Shown here: in pieces, positions 1 to 64,000 of the stretch
Position numbering within the stretch: position 1 is the stretch's first letter
Layout: every line of letters starts with the position of its first letter
Assembly (NCBI RefSeq): GCF_001518015.1
Contig: NZ_LPUY01000074.1
Span: 124,001-188,000, forward strand
Direction of reading: 5' to 3'
DNA from: Tritonibacter horizontis
GTDB lineage: Bacteria; Pseudomonadota; Alphaproteobacteria; Rhodobacterales; Rhodobacteraceae
Length of the DNA: 64,000 bases
The notes under the pieces: generated by a model
Told to the model about the DNA's origin: nothing
Databases searched by the model: none
Seen by the model: only the letters and a program-made list of their open reading frames with translations
Made by a program: the position numbers and the translations under genes

Positions 1-1
1 G

Positions 2-1429
2 GGCCGCGAGGTGGACACCGACGGATTTGCCGCCGCCATGGCAGAACAAAAGGCCAAGGCGCGCGCCGCCTGGGCCGGTTCGGGCGAGGCGGTGGACAGC
101 ACGGTCTGGTTCGACATCGCCGATGCCAAGGGCACCACGGATTTCCTCGGCTACGAGACCGAGCAAGCCGAAGGGCAGATCGTCGCCCTGGTCAAGGACG
201 GCGCTGAGGTTCGCGAAGCCGGGCAGGGCGACAGTGTCCAGGTGGTTCTGAACCAGACGCCCTTCTACGCCGAATCCGGCGGACAGGTTGGCGATCAGGG
301 TGTGATCCGCGTCGAGGGCGGTGCCGTGCAGGTGACCGACACCAAAAAGGTCGCGGGCGTCTTTATTCACATCGGCGCGGTGATCGAAGGTCAGGTGACC
401 ACTGGCGCCGCTGCACAGCTAGAGGTCGATCACGAGCGTCGGTCGGCTATTCGTGCAAATCACTCCGCGACCCACTTGCTGCACGAGGCCCTGCGCGAGG
501 CGCTTGGCGATCATGTGGCACAGCGCGGATCGCTCAATGCTCACGACCGCCTGCGGTTCGATTTCAGCCATACCAAGGCGCTGAGCGAAGCCGAATTGCG
601 CCAGGTCACAGCAGACGTCAACCGCTATATCCGCCAGAATTCCACGGTCGAAACCCGGATCATGACCCCGGACGATGCCCGTGCTCTTGGTGCGCAGGCG
701 CTGTTTGGCGAGAAATACGGCGACGAGGTTCGCGTTGTCTCGATGGGGAAGGCCGCCACCGGCAAGGGGAAGAACGGCGACACCTATTCGCTGGAGTTGT
801 GCGGCGGCACCCATGTCAAGCAGACCGGTGACATCGGGACCTTCGTGATCCTCGGTGACAGCGCGTCGTCGGCCGGGGTGCGCCGGATCGAGGCGCTGAC
901 CGGCGCGATTGCACTGGAGCATCTGGAAGGCGAAGCCGCGCGTATGGCGGAGATCGCAGGTGCGCTGAAAACTCAACCGACCGAGGTGATCGATCGGCTG
1001 AAATCCCTGATGGACGAGCGCAAGGCGCTGCAGAATGAGATCTCAAACCTCAAGCAGCAGATTGCAATGGGGGGCGGTTCCGATGGCGCTGCAGAAACCC
1101 GCGAGATTGGCGGCAAGACCTTTCTGGGGCAGGCGCTTCAGGGCGTGTCCGGCAAAGATTTGCGGGGATTGATTGATGCCCACAAGCAAAAAATCGGCTC
1201 GGGCGTCATCCTGTTGATTGCCGAAGACGAGGGAAAAGTCGCGGTTGCGGCCGGGGTCACTGACGATCTGGTGGCTGAGATCTCAGCCGTTGACGTTCTG
1301 CGCGCGGCGGTTCCGGCCGTTGGCGGCAAGGGCGGCGGCGGTCGCCCGGATATGGCGCAGGGCGGTGGCAAGGATTTTGCCGGAGCGGAGGACGCGATCA
1401 AGGCCGCAGAGGCCTTGCTTGCCAGCTGA
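2..1429 (+). CDS. alaS: Alanyl-tRNA synthetase, C-terminal part (5' end outside window)
   Basis: This is the 3' part of the enzyme that charges tRNA-Ala; the reading frame is open to the left edge, so the catalytic N-terminal half lies outside the window. What remains is the editing domain and the C-Ala region. The editing-site zinc motifs are visible as HSATHLLH and, further on, CGGTH. The tail is the glycine-rich C-Ala domain, with [16 protein letters not shown] close to the stop, which is typical of AlaS C-termini. The GTG at position 11 is internal and is not the start. Identity is secure; only the upstream extent is unknown. Confidence 0.97.
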
Positions 1430-1507
1430 CCATTGGATCAAACCACTTGGCCTGACGGGCAGACATTCTTTTGCCTGCCCGGCGGTCGAACAAGAGAGGA
1501 GGCTTTG

Positions 1508-1795
1508 ATGCCCGCACTTTGGATTGCACATGTCACTGTCACGGATCAGGAGGCCTACGGTCAATATGCCGAGCTGGCCGGTCCGGCCATCGCCAAACAT
1601 GGCGGCGAATTCATCGCTCGTGGCGGTCGTTTTGTTCAGCTGGAAGGCAAGGAGCGCCCGCGCAATGTGGTTGCCCGGTTCCCCAGCGTCGATGCTGCCG
1701 TAGACTGCTACAACAGCCCGGAATACCAGGAAGCGCTGGATCACGCGCGCGGCGCCTCGGAACGAGAGCTGATGGTCGTCGAAACCAGCGACTGA
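1508..1795 (+). CDS. DUF1330 family protein
   Basis: A 95-residue protein with the compact alpha-beta (dimeric ferredoxin-like) pattern of the DUF1330 family: an N-terminal WIAHVTVTD strand, a central GGEFIARGG segment and a final FPSVDAAVDCYNSPEYQ segment, all characteristic. The biochemical role of the family is not established. The start is chosen because AGGAGG lies about 7 bases before the ATG; the frame is open further upstream but has no ribosome site there. It follows alaS by 78 bases on the same strand and is closed by a clear terminator, so it may be read through from alaS. Confidence 0.85.
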   Translation: MPALWIAHVTVTDQEAYGQYAELAGPAIAKHGGEFIARGGRFVQLEGKERPRNVVARFPSVDAAVDCYNSPEYQEALDHARGASERELMVVETSD

Positions 1796-1825
1796 CCAGG
1801 CATTGGGTTGCATAGATTCAACGAA

Positions 1826-1850
1826 GGGCGCCATCTGGCGCCCTTTTCTT
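1826..1850 (+). terminator. Rho-independent terminator after the DUF1330 gene
   Basis: GGGCGCC (1826-1832), loop ATCT, GGCGCCC (1837-1843), followed directly by TTTTCTTT. It is the classic intrinsic terminator shape and lies 31 bases after the DUF1330 stop codon. Confidence 0.9.
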
Positions 1851-1913
1851 TGCATTCGCACCTGAGCGCACTGGGCATGTAGAACAGGCGTTCCGACATC
1901 AGGCGTTGCCAAC

Positions 1914-1942
1914 AAAAAAGGCCGCCAGATCGGCGGCCTTTT
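1914..1942 (-). terminator. Rho-independent terminator of typA
   Basis: AAGGCCGCC (1918-1926) pairs perfectly with GGCGGCCTT (1932-1940). On the minus strand the stem is followed by a T run (complement of the A6 at 1914-1919). It lies 16 bases past the typA stop codon. Confidence 0.9.
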
Positions 1943-1957
1943 GAGTATTTGCAGTGC

Positions 1958-3778
1958 TTACTGGTTGGCTTTGGCCATCCGCTTGCGTTCATGCGGGTCA
2001 AGATAACGCTTGCGCAGACGAATGGAGGTGGGCGTCACTTCGACCAGCTCGTCATCGTTGATATAGGCAATCGCTTCTTCCAGTGACAGCGTGACGGGTG
2101 TCGTCAGGCGAACCGCGTCATCGGTGCCAGAGGCCCGAACGTTGGTCAGCTTTTTCCCCTTCAGCGGGTTCACTTCCAGGTCATTTTCGCGGCTGTGCTC
2201 GCCGATGATCATACCCTGGTAGATATCGGCCTGCGCACCGATGAACATCTTGCCACGCTCTTCGAGGTTCCACAGCGCATAGGCGACAGACTGTCCGTTC
2301 TCCATTGAGATCAGCACACCGGCGCGCCGGCCCGGAATAGACCCCTTGTGCGGTGTCCAGCCGTGGAACACACGGTTCAGAACGCCGGTGCCGCGGGTGT
2401 CGGTCAGGAACTCGCCGTGATAGCCGATCAGCCCGCGCGAGGGCACATGGGCGATGATGCGGGTCTTGCCGGCGCCAGCGGGTTTCATCTCGACCAGCTC
2501 ACCTTTGCGGTTGCCGGTGAGTTTTTCGATCACGACGCCGGAATATTCGTCATCCACGTCGATGGTGGCTTCCTCGACCGGCTCCATGCGCTGGCCGTTT
2601 TCTTCGGTGAACAGCACCTGCGGACGCGAGATTGACAGCTCGAACCCTTCGCGGCGCATGTTCTCGATCAGAACGCCCATCTGAAGTTCGCCGCGACCGG
2701 CAACCTCAAATGCTTCGCCGCCGGGTGTGTCGGTGACCTCGATGGCCACGTTCAGTTCGGATTCCTTCATCAGGCGGTCGCGGATAACGCGCGACTGCAC
2801 CTTCTTACCGTCCCGACCGGCCAGCGGGCTGTCGTTGATGCCAAACGTCACAGTAATGGTCGGAGGATCAATCGGCTGGGCGGGCAGCGCCTCGGTCACG
2901 GAGGTATCCACCAGGGAGTCCGCAACGGTCGCCTTGGTCATGCCAGCAATGGTCACGATGTCACCGGCTTCGGCGATTTCAATCGGTTGCTGGGACAGGC
3001 CGCGGAACGCGAGGATTTTGGTGGCGCGGAAGTTTTCGATCAGCTCGCCTTCGCGGCTCAGCGCCTTGAGGCTCTCGCCGATCTTGAGCGTCCCGCTTTC
3101 AACGCGGCCCGTCAGAATGCGGCCCATGAACGGATCCGCACCAAGCGTGGTCGCCAGCATGCGGAAGGGTTCTTTCATCTGGGCGATCTGCTTGGGCGCA
3201 GGCACGTGCTTGACCACCATGTCAAACAGCGCGTCGAGGTTCTCGCGCGGGCCGTCCAGCTCCATATCGGCCCAGCCGGAACGACCCGAGGCATACATCG
3301 ACGGGAAATCCAGCTGGTCGTCATCGGCGCCGAGATTAGCAAACAGGTCGAAACACTCGTCCAGCGCGCGATCCGGCTCGGCGTCGGGTTTGTCGACCTT
3401 GTTCAGCACCACAATGGGACGCAGGCCCAGGGCCAGGGCCTTGGACGTCACGAATTTGGTCTGCGGCATCGGGCCTTCGGCGGCGTCCACCAGCAAAACG
3501 ACTCCGTCCACCATCGAAAGGATCCGCTCGACCTCACCACCGAAATCGGCGTGACCGGGGGTGTCAACGATGTTGATCCGGGTGCCTTTCCATTCGACCG
3601 AGGTACATTTGGCCAGAATGGTGATGCCGCGTTCGCGTTCCAGGTCGTTGGAATCCATGGCACGTTCTGCCACGGCTTGGTTTTCGCGGAATGCGCCGGA
3701 TTGTTTAAGTAGCTCGTCAACCAGTGTCGTTTTACCGTGGTCAACGTGCGCGATGATCGCAATATTGCGCAGGTCCAT
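1958..3778 (-). CDS. typA: Ribosome-associated GTPase TypA/BipA
   Basis: A 606-residue translational GTPase of the EF-G family that acts on the ribosome, with a role in large-subunit biogenesis and stress or cold growth in other bacteria. The GTPase motifs are all present near the N-terminus: [10 protein letters not shown] (P-loop, about residues 10-19), [14 protein letters not shown] (G3) and NKVD (G4). The middle contains EF-G-like domains II and III, and the C-terminus holds the TypA-specific domain ([18 protein letters not shown]; later [17 protein letters not shown]). Length matches the family. It is a single-gene unit with its own terminator. Confidence 0.97.
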
Positions 3779-3893
3779 GGGTCATGCCTTTAATTGGGGT
3801 TGCCGCGCGCATACCGTGATACCCGGCCAAAGGCCAGAGGAAATACGGTCTTGATCACTTTCTGACGCCGCGCTGCCGCATCGGCCACGGGTT

Positions 3894-4223
3894 TTAGTGG
3901 CTGGCGCTGTTGGAAAACAGGTGAATCACCAGGATGCCCGCCAGGATCATCGCCATTCCGAGGGCGGCGGGAAAGTCGATCCGCTGACCAAAAACGACAA
4001 ATCCGATGATGGCAATCAACACGATGCCCAGGCCGGACCAGATCGCGTAAACGATACCGACCGGCATGACCTTCAGCGTCAGGCTCATCAGAAAGAACGA
4101 CGCCCCATAGGCCACAATGACAATCAGGACCGGGCCGAGCCGGGTGAATTGCTGGCTGGCCTGCAGCGCCGTGGTGCCGATCGTCTCGGCAAGTACTGCG
4201 GCCATAAGATAGAGATAGTGCAT
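3894..4223 (-). CDS. Small multidrug resistance (SMR) family exporter
   Basis: A 109-residue, four-helix inner-membrane protein of the EmrE/QacE family, which exchanges protons for cationic drugs or guanidinium-like compounds as a dimer. The key membrane-embedded glutamate is present (Glu13 in LAETIGTT), as is the helix-4 pattern. The start is set at the ATG preceding HYLYLM, because the open frame upstream of it codes for no membrane segment and runs into the neighbouring gene. It follows the HD-domain gene by 28 bases and may be the last gene of that operon. Whether it exports drugs or guanidine cannot be told from this sequence. Confidence 0.88.
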   Translation of the reverse strand: MHYLYLMAAVLAETIGTTALQASQQFTRLGPVLIVIVAYGASFFLMSLTLKVMPVGIVYAIWSGLGIVLIAIIGFVVFGQRIDFPAALGMAMILAGILVIHLFSNSASH

Positions 4224-4251
4224 CGTGAAACCTCGGTACGGGACGTGGGCG

Positions 4252-5418
4252 TCAGATCCGGCCTTGTGCCGTGAACCATGGGGTGAGCAGGCGGCGAATA
4301 TGATCCCAGACCAGCGGCGCCCCGCGCGCGACCTTGGCTCCGACCCGCGTGTCGAGCTGGGGCAGGGTGACGTTGTAGTCAACCCAGCTGCCGCCGCCAT
4401 TCGCGAGGTTCAACAAGATCGGCTGGACCCGGTCAATGGCCTTGGCAAAGATCGCATCTGGCGTATTGTTGGCCTCGAATTCGTCCCAGAGGGCCAGAAA
4501 ATCGCGCGCTTGAGCCTCCGGCAGCATGCCAAAGAGCCGCTGGGCCGCGGCCTGCTCTGCTGCGGCGATCCGGGCCAGGTCAGCGGCCGCAAGGGCGGTA
4601 TGGATCGGCACGTCGCCCGCGTCGATTTCCACCAGGTCGTGCAGCAAGAGCATCGCCAGCACCCGGTCTGGCGCGATGTTGGTCGAACTGTGCTCTGCCA
4701 GAACCCAGGCGTAGAGCATGATATGCCAGCTGTGTTCGGCGGAGTTTTCATGGCGGCTGCCATCTGCGATCTTTGAGGCCCGCAGCACGGACTTGAGCTG
4801 ATCCGCTTCGGACAGAAACCGGAGCCGGGCGGAGAAATCCGTTTCGGGCAGTGTCTGGCCGGACAAAAGCAACTGCGCCGCGTCATAGGCCTCGGGAAAC
4901 CGGTCTTTGAGGCAGGTCGCGCGCCCGGTGGCAAGGTTCTCGCGCACAACGCGGATATGGTCCGGAGGCGCCGCAGATCCGCAAAGCGTCTGGAAGATCG
5001 GCTGACAGTAGTCCAGAGCTTTTGCAAAGCGAGCGTCCGGGCTTTCGGCGGCTTCGAACTCCGTCCAGAGGCCTGCGAAGACGTCGGACTGCGCCGCTGG
5101 CAGCAAACCAAAGATCCTGCGTTGCGCGACCTCTTCTGCCGCGGCAACCGCAGACCAGTTGGTCGGCTCATCAATCGGATGATCGCCCACGTCGATTTCA
5201 ACGATGTCATGCAGCAGCAACATCTTGATCACCCGTGGGATCGAAACCTCTGCGGGGGCATAGGGCGCGAAACACAGCGCATAAAGCGCAAGGTGCCAGC
5301 TGTGTTCGGCAGAGTTTTCCCGGCGACGGCCGTCCAGCAACAGGTTCTGACGCTCTACCTGGCGTAACCTCTCGATGTCGCACAGGAATTCGAATTGCAG
5401 CGTCAGGTCTGAGGTCAT
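4252..5418 (-). CDS. Tandem HD-domain phosphohydrolase (YfbR-like), two complete catalytic domains
   Basis: A 388-residue protein made of two copies of a short HD domain similar to the YfbR/YGK1 5'-nucleotidase group. The two halves repeat with an offset of exactly 190 residues: ENSAEHSWH at 34-42 and 224-232, and LLLHD..EID at 67-76 and 257-266. The metal-binding His and the HD pair are kept in both (His39/His229, His70-Asp71/His260-Asp261), so both halves look active. Relatives act on deoxynucleoside 5'-monophosphates; substrate here is inferred only. The gene overlaps the upstream small gene by ATGA, implying translational coupling. The enzyme has no signal peptide and should be cytoplasmic. 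Confidence 0.8.
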   Translation of the reverse strand: MTSDLTLQFEFLCDIERLRQVERQNLLLDGRRRENSAEHSWHLALYALCFAPYAPAEVSIPRVIKMLLLHDIVEIDVGDHPIDEPTNWSAVAAAEEVAQRRIFGLLPAAQSDVFAGLWTEFEAAESPDARFAKALDYCQPIFQTLCGSAAPPDHIRVVRENLATGRATCLKDRFPEAYDAAQLLLSGQTLPETDFSARLRFLSEADQLKSVLRASKIADGSRHENSAEHSWHIMLYAWVLAEHSSTNIAPDRVLAMLLLHDLVEIDAGDVPIHTALAAADLARIAAAEQAAAQRLFGMLPEAQARDFLALWDEFEANNTPDAIFAKAIDRVQPILLNLANGGGSWVDYNVTLPQLDTRVGAKVARGAPLVWDHIRRLLTPWFTAQGRI

Positions 5419-5663
5419 TCTTTGGTCTGGGCCCTTGCTTCTAGCGCCGCCTTGGCGGTTTCTAAACGGGTCGTCAGGAATTCGCGCGCCGTGCGTTCGG
5501 CAAGCCGGACGCGGATCTCTGTCAAATAAGCTTCTTCAAGAGATTGAGAGGCCGCCCCGAGTACCTGGGCGACCTCCATGTATATGCGATCTTCTTCAAG
5601 CGCATCCTGGACCTTGAGCGTATCCTCAGCCAGCTGAGCCGCCAGCCTGTCCAGCGTCGACAT
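5415..5663 (-). CDS. Small conserved helical protein of unknown function
   Basis: An 82-residue, charged, almost fully helical protein with no cysteine, no signal peptide and no membrane segment. It is rich in Glu, Leu and Ala with a heptad-like pattern, so a short coiled coil or helical bundle is likely. It is placed tightly between two enzymes: its start overlaps the hydrolase stop by one base and its end overlaps the HD-gene start by four bases. This coupling is the main evidence that it is a real gene. I do not recognise a named family. Confidence 0.7.
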   Translation of the reverse strand: MSTLDRLAAQLAEDTLKVQDALEEDRIYMEVAQVLGAASQSLEEAYLTEIRVRLAERTAREFLTTRLETAKAALEARAQTKE

Positions 5664-6316
5664 CAGCGCGAGCTTTCCGTCAGCCGCCGCTTCACATAGT
5701 CGTTCACGTTGCCGATCATGTTGTCCATATGCGTGTCCTGGAAGAAATGATCCGCGCCTTCGATCTCGGTATGGGTGATGGTGATGCCCTTCTGCTCGTG
5801 CAGCTTGTTCACCAGGTTCACCGTGTCCGCAGGCGGGGCAACCCGGTCGGCGGTCCCGTTGATGATCAACCCGGAGGACGGGCAGGGCGCGAGGAAGGAA
5901 AAGTCATACATATTGGCAGGTGGGGCGACCGAGATAAATCCGGTGATCTCCGGCCGACGCATCAACAGTTGCATACCGATCCAGGCCCCAAAGGAGAACC
6001 CAGCGACCCAGCAATGCTTTGAATTGTTGTTCATCGACTGCAGATAATCGAGCGCAGATGTGGCATCGGACAGTTCTCCGACGCCCTGATCGTATTCGCC
6101 TTGCGAGCGACCCACGCCGCGAAAATTAAACCGCAGGACGGTAAAGCCCATGTTATAGAAGGCATAGTGAAGGTTATACACCACCTTGTTGTTCATGGTG
6201 CCGCCGAATTGGGGATGCGGATGCAGCACGATTGCGATCGGCGCGTCCTTTTCCTTTTGCGGGTGGTAACGGCCTTCCAGGCGTCCTTCGGGTCCGGGGA
6301 AAATGACCTCAGGCAT
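5663..6316 (-). CDS. Alpha/beta hydrolase (serine hydrolase)
   Basis: A 217-residue alpha/beta-hydrolase of the short cytoplasmic type often annotated as CocE/NonD-like. The nucleophile elbow GFSFGAW carries the catalytic Ser; the acid is probably Asp in INGTADRVAPP and the base His in EGADHFF, so the triad is complete. HPHPQFGGTMNNKVV near the N-terminus is a signature of this subgroup. The substrate is unknown. The start is the ATG at 6316, with AGGAT upstream on the minus strand; an in-frame ATG 15 codons further out lacks a site. It is divergent from iscR and heads the coupled minus-strand operon. Confidence 0.85.
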   Translation of the reverse strand: MPEVIFPGPEGRLEGRYHPQKEKDAPIAIVLHPHPQFGGTMNNKVVYNLHYAFYNMGFTVLRFNFRGVGRSQGEYDQGVGELSDATSALDYLQSMNNNSKHCWVAGFSFGAWIGMQLLMRRPEITGFISVAPPANMYDFSFLAPCPSSGLIINGTADRVAPPADTVNLVNKLHEQKGITITHTEIEGADHFFQDTHMDNMIGNVNDYVKRRLTESSR

Positions 6317-6365
6317 GGGTGGGTGGATCCTACTCTCTTTTGGCGCGAATGTCAGAGACATATAC

Positions 6366-6403
6366 TTGACGAAATTTCTCTGACACCTTAGAACTATTCT
6401 AAA
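6366..6403 (+). promoter_or_regulatory. iscR-suf promoter with overlapping Irr box
   Basis: A sigma-70-like promoter is visible: TTGACG at 6366-6371, a 17-base spacer, TAGAAC at 6389-6394. The -10 is covered by an inverted repeat at 6387-6403, CTTAGAACTATTCTAAA, which differs by one base from the Irr/ICE consensus TTTAGAAnnnTTCTAAA known from Rhizobiales and Rhodobacterales. Irr is the iron-status regulator responding to haem. The placement predicts direct repression under iron limitation or, with a displaced start site, a dual role. The leader from here to the iscR start is about 100 bases. Confidence 0.75.
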
Positions 6404-6500
6404 GAGGCGCGGGTTGCTACCGGCACCTTGTCAAGCTGAAATACGCATTGGCAATGGTATCGTCAATCATTTGCTGCCTTTTCGACGAAAGGGTGAGTGG

Positions 6501-6959
6501 ATGAAGCTTTCTACAAAGGGTCGGTATGCCATGGTGGCCTTGGCCGACATCGCAATGCATCCGGCAAAGGGGTTGGTCGTGCTGGCCGACATCTCGCGGC
6601 GCCAGGACATCTCGCTGCCGTATCTGGAACAGCTGTTTGTTAAACTGCGGCGGGCGGGACTTGTGTCCTCGGTTCGTGGTCCCGGTGGTGGGTATCGCCT
6701 GGCAAGACCCGCAACGGAGATCCGCGTGGTTGAAATCCTGGCCGCCGTCGACGAGACGGTGGATGCGATGCACAAAGGCGCCGGCGTCTCTGGCGGGGCC
6801 TGTGGCAGCCGCGAACAATCGTTGACCAACCGGCTTTGGGAGGGGTTGAGCGCGCATGTCTATGTGTTCCTGCACCAGACCCGCCTGTCGGATGTGATCG
6901 ACAATGATCTTGCGCCCTGTCCCGCGGTTCCGACCCTGTTTGCGGTTGTGGATGAATAA
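6501..6959 (+). CDS. iscR: Rrf2-family regulator IscR (single-cysteine-type cluster region)
   Basis: A 152-residue winged-helix regulator that senses Fe-S cluster supply and controls the suf operon it heads. The N-terminal HTH is well conserved (MKLSTKGRYAM, LPYLEQLF, SSVRGPGGGYRLA). In enterobacterial IscR three cysteines plus a His bind the [2Fe-2S] cluster; here that segment has only Cys101, with the other cysteine (Cys140) close to the C-terminus, so a different ligand set must be used. Rhodobacter sphaeroides IscR is known to be of such an unusual type. The start ATG at 6501 has GGGTGAG ahead of it. The other genes of the operon follow on the same strand. Confidence 0.93.
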   Translation: MKLSTKGRYAMVALADIAMHPAKGLVVLADISRRQDISLPYLEQLFVKLRRAGLVSSVRGPGGGYRLARPATEIRVVEILAAVDETVDAMHKGAGVSGGACGSREQSLTNRLWEGLSAHVYVFLHQTRLSDVIDNDLAPCPAVPTLFAVVDE

Positions 6960-7005
6960 ATCCTCCTAAACCCATGCCTTTGCTTTGTTTCTGGAAAGAT
7001 CCACG

Positions 7006-8049
7006 ATGACCCGCGTCTATTTGGACCATAATGCCACATCGCCGCTGCGCCCCGAAGCGCGGGCGGCCATGGTTGCGGCGATGGATCTCTGTGGCAATCC
7101 CTCATCGGTTCACGCCGAAGGGCGCGCGGCCAAATCCCTGGTGGAACGCGCGCGGGCCCAGATCGCTGCTGCCTTTGGTGCCGAGGGGGCCGATATCGTC
7201 TTTACCTCGGGATCAACAGAAGGGGCCGCGCTGGCGCTTTCTGGTCGCGACCTGCACGGATCTGTGGTTGAGCATGACGCCGTAAGGTCCTGGGTGACTG
7301 AAGATCTATCTGTTTCCCAGTCGGGTGTTGTCACGGTTTTGGATCCCGCGCGTTCAACCCTTCAACTGGCCAACTCGGAAACGGGCATCGTGCAAGATCT
7401 GCCGGACGGGCTGGCGGTGACGGATGCGACCCAGGTTTTTGGCAAACTGCCGGCTGCGTTTAATTGGATGGGGGCGACGATGGCCCTGATGTCGGCGCAT
7501 AAATTCGGTGGCCCCAAGGGGGTCGGCGCGCTCTTGCTCAAACGTGGCACGGAGCTTTCGTCGCAGATCAAAGGGGGCGGCCAGGAGATGGGACGCCGGT
7601 CGGGGACGGAAAATGTGATTGGAATCGCAGGTTTCGGAGCCGCAGCTGAAGCCGCTGCCAAAGATTTGGACGCGGGCGTCTGGGATCGGGTTGCAGAACT
7701 TAGAAATATTCTAGAAAACGCGGTTGCGGCAGAGTGCCCAGAAACTATTTTCATAGGGCAGGCGGCCCGCCGCCTTCCGAATACCTCGTGTTTCGCGACC
7801 CCCGGCTGGAAGGGCGAAACGCAGATCATGCAGATGGATCTGGCTGGTTTTGCGATCAGTGCAGGCAGTGCCTGTTCCAGTGGCAAGGTGCGTGCCAGCG
7901 CGGTTCTGACCGCAATGGGATTTGACGAGATCACGGCCCAGGGTGCGATCCGCGTATCGCTCGGGCCGGAGACGACTGAAACGGATGTGTTGCGCTTTGC
8001 TAAAGCGTGGTGCGCCAAACAGAAGAAACATCGCGCCCGTTTGGCGTGA
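7006..8049 (+). CDS. Cysteine desulfurase, NifS/IscS class
   Basis: A 347-residue PLP enzyme of the group I desulfurases that takes sulfur from cysteine for Fe-S cluster building. The PLP lysine lies in SAHKFGGPKG and the persulfide cysteine in AGSACSSGKV, a flexible loop typical of the IscS/NifS class rather than SufS. The N-terminus VYLDHNATSPLRPEA is diagnostic. The ATG at 7006 with GGAAAG upstream is preferred over an in-frame ATG 21 bases earlier. Its presence together with sufS in one operon gives this organism two desulfurases in the same transcription unit, an arrangement common in Rhodobacteraceae. Confidence 0.92.
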   Translation: MTRVYLDHNATSPLRPEARAAMVAAMDLCGNPSSVHAEGRAAKSLVERARAQIAAAFGAEGADIVFTSGSTEGAALALSGRDLHGSVVEHDAVRSWVTEDLSVSQSGVVTVLDPARSTLQLANSETGIVQDLPDGLAVTDATQVFGKLPAAFNWMGATMALMSAHKFGGPKGVGALLLKRGTELSSQIKGGGQEMGRRSGTENVIGIAGFGAAAEAAAKDLDAGVWDRVAELRNILENAVAAECPETIFIGQAARRLPNTSCFATPGWKGETQIMQMDLAGFAISAGSACSSGKVRASAVLTAMGFDEITAQGAIRVSLGPETTETDVLRFAKAWCAKQKKHRARLA

Positions 8050-8064
8050 GTTTAGGAGAAGACG

Positions 8065-9585
8065 ATGGCCGCTCTGGACCAATTCGAAGCAAAAGAAGGT
8101 GTTGATCAGGAAACGGTGGATGCCGTTCGCGATGTCAGCACCTACAAATACGGTTGGAATACCGATATCGAGATGGAATACGCGCCCAAGGGCGTGAACC
8201 CGGACATTGTGCGGCTGATCTCGGACAAGAACGAAGAGCCCGAATGGATGACCGAATGGCGTCTTCAGGCCTTTGACCGCTGGACCGGTATGAAAGAACC
8301 GGAGTGGGCGATGGTGACCTACCCCAAGATCGACTTTCAGGATCAATACTACTATGCCCGTCCCAAGAGCATGGAAGTAAAGCCAAAGTCGCTGGACGAG
8401 GTCGATCCGAAGCTTTTGGCGACCTATGAAAAGCTCGGTATCCCGTTGAAAGAACAGATGCTTCTGGCCGGCGTCGAGGGCGCCGAGGGCGCGCCCGCCG
8501 AAGGCCGCAAGGTCGCAGTCGATGCGGTGTTTGATTCCGTTTCCGTCGGCACGACTTTCCAGGCGGAACTGAAAAAGGCCGGCGTGATCTTCTGTTCGAT
8601 CTCCGAAGCGATCCGGGAGCATCCCGAGCTGGTGAAAAAATACCTCGGCACGGTGGTTCCTGCGTCGGATAACTTCTACGCCACGCTGAACTCCGCTGTG
8701 TTCTCGGATGGGTCCTTTGTCTATGTGCCGCCGGGCGTGCGCTGCCCGATGGAACTGTCGACCTATTTCCGCATCAACGCCGAAAACACCGGTCAGTTCG
8801 AACGTACGCTGATCATCGCTGACAAGGGCTCTTATGTGTCCTACCTCGAAGGCTGCACCGCGCCGCAGCGCGATACCGCACAGCTGCATGCCGCCGTGGT
8901 CGAGATCATCATCGAAGAAGACGCAGAGGTGAAATATTCCACCGTTCAGAACTGGTATCCCGGCGACGAGAACGGCAAGGGCGGCATTTATAACTTTGTC
9001 ACCAAACGTGCCGATTGCCGGGGCGACCGGGCCAAGGTGATGTGGACGCAGGTGGAAACCGGCTCTGCCGTGACCTGGAAATACCCGTCCTGCATCCTGC
9101 GCGGCGACGAAAGCCAGGGCGAGTTCTACTCCATCGCCATCGCCAACAACATGCAGCAGGCCGATACCGGCACCAAGATGATCCACCTCGGCAAAAACAC
9201 CAAAAGCCGGATCGTGTCCAAGGGGATCTCTGCCGGCAAGGCGCAGAACACCTATCGCGGGCTGGTTTCGATGCACCCGAAGGCGAAAAACTCGCGCAAC
9301 TATACCCAGTGCGACAGCTTGCTGATCGGGGATAAATGCGGTGCCCACACGGTGCCGTACATCGAGGTGAAGAACAATTCTTCCCGCGTCGAGCATGAGG
9401 CCACCACCTCCAAGGTGGATGACGACCAGCTGTTCTATTGCCGCCAGCGCGGCATGGATGAGGAAGAAGCGGTCGCCCTGGTGGTGAACGGGTTCTGCAA
9501 GGATGTTCTTCAGGCACTGCCGATGGAATTTGCCATGGAAGCCCAGCAACTGGTTGCGATTTCGCTCGAAGGTTCGGTGGGCTAA
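8065..9585 (+). CDS. sufB: Fe-S cluster scaffold subunit SufB
   Basis: A 506-residue cytoplasmic scaffold subunit of the SufBCD complex, on which nascent Fe-S clusters are assembled. The beta-helix core and C-terminal helical part are intact; conserved segments include [47 protein letters not shown] (given in part) and the C-terminal [10 protein letters not shown] that binds SufC. The cysteine in TQCDSLL matches the conserved sulfur-accepting position of SufB. Length agrees with the family. AGGAGAAG precedes the start by 4-5 bases. Confidence 0.97.
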
Positions 9586-9587
9586 CC

Positions 9588-9671
9588 ATGGTCCTTACCA
9601 CCACCGCTTCCGTCAATATGCACGCCAGGGCCGCGTTTTGCGGTGTCGGTGCGACGGCGATGGTGGGCTAG
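9588..9671 (+). CDS. Possible 27-residue leader-like ORF between sufB and the FkbM gene
   Basis: An ATG two bases after the sufB stop opens a frame of 27 residues (MVLTTTASVNMHARAAFCGV...). It has no independent ribosome site but would be reached by ribosomes terminating on sufB. No similarity is recognised. It may be only a chance frame in the 110-base gap. Confidence 0.15.
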   Translation: MVLTTTASVNMHARAAFCGVGATAMVG

Positions 9672-9695
9672 GCTTGCAAGTTCGGAGACACGACA

Positions 9696-10460
9696 GTGCT
9701 GTTTGACCCAGATCACTTGGCGGAATTCCTGCGGCGTGTGGCGTCTGGCCAATCCGTGGGCTTTGGCGGTGTAGACCTCTACACAAGCGAAATTCACGGC
9801 CGCCGGATGGTGTTCTCGGTCGAGATGCAGCGGGATCCGATCCAGCGGTCCCATCGCGAAGGGCGCTTTTACGAAGAGGAAGAACTGGCTGTTATCAAGT
9901 CGCTTTTTCCTCTTGGGGGCACCTTCGTCGATATCGGGGCGAATGTGGGGAACCATGGGCTTTATGCGGCGGTCTTTCTGTCGGCCGGCAAGGTTATCCC
10001 GTTCGAGCCGAACCCGCGCGCCTACAAGCTGTTGCTGTCGAACATCGCGGCCAATGGGCTCGCGGCGCGGTTCGATCTGAGCCATATCGGCAAGGGGCTT
10101 GGCGCGGCACCGCAGGGCAGCTTTGGGATGGAGGATCGCGACCGGAACCTCGGCGCTGCAAAGATGTTGCCCGGCGCGGGTGACATCGAGGTGACCACGG
10201 GTGACCTTGCGCTGGCGGACAGCTCTCCCGACTTCATTAAGATCGACGTGGAAGGTATGGAAATTGATGTTCTTTCAGGTCTGAAAACCGTCATTTCCCG
10301 ATGCCGTCCCGCCTTGCTGGTAGAGGTCGACCGTGACAACGACGACGCGTTTCATGCGCTGGTGGATGACCTTGGCTACGTGATTGCGGACACGCTGCAA
10401 CGCTACAATCGAAACAAGAATTACGTTATCACACCCCGCCAGACCGGCGCGGATGGGTAA
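9696..10460 (+). CDS. FkbM-family methyltransferase inserted in the suf operon
   Basis: A 254-residue SAM-dependent methyltransferase of the FkbM family. The SAM-binding motif I is GGTFVDIGANVGNHGLYAA, followed by a Glu-containing motif II (VIPFEPNPRAY) and the FkbM-typical FIKIDVEGMEIDVLSGL near residue 180. FkbM enzymes O-methylate polyketides, glycans or other small molecules; the substrate here is unknown. The start is a GTG at 9696 with GGAG 8 bases ahead; no good ATG is available in frame. It sits in the same direction between sufB and sufC, so it must be co-transcribed with the cluster-assembly genes. Confidence 0.88.
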   Translation: MLFDPDHLAEFLRRVASGQSVGFGGVDLYTSEIHGRRMVFSVEMQRDPIQRSHREGRFYEEEELAVIKSLFPLGGTFVDIGANVGNHGLYAAVFLSAGKVIPFEPNPRAYKLLLSNIAANGLAARFDLSHIGKGLGAAPQGSFGMEDRDRNLGAAKMLPGAGDIEVTTGDLALADSSPDFIKIDVEGMEIDVLSGLKTVISRCRPALLVEVDRDNDDAFHALVDDLGYVIADTLQRYNRNKNYVITPRQTGADG

Positions 10461-10520
10461 CGAGACAAGAAAAGCAGCTGCCATCCCCGATGTGCTGCAT
10501 GAGAGAAAAGGCGAAGAAAC

Positions 10521-11276
10521 ATGCTTGAAATCAAAAACCTGCACGTGAAACTTGAAGAAGAGGACAAGCAGATCCTCAAAGGCGTCAACCTGACCGTCGA
10601 AGCGGGCAAGGTCCATGCGATCATGGGGCCGAACGGGTCTGGCAAATCGACGCTGTCGTATGTTCTGTCCGGCAAGGATGGCTATGAGGTCACCGAAGGC
10701 TCCGCGACGCTGGAAGGCGAAGAGCTGCTGGAGCTGGAACCGGAAGAGCGCGCCGCGCTTGGCGTGTTTCTGGCCTTTCAATACCCGGTGGAAATCCCCG
10801 GCGTTGGCAACATGACCTTTCTGCGCACTGCCGTAAACGCACAGCGCAAGGCCCGTGGCGAAGAGGAATTGTCGGCCTCTGACTTCCTCAAGGTGGTGCG
10901 TGAAAAAGCCAAGACCCTGAAGATCGACGCCGAGATGCTGAAGCGTCCGGTCAATGTCGGCTTCTCCGGTGGTGAGAAAAAGCGCAACGAAATCCTGCAG
11001 ATGGCGATGCTTGCGCCGAAGATGTGCATTCTTGACGAAACCGACTCCGGCCTGGATGTCGATGCGATGAAACTGGTTGCCGATGGCGTCAACGCGCTGC
11101 GGGACGAGGGCCGTGGCTTCCTTGTGATCACCCATTACCAGCGCCTGTTGGACCATATCAAACCGGACGTTGTGCACATCATGTCGGATGGGCGTATCAT
11201 CAAGACGGGCGGCCCCGAGCTGGCGCTTGAAGTGGAGCATAACGGTTACGCCGACATCCTCGCAGAGGTGGCATAA
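10521..11276 (+). CDS. sufC: Fe-S cluster assembly ATPase SufC
   Basis: A 251-residue ABC-type ATPase that binds SufB and SufD and powers conformational changes in the scaffold. Walker A is GPNGSGKST (about residues 35-43), the signature is FSGGEKKRNEI, and Walker B/D-loop is CILDETDSGLD, all with the SufC-specific wording. It has no membrane partner because SufC is a soluble ABC protein. Its stop codon overlaps the sufD start by one base (TAATG), showing translational coupling. Confidence 0.97.
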   Translation: MLEIKNLHVKLEEEDKQILKGVNLTVEAGKVHAIMGPNGSGKSTLSYVLSGKDGYEVTEGSATLEGEELLELEPEERAALGVFLAFQYPVEIPGVGNMTFLRTAVNAQRKARGEEELSASDFLKVVREKAKTLKIDAEMLKRPVNVGFSGGEKKRNEILQMAMLAPKMCILDETDSGLDVDAMKLVADGVNALRDEGRGFLVITHYQRLLDHIKPDVVHIMSDGRIIKTGGPELALEVEHNGYADILAEVA

Positions 11277-12556
11277 TGGCGCTTCCTGAACTGAAACACT
11301 CCACGACCGAGGCTCGCCTTGCGGCCTTGGACCTGCCGACCGGGGGCTGCCTTGACGTCGCCCGTCGTGCGGCCCTGTCCCGGGTTCAGACCATGGGTCT
11401 GCCTGATCGGCGTGATGAATACTGGAAATACACCCGCCCAGACACGTTGACCGCGGTGGAGGCACCAGCGGCTGCCGTGTTTGAAAGCGGCGAAGCAGCG
11501 ATGTTCGATGGCTTTGACAGGCTGCAGATCGTCTTTGTCGATGGTGTGTTTGATCCGGATGCTTCGGATGATCTGTCGCTCGAAGGTGTCAGCATCGAAC
11601 GGCTGATTGATCTGAAGGACAAAGATATCCATTGGTCCAAGGACATCTACGGCGTTCTTGAAGCACGCGGTCAGATCCCGGTGGAACGGCCCCTGGCGGC
11701 GCTGAACACAGCTTTTGCCACGGATGGTGTCGTTGTCCATGTCACCGGCACGCCGTCCAAGCCGCTCAACTTTGTATATCGTCACGGCCAGGAAAACTCT
11801 GACGCGATCCTGCACCATGTGATCAAGGTTGACAGCGATGCCGAAGCGACAATTCTTGAAAACGGACCCGCCGCATCGCGGTTCAACCACGTGATCGAGA
11901 TCGACATCGCCGATCGTGGCACCCTGCATGTGGTGCGGTCGCAGGGGCGCGACCACGAACGCCGCGCAGCGACCCATATGTTCGCGCGGCTGGGCCAGGA
12001 ATCCGTGTTCAAAAGCTTCACGCTGACCGTGAACGGTGTTTTGACCCGTAACGAGGCTGTGGTCGAATTTCTCGGCGATGACGCGGTCGCCCATGTCGCG
12101 GGGGCCTGCGTTGGCGATGGCGATTTTCACCACGACGACACCGTATTCGTCACACATGATGCGGTGAACTGTGAGAGCCGCCAGGTCTTCAAAAAGGTTC
12201 TGCGCAACGGTGCCACGGGCGTATTCCAGGGTAAGATCCTGGTGAAGGAAGGCGCGCAAAAGACTGACGGATATCAGATTTCCCAGTCCTTGCTGCTGGA
12301 CGACGACAGCCAGTTCCTCGCCAAGCCAGAGCTGGAGATCTATGCCGACGACGTGGCCTGTTCGCACGGCTCCACCTCCGGTGCGATTGACGAGGAAGGC
12401 TTGTTCTATCTGCGGTCGCGCGGCGTGCCAGAGGCGGAGGCGACCAACCTCATGACCCTGGCGTTTCTAGCCGAAGCGGTACAGGAAATCGACAGCGACG
12501 AGATCGCCGCATCGATCAATGACCGCCTCTACGGCTGGTTGGCCCGGCGGGGCTGA
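11276..12556 (+). CDS. sufD: Fe-S cluster scaffold subunit SufD
   Basis: A 426-residue paralogue of SufB and second core subunit of SufBC2D. The beta-helix portion and the C-terminal SufC-binding helices are visible (CSHGSTSGAIDEEGLFYLRS, then RGVPEAEATNLM). The His in CSHGST corresponds to the conserved SufD histidine proposed to take part in cluster ligation at the SufB-SufD interface. It begins one base inside the sufC stop. Confidence 0.95.
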   Translation: MALPELKHSTTEARLAALDLPTGGCLDVARRAALSRVQTMGLPDRRDEYWKYTRPDTLTAVEAPAAAVFESGEAAMFDGFDRLQIVFVDGVFDPDASDDLSLEGVSIERLIDLKDKDIHWSKDIYGVLEARGQIPVERPLAALNTAFATDGVVVHVTGTPSKPLNFVYRHGQENSDAILHHVIKVDSDAEATILENGPAASRFNHVIEIDIADRGTLHVVRSQGRDHERRAATHMFARLGQESVFKSFTLTVNGVLTRNEAVVEFLGDDAVAHVAGACVGDGDFHHDDTVFVTHDAVNCESRQVFKKVLRNGATGVFQGKILVKEGAQKTDGYQISQSLLLDDDSQFLAKPELEIYADDVACSHGSTSGAIDEEGLFYLRSRGVPEAEATNLMTLAFLAEAVQEIDSDEIAASINDRLYGWLARRG

Positions 12557-12563
12557 GGCCACG

Positions 12564-13049
12564 ATGGCGGTGAGCACCGACATTCTGGCGACCTACCGGC
12601 GACCCCAGCAGGTGATCGCGCGGCTCCTCTTGATGGGGCCGCGTGAAGACCGGCTTTTGGCAATCCTGATGGGCGGTTGCACCTTGATGTTCATCGCTCA
12701 GATGCCGCGTCTCGCCCGTGAATCCCATTTGACGGGGCAGGAGCTCAATATGCTGCTGGGCGGTGCGCTGCTCGGGATCGTTTTCATGGCGCCGCTGGCG
12801 CTTTATGCGCTGGCGTGGGTCTCGCACCTGATCCTGCGCGCTTTGGGCGGGCAGGGCGACGGGTACCAAAGTCGGCTGGCGCTGTTCTGGGCTTTTCTCG
12901 CGGCCACTCCGATCCTGTTGCTGAACGGTCTGGTGGCGGGATTCATCGGACAGGGCAGCGCGCTGAATGCGGTTGGTGTTTTCTGGTTTCTCATTTTCGT
13001 TTGGTTCTGGATTGCGGGATTGCGTCAGGCCTACTGGGGAAAATCTTGA
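12564..13049 (+). CDS. YIP1-family-like membrane protein
   Basis: A 161-residue protein with about four hydrophobic helices (roughly residues 32-47, 67-93, 110-132 and 137-157) and a short cytoplasmic N-terminus containing TYRRPQQVIARLLLMGPREDRL. The pattern fits the YIP1 family, whose bacterial role is undefined. The start is the ATG 7 bases after the sufD stop. Its last bases overlap the next gene (TGATG), so the two membrane proteins are translated as a pair inside the suf operon. Confidence 0.7.
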   Translation: MAVSTDILATYRRPQQVIARLLLMGPREDRLLAILMGGCTLMFIAQMPRLARESHLTGQELNMLLGGALLGIVFMAPLALYALAWVSHLILRALGGQGDGYQSRLALFWAFLAATPILLLNGLVAGFIGQGSALNAVGVFWFLIFVWFWIAGLRQAYWGKS

Positions 13050-13627
13050 TGGATTTCAAATCGCTCGCCATCGAAACTTTGGTGGACCCGGCCTCGGCTG
13101 CGCGCCGCATGCTGATCCGGCAATTTGGCACAGATGTCGTCTGGACCGGTTTTGCGCTTTGCGTGGTTCTGACCGTTCTGCTCTATGCGGTTCAGGGCTA
13201 TTTGCTCGGCGTGCCCTCCAATGGGGTCTTTCCGATGCTTAGCGCTCCGGCGTTTGGCGTGTTGCTCGTGTCCTTGCAGCTTGCCTTTACCTTTTGTGCG
13301 CTAGTGGTCGGGCGCTGGCTGGGTGGGCAGGCACGGTTTGTTCCATACCTTGGCCTGCTTGTTTGGCTCAGGTTCTTGAATATCGCTGTTCAAGCTGTTG
13401 CAATCGCCCTTATTTTTGTCGTTCCGCCCCTGGCGATCGTGCTGAATCTCATCTCAGCGATCTATGGGTTTTATCTGTTGCTACACTTCACGAACGAAGG
13501 TTTCGGGCTGGCGTCCCTGGCCAAATCTCTCGGTGTGGTTCTGATGGCCGGTCTCGGCGCGATCACGACCGTCCTGCTTCTGATGGGGCTTTTTGTCCCT
13601 GCAATTCTGGAGACGTCCAATGTATGA
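13049..13627 (+). CDS. YIP1-family-like membrane protein, second of pair
   Basis: A 192-residue protein with about five hydrophobic segments and an N-terminal motif (DPASAARRMLIRQF) similar in kind to its upstream neighbour, so the two may be distant paralogues. Start ATG overlaps the upstream stop by one base and its own stop overlaps the sufS start by 8 bases, fixing both ends. Such membrane proteins next to sufS are seen in related genomes, but no function is known; anchoring of the cluster-assembly machinery is only a guess. Confidence 0.7.
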   Translation: MDFKSLAIETLVDPASAARRMLIRQFGTDVVWTGFALCVVLTVLLYAVQGYLLGVPSNGVFPMLSAPAFGVLLVSLQLAFTFCALVVGRWLGGQARFVPYLGLLVWLRFLNIAVQAVAIALIFVVPPLAIVLNLISAIYGFYLLLHFTNEGFGLASLAKSLGVVLMAGLGAITTVLLLMGLFVPAILETSNV

Positions 13628-14840
13628 TGTCGAAAAAATCCGATCCGATTTCCCAATCCTGTCGCGCGAGGTCAATGGAAGGCCGCTGACCTATCTCGAC
13701 AATGGCGCCTCCGCTCAGAAGCCTCAGGTTGTGATTGATGCGGTGACAAAGGCCTACGCAGAGGAATATTCCAACGTTCACAGGGGGTTACACTTTCTTT
13801 CTAACCTCGCCACCGAAAAGTACGAAGCCGTCCGTGGCACCGTTGCCAAGTTTCTGAACGCCGGCAACGAAGACCATATCGTCCTCAACTCCGGGACCAC
13901 CGAGGGGATCAATCTCGTGGCCTATGGCTGGGCGATGCCGCGTTTCGAAGCCGGCGATGAAATTGTGCTGTCGGTCATGGAGCATCATGCCAATATCGTG
14001 CCCTGGCATTTCCTGCGGGAGCGCCAGGGCGTCGTGTTGAAATGGGTCGAACCCGATGCTGATGGCAGCCTTGATCCGCAAAGCGTTCTGGATGCGATTG
14101 GCCCACGCACCAAACTTGTGGCGATTACCCATTGTTCCAACGTGCTGGGGACTGTTGTTGATGTTAAATCCATCTGTACCGGTGCCCGTGCCAAAGGCGT
14201 TCCGGTTCTGGTCGACGGGTCACAGGGCGCGGTCCATTTGCCGGTAGATGTTCAGGACATCGGTTGTGATTTCTATGCGATCACGGGGCATAAGCTTTAT
14301 GGACCGTCAGGATCCGGTGCGATCTATATCCGGCCAGAACGAATGGCAGAGATGCGGCCGTTCATCGGTGGTGGTGACATGATCAAGGAAGTCAGTCGCG
14401 ACCGGGTGATCTATAACGATCCGCCGATGAAGTTTGAGGCCGGAACGCCTGGGATCGTGCAGACGATCGGACTGGGTGTTGCGCTGGACTATATGATGGA
14501 TATCGGCATGGCTGAGATTTCCACGCACGAGGCCGAGCTGCGCGATTATGCTAGCCGCAAGTTTCAAGGCCTCAACTGGTTGAACATCCAGGGGCAAGCG
14601 GCGGACAAGGCCGCTATCTTCAGCCTGACCCTGGACGGCGCCGCACATGCTCACGATATCTCGACGATCCTGGACAAAAAAGGCGTCGCCGTGCGTGCGG
14701 GTCATCACTGTGCGGGACCGTTGATGGATTTCCTTGGCGTGACCGCGACCTGCCGGGCGTCCTTTGGGCTGTATAACACCACATCAGATGTTGATCGTCT
14801 CGTGGATGCGCTGGAACTGGCACACGAGCTTTTCGCCTGA
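13620..14840 (+). CDS. sufS: Cysteine desulfurase SufS
   Basis: A 406-residue group II cysteine desulfurase. The PLP lysine is in ITGHKLYGPSGSG and the persulfide cysteine in VRAGHHCAGPLM, the SufS-type short-loop context that needs a transfer partner. TYLDNGASAQKPQ at the N-terminus is diagnostic. The ATG at 13620 lies within the end of the upstream membrane gene. It is the last recognisable gene of the suf operon; no sufE, sufA or sufT lies within the window, so the sulfur-transfer partner must be encoded elsewhere. Confidence 0.95.
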   Translation: MYDVEKIRSDFPILSREVNGRPLTYLDNGASAQKPQVVIDAVTKAYAEEYSNVHRGLHFLSNLATEKYEAVRGTVAKFLNAGNEDHIVLNSGTTEGINLVAYGWAMPRFEAGDEIVLSVMEHHANIVPWHFLRERQGVVLKWVEPDADGSLDPQSVLDAIGPRTKLVAITHCSNVLGTVVDVKSICTGARAKGVPVLVDGSQGAVHLPVDVQDIGCDFYAITGHKLYGPSGSGAIYIRPERMAEMRPFIGGGDMIKEVSRDRVIYNDPPMKFEAGTPGIVQTIGLGVALDYMMDIGMAEISTHEAELRDYASRKFQGLNWLNIQGQAADKAAIFSLTLDGAAHAHDISTILDKKGVAVRAGHHCAGPLMDFLGVTATCRASFGLYNTTSDVDRLVDALELAHELFA

Positions 14841-15360
14841 AACTACCAGAACAAACTGGTCACCAATTGGATGCGGCGCGGGAATACACCGTCGCCGCAT
14901 CACCTCTTATTTACATAATACTGATTATCGGACTTGTAGTTCGGTCGAAATCACGCGGCCTGTTGTGCACGACATCACTGTGTCTTGGTCGACTTAGACC
15001 AGCAAATATGCTGTTTGAACGGCGTTTTCCCGTGTATGACCTGCAGAATTTGCGGATGCCGTTAACCGCTGTCTCGCCAACAGCCACTGTGGCAGGACGG
15101 AACCTTTTGCAAATTTGTCGACGCAGAGAATGAGTTTCTGAAAAAATCCGAGAATTGCAAAAATGCTAGCTTGGATCGTCATACTTGGCCTGCATGATCC
15201 GAAACGCGCAAAGTGCGCTGGAGGATCTTCAGGCCGGTTAACGCCTTTTGCCCAAAATGCCTTTCAAATTGTATCAGTGTTAACGGTACTCTTCACAAAT
15301 CTAGCCGAGGTCAAGGGCATACACAGGCCGATATCAGGACTGATGGCACGCCTATCCCCG
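14841..15360. other. 520-base intergenic stretch after sufS, no gene recognised
   Basis: Lower in GC than its surroundings and with only short, unconvincing frames. A weak stem TGGTC/GACCA (about 14986-15001) lies 150 bases after sufS but has no T run, so the suf operon terminator is not evident. I see no tRNA, CtrA box or other known site. It may hold an undetected small RNA or the decayed remains of a gene. Confidence 0.4.
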
Positions 15361-15395
15361 CAAAATGACGGGGCCTGCATTTCTGCAAGCCCCGT
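15361..15395 (-). terminator. Likely terminator of the glutaryl-CoA dehydrogenase gene
   Basis: ACGGGGC (15368-15374) pairs with GCCCCGT (15389-15395), with an inner TGCA/TGCA extension around a TTTC loop. On the minus strand it is followed by CATTTTG. It lies 28 bases past the stop of the dehydrogenase gene. Confidence 0.65.
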
Positions 15396-15422
15396 ATTGT
15401 GTTTCTGCGGTGCGTTAAGGGT

Positions 15423-16646
15423 TTAAAAGAACGCCTGCAATCCGGTCTGTGCGCGCCCAAGGATGAGCGCATGGACATCATGGGTGCCCTCGTAGGTGTT
15501 CACCGTCTCCAGGTTCACCATATGCCGGATCACATGGAACTCCAGACTGATCCCGTTGCCGCCATGCATGTCCCGCGCGACACGGGCAATCTCGAGCGCC
15601 TTGCCGCAGTTGTTGCGTTTGACGATGGAAATCATTTCCGGCGCGGCGTTCGCCTCGTCCATCAGGCGCCCGACCCGTAGCGACGCCTGCAGCCCAAGCG
15701 CGATTTCGGTTTGCATATTGGCCAGTTTGAGTTGGAACAGCTGTGTGTTTGCCAGCGGACGCCCGAATTGCTGACGGTCCAATCCGTACTGGCGGGCCGC
15801 ATGCCAGCAGGATTCCGCCGCGCCCATGACGCCCCAGCTGATCCCGTAGCGGGCCCGATTGAGACAGCCAAACGGACCTTTGAGCCCTTCGACATAGGGC
15901 AGCAGCGCGTCCTCGCCCACCTCGACATTGTCCATTACGATCTCGCCGGTGATCGACGCCCGCAGCGACATTTTCTTTTCGATTTTCGGCGCCGACAGGC
16001 CTTTCATTCCCTTTTCCAGCACAAAACCGCGGATCTTGCCGCCATGTGCCTCTGATTTTGCCCAAACGACAAAGATATCGGCGATGGGCGCATTGGAGAT
16101 CCACATTTTGGAGCCGGTCAGACGATAGCCATCGGCGGTTTTTACCGCGCGGGTCTTCATCCCGGCCGGATCCGACCCGGCGTCCGGTTCGGTCAGGCCA
16201 AAACACCCGATCCATTCGCCGGAGGCGAGTTTTGGCAGGTATTTTTGGCGCTGTGCCTCGCTGCCATAGGCGTAGATCGGATACATCACCAAGGAGCTTT
16301 GGACTGACATCATGGAGCGATAGCCGCTGTCCACCCGCTCGACCTCACGCGCGACCAGGCCGTAAGACACGTAGCCGCCGCCCAATCCGCCGTATTCTTC
16401 GGGAATCGTGGTGCCAAGCAGGCCCATTTCGCCCATCTCACGGAAAATCTCCGGGTCAGTGTGTTCGGATTGGAAGGCTTCGGTGACGCGGCTTTGCAGT
16501 TTTTCCTGTGCGTAGGCGCGTGCCGAGCTTTCGATCATGCGTTCGTCTTCGGTCAATTGGTCCGACAGCCGGAACGGGTCTTCCCAATTGAATTTGCCCA
16601 GATCGGGGGCGTCTTTGGCGCGCAGGCTTGGTTTTGCATCCGGCAT
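15423..16646 (-). CDS. gcdH: Glutaryl-CoA dehydrogenase
   Basis: A 407-residue FAD acyl-CoA dehydrogenase that oxidises and decarboxylates glutaryl-CoA to crotonyl-CoA in lysine and aromatic catabolism. Residues typical of GCDH rather than ordinary acyl-CoA dehydrogenases are visible: [26 protein letters not shown] with the substrate-binding segment, [14 protein letters not shown], and [16 protein letters not shown] with the catalytic Glu. Length agrees with GCDH. It is divergently paired with a LysR-type regulator 97 bases away, which probably controls it. Confidence 0.93.
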
Positions 16647-16725
16647 CGGGAGGTCTCCTCAAAAAGTGTTGTTGAAACCTTAAGGCGGCGCGGGGTGAAA
16701 AAACAGCGAGACTTTGACAATCCTA

Positions 16726-16742
16726 TATGACAAAAGGTCATA
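16726..16742. promoter_or_regulatory. Palindromic operator between gcdH and its LysR regulator
   Basis: TATGAC-AAAAG-GTCATA is a perfect 6+6 inverted repeat, with the T-N11-A geometry of LysR-type binding sites. It ends one base before the regulator start codon and lies 80 bases from the gcdH start, so it could serve both autoregulation and control of gcdH. Confidence 0.6.
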
Positions 16743-16743
16743 C

Positions 16744-17655
16744 ATGTCTGTGCCGCGTCGTTTCCTTCCTTCGATATCCTCTCTGCGTGCGCTGGAGGCG
16801 CTGGACCGGCTTGGCAGCGCATCGGCCGCCGCGGCAGAATTGTCGCTGACACAGGGCGCAGTAAGTCGCCAATTGCAGGCGCTGGAGCGGCAATTGGGGC
16901 TGGAGCTTGTGGTGCGCGCGGGGAAAAAGCTGACATTGTCCACCGAGGCTGCGGCCTACGCCGATGAAATTCGCCAAGCCCTGGATCGGATCGCCCAAGC
17001 GACCCTGACGGTGCAAGCCAGCCCACTGGCGGGTAGCCTCAACCTTGCTATTCTGCCGGCCTTTGGGATGCGTTGGCTGATGCCACGGTTGCCGGAGTTT
17101 TCGCGTCGCCACCCCGATGTGACAATCAATATGTCAACGCGTCTTACTCAGTTCAACTTCGCACTGGAAGGGTTTGATGCCGCGCTTCATTTCGGAAACG
17201 CCGATTGGCCGGGAACAGATTCCCTGCTGTTGAAGCAGGAGCAATTGTTGCCAGTGTGCGCGCCAGAGCTGCGGCAGCGGTATCAGCTCGCCGCGCCGGC
17301 GGATGTGTTGGACATGCCGCTTTTGCATATCCAGTCCCGTCCCAATGCCTGGCGTGATTGGTTCGCGCGGCAAGACGTCCAGCCGGAGGGCGCCCTGCCG
17401 GGAACAATGTATGATCAATTCGCAACCATAAATCAGGCCGCCTTGCATGGGCTCGGCGTGGCGTTGATGCCGGACTACCTGGTTGAACAGGATCTGGCCA
17501 CCGGTCGGCTGGTCGCCCTGCACGCCCAGCCAGAAGATATCGGCGGCGCCTACTATCTGGTGTGGCCACGATCAAAGGCGCGAAACCCGGCCCTGTTGCA
17601 GTTTCGCGGCTGGCTGGCCGGGCAGGCGCAACCAGAAGACCCCCTGCCCCGATAG
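16744..17655 (+). CDS. LysR-family regulator (GcvA/GcdR-like)
   Basis: A 303-residue LysR-type transcription factor. The N-terminal winged HTH is clear (SLRALEALDRLGSASAAAAE, then LTQGAVSRQLQALERQLG), followed by the two-lobed effector domain. Effector-domain wording such as FAMRWLMPRLPEF-like (here FGMRWLMPRLPEFSRRHPDV) resembles GcvA-type members that often regulate divergent acyl-CoA dehydrogenase genes. The ATG at 16744 is preferred over an in-frame TTG at 16714, which would start inside the promoter. It probably senses glutarate or glutaryl-CoA, inferred only from its neighbour. Confidence 0.85.
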   Translation: MSVPRRFLPSISSLRALEALDRLGSASAAAAELSLTQGAVSRQLQALERQLGLELVVRAGKKLTLSTEAAAYADEIRQALDRIAQATLTVQASPLAGSLNLAILPAFGMRWLMPRLPEFSRRHPDVTINMSTRLTQFNFALEGFDAALHFGNADWPGTDSLLLKQEQLLPVCAPELRQRYQLAAPADVLDMPLLHIQSRPNAWRDWFARQDVQPEGALPGTMYDQFATINQAALHGLGVALMPDYLVEQDLATGRLVALHAQPEDIGGAYYLVWPRSKARNPALLQFRGWLAGQAQPEDPLPR

Positions 17656-17756
17656 CATAAATGCCAGCACCAGCCGCAGGCCACAAAACCGCGGCGACAA
17701 GACAAACGGCCCCGACCTGCGCCGGGACCGCTCTGCGTCTTTCGGGGACGTTTTTG

Positions 17757-18446
17757 TCAGCCGAGCGCGTAGCCGGCGCCGCGCACCGTACGCACCGGAT
17801 CTTCACCGCCATGCTGGGTCAGCGCCTTGCGCAACCGACCGATATGGACATCCACGGTGCGGGTATCGACGTAAATGTCGCGCCCCCAGACCCGGTCCAG
17901 CAGCTGTTCGCGGCTCCAGACCCGGCCCGGCTTTTCCATAAACGTGGAGAGCAGGCGAAATTCGGTCGGACCGAGTTTCAGCGGATGTTCCGATCGGCTT
18001 ACCTTGTGGGTTTCCGCATCCAGGATGATGTCGTCGAACTCCAGCCGCATACCAACGGTGGCGGGACGCACGCGGCGCAATTGGGTGCGCACCCGCGCCA
18101 TCAGCTCGATGACGGAATAGGGTTTCACCACATAGTCATCGGCACCGGTTTCCAGCCCGCGCACCTTGTCCACCTCTTCGGATCGGGCCGACAGCATGAT
18201 GATCGGAATGCCGCGGGTTTCGGTCCGTGTTTTCAGACGACGGCAGACTTCGATACCGGTGAGATTGGGCATCATCCAGTCCAGGACGATGATATCCGGC
18301 ATGTCCTCGTCCACCAGGAGCAAAGCCTCTTCGCCGTTTTCCGCCTTGATCACCCGAAAGCCGTCGGCTTCCAGGTTGTAGGCCAGCACTTCCCGCTGGG
18401 CCAGCTCGTCCTCGACGACCAGAACCGTGGGCTGATCGACTGCCAT
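17757..18446 (-). CDS. phoB: Phosphate regulon response regulator PhoB
   Basis: A 229-residue OmpR/PhoB-class response regulator that activates phosphate-starvation genes. The receiver domain has its phosphoacceptor Asp in IIVLDWMMPN, Thr/Ser and Lys in VVKPYS, and the C-terminal winged helix ends in TVDVHIGRLRKAL and VRTVRGAGYAL. It is the last gene of the pst operon, only 3 bases after phoU. Its partner kinase PhoR lies at the other end of the locus. Confidence 0.95.
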   Translation of the reverse strand: MAVDQPTVLVVEDELAQREVLAYNLEADGFRVIKAENGEEALLLVDEDMPDIIVLDWMMPNLTGIEVCRRLKTRTETRGIPIIMLSARSEEVDKVRGLETGADDYVVKPYSVIELMARVRTQLRRVRPATVGMRLEFDDIILDAETHKVSRSEHPLKLGPTEFRLLSTFMEKPGRVWSREQLLDRVWGRDIYVDTRTVDVHIGRLRKALTQHGGEDPVRTVRGAGYALG

Positions 18447-18449
18447 GGC

Positions 18450-19160
18450 TTAGACCTCCTGCGGCGAAACCGATGTGGTATCCGCCTTGATGCGTTCTTC
18501 TTCCGGCTTGTTGCCGGTCACGAGATAGATCACCTGCTCGGCCATCGCGGTAACGTGGTCGCCCATGCGTTCCACGTTCTTGGCGATGAAATGCAGGTGC
18601 ATGCAGGAGGTGATGTTGCGCGGATCCTCCATCATATGGGTCAGGAACTCGCGGAACAGGGCGTTGTACATCTGGTCGACGTCGCGGTCCCGTTCGATCA
18701 CGTCCCGTGCCAGTTCGGCGTCGCGCTGGATGTAGCTGTCCAGGGCGTCCTTCAGCATCAGTTCCACTTCGCGTGCCATCCGGCGCAGCGCGGCAGAGCT
18801 GTCCGCGACCGCCGGCCCCTGCACCAGCACCCCGGTGCGTTTTGCCATGTTCTTGGCATAGTCGCCGATCCGTTCCAGGTGGCCGGAGATCTTCATCACG
18901 CTGAGGACGACGCGCAAATCCACCGCCGCAGGCGAGCGGATCGCGATCACGCGGGCCGCGTCTTCGTTGATCAGCTCTTCGAGCCCGTCAATGGCGGCAT
19001 CGGCCTTGACGACCTTGGCCGCCAGTTCCTCGTCGCGGGTTTCCAGCGCCCGGGCGGCCTCCATGATGGCGGCCTCGACCAGGCCGCCCATTTTCATGAT
19101 CCGGGCCTGGATCGCCTCGAGGTCCCGATCGAATGCGGATGCAATGTGTTGCTCTTCCAT
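18450..19160 (-). CDS. phoU: Phosphate signalling protein PhoU
   Basis: A 236-residue protein with two repeated three-helix PhoU domains. Metal-binding acidic motifs typical of the family are visible (VVKADAAIDGLEELINEDAARVIA in part, ERDRDVDQMYNALFREFL in part). PhoU links the Pst transporter to PhoR and keeps the regulon off when phosphate is plentiful. It stands between pstB and phoB, 17 bases after pstB, the usual order. Confidence 0.95.
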   Translation of the reverse strand: MEEQHIASAFDRDLEAIQARIMKMGGLVEAAIMEAARALETRDEELAAKVVKADAAIDGLEELINEDAARVIAIRSPAAVDLRVVLSVMKISGHLERIGDYAKNMAKRTGVLVQGPAVADSSAALRRMAREVELMLKDALDSYIQRDAELARDVIERDRDVDQMYNALFREFLTHMMEDPRNITSCMHLHFIAKNVERMGDHVTAMAEQVIYLVTGNKPEEERIKADTTSVSPQEV

Positions 19161-19177
19161 CAGATATTCTCTCTACC

Positions 19178-19975
19178 TTAGCCGATGCGGCCGGTGATGT
19201 AGCTTTCGGTGCGAGGATCTTCGGGATTGGTGAAGATCTGACCGGTCGGACCAAATTCAACCAGGTTGCCCAGGTGGAAGAAGGCGGTTTTTTGCGACAC
19301 GCGCGCGGCCTGCTGCATCGAATGGGTCACGATGACCACCGAATAGCTTTTGCGCAATTCGTCGATCAGCTCTTCGACCTGGGCAGTGGCAATCGGATCG
19401 AGCGCCGAACAGGGTTCGTCCATCAGCAGGACTTCGGGTTCGGTGGCCACGGCGCGGGCGATGCACAGACGCTGTTGCTGACCACCGGACAGACCGGTGC
19501 CGGGCGCATGCAGGCGGTCCTTGACTTCGTCCCAGATCGCCCCGCGGCGCAGGGATTTTTCGACGATCTCGTCCAGTTCCGCCTTGCTGGTGGCCAGGCC
19601 GTGGATGCGCGGGCCATAGGCGACGTTGTCGTAGATCGACTTTGGAAACGGGTTCGGTTTCTGGAACACCATGCCGACCTGGGCGCGCAGCTGCACCGGG
19701 TCCACGCGCTTGTCGTAGATGTCCTCGCCTTCCAGCAGGATATTGCCCGTCACCCGGCAGATGTCGATGGTGTCGTTCATCCGGTTCAGGCACCGCAGGA
19801 AGGTGGATTTGCCGCAGCCCGACGGGCCGATAAAGGCCGTGACCGTCTTGTCTTCGATCTCGACGTTGACGCCCTTGATGGCATGCGTGTCGCCGTAATA
19901 GACGTTCACGTCCTGCGCGGCGATCTTGGTGCGTTGGGTTTCCACGGTATTATCCACTACTGTCATGTCGTTCAT
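19178..19975 (-). CDS. pstB: Phosphate ABC transporter ATPase PstB
   Basis: A 265-residue ABC ATPase that powers high-affinity phosphate import. Walker A is GPSGCGKST, the signature [14 protein letters not shown], and Walker [16 protein letters not shown], which is the PstB wording. The motif LRCLNRMND after the Walker A is another PstB hallmark. It follows pstA by 14 bases in the operon. Confidence 0.97.
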
Positions 19976-19989
19976 TGTAAATGTCTCCC

Positions 19990-21357
19990 TTACCAGCGGC
20001 GTTCAAAGCGGCGACGCAGGATCACGGCCAAGGTGTTCATGGTGATCAAGAAGACCAACAAGATGATGATGCCGCCCCAGGCGCGTTCGTAAAAGGCCGG
20101 GTCGGCGCGTTTTGCCCATTCGTAGATCTGGGCCGGCATGGCGGAATTCGGCGACAGGAGCCCTTCGGAGATGGTTCCCGGCGCGTTTGAGGCGATGAAC
20201 CCGACCATGCCGATCAGCAACAGCGGTGCGGTTTCCCCAAGCGCCTGTGCCAGACCGATGATGGTCCCGGTCAGGATACCGGGGGCTGCAAGCGGCAGCA
20301 CGTGGTGAAACACGGACTGCATTTTCGACGCCCCGACCCCCAGTGCCGCATCGCGGATCGACGGCGGCACCGCCTTGAGCGAGGCACGGGTCGAAATGAT
20401 GATCGTCGGCAGGGTCATCAGGGTCAGCACCAGACCGCCCACCAGCGGCGCCGAGGACGGCAGGTGCATGTAGTTGATGAACACCGCAAGGCCAAGAATA
20501 CCAAACACGATCGACGGAACCGCCGCGAGGTTGGAAATATTGACCTCGATGATGTCGGTCAGCCAGTTCTGCGGTGCAAATTCCTCCAGGTAGATGGAGG
20601 CCGCGACACCGATGGGCAGGGCCAGGACCAGCACCACCAGCATCATGAACAGCGACCCCAGCATGGAAACCCCCATGCCTGCCGCCTCGGGCCGGGCATC
20701 AGAGGCATCCGAGCCAAGGATGAACGACAGGTTGAAGGTTTTCTCGATCACATCCGCCGCGACCAGCGCATCCACCAGATCCAGCTGTTCGGCAGAGATA
20801 TTCTTGTCATTGCCGATGCTGTCGCGGCTGACGCGGGATTTCAAATAGCCATCGACACGGCTTTGCGCGAGAAAGCGGAACTCGACCGTTTCGCCGATCT
20901 GGTCGGGGTTTTCGATCACATAGGCCCGCAGGGTGGCGGCGGCGTCCTTGGACAGGATATCGGCCATGGCCTTGGGCTTGAGCGGGGTTTCGATGCCCAG
21001 CTCGGATACTTTGGCCGCGACGGCATCGCGGATGATCGGGGCATAGCCGAAGGTGGTCACTTTCTTGATCTCGTCGAGATCGCGATTGCCGCTTTTGTCG
21101 AGCTTGTCTTCCAGCAGTTCCACTTCGAGCGTGATGAAGGTCTGTTGGAAGGCGCCGAGGCCGCGGCTGAAGATGGTCGTCACCAGAACCACCAGCATCA
21201 GCAGGCCGATGGCGATCGCCACGATCCCATAGGCCTTGAACCGGGTTTCGGCCGCGTTGCGTCGCTTGGTGCGGTCCGTCAGCTCCAGCAAGGAATTGCC
21301 GAGTTTTTTCTGCTTTGGAACGTCGCCAGAGGCGGGAGATTGGCTGAGGTCAGTCAT
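19990..21357 (-). CDS. pstA: Phosphate ABC transporter permease PstA (long form)
   Basis: A 455-residue permease, well over the roughly 300 residues of enterobacterial PstA. The C-terminal half is the normal permease with the EAA-type loop [25 protein letters not shown]. The N-terminal half contains one membrane helix (about residues 45-65) and a large soluble region of about 160 residues, probably periplasmic, of the DUF3333 kind found in alphaproteobacterial PstA. The start overlaps the pstC stop by one base. What the extra domain binds is unknown. Confidence 0.94.
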
Positions 21358-22838
21358 TAGTCGTACTGCTCCCGGTATTTGCGCACAATATAAAGCGCGA
21401 GAACGTTGAGGCCCAGGGTAAGGACAAAGAGGGTCAGACCAAGCGCAAAGGCCACCAGCGTTTCGGGGCTGGCAAAATCTGTGTCGCCGGTCAGCTGGCT
21501 GACAATTCGGGTGGTGATCGTGGTCATGGCTTCAAGCGGGTTGCCAGAGAACTTGGCAATCGCCCCTGCCCCCATCACAACGATCATGGTTTCACCGATG
21601 GCACGCGAGGCGGCCAGCAGAACCGCGCCGACGATGCCAGGCAGGGCTGCCGGCACCACCACCTGGCGGACGGTTTCGGATTTGGTCGCGCCCAGCCCGA
21701 GCGAGCCGTCGCGCATCGCCTGCGGGACCGCGTTGATGATGTCATCCGACAGCGACGACACAAACGGGATCAGCATGATCCCCATCACCAGGCCGGCGGT
21801 CAGCACCGAAGTGGCCCCCGACATCCATTCGACGCCGAGAATGCCGTTTTCGCCCTGACCGAAGAATTTGACCAGGGCCGGCCCAACGGTCAGCAGCGCA
21901 AAGAGACCGTAGACGATGGTTGGAATGCCGGCGAGAATTTCCAGCAGCGGTTTGGCAAAGGCGCGTGTTGTCGCGCTGGCATATTCACTGAGGTAGATCG
22001 CGGCAAAAAGCCCGATCGGCACCGCCACCAGAAGCGCGATGACCGACACATAGAGCGTCCCCCAGAGCAGCGGCAGGATCGACAGGTCCGAGTCACCGCG
22101 AAAGTTCGGCGCCCAAGAGGAGCCAAAGAAGAAGTCGGTCCAGGGATGCAGCGCAAAGAAGTTGCGGGTTTCAAACACCATCGACAGTACGATGCCGATG
22201 GTGGTCAGGATCGCCAGCGACGCGGCCAGGATCAACAGGGCCATAATGCCCTGTTCCACCACGTTGCGGGCCCGGAAATCCCGATGCGTGCGACCATAGG
22301 ACCAGGCAAAACCACCAAGTGCGGCCAGCGCCACGATCACCGTCATGACCAGAGTGCCGGTGGCATTCATCGTGCGATAGCTCTGCGCGGCCCGCAGCAC
22401 CTCGGGGCGGACATCGGAGCCAAGCGCGACACCGATTTCACCAAGCCGGCCACGGACATCCGAAAATTCGGTGCGCACGCTGCTGGCCTGATCGCTGGTC
22501 ATTGCGCCCTGGGCGACCGCGAGGTCCAGACCCTCGGCGACCCGGCGCACATCACTCATGACCAGCCCGCGGGTGGTGCCTTCCGTTATAACGTCATCCG
22601 GGATCAAGCTGGAAACCCGGGATTCAATGAGGATGGGCTGCAACAACAGCCAGGCCCCAAGAATAACAAGCGCCGGCACCAAGGCCGACAGCGCTACATT
22701 GTGCCCGTAATACGAGGGCAGCGAATGAAGGTCCTTCGGGTTTCCATTGGCGGAAACCAGCGCGCGGTTGCGGCCGAGGAAGAACCCGGCGACCGACAAC
22801 GCGATCAGGACGAGAACAAGCCAGAAGGTGGGCATCAA
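21357..22838 (-). CDS. pstC: Phosphate ABC transporter permease PstC (long form)
   Basis: A 493-residue permease, longer than the classical 320-residue form. The C-terminal permease carries the EAA-like loop GSLGLGATKSETVRQVVVPAALPG. The N-terminal third adds two or three membrane helices and a soluble linker (residues about 80-165), as in many alphaproteobacteria. It pairs with PstA in the membrane and receives phosphate from PstS. It is preceded by a strong hairpin that separates it from pstS. Confidence 0.94.
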   Translation of the reverse strand: MMPTFWLVLVLIALSVAGFFLGRNRALVSANGNPKDLHSLPSYYGHNVALSALVPALVILGAWLLLQPILIESRVSSLIPDDVITEGTTRGLVMSDVRRVAEGLDLAVAQGAMTSDQASSVRTEFSDVRGRLGEIGVALGSDVRPEVLRAAQSYRTMNATGTLVMTVIVALAALGGFAWSYGRTHRDFRARNVVEQGIMALLILAASLAILTTIGIVLSMVFETRNFFALHPWTDFFFGSSWAPNFRGDSDLSILPLLWGTLYVSVIALLVAVPIGLFAAIYLSEYASATTRAFAKPLLEILAGIPTIVYGLFALLTVGPALVKFFGQGENGILGVEWMSGATSVLTAGLVMGIMLIPFVSSLSDDIINAVPQAMRDGSLGLGATKSETVRQVVVPAALPGIVGAVLLAASRAIGETMIVVMGAGAIAKFSGNPLEAMTTITTRIVSQLTGDTDFASPETLVAFALGLTLFVLTLGLNVLALYIVRKYREQYD

Positions 22839-22883
22839 GAGCTCCGTTCGACGGTGCGAAGTTGGAATTTATCTGAAACGAAA

Positions 22884-22909
22884 GGCCGGGGCAGCACACT
22901 GCCCCGGCC
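22884..22909 (-). other. Strong hairpin between pstS and pstC
   Basis: GGCCGGGGCAG (22884-22894) and CTGCCCCGGCC (22899-22909) form a perfect 11-base stem with a CACA loop. On the minus strand it is followed by TTTCGTTT. It lies 22 bases past the pstS stop. Either it is a leaky terminator or a 3' stabiliser of the pstS mRNA; both raise PstS over the membrane subunits. Confidence 0.8.
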
Positions 22910-22931
22910 GGAAAAACCTTGCGCGGGGCTC

Positions 22932-23972
22932 TTAGGAGTTGCCGCCCATGGTTGCTTCTGCTGCAACAGCTTCCTGGGTTTTTGCCAGTTCCGGGTCAGA
23001 AACGAGGCCATACTCGGCCAGCGGGCCGTCGGGGCCTGCAACCTCATCAGAGATGAAGAACTCAGCATATTCTTTCAGGCCGGGGATCACGCCGATGTGG
23101 GCTTTCTTGACGTAGAAGAACAGCGGGCGGGACACCGGGTATTCGCCGGTCGAGATGGACTCGGTGGAGGGAACAACGCCGGACATGGTCGCAACCTGCA
23201 GCTTGTCGGTGTTGTTCTCGTAGAAGGCCAGACCAAAGACGCCGATGCCATCCTTGTTGGATTCGATGCGGGCCAGGGTCTCGGTGTAGTCGCCGTCGAT
23301 GTCGACAGACACGCCATCGGTGCGCAGGGCGATACAGGCTTTTTCTGCTGCATCTTCGTCGCCGCCGTTGGCCGCGGTGAAGGCTTCGAGCGCGCCGGTT
23401 TCTTCACAGCCGGTCAGGATGACCTTCTCTTCGAACACTTCACGGGTGCCGTGCTTGGTGCCGGGCACGAAGGCCTGGATCGGCTGGGCCGGGAAGTCGG
23501 CGTTGACTTCGTTCCAGGTTTTGTTCGGGTTGGCAACCAGTTCACCGTCGACAACGATCTGGTCGGACAGCGCCAGGAACCAGTCGGACGGGGTGAATTC
23601 GAAACCGTTGCCGTTGATGTCGGAGGCGAAAACGATGCCATCGTAGCCGATGCGGACTTCGATGATGTCGGTCACGCCGGCGTCGGCGCAGGCTTTGATC
23701 TCTTTTTCGCGGATCGCGCGGGAGGCGTTTGCAATGTCGATGGTGTTTTCGCCAACACCTTCACAGAAACGCTTCAGGCCTGCGGAAGAGCCACCGGATT
23801 CAACAACCGGTGTCGGGAAGTCGAAGTTCTCGCCGAAGGCTTCGGCAACGATGGAAGCATAGGGCAGTACGGTGGAGGACCCAGCAACCTGCACCTGGTC
23901 ACGTGCAGCTGCTGCAGTGGCAGAAACGGCTGCGATTGCCAGGGTGGATGCGGTCAGTTTCACAAAGGACAT
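22932..23972 (-). CDS. pstS: Phosphate-binding periplasmic protein PstS
   Basis: A 346-residue solute-binding protein with a cleavable N-terminal signal (MSFVKLTASTLAIAAVSATA). The phosphate-binding loop AGSSTVLPYA and the segment ESGGSSAGLKRFCEG, plus later GTKHGTREVFEE, are typical of the PstS family that binds in the manner of the PstS-like SBP of marine bacteria. The start is the ATG at 23972, with GGAG 7 bases ahead; an upstream in-frame ATG is part of that ribosome site. A Pho box lies about 85-110 bases upstream. Confidence 0.94.
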   Translation of the reverse strand: MSFVKLTASTLAIAAVSATAAAARDQVQVAGSSTVLPYASIVAEAFGENFDFPTPVVESGGSSAGLKRFCEGVGENTIDIANASRAIREKEIKACADAGVTDIIEVRIGYDGIVFASDINGNGFEFTPSDWFLALSDQIVVDGELVANPNKTWNEVNADFPAQPIQAFVPGTKHGTREVFEEKVILTGCEETGALEAFTAANGGDEDAAEKACIALRTDGVSVDIDGDYTETLARIESNKDGIGVFGLAFYENNTDKLQVATMSGVVPSTESISTGEYPVSRPLFFYVKKAHIGVIPGLKEYAEFFISDEVAGPDGPLAEYGLVSDPELAKTQEAVAAEATMGGNS

Positions 23973-24051
23973 GTAAGTCTCCATGAGTTTAAGAAGTTTA
24001 CGATCACCCCCAAGATGATCTTGCGCCCCTCCTAGAAGGCTCAGGTGTGCC

Positions 24052-24084
24052 TTTTGTGACAGTCATGTAACAGTTATATGACGA
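24052..24084 (-). promoter_or_regulatory. Pho box (PhoB binding sites) upstream of pstS
   Basis: On the minus strand three 11-base direct repeats run from 24084 to 24052. Read against the consensus CTGTCATAWAWCTGTCAY, the windows at 24084-24067 and 24073-24056 each match 15 of 18 positions. This marks PhoB control of the pst operon. The rest of the 313-base gap between pstS and phoR (23973-24285) holds no gene that I can see. Confidence 0.85.
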
Positions 24085-24285
24085 AGGGCCTGTCTGGCTG
24101 TGAAAAAACCGAAATAGTTGCGCTGGCTTTATTTTCGCCGCTTGAAACCGCTGGATCGGGTGCCAGCGGGCCGGTTTTGCGTTGGTAAAGCTTAACAGCG
24201 TGTAACAGAGGCCGGTTGGGGCAGTTGGTCACAAACCCACAACTGCTGTTGGTTTTTATGGAGTCTGACGCGGCGGCGACTGCGG

Positions 24286-25326
24286 CTATTGCGGCAGGAT
24301 GACGGTGAAGGTCGCGCCCTGCCCCAGATCGCTCTCCACCCGCAGCCGGCCGCGATGGCGGTTGATGATGTGTTTCACAATCGCAAGACCAAGCCCGGTG
24401 CCCCCCAATTCGCGCGACCGATGATTGTCGGCGCGATAGAACCGCTCTGTCAGGCGCGGCAGATGGACCGGGTCGATGCCGGGGCCATCGTCGATCACCT
24501 GCACCCGCACGGCGGCGCAACGCAGCGCCGGGTCGCGGTCCAGAACCGTCAGTACGACGCTGACGGTCTCGCCGCCATATTTCAGGGCATTCTCGATCAG
24601 GTTGGTAAAGACCTGCTGGATCTGATCGGGGTCGGCGGGGATCTCGACAGGAATGGAGGGCGCGTCCAGCACCAGCGCGGTGCCCCCCGCCTGCGCCAGA
24701 GGCTCCAGCGATTTGATAGTGGATTTCAGATGTTCGACCAGATCGACCCGTTCCTTGGGGCGCACGCGTTCTTCGCTCTCGACCCGGTTCAGGGACAAAA
24801 GATCGCCGACCAGCCGGTTCATCCGGCTCGCTTCGCCTTCCATGATGGCCAGAAACCGGTCGCGCGCATCGGCGTCGTCGCGGGCCGCACCGCGCAGGGT
24901 TTCGATGAACCCCATCAACGCCGTCAACGGTGTGCGCAGTTCGTGGCTGACATTGGCGACGAAATCCCGCCGCATCTGGCTGGCCTGTTCGCGGTCGGTG
25001 ATGTCGGTGAAACAGACCAGGACCGCGCCACCCTTGACCGCACCGACACCCGCGACATAGCGCAGGGCCACCTCAAACGTGGTGTCCTGCGCGCCGTCGT
25101 TGGACAGATGGCGGGCAAACCGGGGCTGCCGGTCAAGCAGGCTGTTCTCGATCGCGGTGGTGACACTGGGCTGGCGCAGGATGGTCGCAAAGTGGCGCCC
25201 GACGATCTGCGGCCCCAGCAAAGTGGCCCCCTCGACGTTGACGGCAATGAACCGCTCTGTCTGATCCACCATGACGGCGGGCAGCGGAATAGCGGCCAGA
25301 ACCCCTTCGATCAGTTCCTGCGACAT
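24286..25326 (-). CDS. phoR: Sensor histidine kinase PhoR, lacking membrane segments
   Basis: A 346-residue kinase with a PAS domain (residues about 10-115), the HisKA helix with the phosphorylated His in NVSHELRTPLTALMGF (about residue 128), and the HATPase domain ending in GGTGLGLAIVKHI. No transmembrane helix is present, unlike enterobacterial PhoR, which is membrane anchored; the protein must meet PstB-PhoU from the cytoplasm. Position next to the pst-phoB locus supports the assignment. It is 74 bases downstream of a PLP enzyme gene on the same strand and may be read from there as well. Confidence 0.88.
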   Translation of the reverse strand: MSQELIEGVLAAIPLPAVMVDQTERFIAVNVEGATLLGPQIVGRHFATILRQPSVTTAIENSLLDRQPRFARHLSNDGAQDTTFEVALRYVAGVGAVKGGAVLVCFTDITDREQASQMRRDFVANVSHELRTPLTALMGFIETLRGAARDDADARDRFLAIMEGEASRMNRLVGDLLSLNRVESEERVRPKERVDLVEHLKSTIKSLEPLAQAGGTALVLDAPSIPVEIPADPDQIQQVFTNLIENALKYGGETVSVVLTVLDRDPALRCAAVRVQVIDDGPGIDPVHLPRLTERFYRADNHRSRELGGTGLGLAIVKHIINRHRGRLRVESDLGQGATFTVILPQ

Positions 25327-25400
25327 GTATTTGCCCTGTGTTTGCCCGGTGCTTGCCCAGTGTTTCTTGTGGTAACGGCCTGTCTAGCTCGCAATTGTAA

Positions 25401-26582
25401 CTATGACGTGGCAGCCGCAACCGCCTGGACAAAGATCGCGCAGAGCGCGTCGGGATCCTCCAGCCCGACCGATACGCGAAAGAACCCTTCGTGCAGGCCG
25501 AGGCGCGCGCGGTGGTCCGCGGTCAGCGCGCGGTGGGACGAGGAGGCCGGATGGGACAGGGTGGTGCCGACATCGCCCAAAGTCGGGGCAAAGGACAGAC
25601 CTTCTGCCGCGCGGGTAAAGGCGTTGGCGGCGTCGCGCCCACCATTCAGTTCAAAGCTGACCATATTGCAGCCCCGGCCCTGCAACAGGTCGGCCGCGCG
25701 GGCGTGGTCGGGGTGGTCGGTCCGGTTGGGATAGATCACGCGCTTGACCCCCGGCAGCGCTGCCAGACAATCGGCCAGACGCGCGGCTGTCGCCTCGGCC
25801 CGATCAAACCGCAGATCAAAGGACAACAGACCCCGTTCCGCCAGCCAACAGTCAAAGGGGCTGCCGGTCATGCCGGTGGTCACACAGAACACCCGCATCC
25901 GGTCGTTCAGCGCTGGGTCCTTGGCAACCACATAGCCCAGCATCACATCGGAATGGCCCGCAAGCAGTTTGGTGACCGAGTGGATGACAATATCCGCGCC
26001 ATGTTCAAAAGGCCGGAACGCGCGCGGGGTGGTGAAGGTATTGTCGACGACCATCAGCAGGTCATGTTCGCGGCACAGGGCCGCGATGCCGGCGATATCC
26101 GCCACGGCCAGCGTCGGGTTGGAGACGGCCTCCACCAGGATCATCCGGGTTTCGGGGCGGATCGCGGCGCGCATTGCCGCCACATCGCCGGGATTGGCCA
26201 GCGAGGTTTCGATCCCGAGCCGCGGCAGGTCTTCCTTCATCAGGCGCAGGGAGCGGCCATACAGCTGGTCGCCACCGATGACGTGATCGCCTGTTTTCAA
26301 CAGGCCCAACAGAACCGCAGACACGGCGGCCATGCCGGATCCGGTCACAACGCCGCCGGTCGCACCTTCCATGTCATCAAGTCGGCGCGCGATCACATCG
26401 GCGTTGGGGTGACCCTCACGCGAGTAGGTATAGCCATGCACGCGACCTTCGTACTGGTCGTCCAGCGCATCCGGTGTTTCTGAGGCATAAACAACCGATG
26501 GGCTGAGTGGTGTCACCACGGGATGGCTTGCGCTCTCGGGCAGACCATGAGGGCGCATGACAGAGGGGCGGGAATTTTTCAC
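25401..26582 (-). CDS. Cys/Met-metabolism PLP enzyme (cystathionine gamma-synthase / gamma-lyase family)
   Basis: A 393-residue enzyme of the trans-sulfuration family. The PLP lysine is in HSVTKLLAGHSDVMLG; the phosphate- and cofactor-contacting segments EAVSNPTL and VVDNTFTTP are present, as is GYTYSREGHPN near the N-terminus. Family members make or cleave cystathionine, homocysteine or methionine, and sequence wording alone does not separate them here. It starts 2 bases after the gamma carbonic anhydrase stop, within the yicC-gmk operon. Confidence 0.82.
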   Translation of the reverse strand: MKNSRPSVMRPHGLPESASHPVVTPLSPSVVYASETPDALDDQYEGRVHGYTYSREGHPNADVIARRLDDMEGATGGVVTGSGMAAVSAVLLGLLKTGDHVIGGDQLYGRSLRLMKEDLPRLGIETSLANPGDVAAMRAAIRPETRMILVEAVSNPTLAVADIAGIAALCREHDLLMVVDNTFTTPRAFRPFEHGADIVIHSVTKLLAGHSDVMLGYVVAKDPALNDRMRVFCVTTGMTGSPFDCWLAERGLLSFDLRFDRAEATAARLADCLAALPGVKRVIYPNRTDHPDHARAADLLQGRGCNMVSFELNGGRDAANAFTRAAEGLSFAPTLGDVGTTLSHPASSSHRALTADHRARLGLHEGFFRVSVGLEDPDALCAIFVQAVAAATS

Positions 26583-26584
26583 GT

Positions 26585-27106
26585 TCAGATCTCCTTCAGC
26601 TCCGCTTTGAAGCGGCGCATGTTGTCCTGATAATGCAGCGCGCTTGCGGTCAGCTTGGCTGCCAGCGCTGCGTCCACCTCGCGGACGACCTTGCCGGGGG
26701 CGCCCATGACGAGAGAATTATCAGGTATCACTTTGTTTTCGGTGATCAGAGCGCCCGCTCCGATCAGACAGTTTTTACCAATCCTGGCACCGTTGAGCAC
26801 CGTCGCCCCCATGCCGATCAGGCTGTTGTCGCCGATGGTGCAGCCATGCAGCATGACCTTGTGACCGATGGTGCAGTTCTCACCGATGGTCAGAGGAAAG
26901 CCTGCATCAATGTGCATCACCACGTTTTCCTGCACGTTCGACCCGCGCCCGATGCGGATTTCCTCGTGATCGGCGCGGATGGTGGTGCCGAACCAGACAG
27001 AGGCGCCGGCCTCCAGCACGACCTGGCCGATCAGGTGGACGCCTGGCGCAATCCAGGTGTCGGGGTCGATTGTCGGGCGGTGATCGCCAAGCGCGTATAG
27101 GGTCAT
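26585..27106 (-). CDS. Gamma carbonic anhydrase-like hexapeptide protein
   Basis: A 173-residue left-handed beta-helix protein with repeated I-G-x-x hexapeptides. The three metal-binding histidines of the gamma carbonic anhydrase/YrdA group are visible: His in VVMHIDAG and two in IGHKVMLHG. Activity as a carbonic anhydrase is not shown for many members, so the enzymatic role is open. The start overlaps the gmk stop by four bases (ATGA). Confidence 0.87.
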
Positions 27107-27768
27107 GACAGGTCGTCGAACTCCTCTTGCAGGCGGCGGGCGTGGTCGATCAGGGTCGGCTGCTGAATACGGCGCAGGCGGGTGGCTCTGATGATCGTGC
27201 GCAGCTGCTCTTCGGTCTCATCAAGGTTTTCGTTGATCAGCACGTGATCATAGGAGCCCCAATGCGAGATCTCGTCCCAGCTTTTTTGCATCCGGCGCTG
27301 GATGGTTTCGGCGTCATCCTGACCGCGCCCTTCCAGTCGGCGGCGCAATTCGGTGATCGAAGGCGGCAGCAGAAAGATCGACAGCGTGTGTTTGCCCAGA
27401 TCGGAGTTGGTGATCTGCTGGGCCCCCTGCCAGTCGATGTCGAACAGCACATCGCGCCCGGCATTGATTGCCTGCTGAATGGGGCCTTTGGGCGAGCCGT
27501 AGAAGTTGCCGAAAACATGCGCATGTTCCAGCATCTCGCCATGGGCCACATCGTGTTTGAACGACTCGACCGAGACAAAATTGTAATCCTGCCCGTCGAC
27601 CTCGCCCGGCCGCGGTTTGCGGGTCGTGGCCGAGACTGAGAAACTGATGTCCTCGTCCCAGGCGCGCAGCCGCTTGGCCAGCGTCGATTTGCCAGCGCCA
27701 GACGGCGACGAAAGGATAATGAGAAGACCGCGTCGTTGCGGGCGGGGCTGGCCCTGCGAAGTCACCAT
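27103..27768 (-). CDS. gmk: Guanylate kinase
   Basis: A 221-residue enzyme that phosphorylates GMP to GDP. The P-loop is [15 protein letters not shown]; the GMP-binding tyrosine-rich segment is [21 protein letters not shown] (in part) and the acidic [11 protein letters not shown] motif follows. Length is standard with a short N-terminal extension. It is 15 bases after yicC, its usual genomic partner. Confidence 0.96.
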
Positions 27769-27783
27769 GAGAGGTATCGCTCC

Positions 27784-28680
27784 TTATTCGATGTTCTGGA
27801 CCTGCTCGCGCATCTGGTCGATCACGGTTTTGAGTTCCAAACCGACGTCGGTCAAGGCTGCGTTCTGTGCTTTTGAACACAGTGTGTTGGCCTCGCGGTT
27901 GAATTCCTGCATCAGGAAATCCAGCTTGCGCCCGACCGCGCCGCCTGCCGCCAGCAGATCCCGCACCGCGATGACATGCGCGTTGAGCCGGTCCAGCTCT
28001 TCGGTGACATCCGATTTCACCGCGATCAGCGCCAGTTCCTGGGCCACACGGTCCGGGTCCGCCCCGGTGCCGTTCTGCAGAACCTTGGCCAGATTGGCCT
28101 TCAGCGTGGTTTCGACCTGCGGGCGACGGGCAGCTGCGCGCTGGGCGGCGGTTGCGCAGAGTGCTTCGACCTGATCCAGCTGGGCGGTCAGAACAGCATG
28201 AAGCGCCGCCCCCTCGCTCTGCCGCATCTTAACGAAGTCGTCCAAAAGTGAGTCGAATTCGGATAGGAGGGTTTTGACCAGGGGGGCGCTGTCCTGCTCG
28301 GGCGTTGACATCTCCAGGACCCCCCGCATCCCGAGAATATCGGTGGCGCGCACGGCGGCCAGTGGCACTCCGGCGCGTTCAGCCAGGAGCTGCGTCTGGG
28401 TGATCGCGGCCAAGGCCTGGTCCAGGGCGGCCGGGTTGATCTGCATCTGACCCTTGCTGTCTTCTGCCCGGCTCAGCCGAATCCCGATCGAGACATTGCC
28501 GCGCCCCAGCCGCTTCGATGTTCTGGATTTCAGTTCTGTTTCAAGACCTTCCAGCCAGTCCGGAACCCGGACGCGTATGTCCAGCCCCTTGGCGTTGACC
28601 GATCTGAGATCCCAGCTCCAGCTTGATCCGCCCTCTGCGCCCTGCCCCGAGGCAAAGGCTGTCATGGAATGCAATGTCAT
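27784..28680 (-). CDS. yicC: YicC/YloC family endoribonuclease
   Basis: A 298-residue protein of the YicC family, members of which were shown to be metal-dependent endoribonucleases. Family hallmarks are the N-terminal SMTAFASGQG and the C-terminal RKLDFLMQEFNREANTLCSKA with its conserved Glu residues. It heads the operon yicC-gmk-carbonic anhydrase-PLP enzyme. A perfect inverted repeat lies 12 bases upstream of its start. Confidence 0.92.
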   Translation of the reverse strand: MTLHSMTAFASGQGAEGGSSWSWDLRSVNAKGLDIRVRVPDWLEGLETELKSRTSKRLGRGNVSIGIRLSRAEDSKGQMQINPAALDQALAAITQTQLLAERAGVPLAAVRATDILGMRGVLEMSTPEQDSAPLVKTLLSEFDSLLDDFVKMRQSEGAALHAVLTAQLDQVEALCATAAQRAAARRPQVETTLKANLAKVLQNGTGADPDRVAQELALIAVKSDVTEELDRLNAHVIAVRDLLAAGGAVGRKLDFLMQEFNREANTLCSKAQNAALTDVGLELKTVIDQMREQVQNIE

Positions 28681-28691
28681 CTATGACCCTC

Positions 28692-28708
28692 CTGTATCCT
28701 GAATACAG
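28692..28708. promoter_or_regulatory. Inverted repeat immediately upstream of yicC
   Basis: CTGTAT-CCTGA-ATACAG is a perfect 6+6 palindrome starting 12 bases before the yicC ATG, where it would overlap the transcript leader. It might be an operator or an mRNA hairpin that masks the start region. No known regulator is recognised. Confidence 0.4.
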
Positions 28709-28780
28709 ACCACCCGGGTTGGGTCAATGGGTCCCGATGCGGGATCTGGACCAAAGGTGCGGCGGACCTATACCAAAGTG

Positions 28781-28845
28781 TTAACCATTGCTTAAAGTAT
28801 TGGTCCAAAGTTGAGTTAGATTGTGTCATGTTAACTCCACGGTAA
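28781..28845 (+). promoter_or_regulatory. Two CtrA-type sites upstream of the PAS gene
   Basis: TTAA-CCATTGC-TTAA (28781-28795) is a perfect TTAA-N7-TTAA site; TTAA-CTCCACG-GTAA (28831-28845) matches 7 of 8 conserved bases. The spacing of the two sites is 50 bases. CtrA is the cell-cycle and motility regulator of this group, and it also controls GTA genes. Confidence 0.55.
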
Positions 28846-28925
28846 CCAGATCGGCGTTAACCCTTGGAGAAGATCTCCTGCCAGGGTGCGGTGCCAAGAA
28901 CCGGATGCAGCAGAGGACGAGACAG

Positions 28926-29885
28926 ATGATTTTTCGCGGTCACAATGACGCAGAGAGCAAGACAGGACAGGACAAGGTGGTAGCTATGGATCGCTTTCGC
29001 AGCCGTTCGAACATGTCGCCGTTGCGTCAGGCCGAGGCCTATTGGTCTGCACTGCGCCGCGGTGATGAAATCCCGAGCCGGTCGCAGGTCGACCCGCGGG
29101 GGCTGGAAAACATCCTCAGCCAGACGTTCATTCTGGAACGTGTCGCCCCCGGCATTGCGCGGTTCCGTCTGGCCGGTCAGAAGGTCAACGAACTGGCAGG
29201 CATGGAAGTGCGCGGCATGCCGCTGACGGCCTTCTTCACCGCCGACTCCCGCAAGGAAGTGAGCGCGGCGCTGGAGCATATGTTCACTGACCCGTCGATC
29301 ATCGAGCTGGAGCTGAAAACCGAAGCCACCCGTCTGCGCGGCAGCCGGTCCGCGCGTATCATCCTGCTGCCGCTGCGCAGCGATCTGGGCGATGTCAGCC
29401 GGGCGCTGGGCGTGATGGTCTACGAAGGTGGCGCGAGCCGTGTGTCGCAGCGTTTCAACGTTGAAACATGCACCATTCGCCAGGTGGGCAAGGCCCCGGC
29501 CGATCAGGGCCGTTTTTCTGAGGTGAAGGCCCCGCCGCGCATTGCCGATCCAAGCCTGCGTGACCTGCCCCGTCGCGATCTGTCTGCCAAGAGCCCCCGC
29601 CCGACCGAAGGTTTTGCGGAATCCCGCCCCGCCTTTGAGCGTAAATCGACCAGCCTGATGGAAGAGGCACGCTCGCTTCTGGAGCGGGCGCGTCGCGAAA
29701 ACGACGCCGCGTTGAAATCCGCCCGGACACCGGCATCGCACCGGGCTGAGGCCGACCGCAAGGCGCCTGTCACGTTGGAAACCGTGTCGACCACGGATGC
29801 CGCGAAACTGGTGTCGCGTCCGCCCCGCGGTGGTAAACTGAAGCCGGCTGCGTCGCACCTGCGTTTGGTCGTCTCGCGGGACTGA
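28926..29885 (+). CDS. PAS-domain protein (PAS_5-like), possibly CtrA-controlled
   Basis: A 319-residue protein whose first part is a PAS-like domain of the PAS_5 group common in Rhodobacteraceae (SPLRQAEAYWSALRRGDEIPSR, then FRLAGQKVNELAGMEVRGM). The rest (after about residue 190) is basic, low in complexity and probably unstructured, apart from a helical stretch SLMEEARSLLERARREND. No output domain, membrane segment or catalytic motif is visible. The start at 28926 has GAGG upstream; an ATG at 28986 with AGGTGG is an equally good alternative. It is a single-gene unit ending at a strong terminator. Confidence 0.75.
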   Translation: MIFRGHNDAESKTGQDKVVAMDRFRSRSNMSPLRQAEAYWSALRRGDEIPSRSQVDPRGLENILSQTFILERVAPGIARFRLAGQKVNELAGMEVRGMPLTAFFTADSRKEVSAALEHMFTDPSIIELELKTEATRLRGSRSARIILLPLRSDLGDVSRALGVMVYEGGASRVSQRFNVETCTIRQVGKAPADQGRFSEVKAPPRIADPSLRDLPRRDLSAKSPRPTEGFAESRPAFERKSTSLMEEARSLLERARRENDAALKSARTPASHRAEADRKAPVTLETVSTTDAAKLVSRPPRGGKLKPAASHLRLVVSRD

Positions 29886-29960
29886 TCGTTAAAATTCTAT
29901 TCGAACTCTCTTCGAATACATATAAGTTTCAACCTACTGGACATAGCAGTTGAAGTATTG

Positions 29961-29996
29961 ACGCCCGGGTGCAGAACGCCCCGGGCGTTCTTTTTT
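29961..29996 (+). terminator. Rho-independent terminator of the PAS gene
   Basis: ACGCCCGGG (29961-29969) pairs with CCCGGGCGT (29980-29988), followed by TCTTTTTT. Strong stem and T run on the plus strand, 76 bases past the stop codon. Confidence 0.92.
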
Positions 29997-30045
29997 GTCG
30001 CGCGATCTGGCGCCAATCGAACCAGGTATTTCCGATGAGCATAAC

Positions 30046-30073
30046 AAAACGGCCCGCAAAAGACGGGCCGTTT
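30046..30073 (-). terminator. Rho-independent terminator of aroG
   Basis: AACGGCCCG pairs with CGGGCCGTT around a CAAAAGA loop; read on the minus strand the stem is followed by TTTTG. It is 41 bases past the stop of the DAHP synthase gene and faces the PAS-gene terminator. Confidence 0.85.
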
Positions 30074-30113
30074 CAAAGGAAGTTCCAAAGGCGTTTCCGC
30101 CGGATTCACGGGA

Positions 30114-31484
30114 TCAGATCGCCGCGCGATCCTCGTTCGGGCTGCGCAATTGCGACAGCTCCTCGGCGACGAGGAAGGCCAGTTCCAGCGACTGGCTGGC
30201 ATTCAGGCGCGGATCGCAAGCGGTGTGGTAGCGGTCGCTCAGGTCCTCTTCGGTGACGTCGCGCACACCGCCGGTACATTCGGTCACGTCCTGGCCTGTC
30301 ATCTCGAAATGCACACCGCCTGGCACGGTGCCCTCGGACTGATGCACGCCAAAGAAATCACGCACCTCGCGCAGGACGGAATCAAAGGGGCGCGTCTTGT
30401 AGCCGGTGGCCGATTTGATCGTGTTGCCATGCATCGGATCGCAAACCCAGGTGACCTTGGCGCCCTCTTCCTTGACCGCCTTGACCAGGCGCGGCAAATG
30501 CTCGGCTGCCTTGCCGGCGCCAAAGCGGGCGATCAGCGTCAACTTGCCCTCTTCGTTGGCCGGATTGAGCTTTTTCATCAGGACCTTGAGGTCCTCTGCG
30601 GTGGTGGTTGGCCCGCATTTCAGGCCGATCGGGTTCAACACACCGCTACAGAATTCCACATGGGCCCCATCGGGCTGACGGGTTCGGTCGCCGATCCAGA
30701 TCATGTGACCAGAGCCGGCCAGCCATTTGCCAGAGGTCGAATCCAGCCGGGTCAGCGCTTCTTCATACTCCAGCAGAAGGCCTTCGTGGCTGGTGTAGAA
30801 CTCAACCGATTGCAGGGTGTGGGCGGTCTCTGTGGTCACCCCGGCCGCCTTCATGAAGTCGAGCGTATCGGTGATCCGGTTGGCCATCTCGCGGTAGGCT
30901 TCGGCCTTTTCGCTCTCGGTAAAGCCGAGCGTCCAGGAATGGACCTGGTGCACATCCGCATAACCGCCGGTGGAAAAGGCGCGCAGCAGGTTCAGGGTTG
31001 CCGCGGCCTGGGTATAGGCCTGCAGCATCTTTTTCGGATCGGGAATGCGGGCTTCGGCCGTGAAGGGCAAATCATTGATGATGTCGCCCCGATAGCTGGG
31101 CAGCTCCACCCCGTTGACGGTTTCGGTCGGCGCGGAGCGGGGTTTGGCAAATTGGCCGGCCATGCGGCCGACTTTGACCACCGGAACCTTGGCGCCATAG
31201 GTCAGAACCATCGCCATTTGCAGCATCACCTTGAAGGTATCGCGAATGCCATCGGCGCTGAACTGTTCAAAGCTCTCGGCGCAGTCGCCGCCTTGCAGCA
31301 AAAACGCCTCGCCCCGGCCGGCGGCCCCCAACTGCGCCTTGAGACGGCGGGCCTCGCCGGCAAAAACCAGTGGCGGGTATTTGGACAATTGCGCTTCGAC
31401 AGACTGCAGCGCGTCCTGATCCGTATAATCCGGCATCTGGACCCGCGGCTTGTTCCGCCAGTTCGTTTTCTGCCAATCGCTCAT
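30114..31484 (-). CDS. Class II 3-deoxy-7-phosphoheptulonate (DAHP) synthase
   Basis: A 456-residue plant-type (class II) DAHP synthase, the first enzyme of the shikimate pathway, condensing PEP with erythrose 4-phosphate. The N-terminal [12 protein letters not shown], the metal-binding Cys in [10 protein letters not shown], the [11 protein letters not shown] segment and the final [18 protein letters not shown] are diagnostic. It is unrelated in sequence to E. coli AroG, AroF and AroH. It is a single-gene unit with its own terminator. It feeds the same pathway whose intermediates appear to be degraded by the operon at 48.5-54.2 kb. Confidence 0.95.
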
Positions 31485-31683
31485 GGTTTTCGCTCCGAAA
31501 ATGACTTTGAAACCCGGTTTTACGAAAGAAGCGTATATAGAAGAGCGCTAACAGTGGCCAGTTTAGAATTTCGACATCTTGACCCGGCTGCGAAGCTGTG
31601 AGCAGGGTTTCAAATTCGCGACCGTGCGTCGCGTGGCTTTTGAACACCGTCTATGAAGACCCCGTTTTGTAAGGACCCGAGCC

Positions 31684-32688
31684 ATGCAAGCCAAGCCAGA
31701 GGCCCCTCCTGCACTGAGCTCAGGTAGTAAACATCGCCGGTTTGCGTTTGTTCTGCTGGACCAATTCACGCTTCTTTGTTTCTCCGCTGCGATGGAATCA
31801 CTGCGGATCGCAAACCGCATGGCCGGGCGCGAGCTTTACTCCTGGAAACTTCTGGGGGAAGGCGGCGACACGGTGACCTGCTCTGCCGGGACCGTTTTTC
31901 ACGTCGATTCCGATCTGGAAGAGCTGCTGCGGGACGATACCATCATGCTGTGTGGCGGGATCGAGGTGCAGAAGGCGACCACCAAGCGGGTTCTGTCCTG
32001 GCTGCGCCGCGAGTCCCGCAAGGGGCTGATTATCGGCGGCCTGTGCACGGCGTCTTATACGCTGGCCAAGGCAGGGCTGCTTGATGGCAAACGCGCGACC
32101 ATTCACTGGGAGAACTCCGACAGTTTCGACGAGGAATTTGAAGATGTGGATCTGACCAAATCCGTTTTTGTGATCGACGGCAACCGGATGTCGACGGCTG
32201 GCGGCACCTCTTCCATCGACCTGATGCTGAAGATCATCGCGGATGACCATGGCGAAGAGCTTGCCAATCTGGTGGCGGATCAGCTGATTTACTCTTCGAT
32301 CCGGACCGACCAGGATACTCAGCGCCTGTCCATTCCGACCCGCATCGGGGTGCGGCATCCGAAATTGTCGATGGTCATCCAGATGATGGAAAGCAACATC
32401 GAAGAACCGATCAGCCCCTCGGTCCTGGCCGAGGATGTGGGCATGTCGACGCGGCAGTTGGAACGGCTGTTTCGCCGCTACCTCAACCGCAGCCCCAAGC
32501 GATACTATATGGAGCTGCGGCTGCAAAAGGCGCGCAATCTGTTGATGCAGACGGATATGAGTGTGATCAACGTCGCCCTGGCCTGTGGCTTTGCCTCGCC
32601 GTCGCATTTTTCGAAATGCTATCGCGCCCATTATGACACCACGCCCTACCGTGAACGCGGCAGCAAAGGTGTGCGCCACGAGGCCTGA
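31684..32688 (+). CDS. GlxA-family AraC-type transcriptional regulator
   Basis: A 334-residue regulator with an N-terminal DJ-1/PfpI-like (class I amidotransferase-like) domain (about residues 18-195; the nucleophile-elbow Cys is in GGLCTASYTLA) and a C-terminal AraC HTH pair (about 225-325; LAEDVGMSTRQLERLFRRYL and INVALACGFASPSHFSKCYR). This layout is that of GlxA, CdhR and GbdR, which often control choline, carnitine or betaine catabolism; the target here is unknown. The gene is divergent from aroG and convergent with the next gene. Confidence 0.88.
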   Translation: MQAKPEAPPALSSGSKHRRFAFVLLDQFTLLCFSAAMESLRIANRMAGRELYSWKLLGEGGDTVTCSAGTVFHVDSDLEELLRDDTIMLCGGIEVQKATTKRVLSWLRRESRKGLIIGGLCTASYTLAKAGLLDGKRATIHWENSDSFDEEFEDVDLTKSVFVIDGNRMSTAGGTSSIDLMLKIIADDHGEELANLVADQLIYSSIRTDQDTQRLSIPTRIGVRHPKLSMVIQMMESNIEEPISPSVLAEDVGMSTRQLERLFRRYLNRSPKRYYMELRLQKARNLLMQTDMSVINVALACGFASPSHFSKCYRAHYDTTPYRERGSKGVRHEA

Positions 32689-32715
32689 CGGGGACCGTTC
32701 TATCGCCGGTTGTGG

Positions 32716-33822
32716 CTATTCGGGGGTGATCCTGAACAGGGCGCCTTCGTTCTCTGACGCGAACCAGATGGCGCCGTCGGGGCCCTCGCGCAGATCACGA
32801 ACACGACCGGTTTCAGGTGATTTCAGACGCTCTGATTCTTGCAACGGTGTGCCGGAAAGCCTTGAGATGAAATCAAATTTCAGGGAGCCGACAAAGATGT
32901 CGCCGCGCCACTCCGGCCAGAGCTTGCCCGAGTAGATCAGCATCCCCGAGGGCGCGATCGAGGGGTCCCAGTACCAGGCGGGCTGCTCCATCCCCGGTTT
33001 CGACGTGCCCTCGCCGATCTTGCGCCCGGAATAATGCTCTCCGTATGAAATCACCGGCCAGCCGTAATTTGCGCCCTTCTGGATCAGATTGACCTCATCG
33101 CCGCCCTTGGCGCCATGTTCAACCGCCCAGATCCGCCCCTCTGCATCCATCGCCAGCCCCTGCGGATTGCGATGACCATAAGACCAGACGGCCGGGCGCG
33201 CCTGGGCCGTGGCGACAAATGGATTGTCTGCGGGAATGCCGCCATCTGGCAAAATCCGAATGATCGATCCCTGTTCGCGCGACAGATCCTGCGCGCTTTG
33301 CCGGTCGCCGCGCTCGCCGAGGCTGACATAAAGGCTGCCGTCCTGCGCCTCGACCAGACGGGAGCCGAAATGCTGCCCGCCGCGCGCGCCTTTGGTTGCT
33401 TCAAAAATAACCGTCAAGTCATTGAGTGATTTGTTGTCTTCGCTCAGGCGCGCGCGGGCCACGGCTGTGCCAGCACCACGACCTTGGGCCTTGGCGAAGG
33501 TGAAATAGACTGTGCGGCTGTCGGCAAAATCGTGGGCGGCGCGCACATCCAAAAGGCCCCCTTGCCCCACGTCGTCGACCTCGGGCGCGCCTGACACCGG
33601 CGCTTTGCGCCCGTCGGTCACAAACCAGAGCTGCCCCCTGCGTTCGGTCACCAACAGGTCGCCGCCGAGCAGAAAGGTGAACCCCCAGGGCCCCTCCAGG
33701 CCATCCACCATCTTTTGCACGTGCAACCTGCCCTGACTGCTGTCGAGTGCGGAGGCCGGAACGGACAGGCTGAGAAGGCTCCAGAGGGTGGTTATCGCTA
33801 TGGTTGCGAGACGCGGTATCAT
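32716..33822 (-). CDS. Periplasmic PQQ-type sugar dehydrogenase (YliI/GDH family)
   Basis: A 368-residue exported protein with a clear signal sequence (MIPRLATIAITTLWSLLSLS, cleaved after SALA-like ASA). The six-bladed beta-propeller of soluble glucose/sorbosone dehydrogenases is indicated by GLEGPWGFTFL, the catalytic-His context AVEHGAKGGDEVNLI, and YGHRNPQGLAMD. PQQ-dependent aldose oxidation is the family activity, but the natural substrate is not known. Start ATG at 33822 has AAGGAC ahead of it; earlier in-frame starts would disrupt the signal peptide. Confidence 0.85.
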   Translation of the reverse strand: MIPRLATIAITTLWSLLSLSVPASALDSSQGRLHVQKMVDGLEGPWGFTFLLGGDLLVTERRGQLWFVTDGRKAPVSGAPEVDDVGQGGLLDVRAAHDFADSRTVYFTFAKAQGRGAGTAVARARLSEDNKSLNDLTVIFEATKGARGGQHFGSRLVEAQDGSLYVSLGERGDRQSAQDLSREQGSIIRILPDGGIPADNPFVATAQARPAVWSYGHRNPQGLAMDAEGRIWAVEHGAKGGDEVNLIQKGANYGWPVISYGEHYSGRKIGEGTSKPGMEQPAWYWDPSIAPSGMLIYSGKLWPEWRGDIFVGSLKFDFISRLSGTPLQESERLKSPETGRVRDLREGPDGAIWFASENEGALFRITPE

Positions 33823-33959
33823 TGATTTGTCCTTTTCAGCTTGGGCGTTGGTGACGCAGCTCCGCACCGCAAAAAGCAGCACGGAACACTCTTCCCTTTC
33901 CTGCGGGGCTTGCATAGGCTCCCTGTCGAACAAGATTGTTCCAACATGGGAGTTTTCAA

Positions 33960-35153
33960 ATGAAAAAACTGCTGACCGCGACCGCAGTCGTCGCGCTAAC
34001 AGCCGGTTCCGCCTTTGCCGGGGGCCACGCCACAGAAGTGAAACTGGGCGTTCTGCTCGGCTTTACCGGACCGATTGAATCCCTTGCGCCTGCCATGGGC
34101 TCCGGTGCCGAGCTGGCGATGGCTGAGGTGACCGAGTCGGGCAAGCTGCTGGACGCCGCCAAGGTGACCCCGCTGCGGGCCGACACCGGCTGTATCGACA
34201 ATGGTCTTGCGACGGCAAACGGTGAAAAACTGCTGGCGGACGGTGCAAATGGCATCATCGGTGGCGACTGTTCCGGCGTGACCGGCGCAATCCTGCAAAA
34301 CGTGGCGATCCCGAACGGCATGGTGATGATTTCGCCCTCCGCCACCTCGCCCGGTTTGTCGACCATGGACGACAACGGCCTGTTCTTCCGGACGGCGCCG
34401 TCCGATGCCCGCGAAGGTCAGGTGATGGCAGAGATCCTCAAGGATCGCGGCATCGATTCCATCGCGCTGACCTACACCAACAACGACTACGGCAAGGGTC
34501 TGGCTGATGCCATTCAATCCTCGTTCGAGGCCGTTGGTGGCGAAGTGACCATCGTCACCGCGCATGAAGACGGCAAAGGCGACTATTCCGCCGAAGTCGC
34601 GGCCCTTGCTTCGGCCGGGGGCGATATCCTCGTGGTGGCGGGCTACCTCGATCAGGGTGGGCTTGGCATCATTCAGGGCGCGCTGGACACCGGCGCGTTT
34701 GACACATTCGGGCTTCCGGGTGGCATGATCGGCGACTCGCTTCCTGCCAATGTCGGCTCCGATCTGGATGGCTCCTTTGGTCAGATCGCCGGATCGGACA
34801 GCGAAGGCGCGGAAATCTATGCCAAGATGGCCGCGGATGCGGGTTTTGACGGAACGTCTGCCTATTCGCCGGAATCCTATGATGCGGCGGCGCTGTTCCT
34901 GCTGGCCATGCAGGCGGCAGGCTCGATGGATCCGGCGGAATACGGCGCCAAGATCATGGATGTGGCCAATGCCCCCGGCGAGCCGATCAACCCCGGTGAA
35001 CTGGGCAAGGCGCTGGACATCCTCGCCGCTGGCGGTGAGATCGACTACCAAGGGGCCACGGGTGTCGAGCTGATCGGCCCGGGCGAAAGCGCCGGCTCCT
35101 ATCGCGAGATCGAAGTCAAGGACGGCAAAAACGCCACGGTGTCCTTCCGCTAA
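33960..35153 (+). CDS. Branched-chain amino acid-type ABC transporter substrate-binding protein
   Basis: A 397-residue periplasmic binding protein of the LivJ/LivK class with a signal peptide (MKKLLTATAVVALTAGSAFA). The Peripla_BP_6 fold is shown by KLGVLLGFTGP, IGGDCSGVTGA, and FRTAPSDAREGQ. True ligand may be a branched-chain amino acid or another small organic acid or amide; residues do not decide it. The ATG at 33960 with GGGAG upstream is used. It heads the transporter operon and is followed by a T-less hairpin before the ATPase gene. Confidence 0.92.
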   Translation: MKKLLTATAVVALTAGSAFAGGHATEVKLGVLLGFTGPIESLAPAMGSGAELAMAEVTESGKLLDAAKVTPLRADTGCIDNGLATANGEKLLADGANGIIGGDCSGVTGAILQNVAIPNGMVMISPSATSPGLSTMDDNGLFFRTAPSDAREGQVMAEILKDRGIDSIALTYTNNDYGKGLADAIQSSFEAVGGEVTIVTAHEDGKGDYSAEVAALASAGGDILVVAGYLDQGGLGIIQGALDTGAFDTFGLPGGMIGDSLPANVGSDLDGSFGQIAGSDSEGAEIYAKMAADAGFDGTSAYSPESYDAAALFLLAMQAAGSMDPAEYGAKIMDVANAPGEPINPGELGKALDILAAGGEIDYQGATGVELIGPGESAGSYREIEVKDGKNATVSFR

Positions 35154-35181
35154 GGCGGCACGGTTCGAGATCGAAACTGAT

Positions 35182-35210
35182 CAGCCCGGGAGCCTCAGCG
35201 CCCCGGGCTG
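35182..35210 (+). other. Hairpin between the liv SBP gene and the transporter genes
   Basis: CAGCCCGGG (35182-35190) pairs perfectly with CCCGGGCTG (35202-35210), loop of 11 bases, followed by TTCCAAATT, so not a good terminator. It is 28 bases past the SBP stop and 51 bases before the ATPase start. It may protect the SBP transcript or reduce read-through. Confidence 0.75.
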
Positions 35211-35261
35211 TTCCAAATTAAGAACAGTCGCCAACAAACGCGCGACAAGGGATAAAATGAC

Positions 35262-36053
35262 ATGATCGTCGTCGAGGACCTGCACAAGCACTTCGGCGGA
35301 TTCCATGCGGTGGACGGCGCTTCGCTGACCATCAAAAAGGGATCCATCACCGGTTTGATCGGACCAAATGGTGCAGGTAAAACCACGCTTTTCAACGTCG
35401 TAGCGGGCGTTCTTCCTCCGACATCCGGTCGGGTTCTGATGGAGGGCGAGGACATCACCGGCCTGGCCCCGCATGAGCTGTTTCACAAGGGGCTTTTGCG
35501 CACCTTTCAGATCGCGCATGAGTTTTCGTCGATGACCTGCCGCGAGAACCTGATGATGGTTCCGGGCCATCAATCGGGCGAAACCCTGTGGAACACATGG
35601 TTTGGACGCAAGCGGATCGCCGAAGAAGAACGCGCCCTCAGAGCCAAGGCGGATGAGGTCCTGGAATTCCTCACCATCAGCCATATTGCGGACCTCAAGG
35701 CAGGTGAAATTTCCGGCGGTCAGAAGAAGCTGCTGGAACTCGGGCGCACCATGATGGTCGATGCCAAGATCGTTTTTCTGGATGAGGTCGGCGCCGGCGT
35801 CAACAGAACCCTGCTCTACACGATTGCCGATGCCATCAAACGTCTGAACGAAGAACGTGGCTATACCTTTGTCGTGATCGAACACGACATGGAATTTATC
35901 GACCGGCTTTGTGATCCCGTGATCGTGATGGCCGAGGGCCGCAAGCTCGCCGAAGGCACGCTGGACGAGATCAAGGCGAACGAGCATGTCATCGAAGCAT
36001 ACTTGGGTACTGGATTGAAAAATAAAAACAAAACATCAGGGGGCAGCCAATGA
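35262..36053 (+). CDS. livG: LIV-type ABC transporter ATPase (LivG-like)
   Basis: A 263-residue ABC ATPase. Walker A GPNGAGKTTLFN, signature ISGGQKKLLELGR and Walker B IVFLDEVGAGV, the last being the LivG variant in which the usual DEPxxGL is altered to DEVGAGV. The C-terminal extension (after EGRKLAEGTLDEI) is of the BCA type. It pairs with LivF-like and the two permeases below. The next gene overlaps by four bases (ATGA). Confidence 0.93.
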   Translation: MIVVEDLHKHFGGFHAVDGASLTIKKGSITGLIGPNGAGKTTLFNVVAGVLPPTSGRVLMEGEDITGLAPHELFHKGLLRTFQIAHEFSSMTCRENLMMVPGHQSGETLWNTWFGRKRIAEEERALRAKADEVLEFLTISHIADLKAGEISGGQKKLLELGRTMMVDAKIVFLDEVGAGVNRTLLYTIADAIKRLNEERGYTFVVIEHDMEFIDRLCDPVIVMAEGRKLAEGTLDEIKANEHVIEAYLGTGLKNKNKTSGGSQ

Positions 36054-36763
36054 GCGAACCCTTTCTAATCGGTGACCGCATGACCGGGGGCTATGGCAAG
36101 GGGCCGGATATCCTGCATGATTGCACCATCGCAGTGAACCCGGGTGAGATCGCCGTGATTGTCGGACCCAACGGGGCTGGGAAATCCACAGCGATGAAGG
36201 CGGCCTTTGGCATGTTGACCCTGCGCGGCGGCTCCGTGCGGCTGGCCGGGGAAGACATCACCCACCTCAGCCCGCAGGACCGTGTCGTCAAGGGCATGGG
36301 GTTCGTGCCGCAATCCAGCAATATCTTCACCTCGATGACGGTAGAGGAAAATCTGGAAATGGGCGCCTTTATTCGGCGCGATGACTTTTCCGAAACCATG
36401 GAACAGGTCTATCACCTCTTTCCGATCCTGAAGGAAAAACGCAACCAGGCCGCAGGTGAACTTTCGGGCGGGCAGCGCCAGCAGGTGGCAGTGGGGCGCG
36501 CGTTGATGACCAAACCCAAGGTTTTGATGCTGGACGAGCCGACCGCCGGCGTATCGCCGATTGTCATGGACGAGCTGTTCGACCGCATTATCGAAGTGGC
36601 GCGCACCGGACTGCCGATCCTGATGGTCGAACAGAACGCCAAACAAGCCCTTGAGATCGCAGACAAAGGCTATGTTCTGGTGCAGGGGCGCAATGCCTTT
36701 ACCGGCACGGGGCAAGAGCTTCTGACCGATCCCGATGTGCGCAAATCCTTTCTGGGGGGCTGA
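36050..36763 (+). CDS. livF: LIV-type ABC transporter ATPase (LivF-like)
   Basis: A 237-residue ABC ATPase. Walker A GPNGAGKSTAMK, signature LSGGQRQQVAVGRAL, Walker B VLMLDEPTAGVSP, all in the LivF form. It overlaps the LivG stop by four bases and precedes the permease gene by three bases, so the operon is translationally tight. Confidence 0.93.
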   Translation: MSEPFLIGDRMTGGYGKGPDILHDCTIAVNPGEIAVIVGPNGAGKSTAMKAAFGMLTLRGGSVRLAGEDITHLSPQDRVVKGMGFVPQSSNIFTSMTVEENLEMGAFIRRDDFSETMEQVYHLFPILKEKRNQAAGELSGGQRQQVAVGRALMTKPKVLMLDEPTAGVSPIVMDELFDRIIEVARTGLPILMVEQNAKQALEIADKGYVLVQGRNAFTGTGQELLTDPDVRKSFLGG

Positions 36764-36766
36764 GCT

Positions 36767-37777
36767 ATGGATTTCCTCAACGCCGTTGTGGCATTGTCCA
36801 ATTTCGTTCTGATCCCCGGTATCGCCTACGGCAGCCAACTGGCGCTTGGCGCGCTTGGCGTGACGTTGATCTATGGCATCCTGCGGTTTTCTAATTTTGC
36901 CCATGGCGACACCATGGCGTTCGGCACCATGGTGACGATCCTGTTCACCTGGTGGTTTCAATCGATGGGGATCAGCGCGGGCCCGCTGCCCACCGCCCTT
37001 CTTGCCCTGCCCTTCGGCATTCTGGCGACGATGGGTCTACTGGTGGGAACGGATCGGGTCGTCTTTCGGTTCTATCGACAGCAAAAAGCCAAGCCGGTGG
37101 TCTTTGTCATGGTCTCGCTCGGTGTGATGTTCATGATGAACGGGCTGGTCCGCTTTGTCATCGGTCCCGGCGATCAGCGGTTCGAGGATGGCGAGCGGTT
37201 CATCATCAAGGCCCGCGCGTTCAAGGAGATGACCGGCCTGGACGAAGGGCTGGCGATCAAGACCTCGCAAGGGATCACGGTGGTGACGGCCATCGTCGTG
37301 GTCGCGGTGCTGTTCTGGTTCCTGAACCGGACCCGCACCGGTAAATCCATGCGGGCCTATTCCGACAACGAGGACCTGGCGCTGCTCTCTGGTATCAACC
37401 CGGAGCGGGTGGTGATGATCACCTGGCTGATCGTTGCCGCCTTGGCGACCATTGCCGGGACCTTGTATGGACTTGATAAGTCCTTCAAACCTTTCACCTA
37501 TTTCCAACTTCTCCTGCCGATTTTCGCGGCTGCCATCGTTGGCGGGCTAGGGAGCCCGCTGGGGGCCATCGCCGGCGGGTTTGTGATCGCGATGAGCGAG
37601 GTGATGATCACCTATGCCTGGAAAAAGGTCGCCGGTTACCTGCTGCCCGAGAGCCTGGAACCTGATGGGTTGGTGCAGCTTTTGAGTACGGATTACAAAT
37701 TCGCCGTCTCCTTTGCGATCCTGATTGTTGTCCTGCTGTTCAAACCCACCGGCATTTTCAAAGGAAAAGCGGTATGA
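36767..37777 (+). CDS. livH: LIV-type ABC transporter permease (LivH-like)
   Basis: A 336-residue permease with about eight hydrophobic segments and LivH-type motifs: GITLIYGILRFSNFAHGD-like (ALGVTLIYGILRFSNFAHGD) and the loop MRAYSDNEDLALLSGIN, where the ATPase docks. GLGSPLGAIAGG is the conserved late segment. Start overlaps nothing; its stop overlaps the LivM start by four bases. Confidence 0.92.
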   Translation: MDFLNAVVALSNFVLIPGIAYGSQLALGALGVTLIYGILRFSNFAHGDTMAFGTMVTILFTWWFQSMGISAGPLPTALLALPFGILATMGLLVGTDRVVFRFYRQQKAKPVVFVMVSLGVMFMMNGLVRFVIGPGDQRFEDGERFIIKARAFKEMTGLDEGLAIKTSQGITVVTAIVVVAVLFWFLNRTRTGKSMRAYSDNEDLALLSGINPERVVMITWLIVAALATIAGTLYGLDKSFKPFTYFQLLLPIFAAAIVGGLGSPLGAIAGGFVIAMSEVMITYAWKKVAGYLLPESLEPDGLVQLLSTDYKFAVSFAILIVVLLFKPTGIFKGKAV

Positions 37778-39099
37778 CCGAAAGAGTGAAACATACGCTT
37801 CTGTTCATCGGCGTCGCGCTGCTGTTGGTGCTGGAGGGCACGACCTCCGCGCTTGGGGTGTTTTCGGGATCCTGGAATTCCTCGCTGACCATCCTGAACA
37901 TGGGGCTGATTTCGGCAATCATGGCGCTAGGGGTGAACCTGCAATGGGGGTTTGCCGGGCTGTTCAATGTTGGCATCATGGGGTTTACCGCCCTTGGCGG
38001 GCTGGCTGTCGTGCTGACTTCGATGCCGGCAACACCCGGTGCCTGGGACATCGGTGGTCAGCGTATTCTGCTGGCCCTGGTGCTGGGGGCGACCACCATC
38101 GGCGGCGCTATTCTGGCCTATCAGAAACTGGCGCCGGGCCGGCCGCGCATGGTCGGAATGATTGCGACGCTGATCGCGGGTTTCTTTATCTATCGCATGG
38201 TTCTGGACCCCGGAGTTGAAGCGGTCGAAAGCATCAATCCCGCGCTGGAAGGCAATATTGGCGGACTGGGTCTGCCGGTGCTGCTGGCCTGGCCGATCGG
38301 GGGCATCCTGGCCGCCGGTGTCGCCTGGGTCATCGGCAAGACCGCCTTGGGTCTGCGGTCCGACTACCTTGCGATTGCAACCCTTGGCATTGCCGAAATC
38401 ATCCTCTCAGTGCTCAAGAACGAGGACTGGTTGTCGCGCGGGGTGAAAAATGTGGTCGGTCTGCCGCGTCCGGTGCCCTATGAGGTCGACCTGCAGAATG
38501 ATCCTGGTTTTGTTGCAAGCGCGGCCAGCTGGGGGTTCGACCCGACCACAGCCTCGACCCTTTATGTCAAACTGGGCTATTCCTTGCTCTTCACCGTGGT
38601 CCTGCTGGTTCTGCTGTGGATGGCGCAGATGGCGTTGAAGAGCCCCTGGGGCCGGATGATGCGCGCCATTCGCGACAATGAGGTCGCCGCAAACGCGATG
38701 GGCAAGAATGTCACCCGGCGACATTTGCAGATCTTTATCCTCGGCTCGGCGGTCTGCGGGATTGCCGGTGCCATGATGACCACCCTCGACAGCCAGTTGA
38801 CACCTGGCACCTATAACCCGCTGCGGTTTACCTTTCTGATCTGGGTGATGGTGATTGTCGGGGGATCGGGCAACAATTTCGGCTCGGTGCTGGGCGGTCT
38901 TCTGGTCTGGTTCCTGTGGATCAAGGTCGAACCGCTGGGGACGATCCTGATCGAGGTCCTGACGGCCGGCATGGACCCGGACAGCGCCCTGCGCGCGCAT
39001 CTGATGGAAAGTGCGGCGCATATGCGCCTGTTGACCATGGGGCTGATACTCCTGCTGGTCCTCAGGTTCAGCCCTCGCGGCTTGATCCCGGAAAAATAA
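37774..39099 (+). CDS. livM: LIV-type ABC transporter permease (LivM-like)
   Basis: A 441-residue permease, a little longer than typical LivM because of extra loops near residues 90-150 (AYQKLAPGRPRMVGMIATL) and 205-250. Core motifs present: GVNLQWGFAGLFNVGIMGF, TLGIAEIIL, and the ATPase-facing RAIRDNEVAANAMGKNV. It is the last gene of the transporter and is followed after 3 bases by the start of a terminator. Confidence 0.92.
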   Translation: MTERVKHTLLFIGVALLLVLEGTTSALGVFSGSWNSSLTILNMGLISAIMALGVNLQWGFAGLFNVGIMGFTALGGLAVVLTSMPATPGAWDIGGQRILLALVLGATTIGGAILAYQKLAPGRPRMVGMIATLIAGFFIYRMVLDPGVEAVESINPALEGNIGGLGLPVLLAWPIGGILAAGVAWVIGKTALGLRSDYLAIATLGIAEIILSVLKNEDWLSRGVKNVVGLPRPVPYEVDLQNDPGFVASAASWGFDPTTASTLYVKLGYSLLFTVVLLVLLWMAQMALKSPWGRMMRAIRDNEVAANAMGKNVTRRHLQIFILGSAVCGIAGAMMTTLDSQLTPGTYNPLRFTFLIWVMVIVGGSGNNFGSVLGGLLVWFLWIKVEPLGTILIEVLTAGMDPDSALRAHLMESAAHMRLLTMGLILLLVLRFSPRGLIPEK

Positions 39100-39102
39100 C
39101 AA

Positions 39103-39132
39103 AAAACGCCGCCCTGACATGGGCGGCGTTTT
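39103..39132. terminator. Bidirectional terminator between livM and the HerA-like gene
   Basis: AAAACGCCGCCC pairs with GGGCGGCGTTTT around TGACAT; T runs are present in both directions. It lies between the ends of two convergent transcription units. Confidence 0.92.
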
Positions 39133-39158
39133 GCTGTGCAGGGCCGGGTGAAGGCGCC

Positions 39159-40703
39159 TCAGCGCCCCTTGAACAGGCCGCCGAGGATGCCACGGACCAA
39201 GCGTCTGCCGGTGGTGCCTTTCAGCTCCTTGATGACCGCTTCTGACATGGCGGAGGCAAAGGTGTCGCCGCCGCCAACGCGGCGCGACGTCGATCGGCCC
39301 ACCCGGCCGCCGCTGTATCGCCGTGCAGCATTGAATTCGCGCACCATCGGGTCGGCCGCAGCTTCGGCCTCGGTTTCGGCCACTTCTGCCGCCGCCGCCG
39401 CGTCGTCGGCCCGCGATTTCAGGATCTCATAGGCGGAGTGCCGGTCAATCGGCGTGTCATACTTTGACGACAGGCCGGAGGATTCGATCACTGCGCGCCG
39501 CTCCGCCGGGGTAATCGGGCCCAGCTGGCTGGACGGGGGCCGGATCAGCGTTCGTTCGACGATCCCCGGCACGGCTTTCTTTTCCAGCATCGAGGTCACG
39601 GCCTCGCCGACACCGACGGCGCGGATGGCCTCTTCGGTGGAAAAGCGCGGGTTTTCCCGATAGGTTTCGGCCGCCAGTTTCAGTTTTTTGCGGTCTCGGG
39701 CGGTAAAGGCACGCAGTGCATGCTGAACGCGGTTGCCCAACTGGCCCAGAATATCTTCGGGGATGTCATCCGGCGACTGCGTCACGAAATAGATGCCGAC
39801 CCCTTTGGAGCGGATCAGACGCGCCACCTGTTCCACCTTGTCCACCAGCGCCTTTGGCGCATCCTCAAACAGCAGATGCGCTTCGTCGAAAAAGAACACC
39901 AGCTTTGGTTTGTCCGGATCACCAACCTCCGGCAGCGTTTCGAACAATTCACTCAGCAACCACAGCAGGAAGGTCGCATAGAGTTTCGGGGCGGCCATCA
40001 GCGTGTCGGCGGCAAGGATGTTCACGATCCCCTGCCCCGACGCGTCACAGCGCATCAGATCTGCCAGCTCCAGCGCGGGTTCGCCAAACATGCCGGAGCC
40101 GCCCTGGTTTTCCAGCACCAGCAGGCGCCGCTGAATGGCGCCGATTGATGCGGTCGAGACATTGCCATAGCGCAGCGACAGCGCGGCCCGGTTTTCACCG
40201 ACCCAGACCAACAGCGCCTGCAGGTCCTTCAGATCAAGCAGCGGCAGCGCCTGTTCATCCGCCAGACGAAAGGCGATGTTGAGGATGCCTTCTTGTGCTT
40301 CGCTCAGGTCCAGCAGGCGGGACAGCAGAAGTGGGCCCATTTCGGCAACGGTCGTGCGGATTGGATGACCCTGTTCACCAAAGAGATCCCAAAAGGCGAC
40401 GGGGACGTTCTGGTAAGAAAACGCAGTAAATCCGATTTTTTGCGATCTTTTAACAAAGGCGTCATGGAGCGGCGCATCGGCCCTGCCGCTGTTGGCTAGA
40501 CCAGACAGATCGCCTTTGACATCGGCCAGAAACACCGGCACGCCCTGCTGCGAGAAACTCTCTGCAAGGATTTGAAGTGTAACGGTTTTACCCGTTCCGG
40601 TCGCCCCTGCAATCAGACCGTGTCGGTTGGCATATTTCAATGACATATACTGGGGGTCGGCGTAGTCCGGCCCGCCGCCACCGATAAATATTTCCTCTGG
40701 CAT
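39159..40703 (-). CDS. HerA-like DUF853 ATPase
   Basis: A 514-residue P-loop ATPase of the HerA/VirB4-like DUF853 group. Walker A is IAGATGTGKTVTLQ (about residue 33) and Walker B LVFFFDEAHLLF; a sensor-like TQSPDDIPEDILGQLGNRVQH follows. After about residue 420 the chain becomes Ala/Glu rich (RADDAAAAAEVAETEAEAA in part) and ends in a basic Gly-rich tail RGILGGLFKGR. Relatives are DNA-translocation ATPases, but the cellular role of this group is not known. The start at 40703 with AGGAG at suitable distance is preferred over longer forms. Confidence 0.85.
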   Translation of the reverse strand: MPEEIFIGGGGPDYADPQYMSLKYANRHGLIAGATGTGKTVTLQILAESFSQQGVPVFLADVKGDLSGLANSGRADAPLHDAFVKRSQKIGFTAFSYQNVPVAFWDLFGEQGHPIRTTVAEMGPLLLSRLLDLSEAQEGILNIAFRLADEQALPLLDLKDLQALLVWVGENRAALSLRYGNVSTASIGAIQRRLLVLENQGGSGMFGEPALELADLMRCDASGQGIVNILAADTLMAAPKLYATFLLWLLSELFETLPEVGDPDKPKLVFFFDEAHLLFEDAPKALVDKVEQVARLIRSKGVGIYFVTQSPDDIPEDILGQLGNRVQHALRAFTARDRKKLKLAAETYRENPRFSTEEAIRAVGVGEAVTSMLEKKAVPGIVERTLIRPPSSQLGPITPAERRAVIESSGLSSKYDTPIDRHSAYEILKSRADDAAAAAEVAETEAEAAADPMVREFNAARRYSGGRVGRSTSRRVGGGDTFASAMSEAVIKELKGTTGRRLVRGILGGLFKGR

Positions 40704-40752
40704 TCCTTCATAACTCCTAACGGCGCTTATGGAACGAAAATACAATGTTAAC

Positions 40753-40855
40753 CTTTCCGTGCCAGCCTGAACTTGCCCGTCGGTTCCAATGCGGTTTTCC
40801 GGCGGACATTTCCTCCCTGTCAGACTGGCCGTGCCTTGTGCACGGCCATTTTTTT
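40753..40855 (+). ncRNA. Candidate small RNA 1 (with strong terminator)
   Basis: A very strong terminator lies at 40826-40855 (TGGCCGTGC/GCACGGCCA, 9 perfect pairs, then TTTTTTT) on the plus strand, where no gene is upstream: the only neighbour, the HerA-like gene, runs the other way from 40703. A -10-like TACAAT is at 40741-40746, giving a transcript of about 100 bases; the -35 is poor. An inner stem is CCGTCGG (40777-40783)/CCGGCGG (40799-40805, one G-T pair). Between the stems is a single-stranded pyrimidine motif CATTTCCTCCCTG, of anti-Shine-Dalgarno type. No protein frame of note is present. Confidence 0.5.
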
Positions 40856-40956
40856 CGACAGCCTGCCTGTCATGTTGGAACTTGTCACATTTCTTCAGCA
40901 AAAGAAGCGCAAAAGGTCCGTTTGAAACAGATACTGATTTTTTTTGTTATTGGATG

Positions 40957-41060
40957 TTGACCGGGCGGGAATTCGCTCGTAACGTTCTGATTAATAACTA
41001 AGTCGGCCAGTCCGACGGGGAGATGTGTTTGCAAAAAGGGGGCTTCTGGCCCCCTTTTTC
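40957..41060 (+). ncRNA. Candidate small RNA 2 with sigma-70-type promoter and terminator
   Basis: Promoter TTGACC (40957-40962), 17-base spacer, TAACGT (40980-40985); predicted start near 40992. The transcript would be about 68 bases. It carries a small stem GTCGG-CCAGT-CCGAC (41002-41016), a purine stretch GGGGAGATGTG (41017-41027) and a strong terminator AAAAAGGGGG/CCCCCTTTTT (41033-41059). GACGGGGAGATGT could pair with candidate RNA 1. An alternative view, that GGGGAG-ATG starts a peptide, fails on spacing and on the terminator lying within it. Confidence 0.42.
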
Positions 41061-41335
41061 GTGTCTGACGGCTCCTGTCGCGGCAGCGGATTTTGAATCG
41101 GTCAGCCTTGATCTGGCGCCTTCCGGCCCGGCTCTGGTGGGGGGGCGCTTTTTTTCGCATCGGGCCGACCCTCGGATTGTCTTCTGCCCCAGACCTGGTG
41201 ATTGGCAACATTCCGCAGACGAGCCCAAAACCAGGGAATTCTGCCGGGAATTGCGGGGGCTGGCGGTTTTATTCCCCTGACACATCCGGGTGGTCATGTT
41301 ACATGCGAACAATAAACCAAACAGAAGAGGCATTC

Positions 41336-41986
41336 ATGTTGAAATCCCTCAGCTCGCTCTCTCTTGCCGTTCTGATTGCGGCGCATGCGCCCGCTCTGGC
41401 ACAAGAGACGACCGAACAGGATGCAGTTGAACAGACTGCGGAAACTACAGAAGACGGCACGCCGGCGCCCAAGCCAAACGCCGATCAGCTTCTTGATCTC
41501 GGAACGCCCAATGATGACGCCTCACAGGTCGGTCAGCGGTATTCCAAAGAGAAATTCGGAGATTGGGATCTGGCATGCGTCCGGACGAACTCGGGCGAAG
41601 ACCCCTGTTCGCTGGTTCAGGTGCTCGTCGATGACGAAGGCGGCCCGGTTGCCGAGGTCTCGCTGTTTCGCATCGATACCGCCGGTGGTGGCCAGGCGGT
41701 TGCCGGGGCGACAGTGATCGCGCCGCTGGAAACGCTCTTGCCCGCTGGCCTGTCGATCTCGGTCGATGGTGCGCCGGGCAAGCGGTATAATTTCTCCTTC
41801 TGCAACAGCGCCGGCTGCGTGGCGCAGATTGGACTGACCGAGGCCGATATCAATGCCTTTAAACAGGGCAGCGCGGCGACATTCAGCCTGCGCCCGGCCC
41901 CCGCCCCAGAGACGGTGGTGTCGGTCAAGATGTCGCTGAGCGGCTTCACATCTGGCTATAACGCCGTGGATGTCGTGTCGCAGTAA
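41336..41986 (+). CDS. Invasion-associated locus B (IalB) family exported protein
   Basis: A 216-residue protein with a signal peptide (MLKSLSSLSLAVLIAAHAPA), an acidic linker (about residues 25-55) and the IalB domain: RYSKEKFGDWDLACVR, then SLFRID and the late FSFCNSAGCVAQIGL. Four cysteines in two pairs (ACV..DPC and FCNSAGC) probably form disulfides in the periplasm. IalB was named in Bartonella, but free-living members are common and have no known role. The ATG at 41336 has GAGG 8 bases upstream. Confidence 0.85.
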   Translation: MLKSLSSLSLAVLIAAHAPALAQETTEQDAVEQTAETTEDGTPAPKPNADQLLDLGTPNDDASQVGQRYSKEKFGDWDLACVRTNSGEDPCSLVQVLVDDEGGPVAEVSLFRIDTAGGGQAVAGATVIAPLETLLPAGLSISVDGAPGKRYNFSFCNSAGCVAQIGLTEADINAFKQGSAATFSLRPAPAPETVVSVKMSLSGFTSGYNAVDVVSQ

Positions 41987-42010
41987 TCCAACCGACTGTT
42001 TGCAAAAAAA

Positions 42011-42056
42011 GCGGCCCGCGCGCAGATATCACTGCGTGGGGGCCGTTTGTTTGAGG
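42011..42056 (+). terminator. Terminator of the IalB-family gene
   Basis: CGGCCC pairs with GGGCCG and an inner CGCAG/CTGCG stem lies around ATATCA; followed by TTTGTTTG. It is 25 bases past the IalB stop. Confidence 0.7.
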
Positions 42057-42105
42057 GGAACCGTACGGGCATCGAAGGCCACGGCCCCCTTGGGCCGCCC
42101 CTGGC

Positions 42106-43314
42106 CTAGACCCGTTTCAGTGCAAGGACCGCGTTCAGCCCGCCAAAGGCAAAGGCGTTGGAAAGCGCAACAGAGACCTTCGCCTCGCGGGCCTCGTTCG
42201 GCACCACGTCCAGCGCGCATTCTGGATCCGGCTCTTCATAGCCGATGGTGGGGGCAATCACCCCGTCGCGCAGCGCCATGATGCAGGCCAATAGCTCCAC
42301 CGCACCGGTGCCACCGATCAAATGCCCATGCATTGATTTTGTCGAAGACATCATCAGGCTGTCGGCATGCGGGCCAAAGACATCGGCAACAGCGGCGCAT
42401 TCGGTCTTGTCATTCGCGGCCGTCCCGGTGCCGTGGGCATTGATATAACCGACCTCCGAGGCATTGACCCCGGCATCTTTCAACGCTCCGGAAATGGCCC
42501 GCGCCGCCCCCTGTTTGCTGGGCATCACGATATCCGCAGCGTCAGAACTCATGGCGTAGCCGACGATCTCGCACAGGATCTCGGCCCCGCGGGCGCGCGC
42601 GTGTTCGTATTCCTCAAAGACAAAAATGCCGGCCCCTTCCCCCTGCACCATACCATTGCGATTGGCGCTGAAGGGACGACAGGCATCCTTGGACATCACA
42701 CGCAGGCCTTCCCAGGCCTTGACCCCGCCAAAACACAACATCGATTCCGACCCGCCGGTGATCATTGCCGGGCTCATCCCGCTGCGCACCATCTGAAAGG
42801 CCTGTGCCATGGCGTGGTTTGACGAGGCACAAGCGGTCGAGACCGTATAGCTTGGCCCCTTCAGGTTGTATTCCATCGACACATGGCTGGCGGCGGCGTT
42901 GTTCATCAGCTTTGGCACCACAAAGGGATGCACCCGGTTCTTGCCGTCCTCATAGACCGATCTGTAGTTGTCGTCCCAGGTCGAGACACCGCCGCCCGCG
43001 GTGCCGAGCACGACGCCGGATTTCGCGGCCAGCTCCCCGATGAATTCCAGGCCAGACTGTCGGATCGCTTCTTCGGCGGCAAACAGGGTGAACTGGGTGA
43101 ACCGGTCATAGAGCGCCATCTGTTGCCGGTTGAAGCGACCTTCTGCCTCAAAATCACGGACTTGGCCGCCGATCTTGATGGCAAGTCGATCCACGTCCCG
43201 GAACTCCAGCGGGCCAATTCCGCAGCGTCCCTCGCGCATCGCCTCCAGCGTTGCGGCGGTGGAATGACCCAGCGCGTTGATCGTTCCGGCGCCGGTGATC
43301 ACAACACGTTTCAT
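42106..43314 (-). CDS. Beta-ketoacyl-ACP synthase (KAS I/II type)
   Basis: A 402-residue condensing enzyme. The catalytic Cys162 lies in VSTACASSNHA and the two histidines in NAHGTGTAANDKTE and SMHGHLIGGTGA, so the Cys-His-His triad is complete. MKRVVITGAGTINALG opens the protein. It is more like a FabF-type accessory KAS than the housekeeping FabF. It is downstream of a dedicated acyl carrier protein gene (32 bases gap) and LpxD, so it probably makes or adapts the acyl chain used by LpxD. Confidence 0.88.
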   Translation of the reverse strand: MKRVVITGAGTINALGHSTAATLEAMREGRCGIGPLEFRDVDRLAIKIGGQVRDFEAEGRFNRQQMALYDRFTQFTLFAAEEAIRQSGLEFIGELAAKSGVVLGTAGGGVSTWDDNYRSVYEDGKNRVHPFVVPKLMNNAAASHVSMEYNLKGPSYTVSTACASSNHAMAQAFQMVRSGMSPAMITGGSESMLCFGGVKAWEGLRVMSKDACRPFSANRNGMVQGEGAGIFVFEEYEHARARGAEILCEIVGYAMSSDAADIVMPSKQGAARAISGALKDAGVNASEVGYINAHGTGTAANDKTECAAVADVFGPHADSLMMSSTKSMHGHLIGGTGAVELLACIMALRDGVIAPTIGYEEPDPECALDVVPNEAREAKVSVALSNAFAFGGLNAVLALKRV

Positions 43315-43346
43315 CTGTTGTCCTCTTGGTCGGCTGGCTTCAGGGA

Positions 43347-43604
43347 TCAGCCTTTGTCGGCGATCAACGTATTGATGCCATCCACAATCGCGCGCACATT
43401 CGAGATGTCAAAATCGCTCTCGTTTGGTTCGTTCGCGTTAAACGGGATCGTGATGTCGAATTCTTCCTCGATCGCAAAAATGCACTCGACCAGACCGAGG
43501 CTGTCGATTCCGAGGTCGTCCAGGGTGCTGTCGAGGGTAACATCTGACGGATCTAGGACCGCCTGTTCCGCGATGATTGCGATGACCTTGTCCTGCGTGC
43601 TCAT
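43347..43604 (-). CDS. Acyl carrier protein
   Basis: An 85-residue acyl carrier protein with the phosphopantetheine-binding Ser35 in [10 protein letters not shown]. The wording differs from housekeeping AcpP (usual EDLGADSLDTVE), so it is a specialised carrier. The neighbours, a KAS downstream and LpxD upstream on the same strand, suggest that it hands acyl groups to lipid A or a related envelope lipid. Confidence 0.9.
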
Positions 43605-43656
43605 AAAGGCGGCTCCTGCGGGAGAAACATTTGCGAGTGGTTTACTGATTGCGACC

Positions 43657-44730
43657 TTATTTGAAAACAGCCTTTTTCAACGCGTCGAGGTCGCGCAGCA
43701 TTCGCGGCAGACGGCGTTGCGCTTTGTACATTTCCGTATGGGTGTCCATCTTGACGGCGGGATACCCCATCATGACGCGGCCGGCGGGGACGTTTGACAG
43801 GATCTTGGTGCCGCCCCCGGCGATGACACGATCCCCGATGAATGTGTTGTCCGCAACACCACATTGTCCGCCGAGCACGACATTGTCGCCAATTGTCACG
43901 GAACCGGACAACCCGGTTTGGCCACAAAGCAGGCAATCAGCGCCGATGCGGCAGTTGTGACCAATATGGACCTGGTTGTCGAGCTTGGTGCCATCGCCGA
44001 TTTCCGTGTCCCGGATGGTGCCATTGTCAATCGTGGCGTTTGCACCGATTTCCACGTCATTTCCGATCCTTACGGAGCCAAGTGAATGTATCCTGACCCA
44101 GGCTTGCGCCTTGGCTTCGCCCTGGTCTCCCAAGGTTTTGCGGACGTTTTCCACCCCGGAGGTCTCTGGCGTGACATAGGAAAACCCATCGGCGGCAATG
44201 CGCGCGCCGGGCTGGGCGCGAAACCGGTCACCGATCGTCACGCGGGCCCCGATGGAGACCATTTCACGCAAGTTCGCACCGACTCCGAGGGTGACATCCG
44301 CCCCGATAAAGCAATGCGCGCCGATCAGCGATCCGTTGCCGATGCGGGCTCTCGGGCCGATCACCGCCAGCGGGCCGATTGTGACATCCGCCCCGATCTG
44401 TGCGCTCGGGTCGATCACTGCGGAGGGATGGATACCCGGCGTTTCGTGCTGGCCGGGGTCCAGCATGCGCGTCAATCCGCCCATCGCAAGGCGGGGCCGC
44501 GCGACAAAGATCGCCGCCTCCAGACCCAGCGCCTGCCAGTCGGCCCCCTCCCAAAGCAGCGCCGCACGGGCGCGTCCCTGCGACAGGGCCTCGCCATATT
44601 TGGGCGACATCGCCATGGCCAGCGCGTCCGGACCGGCGTCCTGGGGTTCTGCTGCACCTGAGATGACAAAGTCGACCGCGCCAACCGCTTCGGCACCAAG
44701 TGATTTTGCGATTTCACCTACGCTGAACAT
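43657..44730 (-). CDS. lpxD: UDP-3-O-acylglucosamine N-acyltransferase LpxD
   Basis: A 357-residue acyltransferase with the left-handed beta-helix made of hexapeptide repeats and an N-terminal uridine-binding domain. The catalytic His is in [10 protein letters not shown] (QIAHN in E. coli); the C-terminal ACP-docking part ends in helical [18 protein letters not shown]. LpxD adds the N-linked hydroxy-acyl chain in lipid A assembly. It is outside the usual bamA-lpxD-fabZ-lpxA order, joined instead to its own ACP and KAS, so it might be a second copy or a specialised one. Confidence 0.87.
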
Positions 44731-44767
44731 CGGGCCATTCCTCCTGAACCGGATCCTGGCCCGAGAC

Positions 44768-46390
44768 TTAACCCTGAACGCCGGGGAGTACTACCCCTGC
44801 CCGTTCCAGGGCCTCCCAGATCTTGGCATCGCGACCATAGACATCCCGGCGAAACTCCGCGCGGCCATCTTCGCTGACAAAAGCCGTGCGATAGATGATG
44901 TGTACCGGCACCTTGGTTTCCAGTTCGACCTTGGTTTCCTTGCCGCTGTTCAGGACGCTTTGGAAAAAGCCCTTTGGATCGTCTTCCTGCACCGCAAGCA
45001 GGGCATAGGCAAAGTCAAACGGGTCCTGCAGACGGATACACCCATGTGAAAAGGCCCGAACCTCGCGTCCGAACAGGCTCTTTTGCGGCGTATCGTGCAG
45101 GTAGATGTTATATTTGTTCGGGAACATGAATTTCACCAGACCCAAGGCATTGCTGCGGCTCGGCGGCTGGCGCATGGCAAAGGGAAAGCTGCGCTGGGTG
45201 AACTGGGTGAAATCCACGGCGTTGCGGTCCACGACGCGCCCGCGGCTATCGGTAATCTCGATATAGCTGTGGGCGTTGGGGTTGTTTTTCAGCTTGGGCA
45301 GATATTCCTTGGTCACGATGGACCGTGGGACATACCAGCTTGGGTTGATCACCATATGCTCCATCTCGTCGGAGAACTCCGGCGACCGGCGGTCATGGCT
45401 GTTACGACCAATGACAGAGCGGGTGACAAAGGTGACTTCGCCCTTGTCGATGATCTTGGCGGTGAAATCGGTCTGGTTGACCAGAACATGCCGGTCGCCG
45501 CGATCTGGCGTCAGCCAGCGTTCGCGCTCCATCGCGACAATGACGGATTTGATCCGGTCGGTCACCGGGCGGTTGACCTCTTTCAACGTGCCTTCGCCTG
45601 CGATCCCGTCAACCTCAAGCCCATGCTCGCCCTGGAACCGGCGCACCGCGTCTTCCAAGGCCAGATCGTAGCTCCGTGCGGCGGTGGGCGTCAGGTATCC
45701 CATGGTCACCAAACGGTTTCGCAGCGCAATCACATCCGTGCCGGTGTCGCCCGGCTCCATCTTGCGGACCGGAACCGGGGCGCCCCAGCCGCCTGCGTCC
45801 AGCAGCGTTTCCAGCCGTAGTTTTTCACGCAGCAAGGCGCGGTACTGCGTCGAATGCGGCACAAGAGATTGCAGGAACGCCTGCGGCCGCTGCGTTTCAA
45901 TCCCGCGCAGGATCGCAACCATGTCCACCTTGTGCTTTTTGCGGACGATGCCGTCGTCAATGCTCTCGGGGTTGTTAATCAGACCGGTCTGAAGGTCGGT
46001 CGCATAATCGACCAAGGCGCGGCTCAGGGCGACTTCGACGGCGCCCAGATCGCGGGTCGATTTCACCGCGCGCATCTGCTCGATCAACCGGGCCGCCACC
46101 ACGGACATATCCGGCAACCCATGCGCCGAGGCTTCGTCCAGCGCCTGCATCAGCGCCTGACGTCGGGCGCGCGCCTCATCCGTCTGTGCGGTCCAGATCG
46201 GATCATAGTTGTTTTCACGATAAAAAGCGGCGACGGAGTCGTCCTCCCAGGCCATTTCAGCCACCGCTTGGCGAAATCCTGTGGTGGAGGCTTCAGCCGC
46301 ATCGGCCCAATGGAGGGCAACCCCAAGACCGGCCGCGAACAGACCGGCGGTGACATAGGATGTGATCTTTGGGGCGCGGGCCTGCGACAT
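44768..46390 (-). CDS. L,D-transpeptidase (YcbB/LdtD-like)
   Basis: A 540-residue periplasmic enzyme making 3-3 peptidoglycan crosslinks. After a membrane-anchoring or signal segment (residues about 10-30), a scaffold region leads to a peptidoglycan-binding domain (about 210-270, [22 protein letters not shown]) and the YkuD catalytic domain with [10 protein letters not shown] (His449, Cys451) and YLHDTP (His432). The layout and length are those of LdtD. It is divergent from the mepK-like gene 359 bases away, matching the E. coli ycbB-ycbK pairing in content. Confidence 0.92.
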
Positions 46391-46749
46391 TGTTCAATAA
46401 CTCCAAGCTTCAAATCGGATGATCCAGTTAGACCTTAAGCCAGCATAGGTAAACGCCCGGCTTGCAAGTCCATTCACATTTCCATCAGGCATGCAAAAGC
46501 AGCAACGTTGATGCGGCGAAACCCCTAGGTTGGCTTTTTGTTCCATCGGGTTAGGGGGAAAAACCCGTCTGCCCTCCCCTTTTGCGCAAGAAATTGCCGA
46601 AAAATCACCACATTCTGGCAAGGGATCATTCAAGAGTTGGCACCCGATTCCTGCTGTGCCATATATCCATTGCGCAACAAAGCGTGAAAAAAACCCGGTC
46701 CAACCGGGAATTGTGGAACAAAAAAAGCGTACGGGACAACGCTCCTCAC
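46391..46749. other. 359-base gap between the transpeptidase and the endopeptidase genes
   Basis: Divergent promoter region. It contains a stem CGGGTT/AACCCG (46547-46567) without T run, and no clear regulator site or small gene. The ATG of the downstream gene at 46750 has no obvious ribosome site, so leaderless or structured initiation is possible. Confidence 0.4.
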
Positions 46750-47316
46750 ATGGCAAAAAAAGATTTCGGGTTTTCCCGTCGAGCACTCTTGAAGGCCTTT
46801 GCAGCGACCGCCGTTGCATCCGCCCCAACCTACAGCCAGGCCGCCGGTTTTCTGCGCGGCGGCGGCGATATCCGACGGATCCGTATGTACTCCGGTCGCA
46901 CGGGCGAACGCCTGGATATGGTGTACTGGATCGATGGCGACTATATCAAGGACGCCGTCAAGGAAGTGAACCACTTCATGCGCGACTGGCGGACCGATCA
47001 GATCAAGTCGATTGATCTGCGGACAATCGACATCATGGCGGCATCGCACAATCTTCTGGATGTGTCCGAACCCTATATGTTGTTGTCCGGCTATCGCAGC
47101 CCACAGACAAATTCGATGTTGCGCAGCCGATCCCGCGGTGTGGCGAAAAATTCGCTACATATGCAGGGACAGGCCGCCGATCTGCGGCTCGCATCCCGCT
47201 CCGTTTCGCAAATGGCGCAGGCGGCCCAAGCCTGCAAGGCCGGTGGCGTTGGACGGTATCACGGGTCGAATTTTGTTCACATGGACTGCGGCGTGGTCCG
47301 CAGCTGGCGCGGCTGA
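46750..47316 (+). CDS. Exported DUF882/MepK-like murein endopeptidase
   Basis: A 188-residue Peptidase M15-type (LAS fold) protein with a twin-arginine signal (FSRRALLKAFAAT) and a cleavage site near QAAG, so it is sent folded through Tat. The zinc ligands are placed as in YcbK/MepK: His137 and Asp144 in LHMQGQAAD and His177 in FVHMD. SGYRSPQTN at 113-121 is the family signature. E. coli MepK cuts 3-3 crosslinks, the product of the neighbouring L,D-transpeptidase. It is divergent from that gene. Confidence 0.9.
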   Translation: MAKKDFGFSRRALLKAFAATAVASAPTYSQAAGFLRGGGDIRRIRMYSGRTGERLDMVYWIDGDYIKDAVKEVNHFMRDWRTDQIKSIDLRTIDIMAASHNLLDVSEPYMLLSGYRSPQTNSMLRSRSRGVAKNSLHMQGQAADLRLASRSVSQMAQAAQACKAGGVGRYHGSNFVHMDCGVVRSWRG

Positions 47317-47515
47317 CCCCTGCCGCCTCATGATCGGTTCGGTTTGTCGGCGAAACCTCAGGGTTGGTCGCGCGCAAACCGTTGGTTTCAAAGACATCTG
47401 CGTCACCACAGGCCGTCGCGTTCGGCGTATCAGCCGGAAAACACACTGAATTCTGAACTTCTGCGTTTTTCCCATTGCAGTGTTTTTGAGGGGCGCGTAT
47501 ATCCCCACCACAGAC

Positions 47516-47592
<77 letters not shown>

Positions 47593-47727
47593 TTAAAACC
47601 TTCCCCCCGACCAGCCCCCCCAATCGAGCACGTGAATCTGTTTCGGCAGGGATAAACACCTGTCCTGTCACGAAAAATCGTGGTGGCGGTGGTTCTGATC
47701 TGGGCCCGTCCCTCCGGGCGGAGTCGT

Positions 47728-48381
47728 TCAGTTGCGCACTGAGCTGAGGATGCTTCCCACCGTTTCTTCCCGGAGCTGCGCCTGACCGGCTTCGGAAAAC
47801 AGGGCATCGCCAAAGTTTGTGGCGAAGGTCATCTGGTTTGCCACATTGAAAAAACTCATCGCGCTGATCTGCCAGTGCAGCACCAGCGGCGAAACATCCG
47901 CCCGGAACACGCCCGCCGCCTTGCCGGCCTCGCAGATACGTTCCAGCTGTTTGATCGCCACAGAGTTCGTGGTGGCCAGGTTTTGCAATTCGCGCAGGTG
48001 ACGGGCGTTGTGAATATTCTCGATCATCACCAACCGAATGAACTCCGGGTTGGCCCGGTGGTGATCAAAGGTGAATTCCACCAGTTTCCGCAGCGCGGCC
48101 ATCGGCTCCAACCCGTCCAGGTCCAGCTCGGATTCTGCTTTTCGCACGCTGGCGTATTCCGCTTCGAGCACCGCGCGGTAGAGCCCTTCCTTGTCGCCGA
48201 AATAGTAAAAGATCATCCGTTTGGAGGTTTTGATCCGTTCCGCGATCACCTGCACTCTGGCGCCGGACAGACCGTGCTCTGCGATTTCCGCCCGGGCCGC
48301 CCGCAGGATATCCGCCTTGACGGCTTCGGGATCCTGTTTCCAGGACCGACCGACGTTTTTTTTCACTGTTTTTTCAGCCAT
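47728..48381 (-). CDS. TetR-family repressor of the adjacent shikimate-type operon
   Basis: A 217-residue TetR/AcrR regulator. The HTH is GARVQVIAERIKTSKRMIFYYFGDKEGLYRAV (in part), followed by the ligand-binding helical domain, which contains segments such as MIENIHNARHLREL. It is divergent from the dehydrogenase-TRAP-QuiC operon and the gap has two palindromic operators, so it very likely represses the operon and itself, with induction by shikimate, quinate or a product. The ATG at 48381 is chosen; in-frame starts at 48399 and 48417 are possible. Confidence 0.85.
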   Translation of the reverse strand: MAEKTVKKNVGRSWKQDPEAVKADILRAARAEIAEHGLSGARVQVIAERIKTSKRMIFYYFGDKEGLYRAVLEAEYASVRKAESELDLDGLEPMAALRKLVEFTFDHHRANPEFIRLVMIENIHNARHLRELQNLATTNSVAIKQLERICEAGKAAGVFRADVSPLVLHWQISAMSFFNVANQMTFATNFGDALFSEAGQAQLREETVGSILSSVRN

Positions 48382-48417
48382 TTCACCCGCTTCCCTCATC
48401 TGTCCTAATTGGCACAT

Positions 48418-48464
48418 TTAACCGCGCGGTTCAATCCTGTTGACTAAATTAACCGCACGGTTCA
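48418..48464. promoter_or_regulatory. Two TetR operators and promoter of the dehydrogenase operon
   Basis: Two almost identical 16-base sites, TTAACCGCGCGGTTCA at 48418-48433 and TTAACCGCACGGTTCA at 48449-48464, stand 31 bases apart, that is, three helical turns. A TTGACT (-35-like, 48440-48445) precedes the second site so that this site fills the spacer to a weak -10-like CATTTT. The palindrome class (AACCGnnCGGTT) is the one used by many TetR-family proteins. Confidence 0.8.
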
Positions 48465-48528
48465 TTTTGGGGCAAGAGAGAGATTCGGACGAGCCACGAT
48501 GAGGCTTGTCATGTGGGGAGGACATCAG

Positions 48529-49404
48529 ATGCGCGAAAGTGGCGAGACGCTGCTGGCTGGGCTTGTGGGGCGGGGGATCCAGCTTTCGCGGACCCCGGCG
48601 ATGCATGTCGCAGAGGCAGAATCGCAAGGCATGCATGCCGCCTATCAGCTACTTGATGCCGACCTGTTGGATCGGCCGCTGGCCGAGATCCTCGATGCGG
48701 CAGAGATGATGGGGTTCAGCGGGCTGAACGTCACCTATCCGTTCAAGATCGAGGTTCTGCCGCTGCTTGATACGCTGTCCACCAACGCCAAATCGGTTGG
48801 CGCGGTCAATACGATCGCGTTTCGTGACGGCCGCCGGTTTGGCCATAACACGGACCTTTGGGGGTTTGCCGAGGGGCTGCGGCGCGGGCTTCCCGGGGCG
48901 GCATTGGACCATGTGCTGCAGTTCGGCGCCGGTGGCGCCGGCGTTGCGGTTGCCCATGCGCTGGCGGAACTTGGGGTTCGGCAGCTGTCGATTGTCGATG
49001 TCGACCCGGAACGGGCCGCAACATTGGCAACGCAGATTGCGCATACCCATGAAACCTGCGCCGCGGTTGCGGTCGAAGATGCCGCTGCCCTGATCCAATC
49101 CGACCGCCCTGACGGGATCGTCAACGCCACCCCGATGGGCATGGCCAAACTGCCCGGCACAGCCGTCGAAACCAGTTTGCTCCAGCCCACGATGTGGGTG
49201 GCGGATATCGTATATTTCCCTTTGGAAACAGAGTTGTTGCGGGCTGCGCGCGCCCGTGGCTGCCGGGTTCTGCCCGGATCCGGAATGGCCGTGTTTCAGG
49301 CCGTGCGCGCCTTTGAACTGTTTACCGGCCGCAAGGCTGATCCAATCCGGATGAAGGCAACATTCGACGCCTTTGTCCCATCGCGCGATCCCGCGCACAC
49401 CTGA
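48529..49404 (+). CDS. Shikimate/quinate-type dehydrogenase, probably NAD-dependent and catabolic
   Basis: A 291-residue AroE-family enzyme. Catalytic Lys73 in NVTYPFK and Asp109 in NTDLWG are in place; the dinucleotide motif is GAGGAG (133-138). After the second strand the sequence is IVDVDPERA, with Asp where NADPH-dependent biosynthetic AroE has the NRT motif, so NAD+ is favoured, as in catabolic shikimate/quinate dehydrogenases. Oxidation of shikimate to 3-dehydroshikimate fits the downstream QuiC gene. The ATG at 48529 has GGAGG at 8 bases; two earlier ATGs lack a site. Confidence 0.87.
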   Translation: MRESGETLLAGLVGRGIQLSRTPAMHVAEAESQGMHAAYQLLDADLLDRPLAEILDAAEMMGFSGLNVTYPFKIEVLPLLDTLSTNAKSVGAVNTIAFRDGRRFGHNTDLWGFAEGLRRGLPGAALDHVLQFGAGGAGVAVAHALAELGVRQLSIVDVDPERAATLATQIAHTHETCAAVAVEDAAALIQSDRPDGIVNATPMGMAKLPGTAVETSLLQPTMWVADIVYFPLETELLRAARARGCRVLPGSGMAVFQAVRAFELFTGRKADPIRMKATFDAFVPSRDPAHT

Positions 49405-49437
49405 AGACCTGACTTTGCTTATCGGGAGGAGAAAAGC

Positions 49438-50448
49438 ATGACTAAAACTTTCACCAAATGGGCCACAGTCGCCGCAACGGCATTGACCCTTGGCATGGGC
49501 GCAACGGCGCAGGCGCAAACTCTTCGTCTGGCTCACGTGGACCCGGACGACTGGACCGCATCGAAAAAGGGCGCCGCCGCCCATGTGTTCAAGAACATCG
49601 TCGAAGGCGAAACCGACCTGACGGTAGAGCTGTTCCCAGCCGGTGCGCTCGGCAACGAGGATGAACTGATCGGCCAGGCACAGGAAGGTCTGACCCAGGT
49701 GGTCCTGGTTTCCGGTGCCATGTCCAAGGTCTGCCCGGCGGCTTCCGTTCTGGATATTCCCTACACGTTTTCCTCGGCCACCGTCGCCTGGGAAGTGCTG
49801 GACGGTCCCTTCGGTGACGATCTGGCCGCGCATTGTCTTGAACAGACCGGCCTGCGCACCCTTGCCTATGGCGAAACCGGGTTCCGCAACTTCACCAACA
49901 ACACCCGCGAGATCAAAAGCCCCGCAGATATGGAAGGGCTGAAGTTCCGCGTGCAGCCGATCCCGCTCTATGTGGAAATGGTCAAGGGCCTGGGCGGCGA
50001 GCCGACCCCGATTGCCTGGACCGAACTGCCGAATGCGCTGTCGACCGGTGTCGTCGATGGTCAGGAAAACCCGGTTGGTGTGATCTACAACAACTCCCTG
50101 CACAAGCTGCAGAAATACATGACCCTAGACGGCCATGTCTATGCGGCTGATTTCATTCTGATTTCGGATGAGTTCTATGAGGGCCTGGAACCGGCCGAGC
50201 AGGAAGTGGTCAAGAAAGCCGCCCGTGTGGCAGGCACCATGGGCCGTGCGATCCAGCAATGGGGCACTGCCGAGGGCGTGAACAAGGTGCAGGCCGAGGG
50301 CATGCAGGTCTATTCGCCGACTGCCGACGAGATTGCAGCCTTTGCGGAAAAGGCGCAGCCTGCTGTGGTAGACTATCTGCGCGGCGAACTGGGTGACGAT
50401 GCCGTCTGGATCGACAACCTTCAGGCCGCCGTTGCCGCCACCAACTGA
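49438..50448 (+). CDS. TRAP transporter periplasmic binding protein (DctP type)
   Basis: A 336-residue solute-binding protein with a signal peptide ending near TAQAQ. The DctP family fold is clear: LRLAHVDPDD, the hallmark carboxylate-binding arginine in GLKFRVQPIP, and the later VVDGQENPVGVI. The Arg binds an organic-acid carboxylate, consistent with shikimate or quinate. AGGAG precedes the ATG by 7 bases. A T-less strong hairpin follows it. Confidence 0.9.
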   Translation: MTKTFTKWATVAATALTLGMGATAQAQTLRLAHVDPDDWTASKKGAAAHVFKNIVEGETDLTVELFPAGALGNEDELIGQAQEGLTQVVLVSGAMSKVCPAASVLDIPYTFSSATVAWEVLDGPFGDDLAAHCLEQTGLRTLAYGETGFRNFTNNTREIKSPADMEGLKFRVQPIPLYVEMVKGLGGEPTPIAWTELPNALSTGVVDGQENPVGVIYNNSLHKLQKYMTLDGHVYAADFILISDEFYEGLEPAEQEVVKKAARVAGTMGRAIQQWGTAEGVNKVQAEGMQVYSPTADEIAAFAEKAQPAVVDYLRGELGDDAVWIDNLQAAVAATN

Positions 50449-50460
50449 TACTTGAACACC

Positions 50461-50489
50461 CCGGACCGCCCTGTCGTGGGGCGGTCCGG
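50461..50489 (+). other. Strong hairpin between dctP and dctQ
   Basis: CCGGACCGCCC (50461-50471) pairs perfectly with GGGCGGTCCGG (50479-50489), loop TGTCGTG. No T run follows. It is 12 bases past the dctP stop and about 20 before dctQ. Likely function is protection of the SBP transcript, raising DctP over DctQM. Confidence 0.8.
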
Positions 50490-50509
50490 TCACCATAAAG
50501 GTCACTGCC

Positions 50510-51037
50510 ATGCACAGTCTCAATCGCCTTGTCGAACGGATCCTCGCCGGCCTGTCGGGCCTGTCCATCGCCCTGGTCTTTTCCATCATCTTCGTGAACG
50601 CGCTGCGGCGCTACACACTTGGCAAGTCCCTGCCCTGGGGCGAAGAATTGCCGATCTATCTCACCATCTACGGGGTCATGTTCGGCGTTGCCCTCGCCTA
50701 TATGCAGGACCGCCACATTCGCTTTACCGTGCTGACGGAATTCCTGTCCGAGCGGGTGCGCGCGCGGCTTTGGTTGCTGGTGGACGGGATCACTGCGCTC
50801 AGCGGCCTGGGTCTGATGTTCGCGGGCCATGCCTTTGCGGTCCGGCGCGGCAACCTCGACTCCTCTGGTCTGAAATCGGCCGCGGGCTGGCTCAGTGACA
50901 CCACCGGGTTTGAGACATTGCTCTGGATCGGGAAGACCGGCACCTGGCAATATGCCATGCCCATCGGCGGCGCGCTCCTGTGCCTCGCTGCGACCCTGAA
51001 ATTCGCGGAACGTCTCTCCGCCCTGCGGAGCGCATGA
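50510..51037 (+). CDS. TRAP transporter small permease (DctQ type)
   Basis: A 175-residue four-helix membrane protein with family features: VFSIIFVNALRRYTLGKSLPWGEELPIYLTIYG. The motif GEELP is typical of DctQ proteins. DctQ binds the large permease, and the pair uses the sodium gradient. It overlaps the next gene by four bases (ATGA). Confidence 0.88.
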   Translation: MHSLNRLVERILAGLSGLSIALVFSIIFVNALRRYTLGKSLPWGEELPIYLTIYGVMFGVALAYMQDRHIRFTVLTEFLSERVRARLWLLVDGITALSGLGLMFAGHAFAVRRGNLDSSGLKSAAGWLSDTTGFETLLWIGKTGTWQYAMPIGGALLCLAATLKFAERLSALRSA

Positions 51038-52314
51038 CCATGGTTTACGTTGTTCTGATTGCCGGTCTTCTCATCGGCGCCCCGATTGCAATTGCCATCA
51101 TCTCTGCCCTGCTGGTGTTTATGGCAACGGGAGAGGCCCCCTACAGCTTGCGGATTGTCGCCTCCGAGATGTTCCGCAGCATGAATTCCTTCCCATTGCT
51201 GGCCATTCCGCTGTTTGTGCTGGCCGGAGAGCTGATGAACGAAAGCGGGATCACCGGCCGCATCATTGCCTTTGCCAATGTTCTGGTCGGGCGGATGCGG
51301 GCCGGGCTGGCGTTGGTCAATATCTGGGCTTCGGTGATCTTTGCGGGTCTGTCCGGGTCTGCGGTTGCCGATACCTCCGCCATCGGGCGGGTCTTTATCC
51401 CCGAGATGGAAAAACACGGTTACGACCGGTCCTTTGCGGCGGCGCTGACGGCGGCATCGTCGGTGATCGGCCCGATCATTCCGCCCTCGATCCCGGTCAT
51501 CATCTATGCGCTGATCGTCTCCGGCGTGTCCGTGCCGGCGCTGTTTATGGCCGGGGTCATTCCGGGGCTGATGCTGGCGCTGTTCCTGTCGGCCTATGTC
51601 ATGCTGACGGTCAAGGTAAAGGACCCTGCCCCCGGCGTTACCTCCGACACCCAATCCGCAGGTCAGGCGCTGCTGGGCGGCATCCTGCCGCTGCTGATGC
51701 CGGTTTTTGTCGTCGGCTCCATCCTGATCGGGGTGGTAACCCCGACCGAGGCGGCGTCTTTTGCTGTGGCTTACGCCTTGTTTCTGGGCGCGTTTGTCTA
51801 CCGCAAGATCACCCTGACCTCCCTGCCCCGGATCTTTACCGATGCCATGCGGGACAGTGCCGTGATCCTGGTGATCATCGCCGCCGTGGGCGCTGCCAAC
51901 TGGCTTTTGACCTATAACCGCGTGCCCAACATGCTCACCGATTGGGTGCTTGGAAACGTGGAGAGCAAGACCATGTTCCTGATCGCGGTCATCCTGCTGT
52001 TTCTCTTTGTCGGTCTCTTTCTTGAGGGGATCGCTGCGATGCTGGTGCTGGTGCCGATCCTGCACCCCATTGCGGTCTCCATGGGGGTTGATCCGGTCCA
52101 CTTCGGCATTCTGGTGATTTTCAACCTGATGATTGGTCTCATCACGCCGCCCTTGGGTCTGTGCATGTTTGTCGCCGAAGGCATTGCCCAGGTCGGCATG
52201 GCGCGGCTGACCCGCTCGATCCTGCCGTTCTTCCTGGTCGAGGTGGTGGTGCTGCTGATCCTGACCTTCGTGCCGGAAACCGTGATCTGGCTGCCCCGCG
52301 TGCTTGGATATTGA
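51034..52314 (+). CDS. TRAP transporter large permease (DctM type)
   Basis: A 426-residue permease with about a dozen membrane segments of the DctM/ion-transporter superfamily. Family motifs include FAGLSGSAVADTSAIGRVFIP, PSIPVIIYALIVSGVSV and GLITPPLGLCMFV. Start at 51034 overlaps the dctQ stop; a second ATG at 51040 is possible. It completes a three-gene TRAP system between two shikimate-type enzymes. Confidence 0.92.
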   Translation: MTMVYVVLIAGLLIGAPIAIAIISALLVFMATGEAPYSLRIVASEMFRSMNSFPLLAIPLFVLAGELMNESGITGRIIAFANVLVGRMRAGLALVNIWASVIFAGLSGSAVADTSAIGRVFIPEMEKHGYDRSFAAALTAASSVIGPIIPPSIPVIIYALIVSGVSVPALFMAGVIPGLMLALFLSAYVMLTVKVKDPAPGVTSDTQSAGQALLGGILPLLMPVFVVGSILIGVVTPTEAASFAVAYALFLGAFVYRKITLTSLPRIFTDAMRDSAVILVIIAAVGAANWLLTYNRVPNMLTDWVLGNVESKTMFLIAVILLFLFVGLFLEGIAAMLVLVPILHPIAVSMGVDPVHFGILVIFNLMIGLITPPLGLCMFVAEGIAQVGMARLTRSILPFFLVEVVVLLILTFVPETVIWLPRVLGY

Positions 52315-52327
52315 GGGAAACCCGCAG

Positions 52328-54217
52328 ATGAAAACGTCCATCGCCACTGTCTCGATCTCCGGTAACCTGCTTGAAAAACTGGACGCGATCGCCAAGGCGG
52401 GATTTGGCGGGATCGAGATCTTTGAACAGGATTTTCTGACCCACGAAGGTACCCCGCGCGAGGTCGGTCAGATGATCCGCGATCACGGGCTGGAGATCAC
52501 TCTGTTTCAGCCCTTTCGGGATTTCGAATGCCTGCCGGGAGCCCTGCGCGACAAAGCGTTTGACCGGGCGGAACGAAAATTCGATCTGATGCAGGAGCTG
52601 GGGACCGATCTCGTGCTGATCTGTTCCTCGGTGCATCCACAGGCCCTTGGCGGAATTGAACGGGCGGCGGATGATCTCAACGAACTGGGCGGGCGCGCCG
52701 CGGCGCGCGGCCTGCGTGTCGGATATGAAGCCCTGGCCTGGGGGCGGCATGTCAATGACCACCGGGATGCCTGGGAAATCGTGCGCCGGGCCGATCACGA
52801 CAACGTTGGTCTGATCCTCGACAGTTTCCACACCTTGGGGCGCAAGCTCAGCCCGGAGAGCATTCGCGCCATTCCCGGCGACAAGATTTTTTTCGTGCAG
52901 CTGGCGGATGCGCCGCAGATCGACATGGATCTGCTGTATTGGTCGCGGCATTTCCGAAACATGCCGGGCGAAGGCGATCTGGATGTGACCGGGTTCATGC
53001 GCGCGGTGATGGCAGCCGGATACCAGGGGCCCATCAGCCTTGAGATTTTCAACGATCAGTTCCGGGGGTCCAACCCGCTGGCCGTGGCGCAGGATGGGTA
53101 TCGTTCGTTGGTTGCGTTGATGGATGACGTGCGCCGGACAGAGCCGTCGGCCGCCGTTGCCCTGCCCGCCTTCCCGCCCCGGATCGAGACAGATGGCGTT
53201 GCCTTTGTCGAATTTGCCGCGCGGGGCGAGGCGGCCGCCGGGCTGGGACGGACCTTGGCGACACTCGGTTTTCGCCGGGTCGGCAGCCATCGCAACAAAT
53301 CCATCACCCTCTGGCAACAGGGAGAGGTGCGCATCGCGGTGAATTCGGAAACCGAAGGCCATGCCGCCAGCACCTGGAACGCCCGTGGCACCTCGGTCTG
53401 TGACGTGGGGCTCTCGGTGCGCTCTGCGGCCGATACCGTCGCGCGGGCGCAGGCCCTTGGGGCGCATCCCTTTGGTCAACCGCTGGGGCCGGGCGAATTG
53501 GACATTCCCGCGATCCGCGGGCTTGGCGGTTCGGTCCTGCATTTCCTTGAGCCAGAGCCGGAAGGCGCGCAGGTCTGGGATGTGGAATTTGTGACAGATG
53601 CGGCGCCACAAACGGCAGAGGCCGGCCTGACCCGCATCGACCACCTTGCCCAGACCATGAGCTATGAAGATATGCTCAGCTGGTCGCTGTTCTATACGTC
53701 CCTGTTTGATATGCATAAAATGCCGATGATCGATGTTGTCGATCCCGACGGGCTGGTGCGCAGTCAGGCGATCGGGACACCGGATGGCAGCCTTCGCATC
53801 ACGCTGAACGGGGCCGAAACCCACCGCACGCTGGCGGGCAATTTCCTGGCCGAAAGCTTTGGCGCCTCGGTTCAACATCTGGCCTTTGCAACCGATGATA
53901 TCTTTGCCACGGCCCCGCAACTTGCGGATCTGGGGTTCGAGGCGCTGGTGATCCCTGCCAACTATTACGACGACATCGCCGCACGTTTCGACATCGCGCC
54001 CGACCGACTGGCGGCGATGAAAGCGGCGAATATTCTGTACGATGCCGAAGGTGAGGCGGAGTTTTTCCAACTTTTCTCGCGCAGTTTTGCGGGCGGTGTC
54101 TTCTTTGAAATCGTGCAGCGCGGTGAAGGGTATAAAGGGTTCGGCGGTCCCAACGCGCCGTTCCGCATCGCCGCTCAAAAACGGCTGATGCGGGCCAAGG
54201 GGATGCCACAGAAGTAG
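52328..54217 (+). CDS. quiC: QuiC-type 3-dehydroshikimate dehydratase fused to an HPPD-like domain
   Basis: A 629-residue two-domain protein. The N-terminal TIM barrel (residues 1-280, sugar-phosphate-isomerase/epimerase-like) keeps the metal ligands known for this class of dehydratase: Glu134, Asp165, Gln191, Glu239 in YEALAW, LDSFH, VQLADA and SLEIFND. The C-terminal part (about 290-620) has the vicinal-oxygen-chelate fold of 4-hydroxyphenylpyruvate dioxygenase, with His440, His518 and Glu595 as an intact-looking metal triad. The N-domain converts 3-dehydroshikimate to protocatechuate. The activity of the second domain is not known. It ends the operon. Confidence 0.87.
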   Translation: MKTSIATVSISGNLLEKLDAIAKAGFGGIEIFEQDFLTHEGTPREVGQMIRDHGLEITLFQPFRDFECLPGALRDKAFDRAERKFDLMQELGTDLVLICSSVHPQALGGIERAADDLNELGGRAAARGLRVGYEALAWGRHVNDHRDAWEIVRRADHDNVGLILDSFHTLGRKLSPESIRAIPGDKIFFVQLADAPQIDMDLLYWSRHFRNMPGEGDLDVTGFMRAVMAAGYQGPISLEIFNDQFRGSNPLAVAQDGYRSLVALMDDVRRTEPSAAVALPAFPPRIETDGVAFVEFAARGEAAAGLGRTLATLGFRRVGSHRNKSITLWQQGEVRIAVNSETEGHAASTWNARGTSVCDVGLSVRSAADTVARAQALGAHPFGQPLGPGELDIPAIRGLGGSVLHFLEPEPEGAQVWDVEFVTDAAPQTAEAGLTRIDHLAQTMSYEDMLSWSLFYTSLFDMHKMPMIDVVDPDGLVRSQAIGTPDGSLRITLNGAETHRTLAGNFLAESFGASVQHLAFATDDIFATAPQLADLGFEALVIPANYYDDIAARFDIAPDRLAAMKAANILYDAEGEAEFFQLFSRSFAGGVFFEIVQRGEGYKGFGGPNAPFRIAAQKRLMRAKGMPQK

Positions 54218-54276
54218 CGCCTGCCTGAAAACGCCAATTGCCCGAACTGGCAGGTGGCCAGCCCAGCTACAGGCCC

Positions 54277-55053
54277 TTAAATCGTCCGCCCCTGCTTTGC
54301 TGCGAACCAGGTGGTTACGGCGCTCAGATCCGGACCGGTCAGGGCGCGATTGAACACAGCGAATGCATACATTCGCATGCCGCATGGGTTTGTCGCCGCA
54401 CGGTTGGCGGCGATCCGCAGGGTCTGGCCTGGATGGAGCGGCGTGGTGTATTCCGACCGCTGGTCGGCTACCATGCCGTCCACGATCATCGCAGCCGTTC
54501 CAGCCGCGAGATCCAGCCGCACCGCTTCGACAAAATCCACATCAAGACGGTCCACGACATCATTGAGAAAGCCCGACAATCCCAACCCGGAGGAGTTTAC
54601 TCTGCCGTAGAATTTATCCGCGCCACCGGCCTCGACCTGGTAGTCCCTTGATACCGCATCAAAGGACCAGAGGCTTTCATTCACCCCGGAAGCGGCAAGC
54701 GGACGCGCGGCCATGACGGCCGTGTGATTGTCGCCGCCGACCGTGGTGGTTTCCAGGTAGTCATCCGTCCGGTCGAACTCCAGCCACTGTACGCCATTGA
54801 CCGACCGAAAGGTTGGGCGGGCGGCGTCTGAGGGCGCAACAAGATGATCGCTCTCCGCCACCTTGTTGCGGATCAGCCTGACCGGATCGCCATCCGCCGC
54901 AACCGGGACCAGCCCCGCCGCGTCCTGAAACAGGGTCCCCGGATCAGAGGGATCGTAAAGACAGGCGAGCCCCGCCATCCCAATCAGCCCGCCGTGCTGC
55001 GCGATCACGGCAAAGCGCGCCGTGCTCTCTAGCGAGATCGAGATGCCCTCCAT
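54277..55053 (-). CDS. Putative GTA head-spike fibre (LamG-like) protein
   Basis: A 258-residue protein in two parts: a short N-terminal part with LYDPSDPGTLFQDAAGLVPV, a module common to phage/GTA fibre-type proteins, and a concanavalin/LamG-like beta-sandwich from about residue 80 (QWLEFDRTDDYLET, then FNRALTGPDLSAV near the end) that may bind a carbohydrate. The ATG overlaps the stop of the spike-base gene by one base, so the two are made together. Its assignment rests on that partnership. Without it I would call it a hypothetical glycan-binding protein. Confidence 0.6.
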   Translation of the reverse strand: MEGISISLESTARFAVIAQHGGLIGMAGLACLYDPSDPGTLFQDAAGLVPVAADGDPVRLIRNKVAESDHLVAPSDAARPTFRSVNGVQWLEFDRTDDYLETTTVGGDNHTAVMAARPLAASGVNESLWSFDAVSRDYQVEAGGADKFYGRVNSSGLGLSGFLNDVVDRLDVDFVEAVRLDLAAGTAAMIVDGMVADQRSEYTTPLHPGQTLRIAANRAATNPCGMRMYAFAVFNRALTGPDLSAVTTWFAAKQGRTI

Positions 55054-55322
55054 CAGTAAAGCCCCACGATGCCAGTGGCGGTTGTCCCACTTGCAAGGAT
55101 CCGGCGGGCGCGGACCGGATAGGGCACGCCCGGTTGCAGCGCGGGCAAGGTGGTGGTGCTGCCGTCCTTCATGATCACCGCAAGATCGCCGGCGGTCGCA
55201 ACCATGATCGCACGCGGAAGCACATTGAGATCTGCGCCGTCGTCAGGCACCACGTCAAACGCGCCGGTTGCGGGAGAGCCCAGGTCGGAACTGAAGCTGG
55301 AGAAGTGATCTGTCGCAGGCAT
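55053..55322 (-). CDS. GTA head-spike base protein (Rcc01079 family)
   Basis: An 89-residue protein recognisable as the Rcc01079 family of GTA head-spike base proteins: the wording DLNVLPRAIMVATAGDLAVIMKDG and the end PVRARRILASGTTATGIVGLY are typical of it. In Rhodobacter capsulatus the spikes sit on the GTA head, with the fibre binding to the recipient capsule, and these genes lie outside the main GTA cluster. Here also no other GTA gene is near. Confidence 0.82.
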   Translation of the reverse strand: MPATDHFSSFSSDLGSPATGAFDVVPDDGADLNVLPRAIMVATAGDLAVIMKDGSTTTLPALQPGVPYPVRARRILASGTTATGIVGLY

Positions 55323-55631
55323 TTTATATCCTTTTCAGCAGCGCTGTATGGTTCGGGATTTAATGCGGCTGACTGTGACAGAGGGGGCTTGAGATGTGGT
55401 CTCCTGGAGGGGCGCTGTCTTTACCTTTGCGCAAGAAAGGCAGCTCTGTTCGGCGATTTCTCACCGTGGTGAGCCCACTGGGTGAGGATTCAAAACGGCG
55501 TGTACCGTATTGAAAACGTGCACCATCTATCGGATCACTCAGGTGGATAAACCAAAAAAAACCGCGCGGCCTGGCCCGGATTGGGGGCGCAGGCTGCACG
55601 GGGTTTGGTGTTGCGCTGGCGGCGATGGTGC
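55323..55631. other. 309-base gap upstream of the spike genes
   Basis: It should hold the promoter of the spike genes. A perfect palindrome CTCACC-GT-GGTGAG stands at 55460-55473, with another GGTGAG 10 bases further on; it may be an operator. No sigma-70 consensus or CtrA site is evident, and no small gene is convincing. Confidence 0.35.
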
Positions 55632-56342
55632 CTAACCTGCCAATCGCGATCCTGTCGCTTGCGGCATCAACGCGCCGTCAAGCAGGGATTCGATGCGGGC
55701 AATGCAGTCCGCCCGCAGGTCGCGTTTGATCGCGGCATAGGCCTCCTGCGGCAGCGCCGCCAGTTTGCGGGCTTCCTTCAGCGCATAGCCATGCAGATCC
55801 TGCAAATCATCCGCGATGATTTCGATGAACTGCGCGTTGCGCGCGGCAATCGGCCCCAGCCGTTGCCCCGTCAACATCAACCGGCGCTGGGTATTGGTGT
55901 CGAGCACGGCGCGCGCGATCTCCATCAGGGCAACGGGAAAGACTTTTCCCTGCTGCACTTCGATCATTTCAAAAGCGCCGCGCGCATGGGACACCCGCAG
56001 ATCGCTGGCCAGGATAAAGAACATGCCCGCCCCGGAGCTCAGCCCCAGCGTGGCCACAACCACCGGTTTTGGACAGGCATAAAGCGCCAGAAAGGCGCCG
56101 TTCAGCTCGGCCGCGATACTGTCCGGCTCTTCGATCTCGGGGTCGATCCCGACCGAAAAATCCTTGAACGGGCTGGTCAGCAGGATTGACCGAACTTCAG
56201 GGTCAGCACTTAACGCTCTGATCTCATGTTCGAAGTCGCGCAAAAAATCGCCCGACAGGCGATTGTCCGGTGCCCGCCCCAATTGCAGTTCGACGACTCC
56301 ATCGCCGTGCGTTCGGCGGTTAAGCCATTCGTCGCGTTCCAT
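55632..56342 (-). CDS. Enoyl-CoA hydratase/isomerase (crotonase) family protein
   Basis: A 236-residue crotonase-fold protein. The oxyanion-hole segment is CPKPVVVATLGLSSGAG; however, the two glutamates used by classical hydratases are not at the expected places (FILASDLRV and VQQGKVF), so another reaction, or a non-hydratase role, is possible. The ATG at 56342 is preferred because the extra 15 residues upstream look non-conserved. It is downstream of an acyl-CoA-linked phosphotransferase and a flavin enzyme on the same strand. Confidence 0.75.
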   Translation of the reverse strand: MERDEWLNRRTHGDGVVELQLGRAPDNRLSGDFLRDFEHEIRALSADPEVRSILLTSPFKDFSVGIDPEIEEPDSIAAELNGAFLALYACPKPVVVATLGLSSGAGMFFILASDLRVSHARGAFEMIEVQQGKVFPVALMEIARAVLDTNTQRRLMLTGQRLGPIAARNAQFIEIIADDLQDLHGYALKEARKLAALPQEAYAAIKRDLRADCIARIESLLDGALMPQATGSRLAG

Positions 56343-56474
56343 AATGCCCCCAGGTTCCCAATAGAATGATGCACCAGGCCGCAGCACATCTGTCTGGTCC
56401 GACTTTGGGGGCGGTTCTTTGCCAATGTGTTACCACGGCCTGTGAAACCATTTTGAATTGTAAAGGTTTCGCCG

Positions 56475-57512
56475 CTAGACGCCGGAGTCGTCCAGCGCCT
56501 GAAGCCCCGCCTGGGCAAAGCTCGGCACGTATCCGCCCAGCGTCATGGCCCGGTCCGGGTTGGAGGCATTTCCATCGAGCGCGCGTTTAAGAACGCCCTG
56601 CAAGATCGCGGCCATGCGAAAGAAACTGAACCCGAGGTAGAACCCGAAGTTGTCAATTCCCGGCAGGCCACGGCGCTGACAATAGGCGTCGATAAAGGCC
56701 TGATCGGTCATCAGGCCTTCGGCTTGTCTGTCGATCCCGGCCAGGCCGCGCCCATCGGTGCCGGGCGGCATCTGCCATTGCATGATGACCCCGGCAAGAT
56801 CCGCATACGGGTGACCAATGGTCGAAAGCTCCCAATCAAGCACCGCACGGCAGTCCTGCCCATCCGGCGAAAAGATCATGTTGTCGATGCGAAAGTCGCC
56901 ATGCACCAGCCGACGCTGGCCATCATCCGGTGGCAAGGCGGATCCCAGCGCCTGGATCAATCGATCCATTGCGGCGATGGTCCGGGTTTCAGAGGCGCGG
57001 TATTGCTTGGTCCAGCGCGCCAGCTGGCGGGCGAAATAATCGCCGGGGGGACCGAAATCGCTCAGTCCGATCTGTTCAGGGTCCACCTCATGCAGCGCCG
57101 CGAGAACCCTGTTCATCTCATCAATCGGTGCGCGACGAGCCGCGACGGGCAGCTTCGGCAGGCGGGGGTCCGCGAAATTGCGCCCCGCCACATGGTCCAT
57201 GATGTAGAAGGCGGCACCGATCACATCGTCGTCCTCGCAGAGCAGATGCATCCGTGGAACCTGCACACCACTTTGCTGAAGGGCGGATTGCACGCGAAAC
57301 TCCCGGTCAACCGCATGTGCGGATTTCAGGAGGTTTCCCAATGGCTTGCGGCGAAGAACATATCTATGTTCGCCGGCGTCCAACAGATAGGTCGGGTTGG
57401 ACTGACCCATGGCAAATTTTTCAACCCGCAGGGTCCCGTCAAACCCCGGCAGCCGGCCGGCAACAAAGTCGGCCACCTTCGCGATATCAATATCGCTCGC
57501 CGGGCTGGTCAT
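56475..57512 (-). CDS. Phosphotransferase family protein (ACAD10/11-like aminoglycoside-phosphotransferase fold)
   Basis: A 345-residue APH-fold kinase. The catalytic loop is HGDFRIDNMIF, the metal-binding loop VLDWELSTIGHPYADLAG, and the ATP-site lysine is within VLRRKPLG. Bacterial members adjacent to acyl-CoA dehydrogenase or enoyl-CoA genes take part in 4-hydroxy-acid degradation. It overlaps the stop of the flavin oxidoreductase gene by four bases (ATGA), which links these genes in one operon. Confidence 0.85.
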   Translation of the reverse strand: MTSPASDIDIAKVADFVAGRLPGFDGTLRVEKFAMGQSNPTYLLDAGEHRYVLRRKPLGNLLKSAHAVDREFRVQSALQQSGVQVPRMHLLCEDDDVIGAAFYIMDHVAGRNFADPRLPKLPVAARRAPIDEMNRVLAALHEVDPEQIGLSDFGPPGDYFARQLARWTKQYRASETRTIAAMDRLIQALGSALPPDDGQRRLVHGDFRIDNMIFSPDGQDCRAVLDWELSTIGHPYADLAGVIMQWQMPPGTDGRGLAGIDRQAEGLMTDQAFIDAYCQRRGLPGIDNFGFYLGFSFFRMAAILQGVLKRALDGNASNPDRAMTLGGYVPSFAQAGLQALDDSGV

Positions 57513-58519
57513 GATTGAAACGCGCGACGGACAGACTGGCCTGCCACCGCGTATTCTGACGCGATCCGGTCCACCAGCGCGGCGGCGGTGGTCAGGGATT
57601 TAACGGCACCGATGCCCTGTCCCGATCCCCAGATCTCCTTCCAGGCTTTTGGCTTTTCCCGATCCCCGCCGAAATTCATCGTGGCGGCATCTGCCGTTGG
57701 CAAATTCTCCGGGTCCATGCCGGCCTGGCGAACGGACTGCTTGAGGTAGTTTCCCCAGACCCCTGTAAAGAGGGAGGAATAGACGATTTCTTCGGCGGAG
57801 CCATCTACGATCATCTGTTTGTATTCGGCAGGCGCGTTGGCCTCTTGCGTGGCGATGAAGGGGGATCCCATATAGCCGAAATCCGCCCCCAGAGCGCGCG
57901 CGGCGAGCAAGGCCCGACCGCTGGCAATGGCCCCCGACAGCGCCAGGGGACCATCGAACCATTCGCGGATCTCCTGGATCAGGGCAAAGGGCGATTGCTG
58001 GCCAGCATGCCCACCGGCGCCGGCCGCAACGGCGATTAGCCCATCGGCGCCTTTTTCAATCGCTTTCCGGGCGAAGGTATTGTTGATTACGTCGTGTAGT
58101 ACAATGCCACCACAGGCATGTGCGGCCTCATTCACCTCGGGGCGGGCACCGAGAGAGGTGATCCAGATTGGAACTTTCCAGCGTTGGCAGATCTCAAGAT
58201 CGCGCTCGAGACGGGCATTCGACCGGTGTACGATCTGGTTGACCGCAAAGGGGGCGGCCGGAGCATCGGGGTTGGCCTGGTTGTGACGGTCCAGAGCTTC
58301 GGTGATTTCTTTCAACCAAAGCTCCAGCCGCGGCGGCTCACCGGTCTCCTCGCGGGCGTTCAGGGCGGGAAAAGAACCGACGATCCCGGCCTTGCATTGC
58401 GCAATCACAAGCGCAGGGGTGGAGATGATGAACAACGGTGCACCGATCAGGGGCAAGCGGAGCCGCTGCAGGGCGTCCGGCAACGTCCTGCCGTCCGTCA
58501 AACCGGTATATTCGTTCAT
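57509..58519 (-). CDS. NAD(P)H-dependent flavin oxidoreductase (nitronate monooxygenase-like)
   Basis: A 336-residue FMN-binding TIM-barrel protein of the 2-nitropropane dioxygenase family. Family features: the N-terminal LRLPLIGAPLFIISTPALV, the FMN-phosphate segment AAGAGGHAGQQSPFALI and GAIASGRALLAARALGADFGYMGSPFIAT (in part). Natural substrates range from nitronates to quinones or unsaturated acyl-CoAs. The start at 58519 has GGAGGG upstream; a longer in-frame start lacks a site. It heads a three-gene operon. Confidence 0.85.
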   Translation of the reverse strand: MNEYTGLTDGRTLPDALQRLRLPLIGAPLFIISTPALVIAQCKAGIVGSFPALNAREETGEPPRLELWLKEITEALDRHNQANPDAPAAPFAVNQIVHRSNARLERDLEICQRWKVPIWITSLGARPEVNEAAHACGGIVLHDVINNTFARKAIEKGADGLIAVAAGAGGHAGQQSPFALIQEIREWFDGPLALSGAIASGRALLAARALGADFGYMGSPFIATQEANAPAEYKQMIVDGSAEEIVYSSLFTGVWGNYLKQSVRQAGMDPENLPTADAATMNFGGDREKPKAWKEIWGSGQGIGAVKSLTTAAALVDRIASEYAVAGQSVRRAFQS

Positions 58520-58906
58520 TTTCAATTCCCTCCAACGCGTTGTGAAAGCGCCCTGCGCAGGGCAAAGGCCAAGGCCAGCCGCTTCCTCTTGCCACGAAGA
58601 TGGCATTTCGGTCTGCTTCGTACAACGGATGCTGTGCCGTCACGACATCACGTCACATTGCTTACAGGCGCGGTTTCGCAGCCAAAATACGCCGCAGTCT
58701 TCACGGCGCCAGTTTTTCTGGTCGGTTTCACGGGTTTATCACGCTGCCGACTGGCGTGCAGACACAGCACGGTGGCAAGCTTGTTTCAGGTTGCCGCTAT
58801 TGTACCCGGGCCCCAAGGGGCGCAATAAGGCTGACAGATGGATCTGGCGACAGCGGGTCCACAGCCAACCGCTCTGCCGGGCAGGGCAACCAGAGAAGGA
58901 CAACAG
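58520..58906. other. 387-base divergent gap between the flavin enzyme and aroQ
   Basis: A perfect 14-base palindrome GCCCTGCGCAGGGC stands at 58550-58563, just upstream of the flavin enzyme start on the minus strand, and could be an operator or a hairpin. No gene, tRNA or clear terminator is seen in the rest. Confidence 0.35.
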
Positions 58907-59356
58907 ATGACGAGCATTTTGATCCTCAACGGACCGAACCTGAATTTGCTGGGCACGCGCCAGCCGGAGGTTTATGGCCGTGAAACCCTGGCGATGGTCG
59001 AAGAGAAATGTCAGCGCCACGGAACCTCCGCCGGGGTCGAGATCACATGCCTGCAGTCGAACCATGAAGGTGTGTTGTTGGATGCAATCCACGCGGCAAA
59101 GGGCCGCCATGATGGGATCATTCTGAACGCTGGCGCCTTCACCCATAGTTCGGTGGCATTGATGGATGCGATCTATTCGGTCGAAGTGCCGACGATCGAG
59201 GTGCATCTGTCAAATATCCACGCGCGCGAGAGTTTTCGCCAAACCTCCTATATCTCCAAGGCGGTGATCGGCCAGATTTGCGGCTTTGGCTCCTTTGGCT
59301 ACCTGATGGCGATTGATGCGCTGATCGAACGGTTCAAGGGTGGCAGTGACGAATGA
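58907..59356 (+). CDS. aroQ: Type II 3-dehydroquinate dehydratase
   Basis: A 149-residue flavodoxin-like dodecameric enzyme that dehydrates 3-dehydroquinate. The N-terminal ILILNGPNLNLLGTRQPEVYG is the family signature and holds the catalytic Tyr; NAGAFTHSSVALMDA and EVHLSNIHARESFR complete the active site. The ATG has AAGGA 8 bases ahead. It could serve aromatic biosynthesis or quinate degradation. It overlaps the LuxR-type gene by four bases. Confidence 0.96.
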   Translation: MTSILILNGPNLNLLGTRQPEVYGRETLAMVEEKCQRHGTSAGVEITCLQSNHEGVLLDAIHAAKGRHDGIILNAGAFTHSSVALMDAIYSVEVPTIEVHLSNIHARESFRQTSYISKAVIGQICGFGSFGYLMAIDALIERFKGGSDE

Positions 59357-60108
59357 AGGTCGCGGAGTATCTCCATCGGGTGACACAGTTCAGGTCCATC
59401 GCTGATTTGTGGGGCGCTCATGTCGCACAAATGGGGCGGTATGGATTTGACCGTCTCCTTTATGGATATACTCTCTTCAAGACCGAGACCTCGCTTGGCG
59501 ATCCGGACGATTTTGTCGTGCTCAGCAATCATAGTCCTGAGTATCTCAAGGGGTATATCTCGGACGGGCTGTATTCGGATGCGCCGATGTTGCGATGGGC
59601 GCTCGACAATGAGGGCGTTGCCAGTTGGCGTATTGCCCAGGACATGGCCGCGCAGGGTCTGCTGGACCCGCGCGCGCAAGCCACCTTTGATTTCAATATG
59701 CGCATGGGGGTCCGGGCGGGCTATACCATCAGCTTTCATTCCGCCACCCAACGGTTCAAGGGGGCGATTGCCCTCGCCGCGCGACCGGAATCGAGCCAGG
59801 ACGCGGTGGAGGACATCTGGGCAGAGCACGGCCAGGACATCGTTCTGATGAACAATGTGGCACATCTTAAAATTCTCACCCTGCCCTACGAAGCTCCGAA
59901 TCGGGTCCTGACAAAGCGGCAACGAGAGGTGTTGCAGTGGGTCGGAGATGGAAAAACCATTCAGGACATCGCGCTTTTGATGGGGTTGACCAACGCCACC
60001 ATCGAAAAGCACCTGCGGTTGGCGCGCGCGAATTTGTCAGTAGAAACAACAGCTCAAGCTGTTCTGAAGGCCTCGCTTCACAATCAGATGTACTCGGTCG
60101 GTGGCTAG
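59353..60108 (+). CDS. LuxR-family regulator with autoinducer-binding-like domain, no luxI nearby
   Basis: A 251-residue regulator. The N-terminal 170 residues fit the autoinducer-binding domain: YISDGLYSDAPMLRWALD resembles the Y..D-P and W positions around the acyl-homoserine-lactone pocket, with SWRIAQ further on. The C-terminal HTH_LuxR is LTKRQREVLQWVGDGKTIQDIALLMGLTNATIEKHL (in part). No luxI-type synthase is in the window, so it is a solo regulator here. Translation is coupled to aroQ by ATGA, an odd linkage. Confidence 0.85.
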   Translation: MKVAEYLHRVTQFRSIADLWGAHVAQMGRYGFDRLLYGYTLFKTETSLGDPDDFVVLSNHSPEYLKGYISDGLYSDAPMLRWALDNEGVASWRIAQDMAAQGLLDPRAQATFDFNMRMGVRAGYTISFHSATQRFKGAIALAARPESSQDAVEDIWAEHGQDIVLMNNVAHLKILTLPYEAPNRVLTKRQREVLQWVGDGKTIQDIALLMGLTNATIEKHLRLARANLSVETTAQAVLKASLHNQMYSVGG

Positions 60109-60175
60109 GTTTTTGCCGCCCGACAAGACACTGAGAAAAGTGAAAAACCGTAGATTTTTTGTTAAGGTTTTATGA

Positions 60176-60191
60176 TGCTGCACTTGCAGCA
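60176..60191. promoter_or_regulatory. Palindrome upstream of the 6S RNA gene
   Basis: TGCTGC-ACTT-GCAGCA is a perfect 6+6 inverted repeat with a 4-base centre, 41 bases upstream of the CATAAT -10-like element of the next feature. It could be a hairpin ending the luxR transcript (but no T run) or a regulator site, and resembles TraR/LuxR boxes in symmetry only. Confidence 0.3.
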
Positions 60192-60243
60192 GGTATGGAA
60201 ATCAGGACTATTCTTACGAGCGTAAAACTGGCATAATGAAAAT

Positions 60244-60402
60244 GTTCCGTGAGTGGTGGCTTGGCCTGGGAACATTGGGGACTGACCCCTGTAATTGCAG
60301 GGCTCTCTGACCTGTTCGGTCGTTGGCGTGTATTGATCCGCGTCAGCGATCGGCCTTAAACCTCTGATATATCGTTGTGAATAGTCCAACCACTCGGCGC
60401 GT
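60244..60402 (+). ncRNA. ssrS: Probable 6S RNA
   Basis: About 158 bases in a 448-base gap without protein gene. The ends close by GAGTGGT (60251-60257) with ACCACTC (60389-60395). An apical stem pairs CGTTGGCGTG (60321-60330) with CGCGTCAGCG (60339-60348), leaving a large internal region, as in 6S RNA. After the apical stem comes GGCCTTAAACCTC, matching the CCUUAAA element at the same place in E. coli 6S RNA. A -10 CATAAT is at 60232-60237. 6S RNA binds the housekeeping RNA polymerase. A terminator lies at 60432-60469. The family is inferred from architecture. Confidence 0.72.
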
Positions 60403-60431
60403 GCCGTCGCATTTCCGCATGGGCCGCCGTG

Positions 60432-60469
60432 CTGCGCGCTGCCCTTTGGGCGGCGCAGTGTTTTATTTT
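60432..60469 (+). terminator. Terminator after the 6S RNA gene
   Basis: CTGCGC (60432-60437) pairs with GCGCAG (60453-60458) and GCCC with GGGC around TTT, followed by TGTTTTATTTT. It faces the plus strand, where the only upstream transcription unit is the 6S RNA (or luxR). Confidence 0.7.
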
Positions 60470-60493
60470 GCAGAACCGCGCCACAGCTTAACG

Positions 60494-60528
60494 AAAAAAC
60501 CCTAGCGCGAACACTCGCGCCAGGGTTT
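60494..60528 (-). terminator. Terminator of the rpsB-tsf operon
   Basis: AAACCCT-A-GCGCGA-ACAC-TCGCGC-C-AGGGTTT forms a nearly perfect hairpin; on the minus strand it is followed by TTTTTTCG. It is 29 bases past the tsf stop. Confidence 0.9.
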
Positions 60529-60556
60529 CGTCGATCCGGAAAGCAGTGAGGGCGGA

Positions 60557-61432
60557 TTAGCCCTTCGCGGCTTTCGCAACTTCTGCGGCGAAGTCTTCTT
60601 TTTCGACTTCGATGCCTTCGCCAACTTCGACGCGCGCAAAACCGGTGATGGTCGCGCCCTCTTCGGTTGCTGCGGCTTGGACTGTCAGGTCCGGGTTCAC
60701 CACGAACTGCTGGTTCAGCAGGGTGGATTCCGCGACGAATTTTTTCATCCGGCCAACGATCATCTTCTCGATCACCTGCTCGGGCTTGCCGGACTCACGT
60801 GCGATATCCATCTGCACCTGACGCTCTTTTTCCACCAGCGCGGGATCCATGTCGTCTTCGGACAGGGCGGCGGGGTTCACAGCGGCGATATGCATGGCGA
60901 TCTGTTTGCCAATCGCTTCGTTGCCACCGGTCAGAGCGACCAGAACACCGATTTTGCCCATGCCTTCTGCGGCGGCGTTGTGCACGTAGGACACGACGGT
61001 CTCGCCTTCCAGCTTGACCATCCGGCGCAGGGTCATGTTTTCACCGATGGTGGCGATCTTGTCGGTCAGCGTGTCGGCGACTGTTTTGCCACCCAGGTCC
61101 GCCGCGGCCAGTGCCTCGACCGAGTCCACACCAAGCGCCGCTTGCGCAATGCTGCCAACCATGGCCTGGAAATCAGCGTTCTTGCCGACGAAATCGGTTT
61201 CGGAGTTGACTTCAACCGCGACGCCAGTGCCGCCATCGACAACGACAGCCACGAGGCCTTCTGCAGCGGTACGGCCGGATTTCTTGGCCGCTTTCGCCAG
61301 ACCCTTGGTGCGCAGCCAGTCAACGGCGGCGTCCATGTCGCCATCGTTCTCTGTCAGTGCTTTCTTCGCGTCCATCATGCCTGCGCCGGTCATTTCGCGC
61401 AGTTCTTTTACCATTGCTGCCGTGATTGCCAT
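60557..61432 (-). CDS. tsf: Translation elongation factor Ts
   Basis: A 291-residue nucleotide-exchange factor for EF-Tu. The N-terminal UBA domain ([26 protein letters not shown] in part), TDFVGKN, and two EF-Ts core repeats are present. The [11 protein letters not shown] motif contacts EF-Tu. It follows rpsB by 81 bases with a hairpin in between, the universal order. Confidence 0.97.
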
Positions 61433-61463
61433 CTTTAGGCTCTCCTCAAGTCAAATGCGATTT

Positions 61464-61484
61464 GGGGCAGGTCTAACCTGCCCC
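61464..61484 (-). other. Hairpin between rpsB and tsf
   Basis: GGGGCAGGT (61464-61472) and ACCTGCCCC (61476-61484) form a perfect 9-base stem with a 3-base loop. On the minus strand the downstream sequence is AAATCGCATTTG, so not a strong terminator. It may act as an attenuator or processing site that sets the S2 to EF-Ts ratio. Confidence 0.7.
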
Positions 61485-61513
61485 ACATGTCAAATCTATG
61501 ACAGGCTGTCGGG

Positions 61514-62281
61514 TCAGGCCTGGGCTTCTTCAGCGACGGCTTCTTCGACGGGTGCCTCTTCCAGAGCACCAAGGTCAACGCCAGCGGCGCCCATCTGAGC
61601 GGTCATACCGTCCAGAGCGGCACGGGCCACCAGGTCACAGTAGAGCGTGATCGCGCGGGCGGCGTCGTCGTTGCCGGGGATGATGTAGTCTACACCATCG
61701 GGCGAGCAGTTGGTGTCAACAATTGCGACAACCGGGATGCCCAGCTTGTTGGCTTCGGCGATGGCGAGCGATTCTTTTTTCACGTCGATGACGAACAGCA
61801 GATCGGGAACGCCGCCCATGTCGCGGATACCGCCCAGGGATGCTTCGAGTTTCTGCTGGTCACGTTCCATGTGCAGGCGCTCTTTTTTGGTGAGACCTTC
61901 TGCACCGGTCACCATGCGCTCGTCGATTTCCTTCAGACGGTTGATCGACTGGGAAACGGTTTTCCAGTTGGTCAGCGTGCCGCCGAGCCAGCGGTGGTTC
62001 ATGTAGTACTGCGCGGATTTCTCTGCTGCTTCGGCGATCGGGCCGGCGGCCTGACGCTTGGTGCCGACGAAGAGAACGCGGCCGCCTTTGGCGACGGTGT
62101 CACGGATCGCGGTCAGGGCCTGGTCCAGCATCGGAACAGTCTGCGTCAGGTCCATGATGTGGATGCCGTTGCGCGCGCCGTAGATGAACGGACCCATGCG
62201 GGGGTTCCAACGCTGCGTCTGGTGACCAAAGTGTACGCCAGCTTCCAGCAGCTGACGCATGGTGAACTCGGGAAGAGCCAT
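61514..62281 (-). CDS. rpsB: 30S ribosomal protein S2
   Basis: A 255-residue ribosomal protein of the small subunit. [18 protein letters not shown] at the N-terminus and FVGTKRQA, then [24 protein letters not shown] are family signatures. The acidic Ala/Glu-rich C-terminal tail ([15 protein letters not shown]) is an alphaproteobacterial feature. The 167-base region upstream is a leader without a recognised ORF. Confidence 0.98.
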
Positions 62282-62448
62282 GCTATTCTATCCTTTTCCG
62301 GTTTCATCCTCGGCGGGGGTTCAGACGCAAATGCGGCCAACCGGCGGTGCGTCCGGGATGTCTCCCCGGAACGGACCAAACCCCGCCTGTGGGTTCGATG
62401 GCGCGCGTATAGGCCAGGTTTGCGGGCGGCGCAAGCGCAAAAGAGCAG

Positions 62449-63297
62449 CTAGTCCGTGGCAACCGCGCCCTGACGCTGGCGGGTGTGGCCCATTCTGACC
62501 GTTTCCTCGCAATAGGCGGCAAGGGCCTTGCGGTTCTCGAACCGCGAAACCGCAACGGGCGGGTGGTAGGTGACATCCACCCGCCCCTGCGGTGAGGCCG
62601 CAAGCACCCTGAGGAAATGCGAGCCGAAATCCATGTCGCCCCACCAGCCATAAAACCGGGGCTCGGCGCCGTTTGGCGCGTGAAATGCCACCGAAACCGG
62701 CTGAACCGACAGTTGATCGCGCAGGTCCGGTTCAAAGAGCGACGCAAAGAGCGTTGTTTTGAAGGGCAAAACCCGCAACCCATCCGTTGAGGTCCCTTCC
62801 GGGAAAAACAACAACCTGTGCCCCGCCTTGAGCCGTGCGCCAAATAGCGCTTTTTGTGCGCTGGCTTTTTTTCTGTCCCGCTCGATAAAGACCGTGCCGG
62901 TGGCGCGTGCCAGCCAGCCGATCCCCGGCCAGCCGGCCACTTCGGATTTGGACACGAAGTAGATCCTGCTTCGGGCGTTCAGTGCAAAAATATCCAGCCA
63001 GGAGCTGTGATTGGCCACGATGATCCCCGGCCCTGTCATCGGCCGTCCCGTCGAGGTGAACCGGATCCCCATCACCCGAAAGGCGTTGCGACAGACAAAG
63101 AGCGTCAGCCAGGGCGTTGCCGGTCGACGCGCGCCGCACAAGGGGCGTTCGACCAGCCGGGCAAGCAGCAGCAGGAGCAGACCGCCAAAGACCAGGATCG
63201 CCAGCAATAATCCGCGCAGCCCCACGCGCAGCCAGCCCCAGCCCGAGATCGTCACCGACTCCGGGGGCGTGTCGCTGTTCCAGCTGATGTTGTTCAT
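62449..63297 (-). CDS. olsA: Lyso-ornithine lipid O-acyltransferase (PlsC-like)
   Basis: A 282-residue membrane-associated acyltransferase with an N-terminal hydrophobic segment (about residues 25-50). The acyltransferase HX4D motif is NHSSWLD and the second motif FPEGTSTDG. With OlsB directly upstream (four-base overlap) it should add the second acyl chain in ornithine lipid synthesis. A PlsC role in phosphatidic-acid synthesis cannot be excluded from sequence alone. Confidence 0.85.
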   Translation of the reverse strand: MNNISWNSDTPPESVTISGWGWLRVGLRGLLLAILVFGGLLLLLLARLVERPLCGARRPATPWLTLFVCRNAFRVMGIRFTSTGRPMTGPGIIVANHSSWLDIFALNARSRIYFVSKSEVAGWPGIGWLARATGTVFIERDRKKASAQKALFGARLKAGHRLLFFPEGTSTDGLRVLPFKTTLFASLFEPDLRDQLSVQPVSVAFHAPNGAEPRFYGWWGDMDFGSHFLRVLAASPQGRVDVTYHPPVAVSRFENRKALAAYCEETVRMGHTRQRQGAVATD

Positions 63298-64000
63298 TCG
63301 GTGCCGCGTCCTTGGGTGTAAAACCGGCTCTGACGCAGATTCATCCGGTCGGTATCAAGGATCAGGCAGACATCGGTGGTGTTAAAGGCGTGATCCACAA
63401 AGGCGCCGTCGCCAACAAATCCGCCAAGTCGCAGATAGGCCTTGATCAACGAGGGGGTCTCCAGCATGGCGCGGCGGCGGTCGATCTGATCCTCGGACAG
63501 CAGGTCCATCGGTTGATAGGTTTTTGACCGCACCCGCAGCTCTTCTGGCGCAAGGTGGTTGTGGTGCAGCAGGGCCAGCGGCTGAACCAGGGCCTTCAGG
63601 TCTGTTCCGTGAAAGGAGGCAACGCCGAACAACACTTCGATTTTGTGCTTGGCAACATAGCTGGCGAGACCGTTCCACAGATAGAACATGGCCATGCCAC
63701 CGCGATAATCCCGGTGCAGGCAGGACCGTCCCAGTTCCAGCAATTTGCGGCCGGACTGGCGCAGGGCGGTCAGATCATATTCGTCCTCAGAGTAAAACTG
63801 CCCCAGTTTCGCGGCCTGATCACAGCGCAGCAAGCGGTAGACGCCGATCACGTCTCGCGTGGTGTTGTCGTAGACGAGCATGTGATCAAAAAACGGATCG
63901 AACCGATCCCGCTCCAACCCTGCCTCGTGGTCGACCAACGCGCCACCGCCGCCCAGTTCGCGCACGAAGACCTCGTACCGGAGGGCTTGCGCGGCTCTCA
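63294..64000 (-). CDS. olsB: Ornithine-acyl-ACP N-acyltransferase OlsB (N-terminus outside window)
   Basis: The C-terminal 235 residues of a GNAT-fold acyltransferase that adds a 3-hydroxyacyl chain to ornithine, the first step of the phosphate-free ornithine lipids. The frame is open to the right edge of the window, where RAAQALRYEVFVRELGGGG is typical of the OlsB interior. LELGRSCLHRDYRGG and the later FGVASFHGTD are family motifs. Ornithine lipids are made in many bacteria when phosphate is scarce. Confidence 0.88.
   Translation of the reverse strand, partial: RAAQALRYEVFVRELGGGGALVDHEAGLERDRFDPFFDHMLVYDNTTRDVIGVYRLLRCDQAAKLGQFYSEDEYDLTALRQSGRKLLELGRSCLHRDYRGGMAMFYLWNGLASYVAKHKIEVLFGVASFHGTDLKALVQPLALLHHNHLAPEELRVRSKTYQPMDLLSEDQIDRRRAMLETPSLIKAYLRLGGFVGDGAFVDHAFNTTDVCLILDTDRMNLRQSRFYTQGRGTE

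Follow-up and report, generated by a model that had tools for sequence, protein, structure and literature searches.

A TetR-linked TRAP transporter operon of Tritonibacter horizontis predicted to import and degrade quinate or shikimate

Which compound is taken up by the TRAP transporter of this locus, and what becomes of it in the cell? The window (the whole stretch of 64,000 nucleotides of T. horizontis DNA that was analysed) contains a TetR gene that diverges from an SDH-DctP-DctQ-DctM-QuiC run (Table 1). The initial annotation had proposed import of shikimate or quinate and degradation to protocatechuate, and this proposal is supported by the conserved linkage of these genes, by a joined pca run in Sulfitobacter sp. 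W074 and by the pca set of the genome itself. We consider it highly probable (about 0.88) that the locus is a TetR-repressed operon that imports quinate/shikimate and degrades them to protocatechuate for growth on hydroaromatic plant acids. According to this reading, DctPQM would take up quinate and/or shikimate from the periplasm, and the AroE-type dehydrogenase would oxidise either acid: shikimate would give 3-dehydroshikimate directly, and quinate would give 3-dehydroquinate, to be converted to 3-dehydroshikimate by the single AroQ of the genome. QuiC would dehydrate 3-dehydroshikimate to protocatechuate, whose ring would be opened by the products of pca genes on another contig.

Table 1. 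Positions in the window of the predicted genes and candidate operators of the locus
Feature	Position	Strand	Basis
TetR-family repressor (TetR_C_29), probable local regulator	47728..48417	-	homologues at same operons in relatives
Candidate operator 1, AACCGCGCGGTT core of conserved tandem TetR site	48420..48431		motif comparison
Candidate operator 2, AACCGCACGGTT core, 31 bp from operator 1	48451..48462		motif comparison
AroE-type quinate/shikimate dehydrogenase (SDH)	48529..49404	+	family profiles, solved-structure matches
DctP, TRAP substrate-binding protein, QuiC/SDH/AroQ-linked clade	49438..50448	+	Pfam, tree, linkage
DctQ, small TRAP membrane subunit	50510..51037	+	Pfam
DctM, large TRAP membrane subunit	51034..52314	+	Pfam
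QuiC-type two-domain 3-dehydroshikimate dehydratase (barrel + HPPD-like domain)	52328..54217	+	profiles, 5HMQ match
AroQ, type II 3-dehydroquinate dehydratase, outside operon	58907..59356	+	genome search

All six genes were located where the initial annotation had placed them and in the same orientations, with the last base of the run at 54217, and the three-part TRAP transporter it had described is borne out by DctP, DctQ and DctM, each of which scores above its Pfam cut-off. The gaps along the forward genes (33, 61, -4 and 13 bp) make co-transcription of the run plausible. We note that some gene starts may differ from those of the open reading frames: SDH possibly starts at 48529 in place of 48499, DctM most likely at 51034 (the listed frame begins at a GTG at 50980), QuiC at 52328, and TetR perhaps at an internal Met at 48381.

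The dehydrogenase contains a Shikimate_dh_N domain and scores 389.9 bits against NCBIfam NF009201 (AroE-type shikimate dehydrogenase subfamily PRK12549; cut-off 235), and 278.3 bits against NF010631 (NAD quinate/shikimate dehydrogenase), below the cut-off of 515. Among solved structures it is matched best by 2nlo and 3jyo; 3jyo bears the name quinate/shikimate dehydrogenase and is presumably the C. glutamicum enzyme. The family is as first assigned, and the Asp singled out at that time, which we take to be tied to NAD use, is aligned with an Asp of 3jyo. The last protein of the run has a xylose-isomerase-like barrel and an HPPD-like domain, and matches 5HMQ (P. putida QuiC1) with an E-value of 2e-177. 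Its best NCBIfam match is NF042435 (QuiC; E-value 1.4e-203, nearly full length), with 677.9 bits against an equivalog cut-off of 1200, so we call it QuiC-type and not an NCBI equivalog. The active-site residues listed for QsuB/QuiC1 in PMC7442255 are all kept under the same numbers (10 out of 10). Both domains, the best match and these residues uphold the initial call of a QuiC-type dehydratase, and the protein is a candidate 3-dehydroshikimate dehydratase.

Ring-cleavage genes for protocatechuate had been reported as absent from the window, which agrees with a whole-genome profile search that gave four matches, all on other contigs. The search for pca genes elsewhere in the genome found pcaD, C, H, G and B in one cluster on another contig, over an NCBIfam cut-off, and a pcaF, also over its cut-off. 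No match to a PQQ quinate dehydrogenase was found in the genome. AroQ is the only type II 3-dehydroquinate dehydratase found in the genome; it must serve biosynthesis and could also serve quinate breakdown.

We then compared the neighborhoods of DctP relatives, using the best 80 of at least 574 confirmed relatives in named genomes (short contigs included). QuiC, SDH or AroQ is found within 9 kb of DctP in 40 of 42 loci with DctP identity of at least 54%, versus 0 of 37 loci below 50%, a band that is only a sample since 80 of at least 574 relatives were used; one locus at 53.9%, counted apart, also has QuiC. In a family scan of 295 genomes drawn from a larger group (with at most seven candidates scored per genome), all nine DctP homologues of at least 71% identity (including the window's own) adjoin QuiC and SDH, and the other four homologues found (41-45%) are not beside them. 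The QuiC search of the 295 genomes gave 191 matches, including HPPD-only ones; 85 QuiC loci beyond the own genome were examined, excluding HPPD-only matches and two fragments (G234 and G239:C4). In Sulfitobacter sp. W074, SDH-DctPQM-QuiC is joined to pca genes, and aroQ ends the run.

There are exceptions. Two clade loci (L190 and L192) have none of QuiC, SDH or AroQ within 9 kb, with a QuiC present elsewhere in the genome of L192, and no QuiC match with E-value of at most 1e-60 was found genome-wide in Rhodovulum strictum or in the MAG of locus L167. The operon is patchy, because the single same-genus genome searched has neither a full-length QuiC nor a close DctP. The near-constant association of this DctP clade with QuiC, SDH or AroQ gives one testable substrate guess for about 50 sampled genomes.

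Could the genes be neighbors by chance, with a TRAP substrate unrelated to the enzymes? By sequence DctP is one of many receptors of a family with varied ligands (81 distinct solved sequences match it with E-value of at most 1e-10), but the linkage is kept over Alpha- and Gammaproteobacteria despite differing QuiC lineages and gene orders, and we regard chance as very improbable. The arginine of DctP, which the initial annotation had expected to bind the carboxylate of the substrate, adds little to the choice of ligand. R150, R171 and N211, the Arg and Asn residues expected to bind the carboxylate in TRAP receptors, are present in all 55 clade sequences; from their spacing, they probably correspond to Arg127, Arg147 and Asn187 of SiaP, which are named in PMC3454389. 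However, R171 is also found in 90 of 90 non-clade sequences and is a general feature of TRAP receptors that gives no hint of shikimate in particular, and ligand assignment from these Arg/Asn residues was dropped as uninformative.

A different ligand of the same pathway, such as 3-dehydroshikimate, protocatechuate or another hydroaromatic acid, with SDH as a side enzyme, is improbable in our view. SDH is found more often than either of the other two tested neighbors (39 of 42 clade loci within 9 kb) and would be superfluous for import of 3-dehydroshikimate or protocatechuate, as would QuiC if protocatechuate were imported. TRAP import of protocatechuate has been reported for R. leguminosarum, where it was identified by induction (PMC3333776), but in V. 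natriegens deletion of two TRAP loci near protocatechuate genes left uptake unimpaired; by locus tag, one of these two loci has a putative 3-dehydroshikimate dehydratase as its immediate neighbor (PMC13253662).

Of the two main candidates, quinate is no less likely to be the substrate than shikimate: AroQ, which only quinate requires, occurs within 9 kb at 16 of the 42 clade loci (0 of 37 others) and ends the W074 run. There is about an even chance that DctPQM serves mainly for quinate import, as SMb20034-36 of S. meliloti does, with shikimate as a minor substrate. The receptor SMb20036 is induced 8.7-fold by quinate and binds it with a Kd of 5.9 nM, as compared to about 1e-4 M for shikimate (PMC3454389); the TetR and SDH of that locus are 48% (200 aligned columns) and 50% (287 columns) identical to those of the window, and Y144 and E180 of the window DctP are shared with SMb20036, one of only three among 90 non-clade sequences to have the pair. 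Against this, the two receptors are only 33% identical and belong to different clades, 26 of the 42 clade loci lack an AroQ at that distance (9 kb), and AroQ is outside the window operon, its single copy being needed for biosynthesis too. That the transporter prefers shikimate is rather unlikely, although SDH and QuiC, the only enzymes required for shikimate, are both in the run and AroQ is not, and clade-invariant W39, K43, K44, T147 and D238 are missing in SMb20036; relatives with AroQ occur inside the same DctP clade. No report of a TRAP receptor for shikimate was found in the literature searched (mostly without subscription papers).

The regulator contains TetR_N and TetR_C_29 domains. A tandem operator-like pair (30-33 bp apart) precedes TetR in 23 of 24 loci in a leave-one-out test. 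In this test, the training set still contained relatives of the locus left out, and the shuffles were mononucleotide only. A strict palindrome had failed as a pattern in most relatives, and the looser tandem form was adopted with the data already in view, having first been spotted by eye. The only zero-mismatch matches to the motif in the genome are the two window sites. The locus thus combines a divergent TetR with a conserved pair of predicted sites between the genes, as in a TetR-controlled operon. Without inducer, TetR would sit on both operators of the divergent promoter region (spacing 31 bp) and repress the run. A TTGACT hexamer is found between the operators (48440-48445). A promoter scan gave no full match and a terminator scan gave no result.

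The window DctP falls in a tree clade of 53 rows with SH-aLRT support of 99. We tentatively suggest, with the odds somewhat against it, that this is a separate Alpha-/Gammaproteobacteria TRAP clade, dedicated to hydroaromatic acids and independent in origin of the quinate receptor of S. meliloti, that the window DctP may be the first shikimate-preferring TRAP receptor, and that a single conserved TetR/tandem-operator switch governs three exchangeable transporter types, namely TTT and two distant TRAP clades, one of which is this clade. None of the titles listed in the literature searches (mostly without subscription papers) deals with this DctP clade or with the TetR operon.

The initial annotation knew of no TRAP transporter paired with shikimate enzymes, but SMb20034-36 of S. 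meliloti adjoins the AroE SMb20037 (PMC3454389), which rules out the pairing as a novelty. A quinate TRAP importer is therefore already known from this root bacterium, and the window operon is a well-supported variant of that kind. Both loci have TRAP components beside an AroE-type dehydrogenase and a divergent, related TetR, and the S. meliloti replicon pSymB also carries QuiC and pcaC-H-G-B, at a distance of about 130 kb around the circle. The S. meliloti locus differs in its TRAP-AroE order, its place in the DctP tree, its DctM (38% identical; its DctQ was recognised by eye only), the lack of a QuiC match in the 11 kb stretch around the TRAP genes, and the lack of a clear pair of tandem operators (5 of 200 shuffles score at least as high as its TetR region).

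P. putida QuiC1 has the same two domains as the window QuiC, in a different operon and transporter context. The quinate/shikimate carrier of C. glutamicum is of MFS type, and its regulator differs from that of the window. The qsuABCD genes of C. glutamicum encode a two-domain QsuB with the same active-site residues as the window QuiC, and the word TRAP is absent from the text of PMC7442255, whereas the window uses TetR and TRAP. Three TetR-TTT (TctCBA)-SDH-QuiC loci of the same bacterial family (L113, L115 and L130) have the same tandem operators and enzyme types as the window but an unrelated transporter family (TctA, TctC and TctB of L113 are over their Pfam cut-offs). The operator pair is found whichever transporter follows (window-type TRAP, another TRAP, or TTT). 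With one regulator site ahead of operons of three transporter types, this is a clear example, open to testing, of a catabolic operon in which the transporter has been exchanged.

The six genes of the operon lie where the initial annotation had placed them, as confirmed from the coordinates, and Pfam and NCBIfam assign them to a TetR regulator, an AroE-type dehydrogenase (SDH), DctP, DctQ, DctM and a protein with barrel and HPPD-like domains. Because the gaps among the five forward genes are 33, 61, −4 and 13 bp (from coordinates), they are likely a single predicted transcript. The source genome (4.86 Mb, 139 contigs) is 99.79% complete. We conclude that the operon is real and its function well explained.

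Features of the operon and its surroundings in the window
Feature	Position	Strand	Location	Basis
Operon, TetR to QuiC	47728-54217
TetR	47728-48417	-
Operator-like site AACCGCGCGGTT	48420		between TetR and SDH	predicted from sequence
Operator-like site AACCGCACGGTT	48451		between TetR and SDH	predicted from sequence
DctP	49438-50448	+
QuiC	52328-54217	+
AroQ	58907-59356
LuxR-type regulator	59353-60108
AroQ and LuxR-type pair	58907-60108

The best NCBIfam match of the barrel and HPPD-like protein is the QuiC model, with 678 bits against an equivalog cut-off of 1200, so we call it QuiC-type; its residues 1–619 can be aligned to P. putida QuiC1 (5HMQ, E 2e-177). The HPPD-like C-terminal half keeps His439, His517 and Glu594, aligned also in 5HMQ, which by HPPD we take to be iron ligands. 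All ten active-site residues listed for QsuB and QuiC1 in PMC7442255 are kept with identical numbering (R64, L97, E134, L136, D165, H168, Q191, S206, R210 and E239); the same paper reports no activity of the HPPD-like domain on protocatechuate. The genome has one further gene with an AroE N-terminal domain, a single AroQ, and no match to type I dehydroquinase or PQQ quinate dehydrogenase, so the window SDH is likely the catabolic oxidase. Among solved proteins, the SDH matches 2nlo and 3jyo best, of which 3jyo bears the name quinate/shikimate dehydrogenase and is presumably the C. glutamicum enzyme; the Asp of the SDH is, we assume, a sign of NAD use. The AroQ gene overlaps by a few bases that of a LuxR-type regulator with an autoinducer-binding domain.

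The ring-cleavage (pca) genes, which the initial annotation reported as missing from the window and proposed to seek elsewhere in the genome, are present on contig C64 (4-hydroxybenzoate monooxygenase, pcaD, pcaC, pcaH, pcaG and pcaB, each above an NCBIfam cut-off, which for pcaB is that of NF004631, not TIGR02426), with pcaF on C135, above its cut-off. Related genomes with the same TRAP type have pcaH above cut-off in 8/8 cases. Another 17 genomes of the family (loci L080–L092, L094–L097) carry a divergent QuiC (40–49% identity), mostly in a GntR–GFO/IDH–TRAP–QuiC cluster, many then followed by citryl-CoA-lyase-like, TIM-barrel, acylating aldehyde dehydrogenase and TPP-enzyme genes; the absence of pcaH above cut-off in 6 of the 17 hints at a route bypassing pca.

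Linkage to QuiC, SDH and AroQ follows the DctP clade. Among 295 family genomes including our own (at most seven candidates scored per genome), a DctP homologue of at least 71% identity occurs in nine, with SDH and QuiC adjoining in 9/9; four other homologues (41–45%) have no QuiC, SDH or AroQ within their 20 kb, and the sole same-genus genome lacks a close DctP and a full-length QuiC. Among the best 80 of 574 confirmed DctP relatives in named genomes, the 42 loci of at least 54% identity have QuiC (38), SDH (39), AroQ (16) or at least one of them (40), a single locus of 53.9% identity carries QuiC, and the 37 below 50% have none of the three (Fisher p 1.6e-20 for at least 54% vs below 50%, a test that ignores shared ancestry). 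The clade spans Rhodobacterales, Halomonas/Vreelandella, Thalassospira, Marinomonas, Marinobacterium, Zobellella and Vibrio, with varying gene orders. In Sulfitobacter sp. W074, TetR is oriented divergently to the gene run SDH-DctPQM-QuiC-pcaC-pcaH-pcaG-(3-keto-5-aminohexanoate cleavage protein)-pcaD-(3-carboxy-muconate cycloisomerase)-aroQ. On two Vibrionaceae plasmids, DctPQM is accompanied by a QuiC from a different lineage (37 and 40%) and, in place of SDH, by a GFO/IDH-type-oxidoreductase-like gene (gene-cluster family assigned on L094). Loci L190 and L192 show no QuiC, SDH or AroQ within 9 kb, the L192 genome having QuiC elsewhere. L164 and L167 have SDH, and their genomes gave no QuiC match at E<=1e-60; in the former (Rhodovulum strictum, SDH-DctPQM) imported shikimate might feed biosynthesis instead.

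Other QuiC loci differ in transporter. LysR-TctCBA-SDH-QuiC loci (L045, L046, L054 and similar) carry an FAD dehydrogenase above the NF004789 cut-off, whose top function-named NCBIfam model, 4-oxocyclohex-2-ene-1-carboxylate 5-dehydrogenase, is below cut-off; through this enzyme, other cyclohexane acids might enter the pathway. Two TRAP-B QuiC loci (L043, L049) have three DctP-like genes apiece, a sign of receptor duplication.

Relatives share a looser form of the operator-like pair, about ATGWACCNNNCGGTTAAWT twice, spaced 30–33 bp. We tested 24 loci (10 carrying this TRAP, 8 a TRAP of another clade, 3 a TTT (TctCBA) transporter, confirmed by Pfam in L113, 2 neither by these probes, plus S. 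meliloti), leaving one out each time and scoring it against 200 mononucleotide shuffles of its own region. The motif exceeded all shuffles in 23/24 (L114 weakest), and 5/200 shuffles reached the S. meliloti score; these counts are supportive, not strict, because the form was chosen after viewing the sequences and relatives of the left-out locus stayed in training. The putative operator pair is probably a local switch, because the two window sites are the only exact matches in the genome and two mismatches yield 12 matches (four at the window) vs 10 for a reversed-pattern control.

The initial annotation knew of no established TRAP transporter paired with shikimate enzymes, which is wrong as to the pairing: PMC3454389 describes S. 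meliloti SMb20034-36 as a TRAP transporter adjoining SMb20037 (annotated AroE), with SMb20036 expression raised 8.7-fold by quinate and a receptor that binds quinate with a Kd of 5.9 nM and shikimate with one of about 1e-4 M. We placed these genes on pSymB from gene order and the residue numbers printed in that paper (E27/Q338). The literature searched gave no reported substrate for the window's DctP clade. The frequency of AroQ near clade loci argues for quinate in many members, and Y144 and E180, common to the window DctP and SMb20036 and paired in 3/90 non-clade sequences including SMb20036, give a weak hint on the ligand; we put a quinate-like window transporter at about 0.5. A preference for shikimate, a route for which the window operon itself requires no AroQ, seems a rather doubtful alternative. 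C99 and C133 occur in 55/55 clade DctPs and about 1/90 and 0/90 others, and would form a possible clade-specific disulfide. In a tree built by a quick method, where some long branches meet, the window DctP clade (53 rows, SH-aLRT 99) is separate from SMb20036 and also from the second TRAP clade that occurs in QuiC operons. At the S. meliloti locus, TetR and SDH are 48% and 50% identical to those of the window, whereas DctP is only 33% identical.
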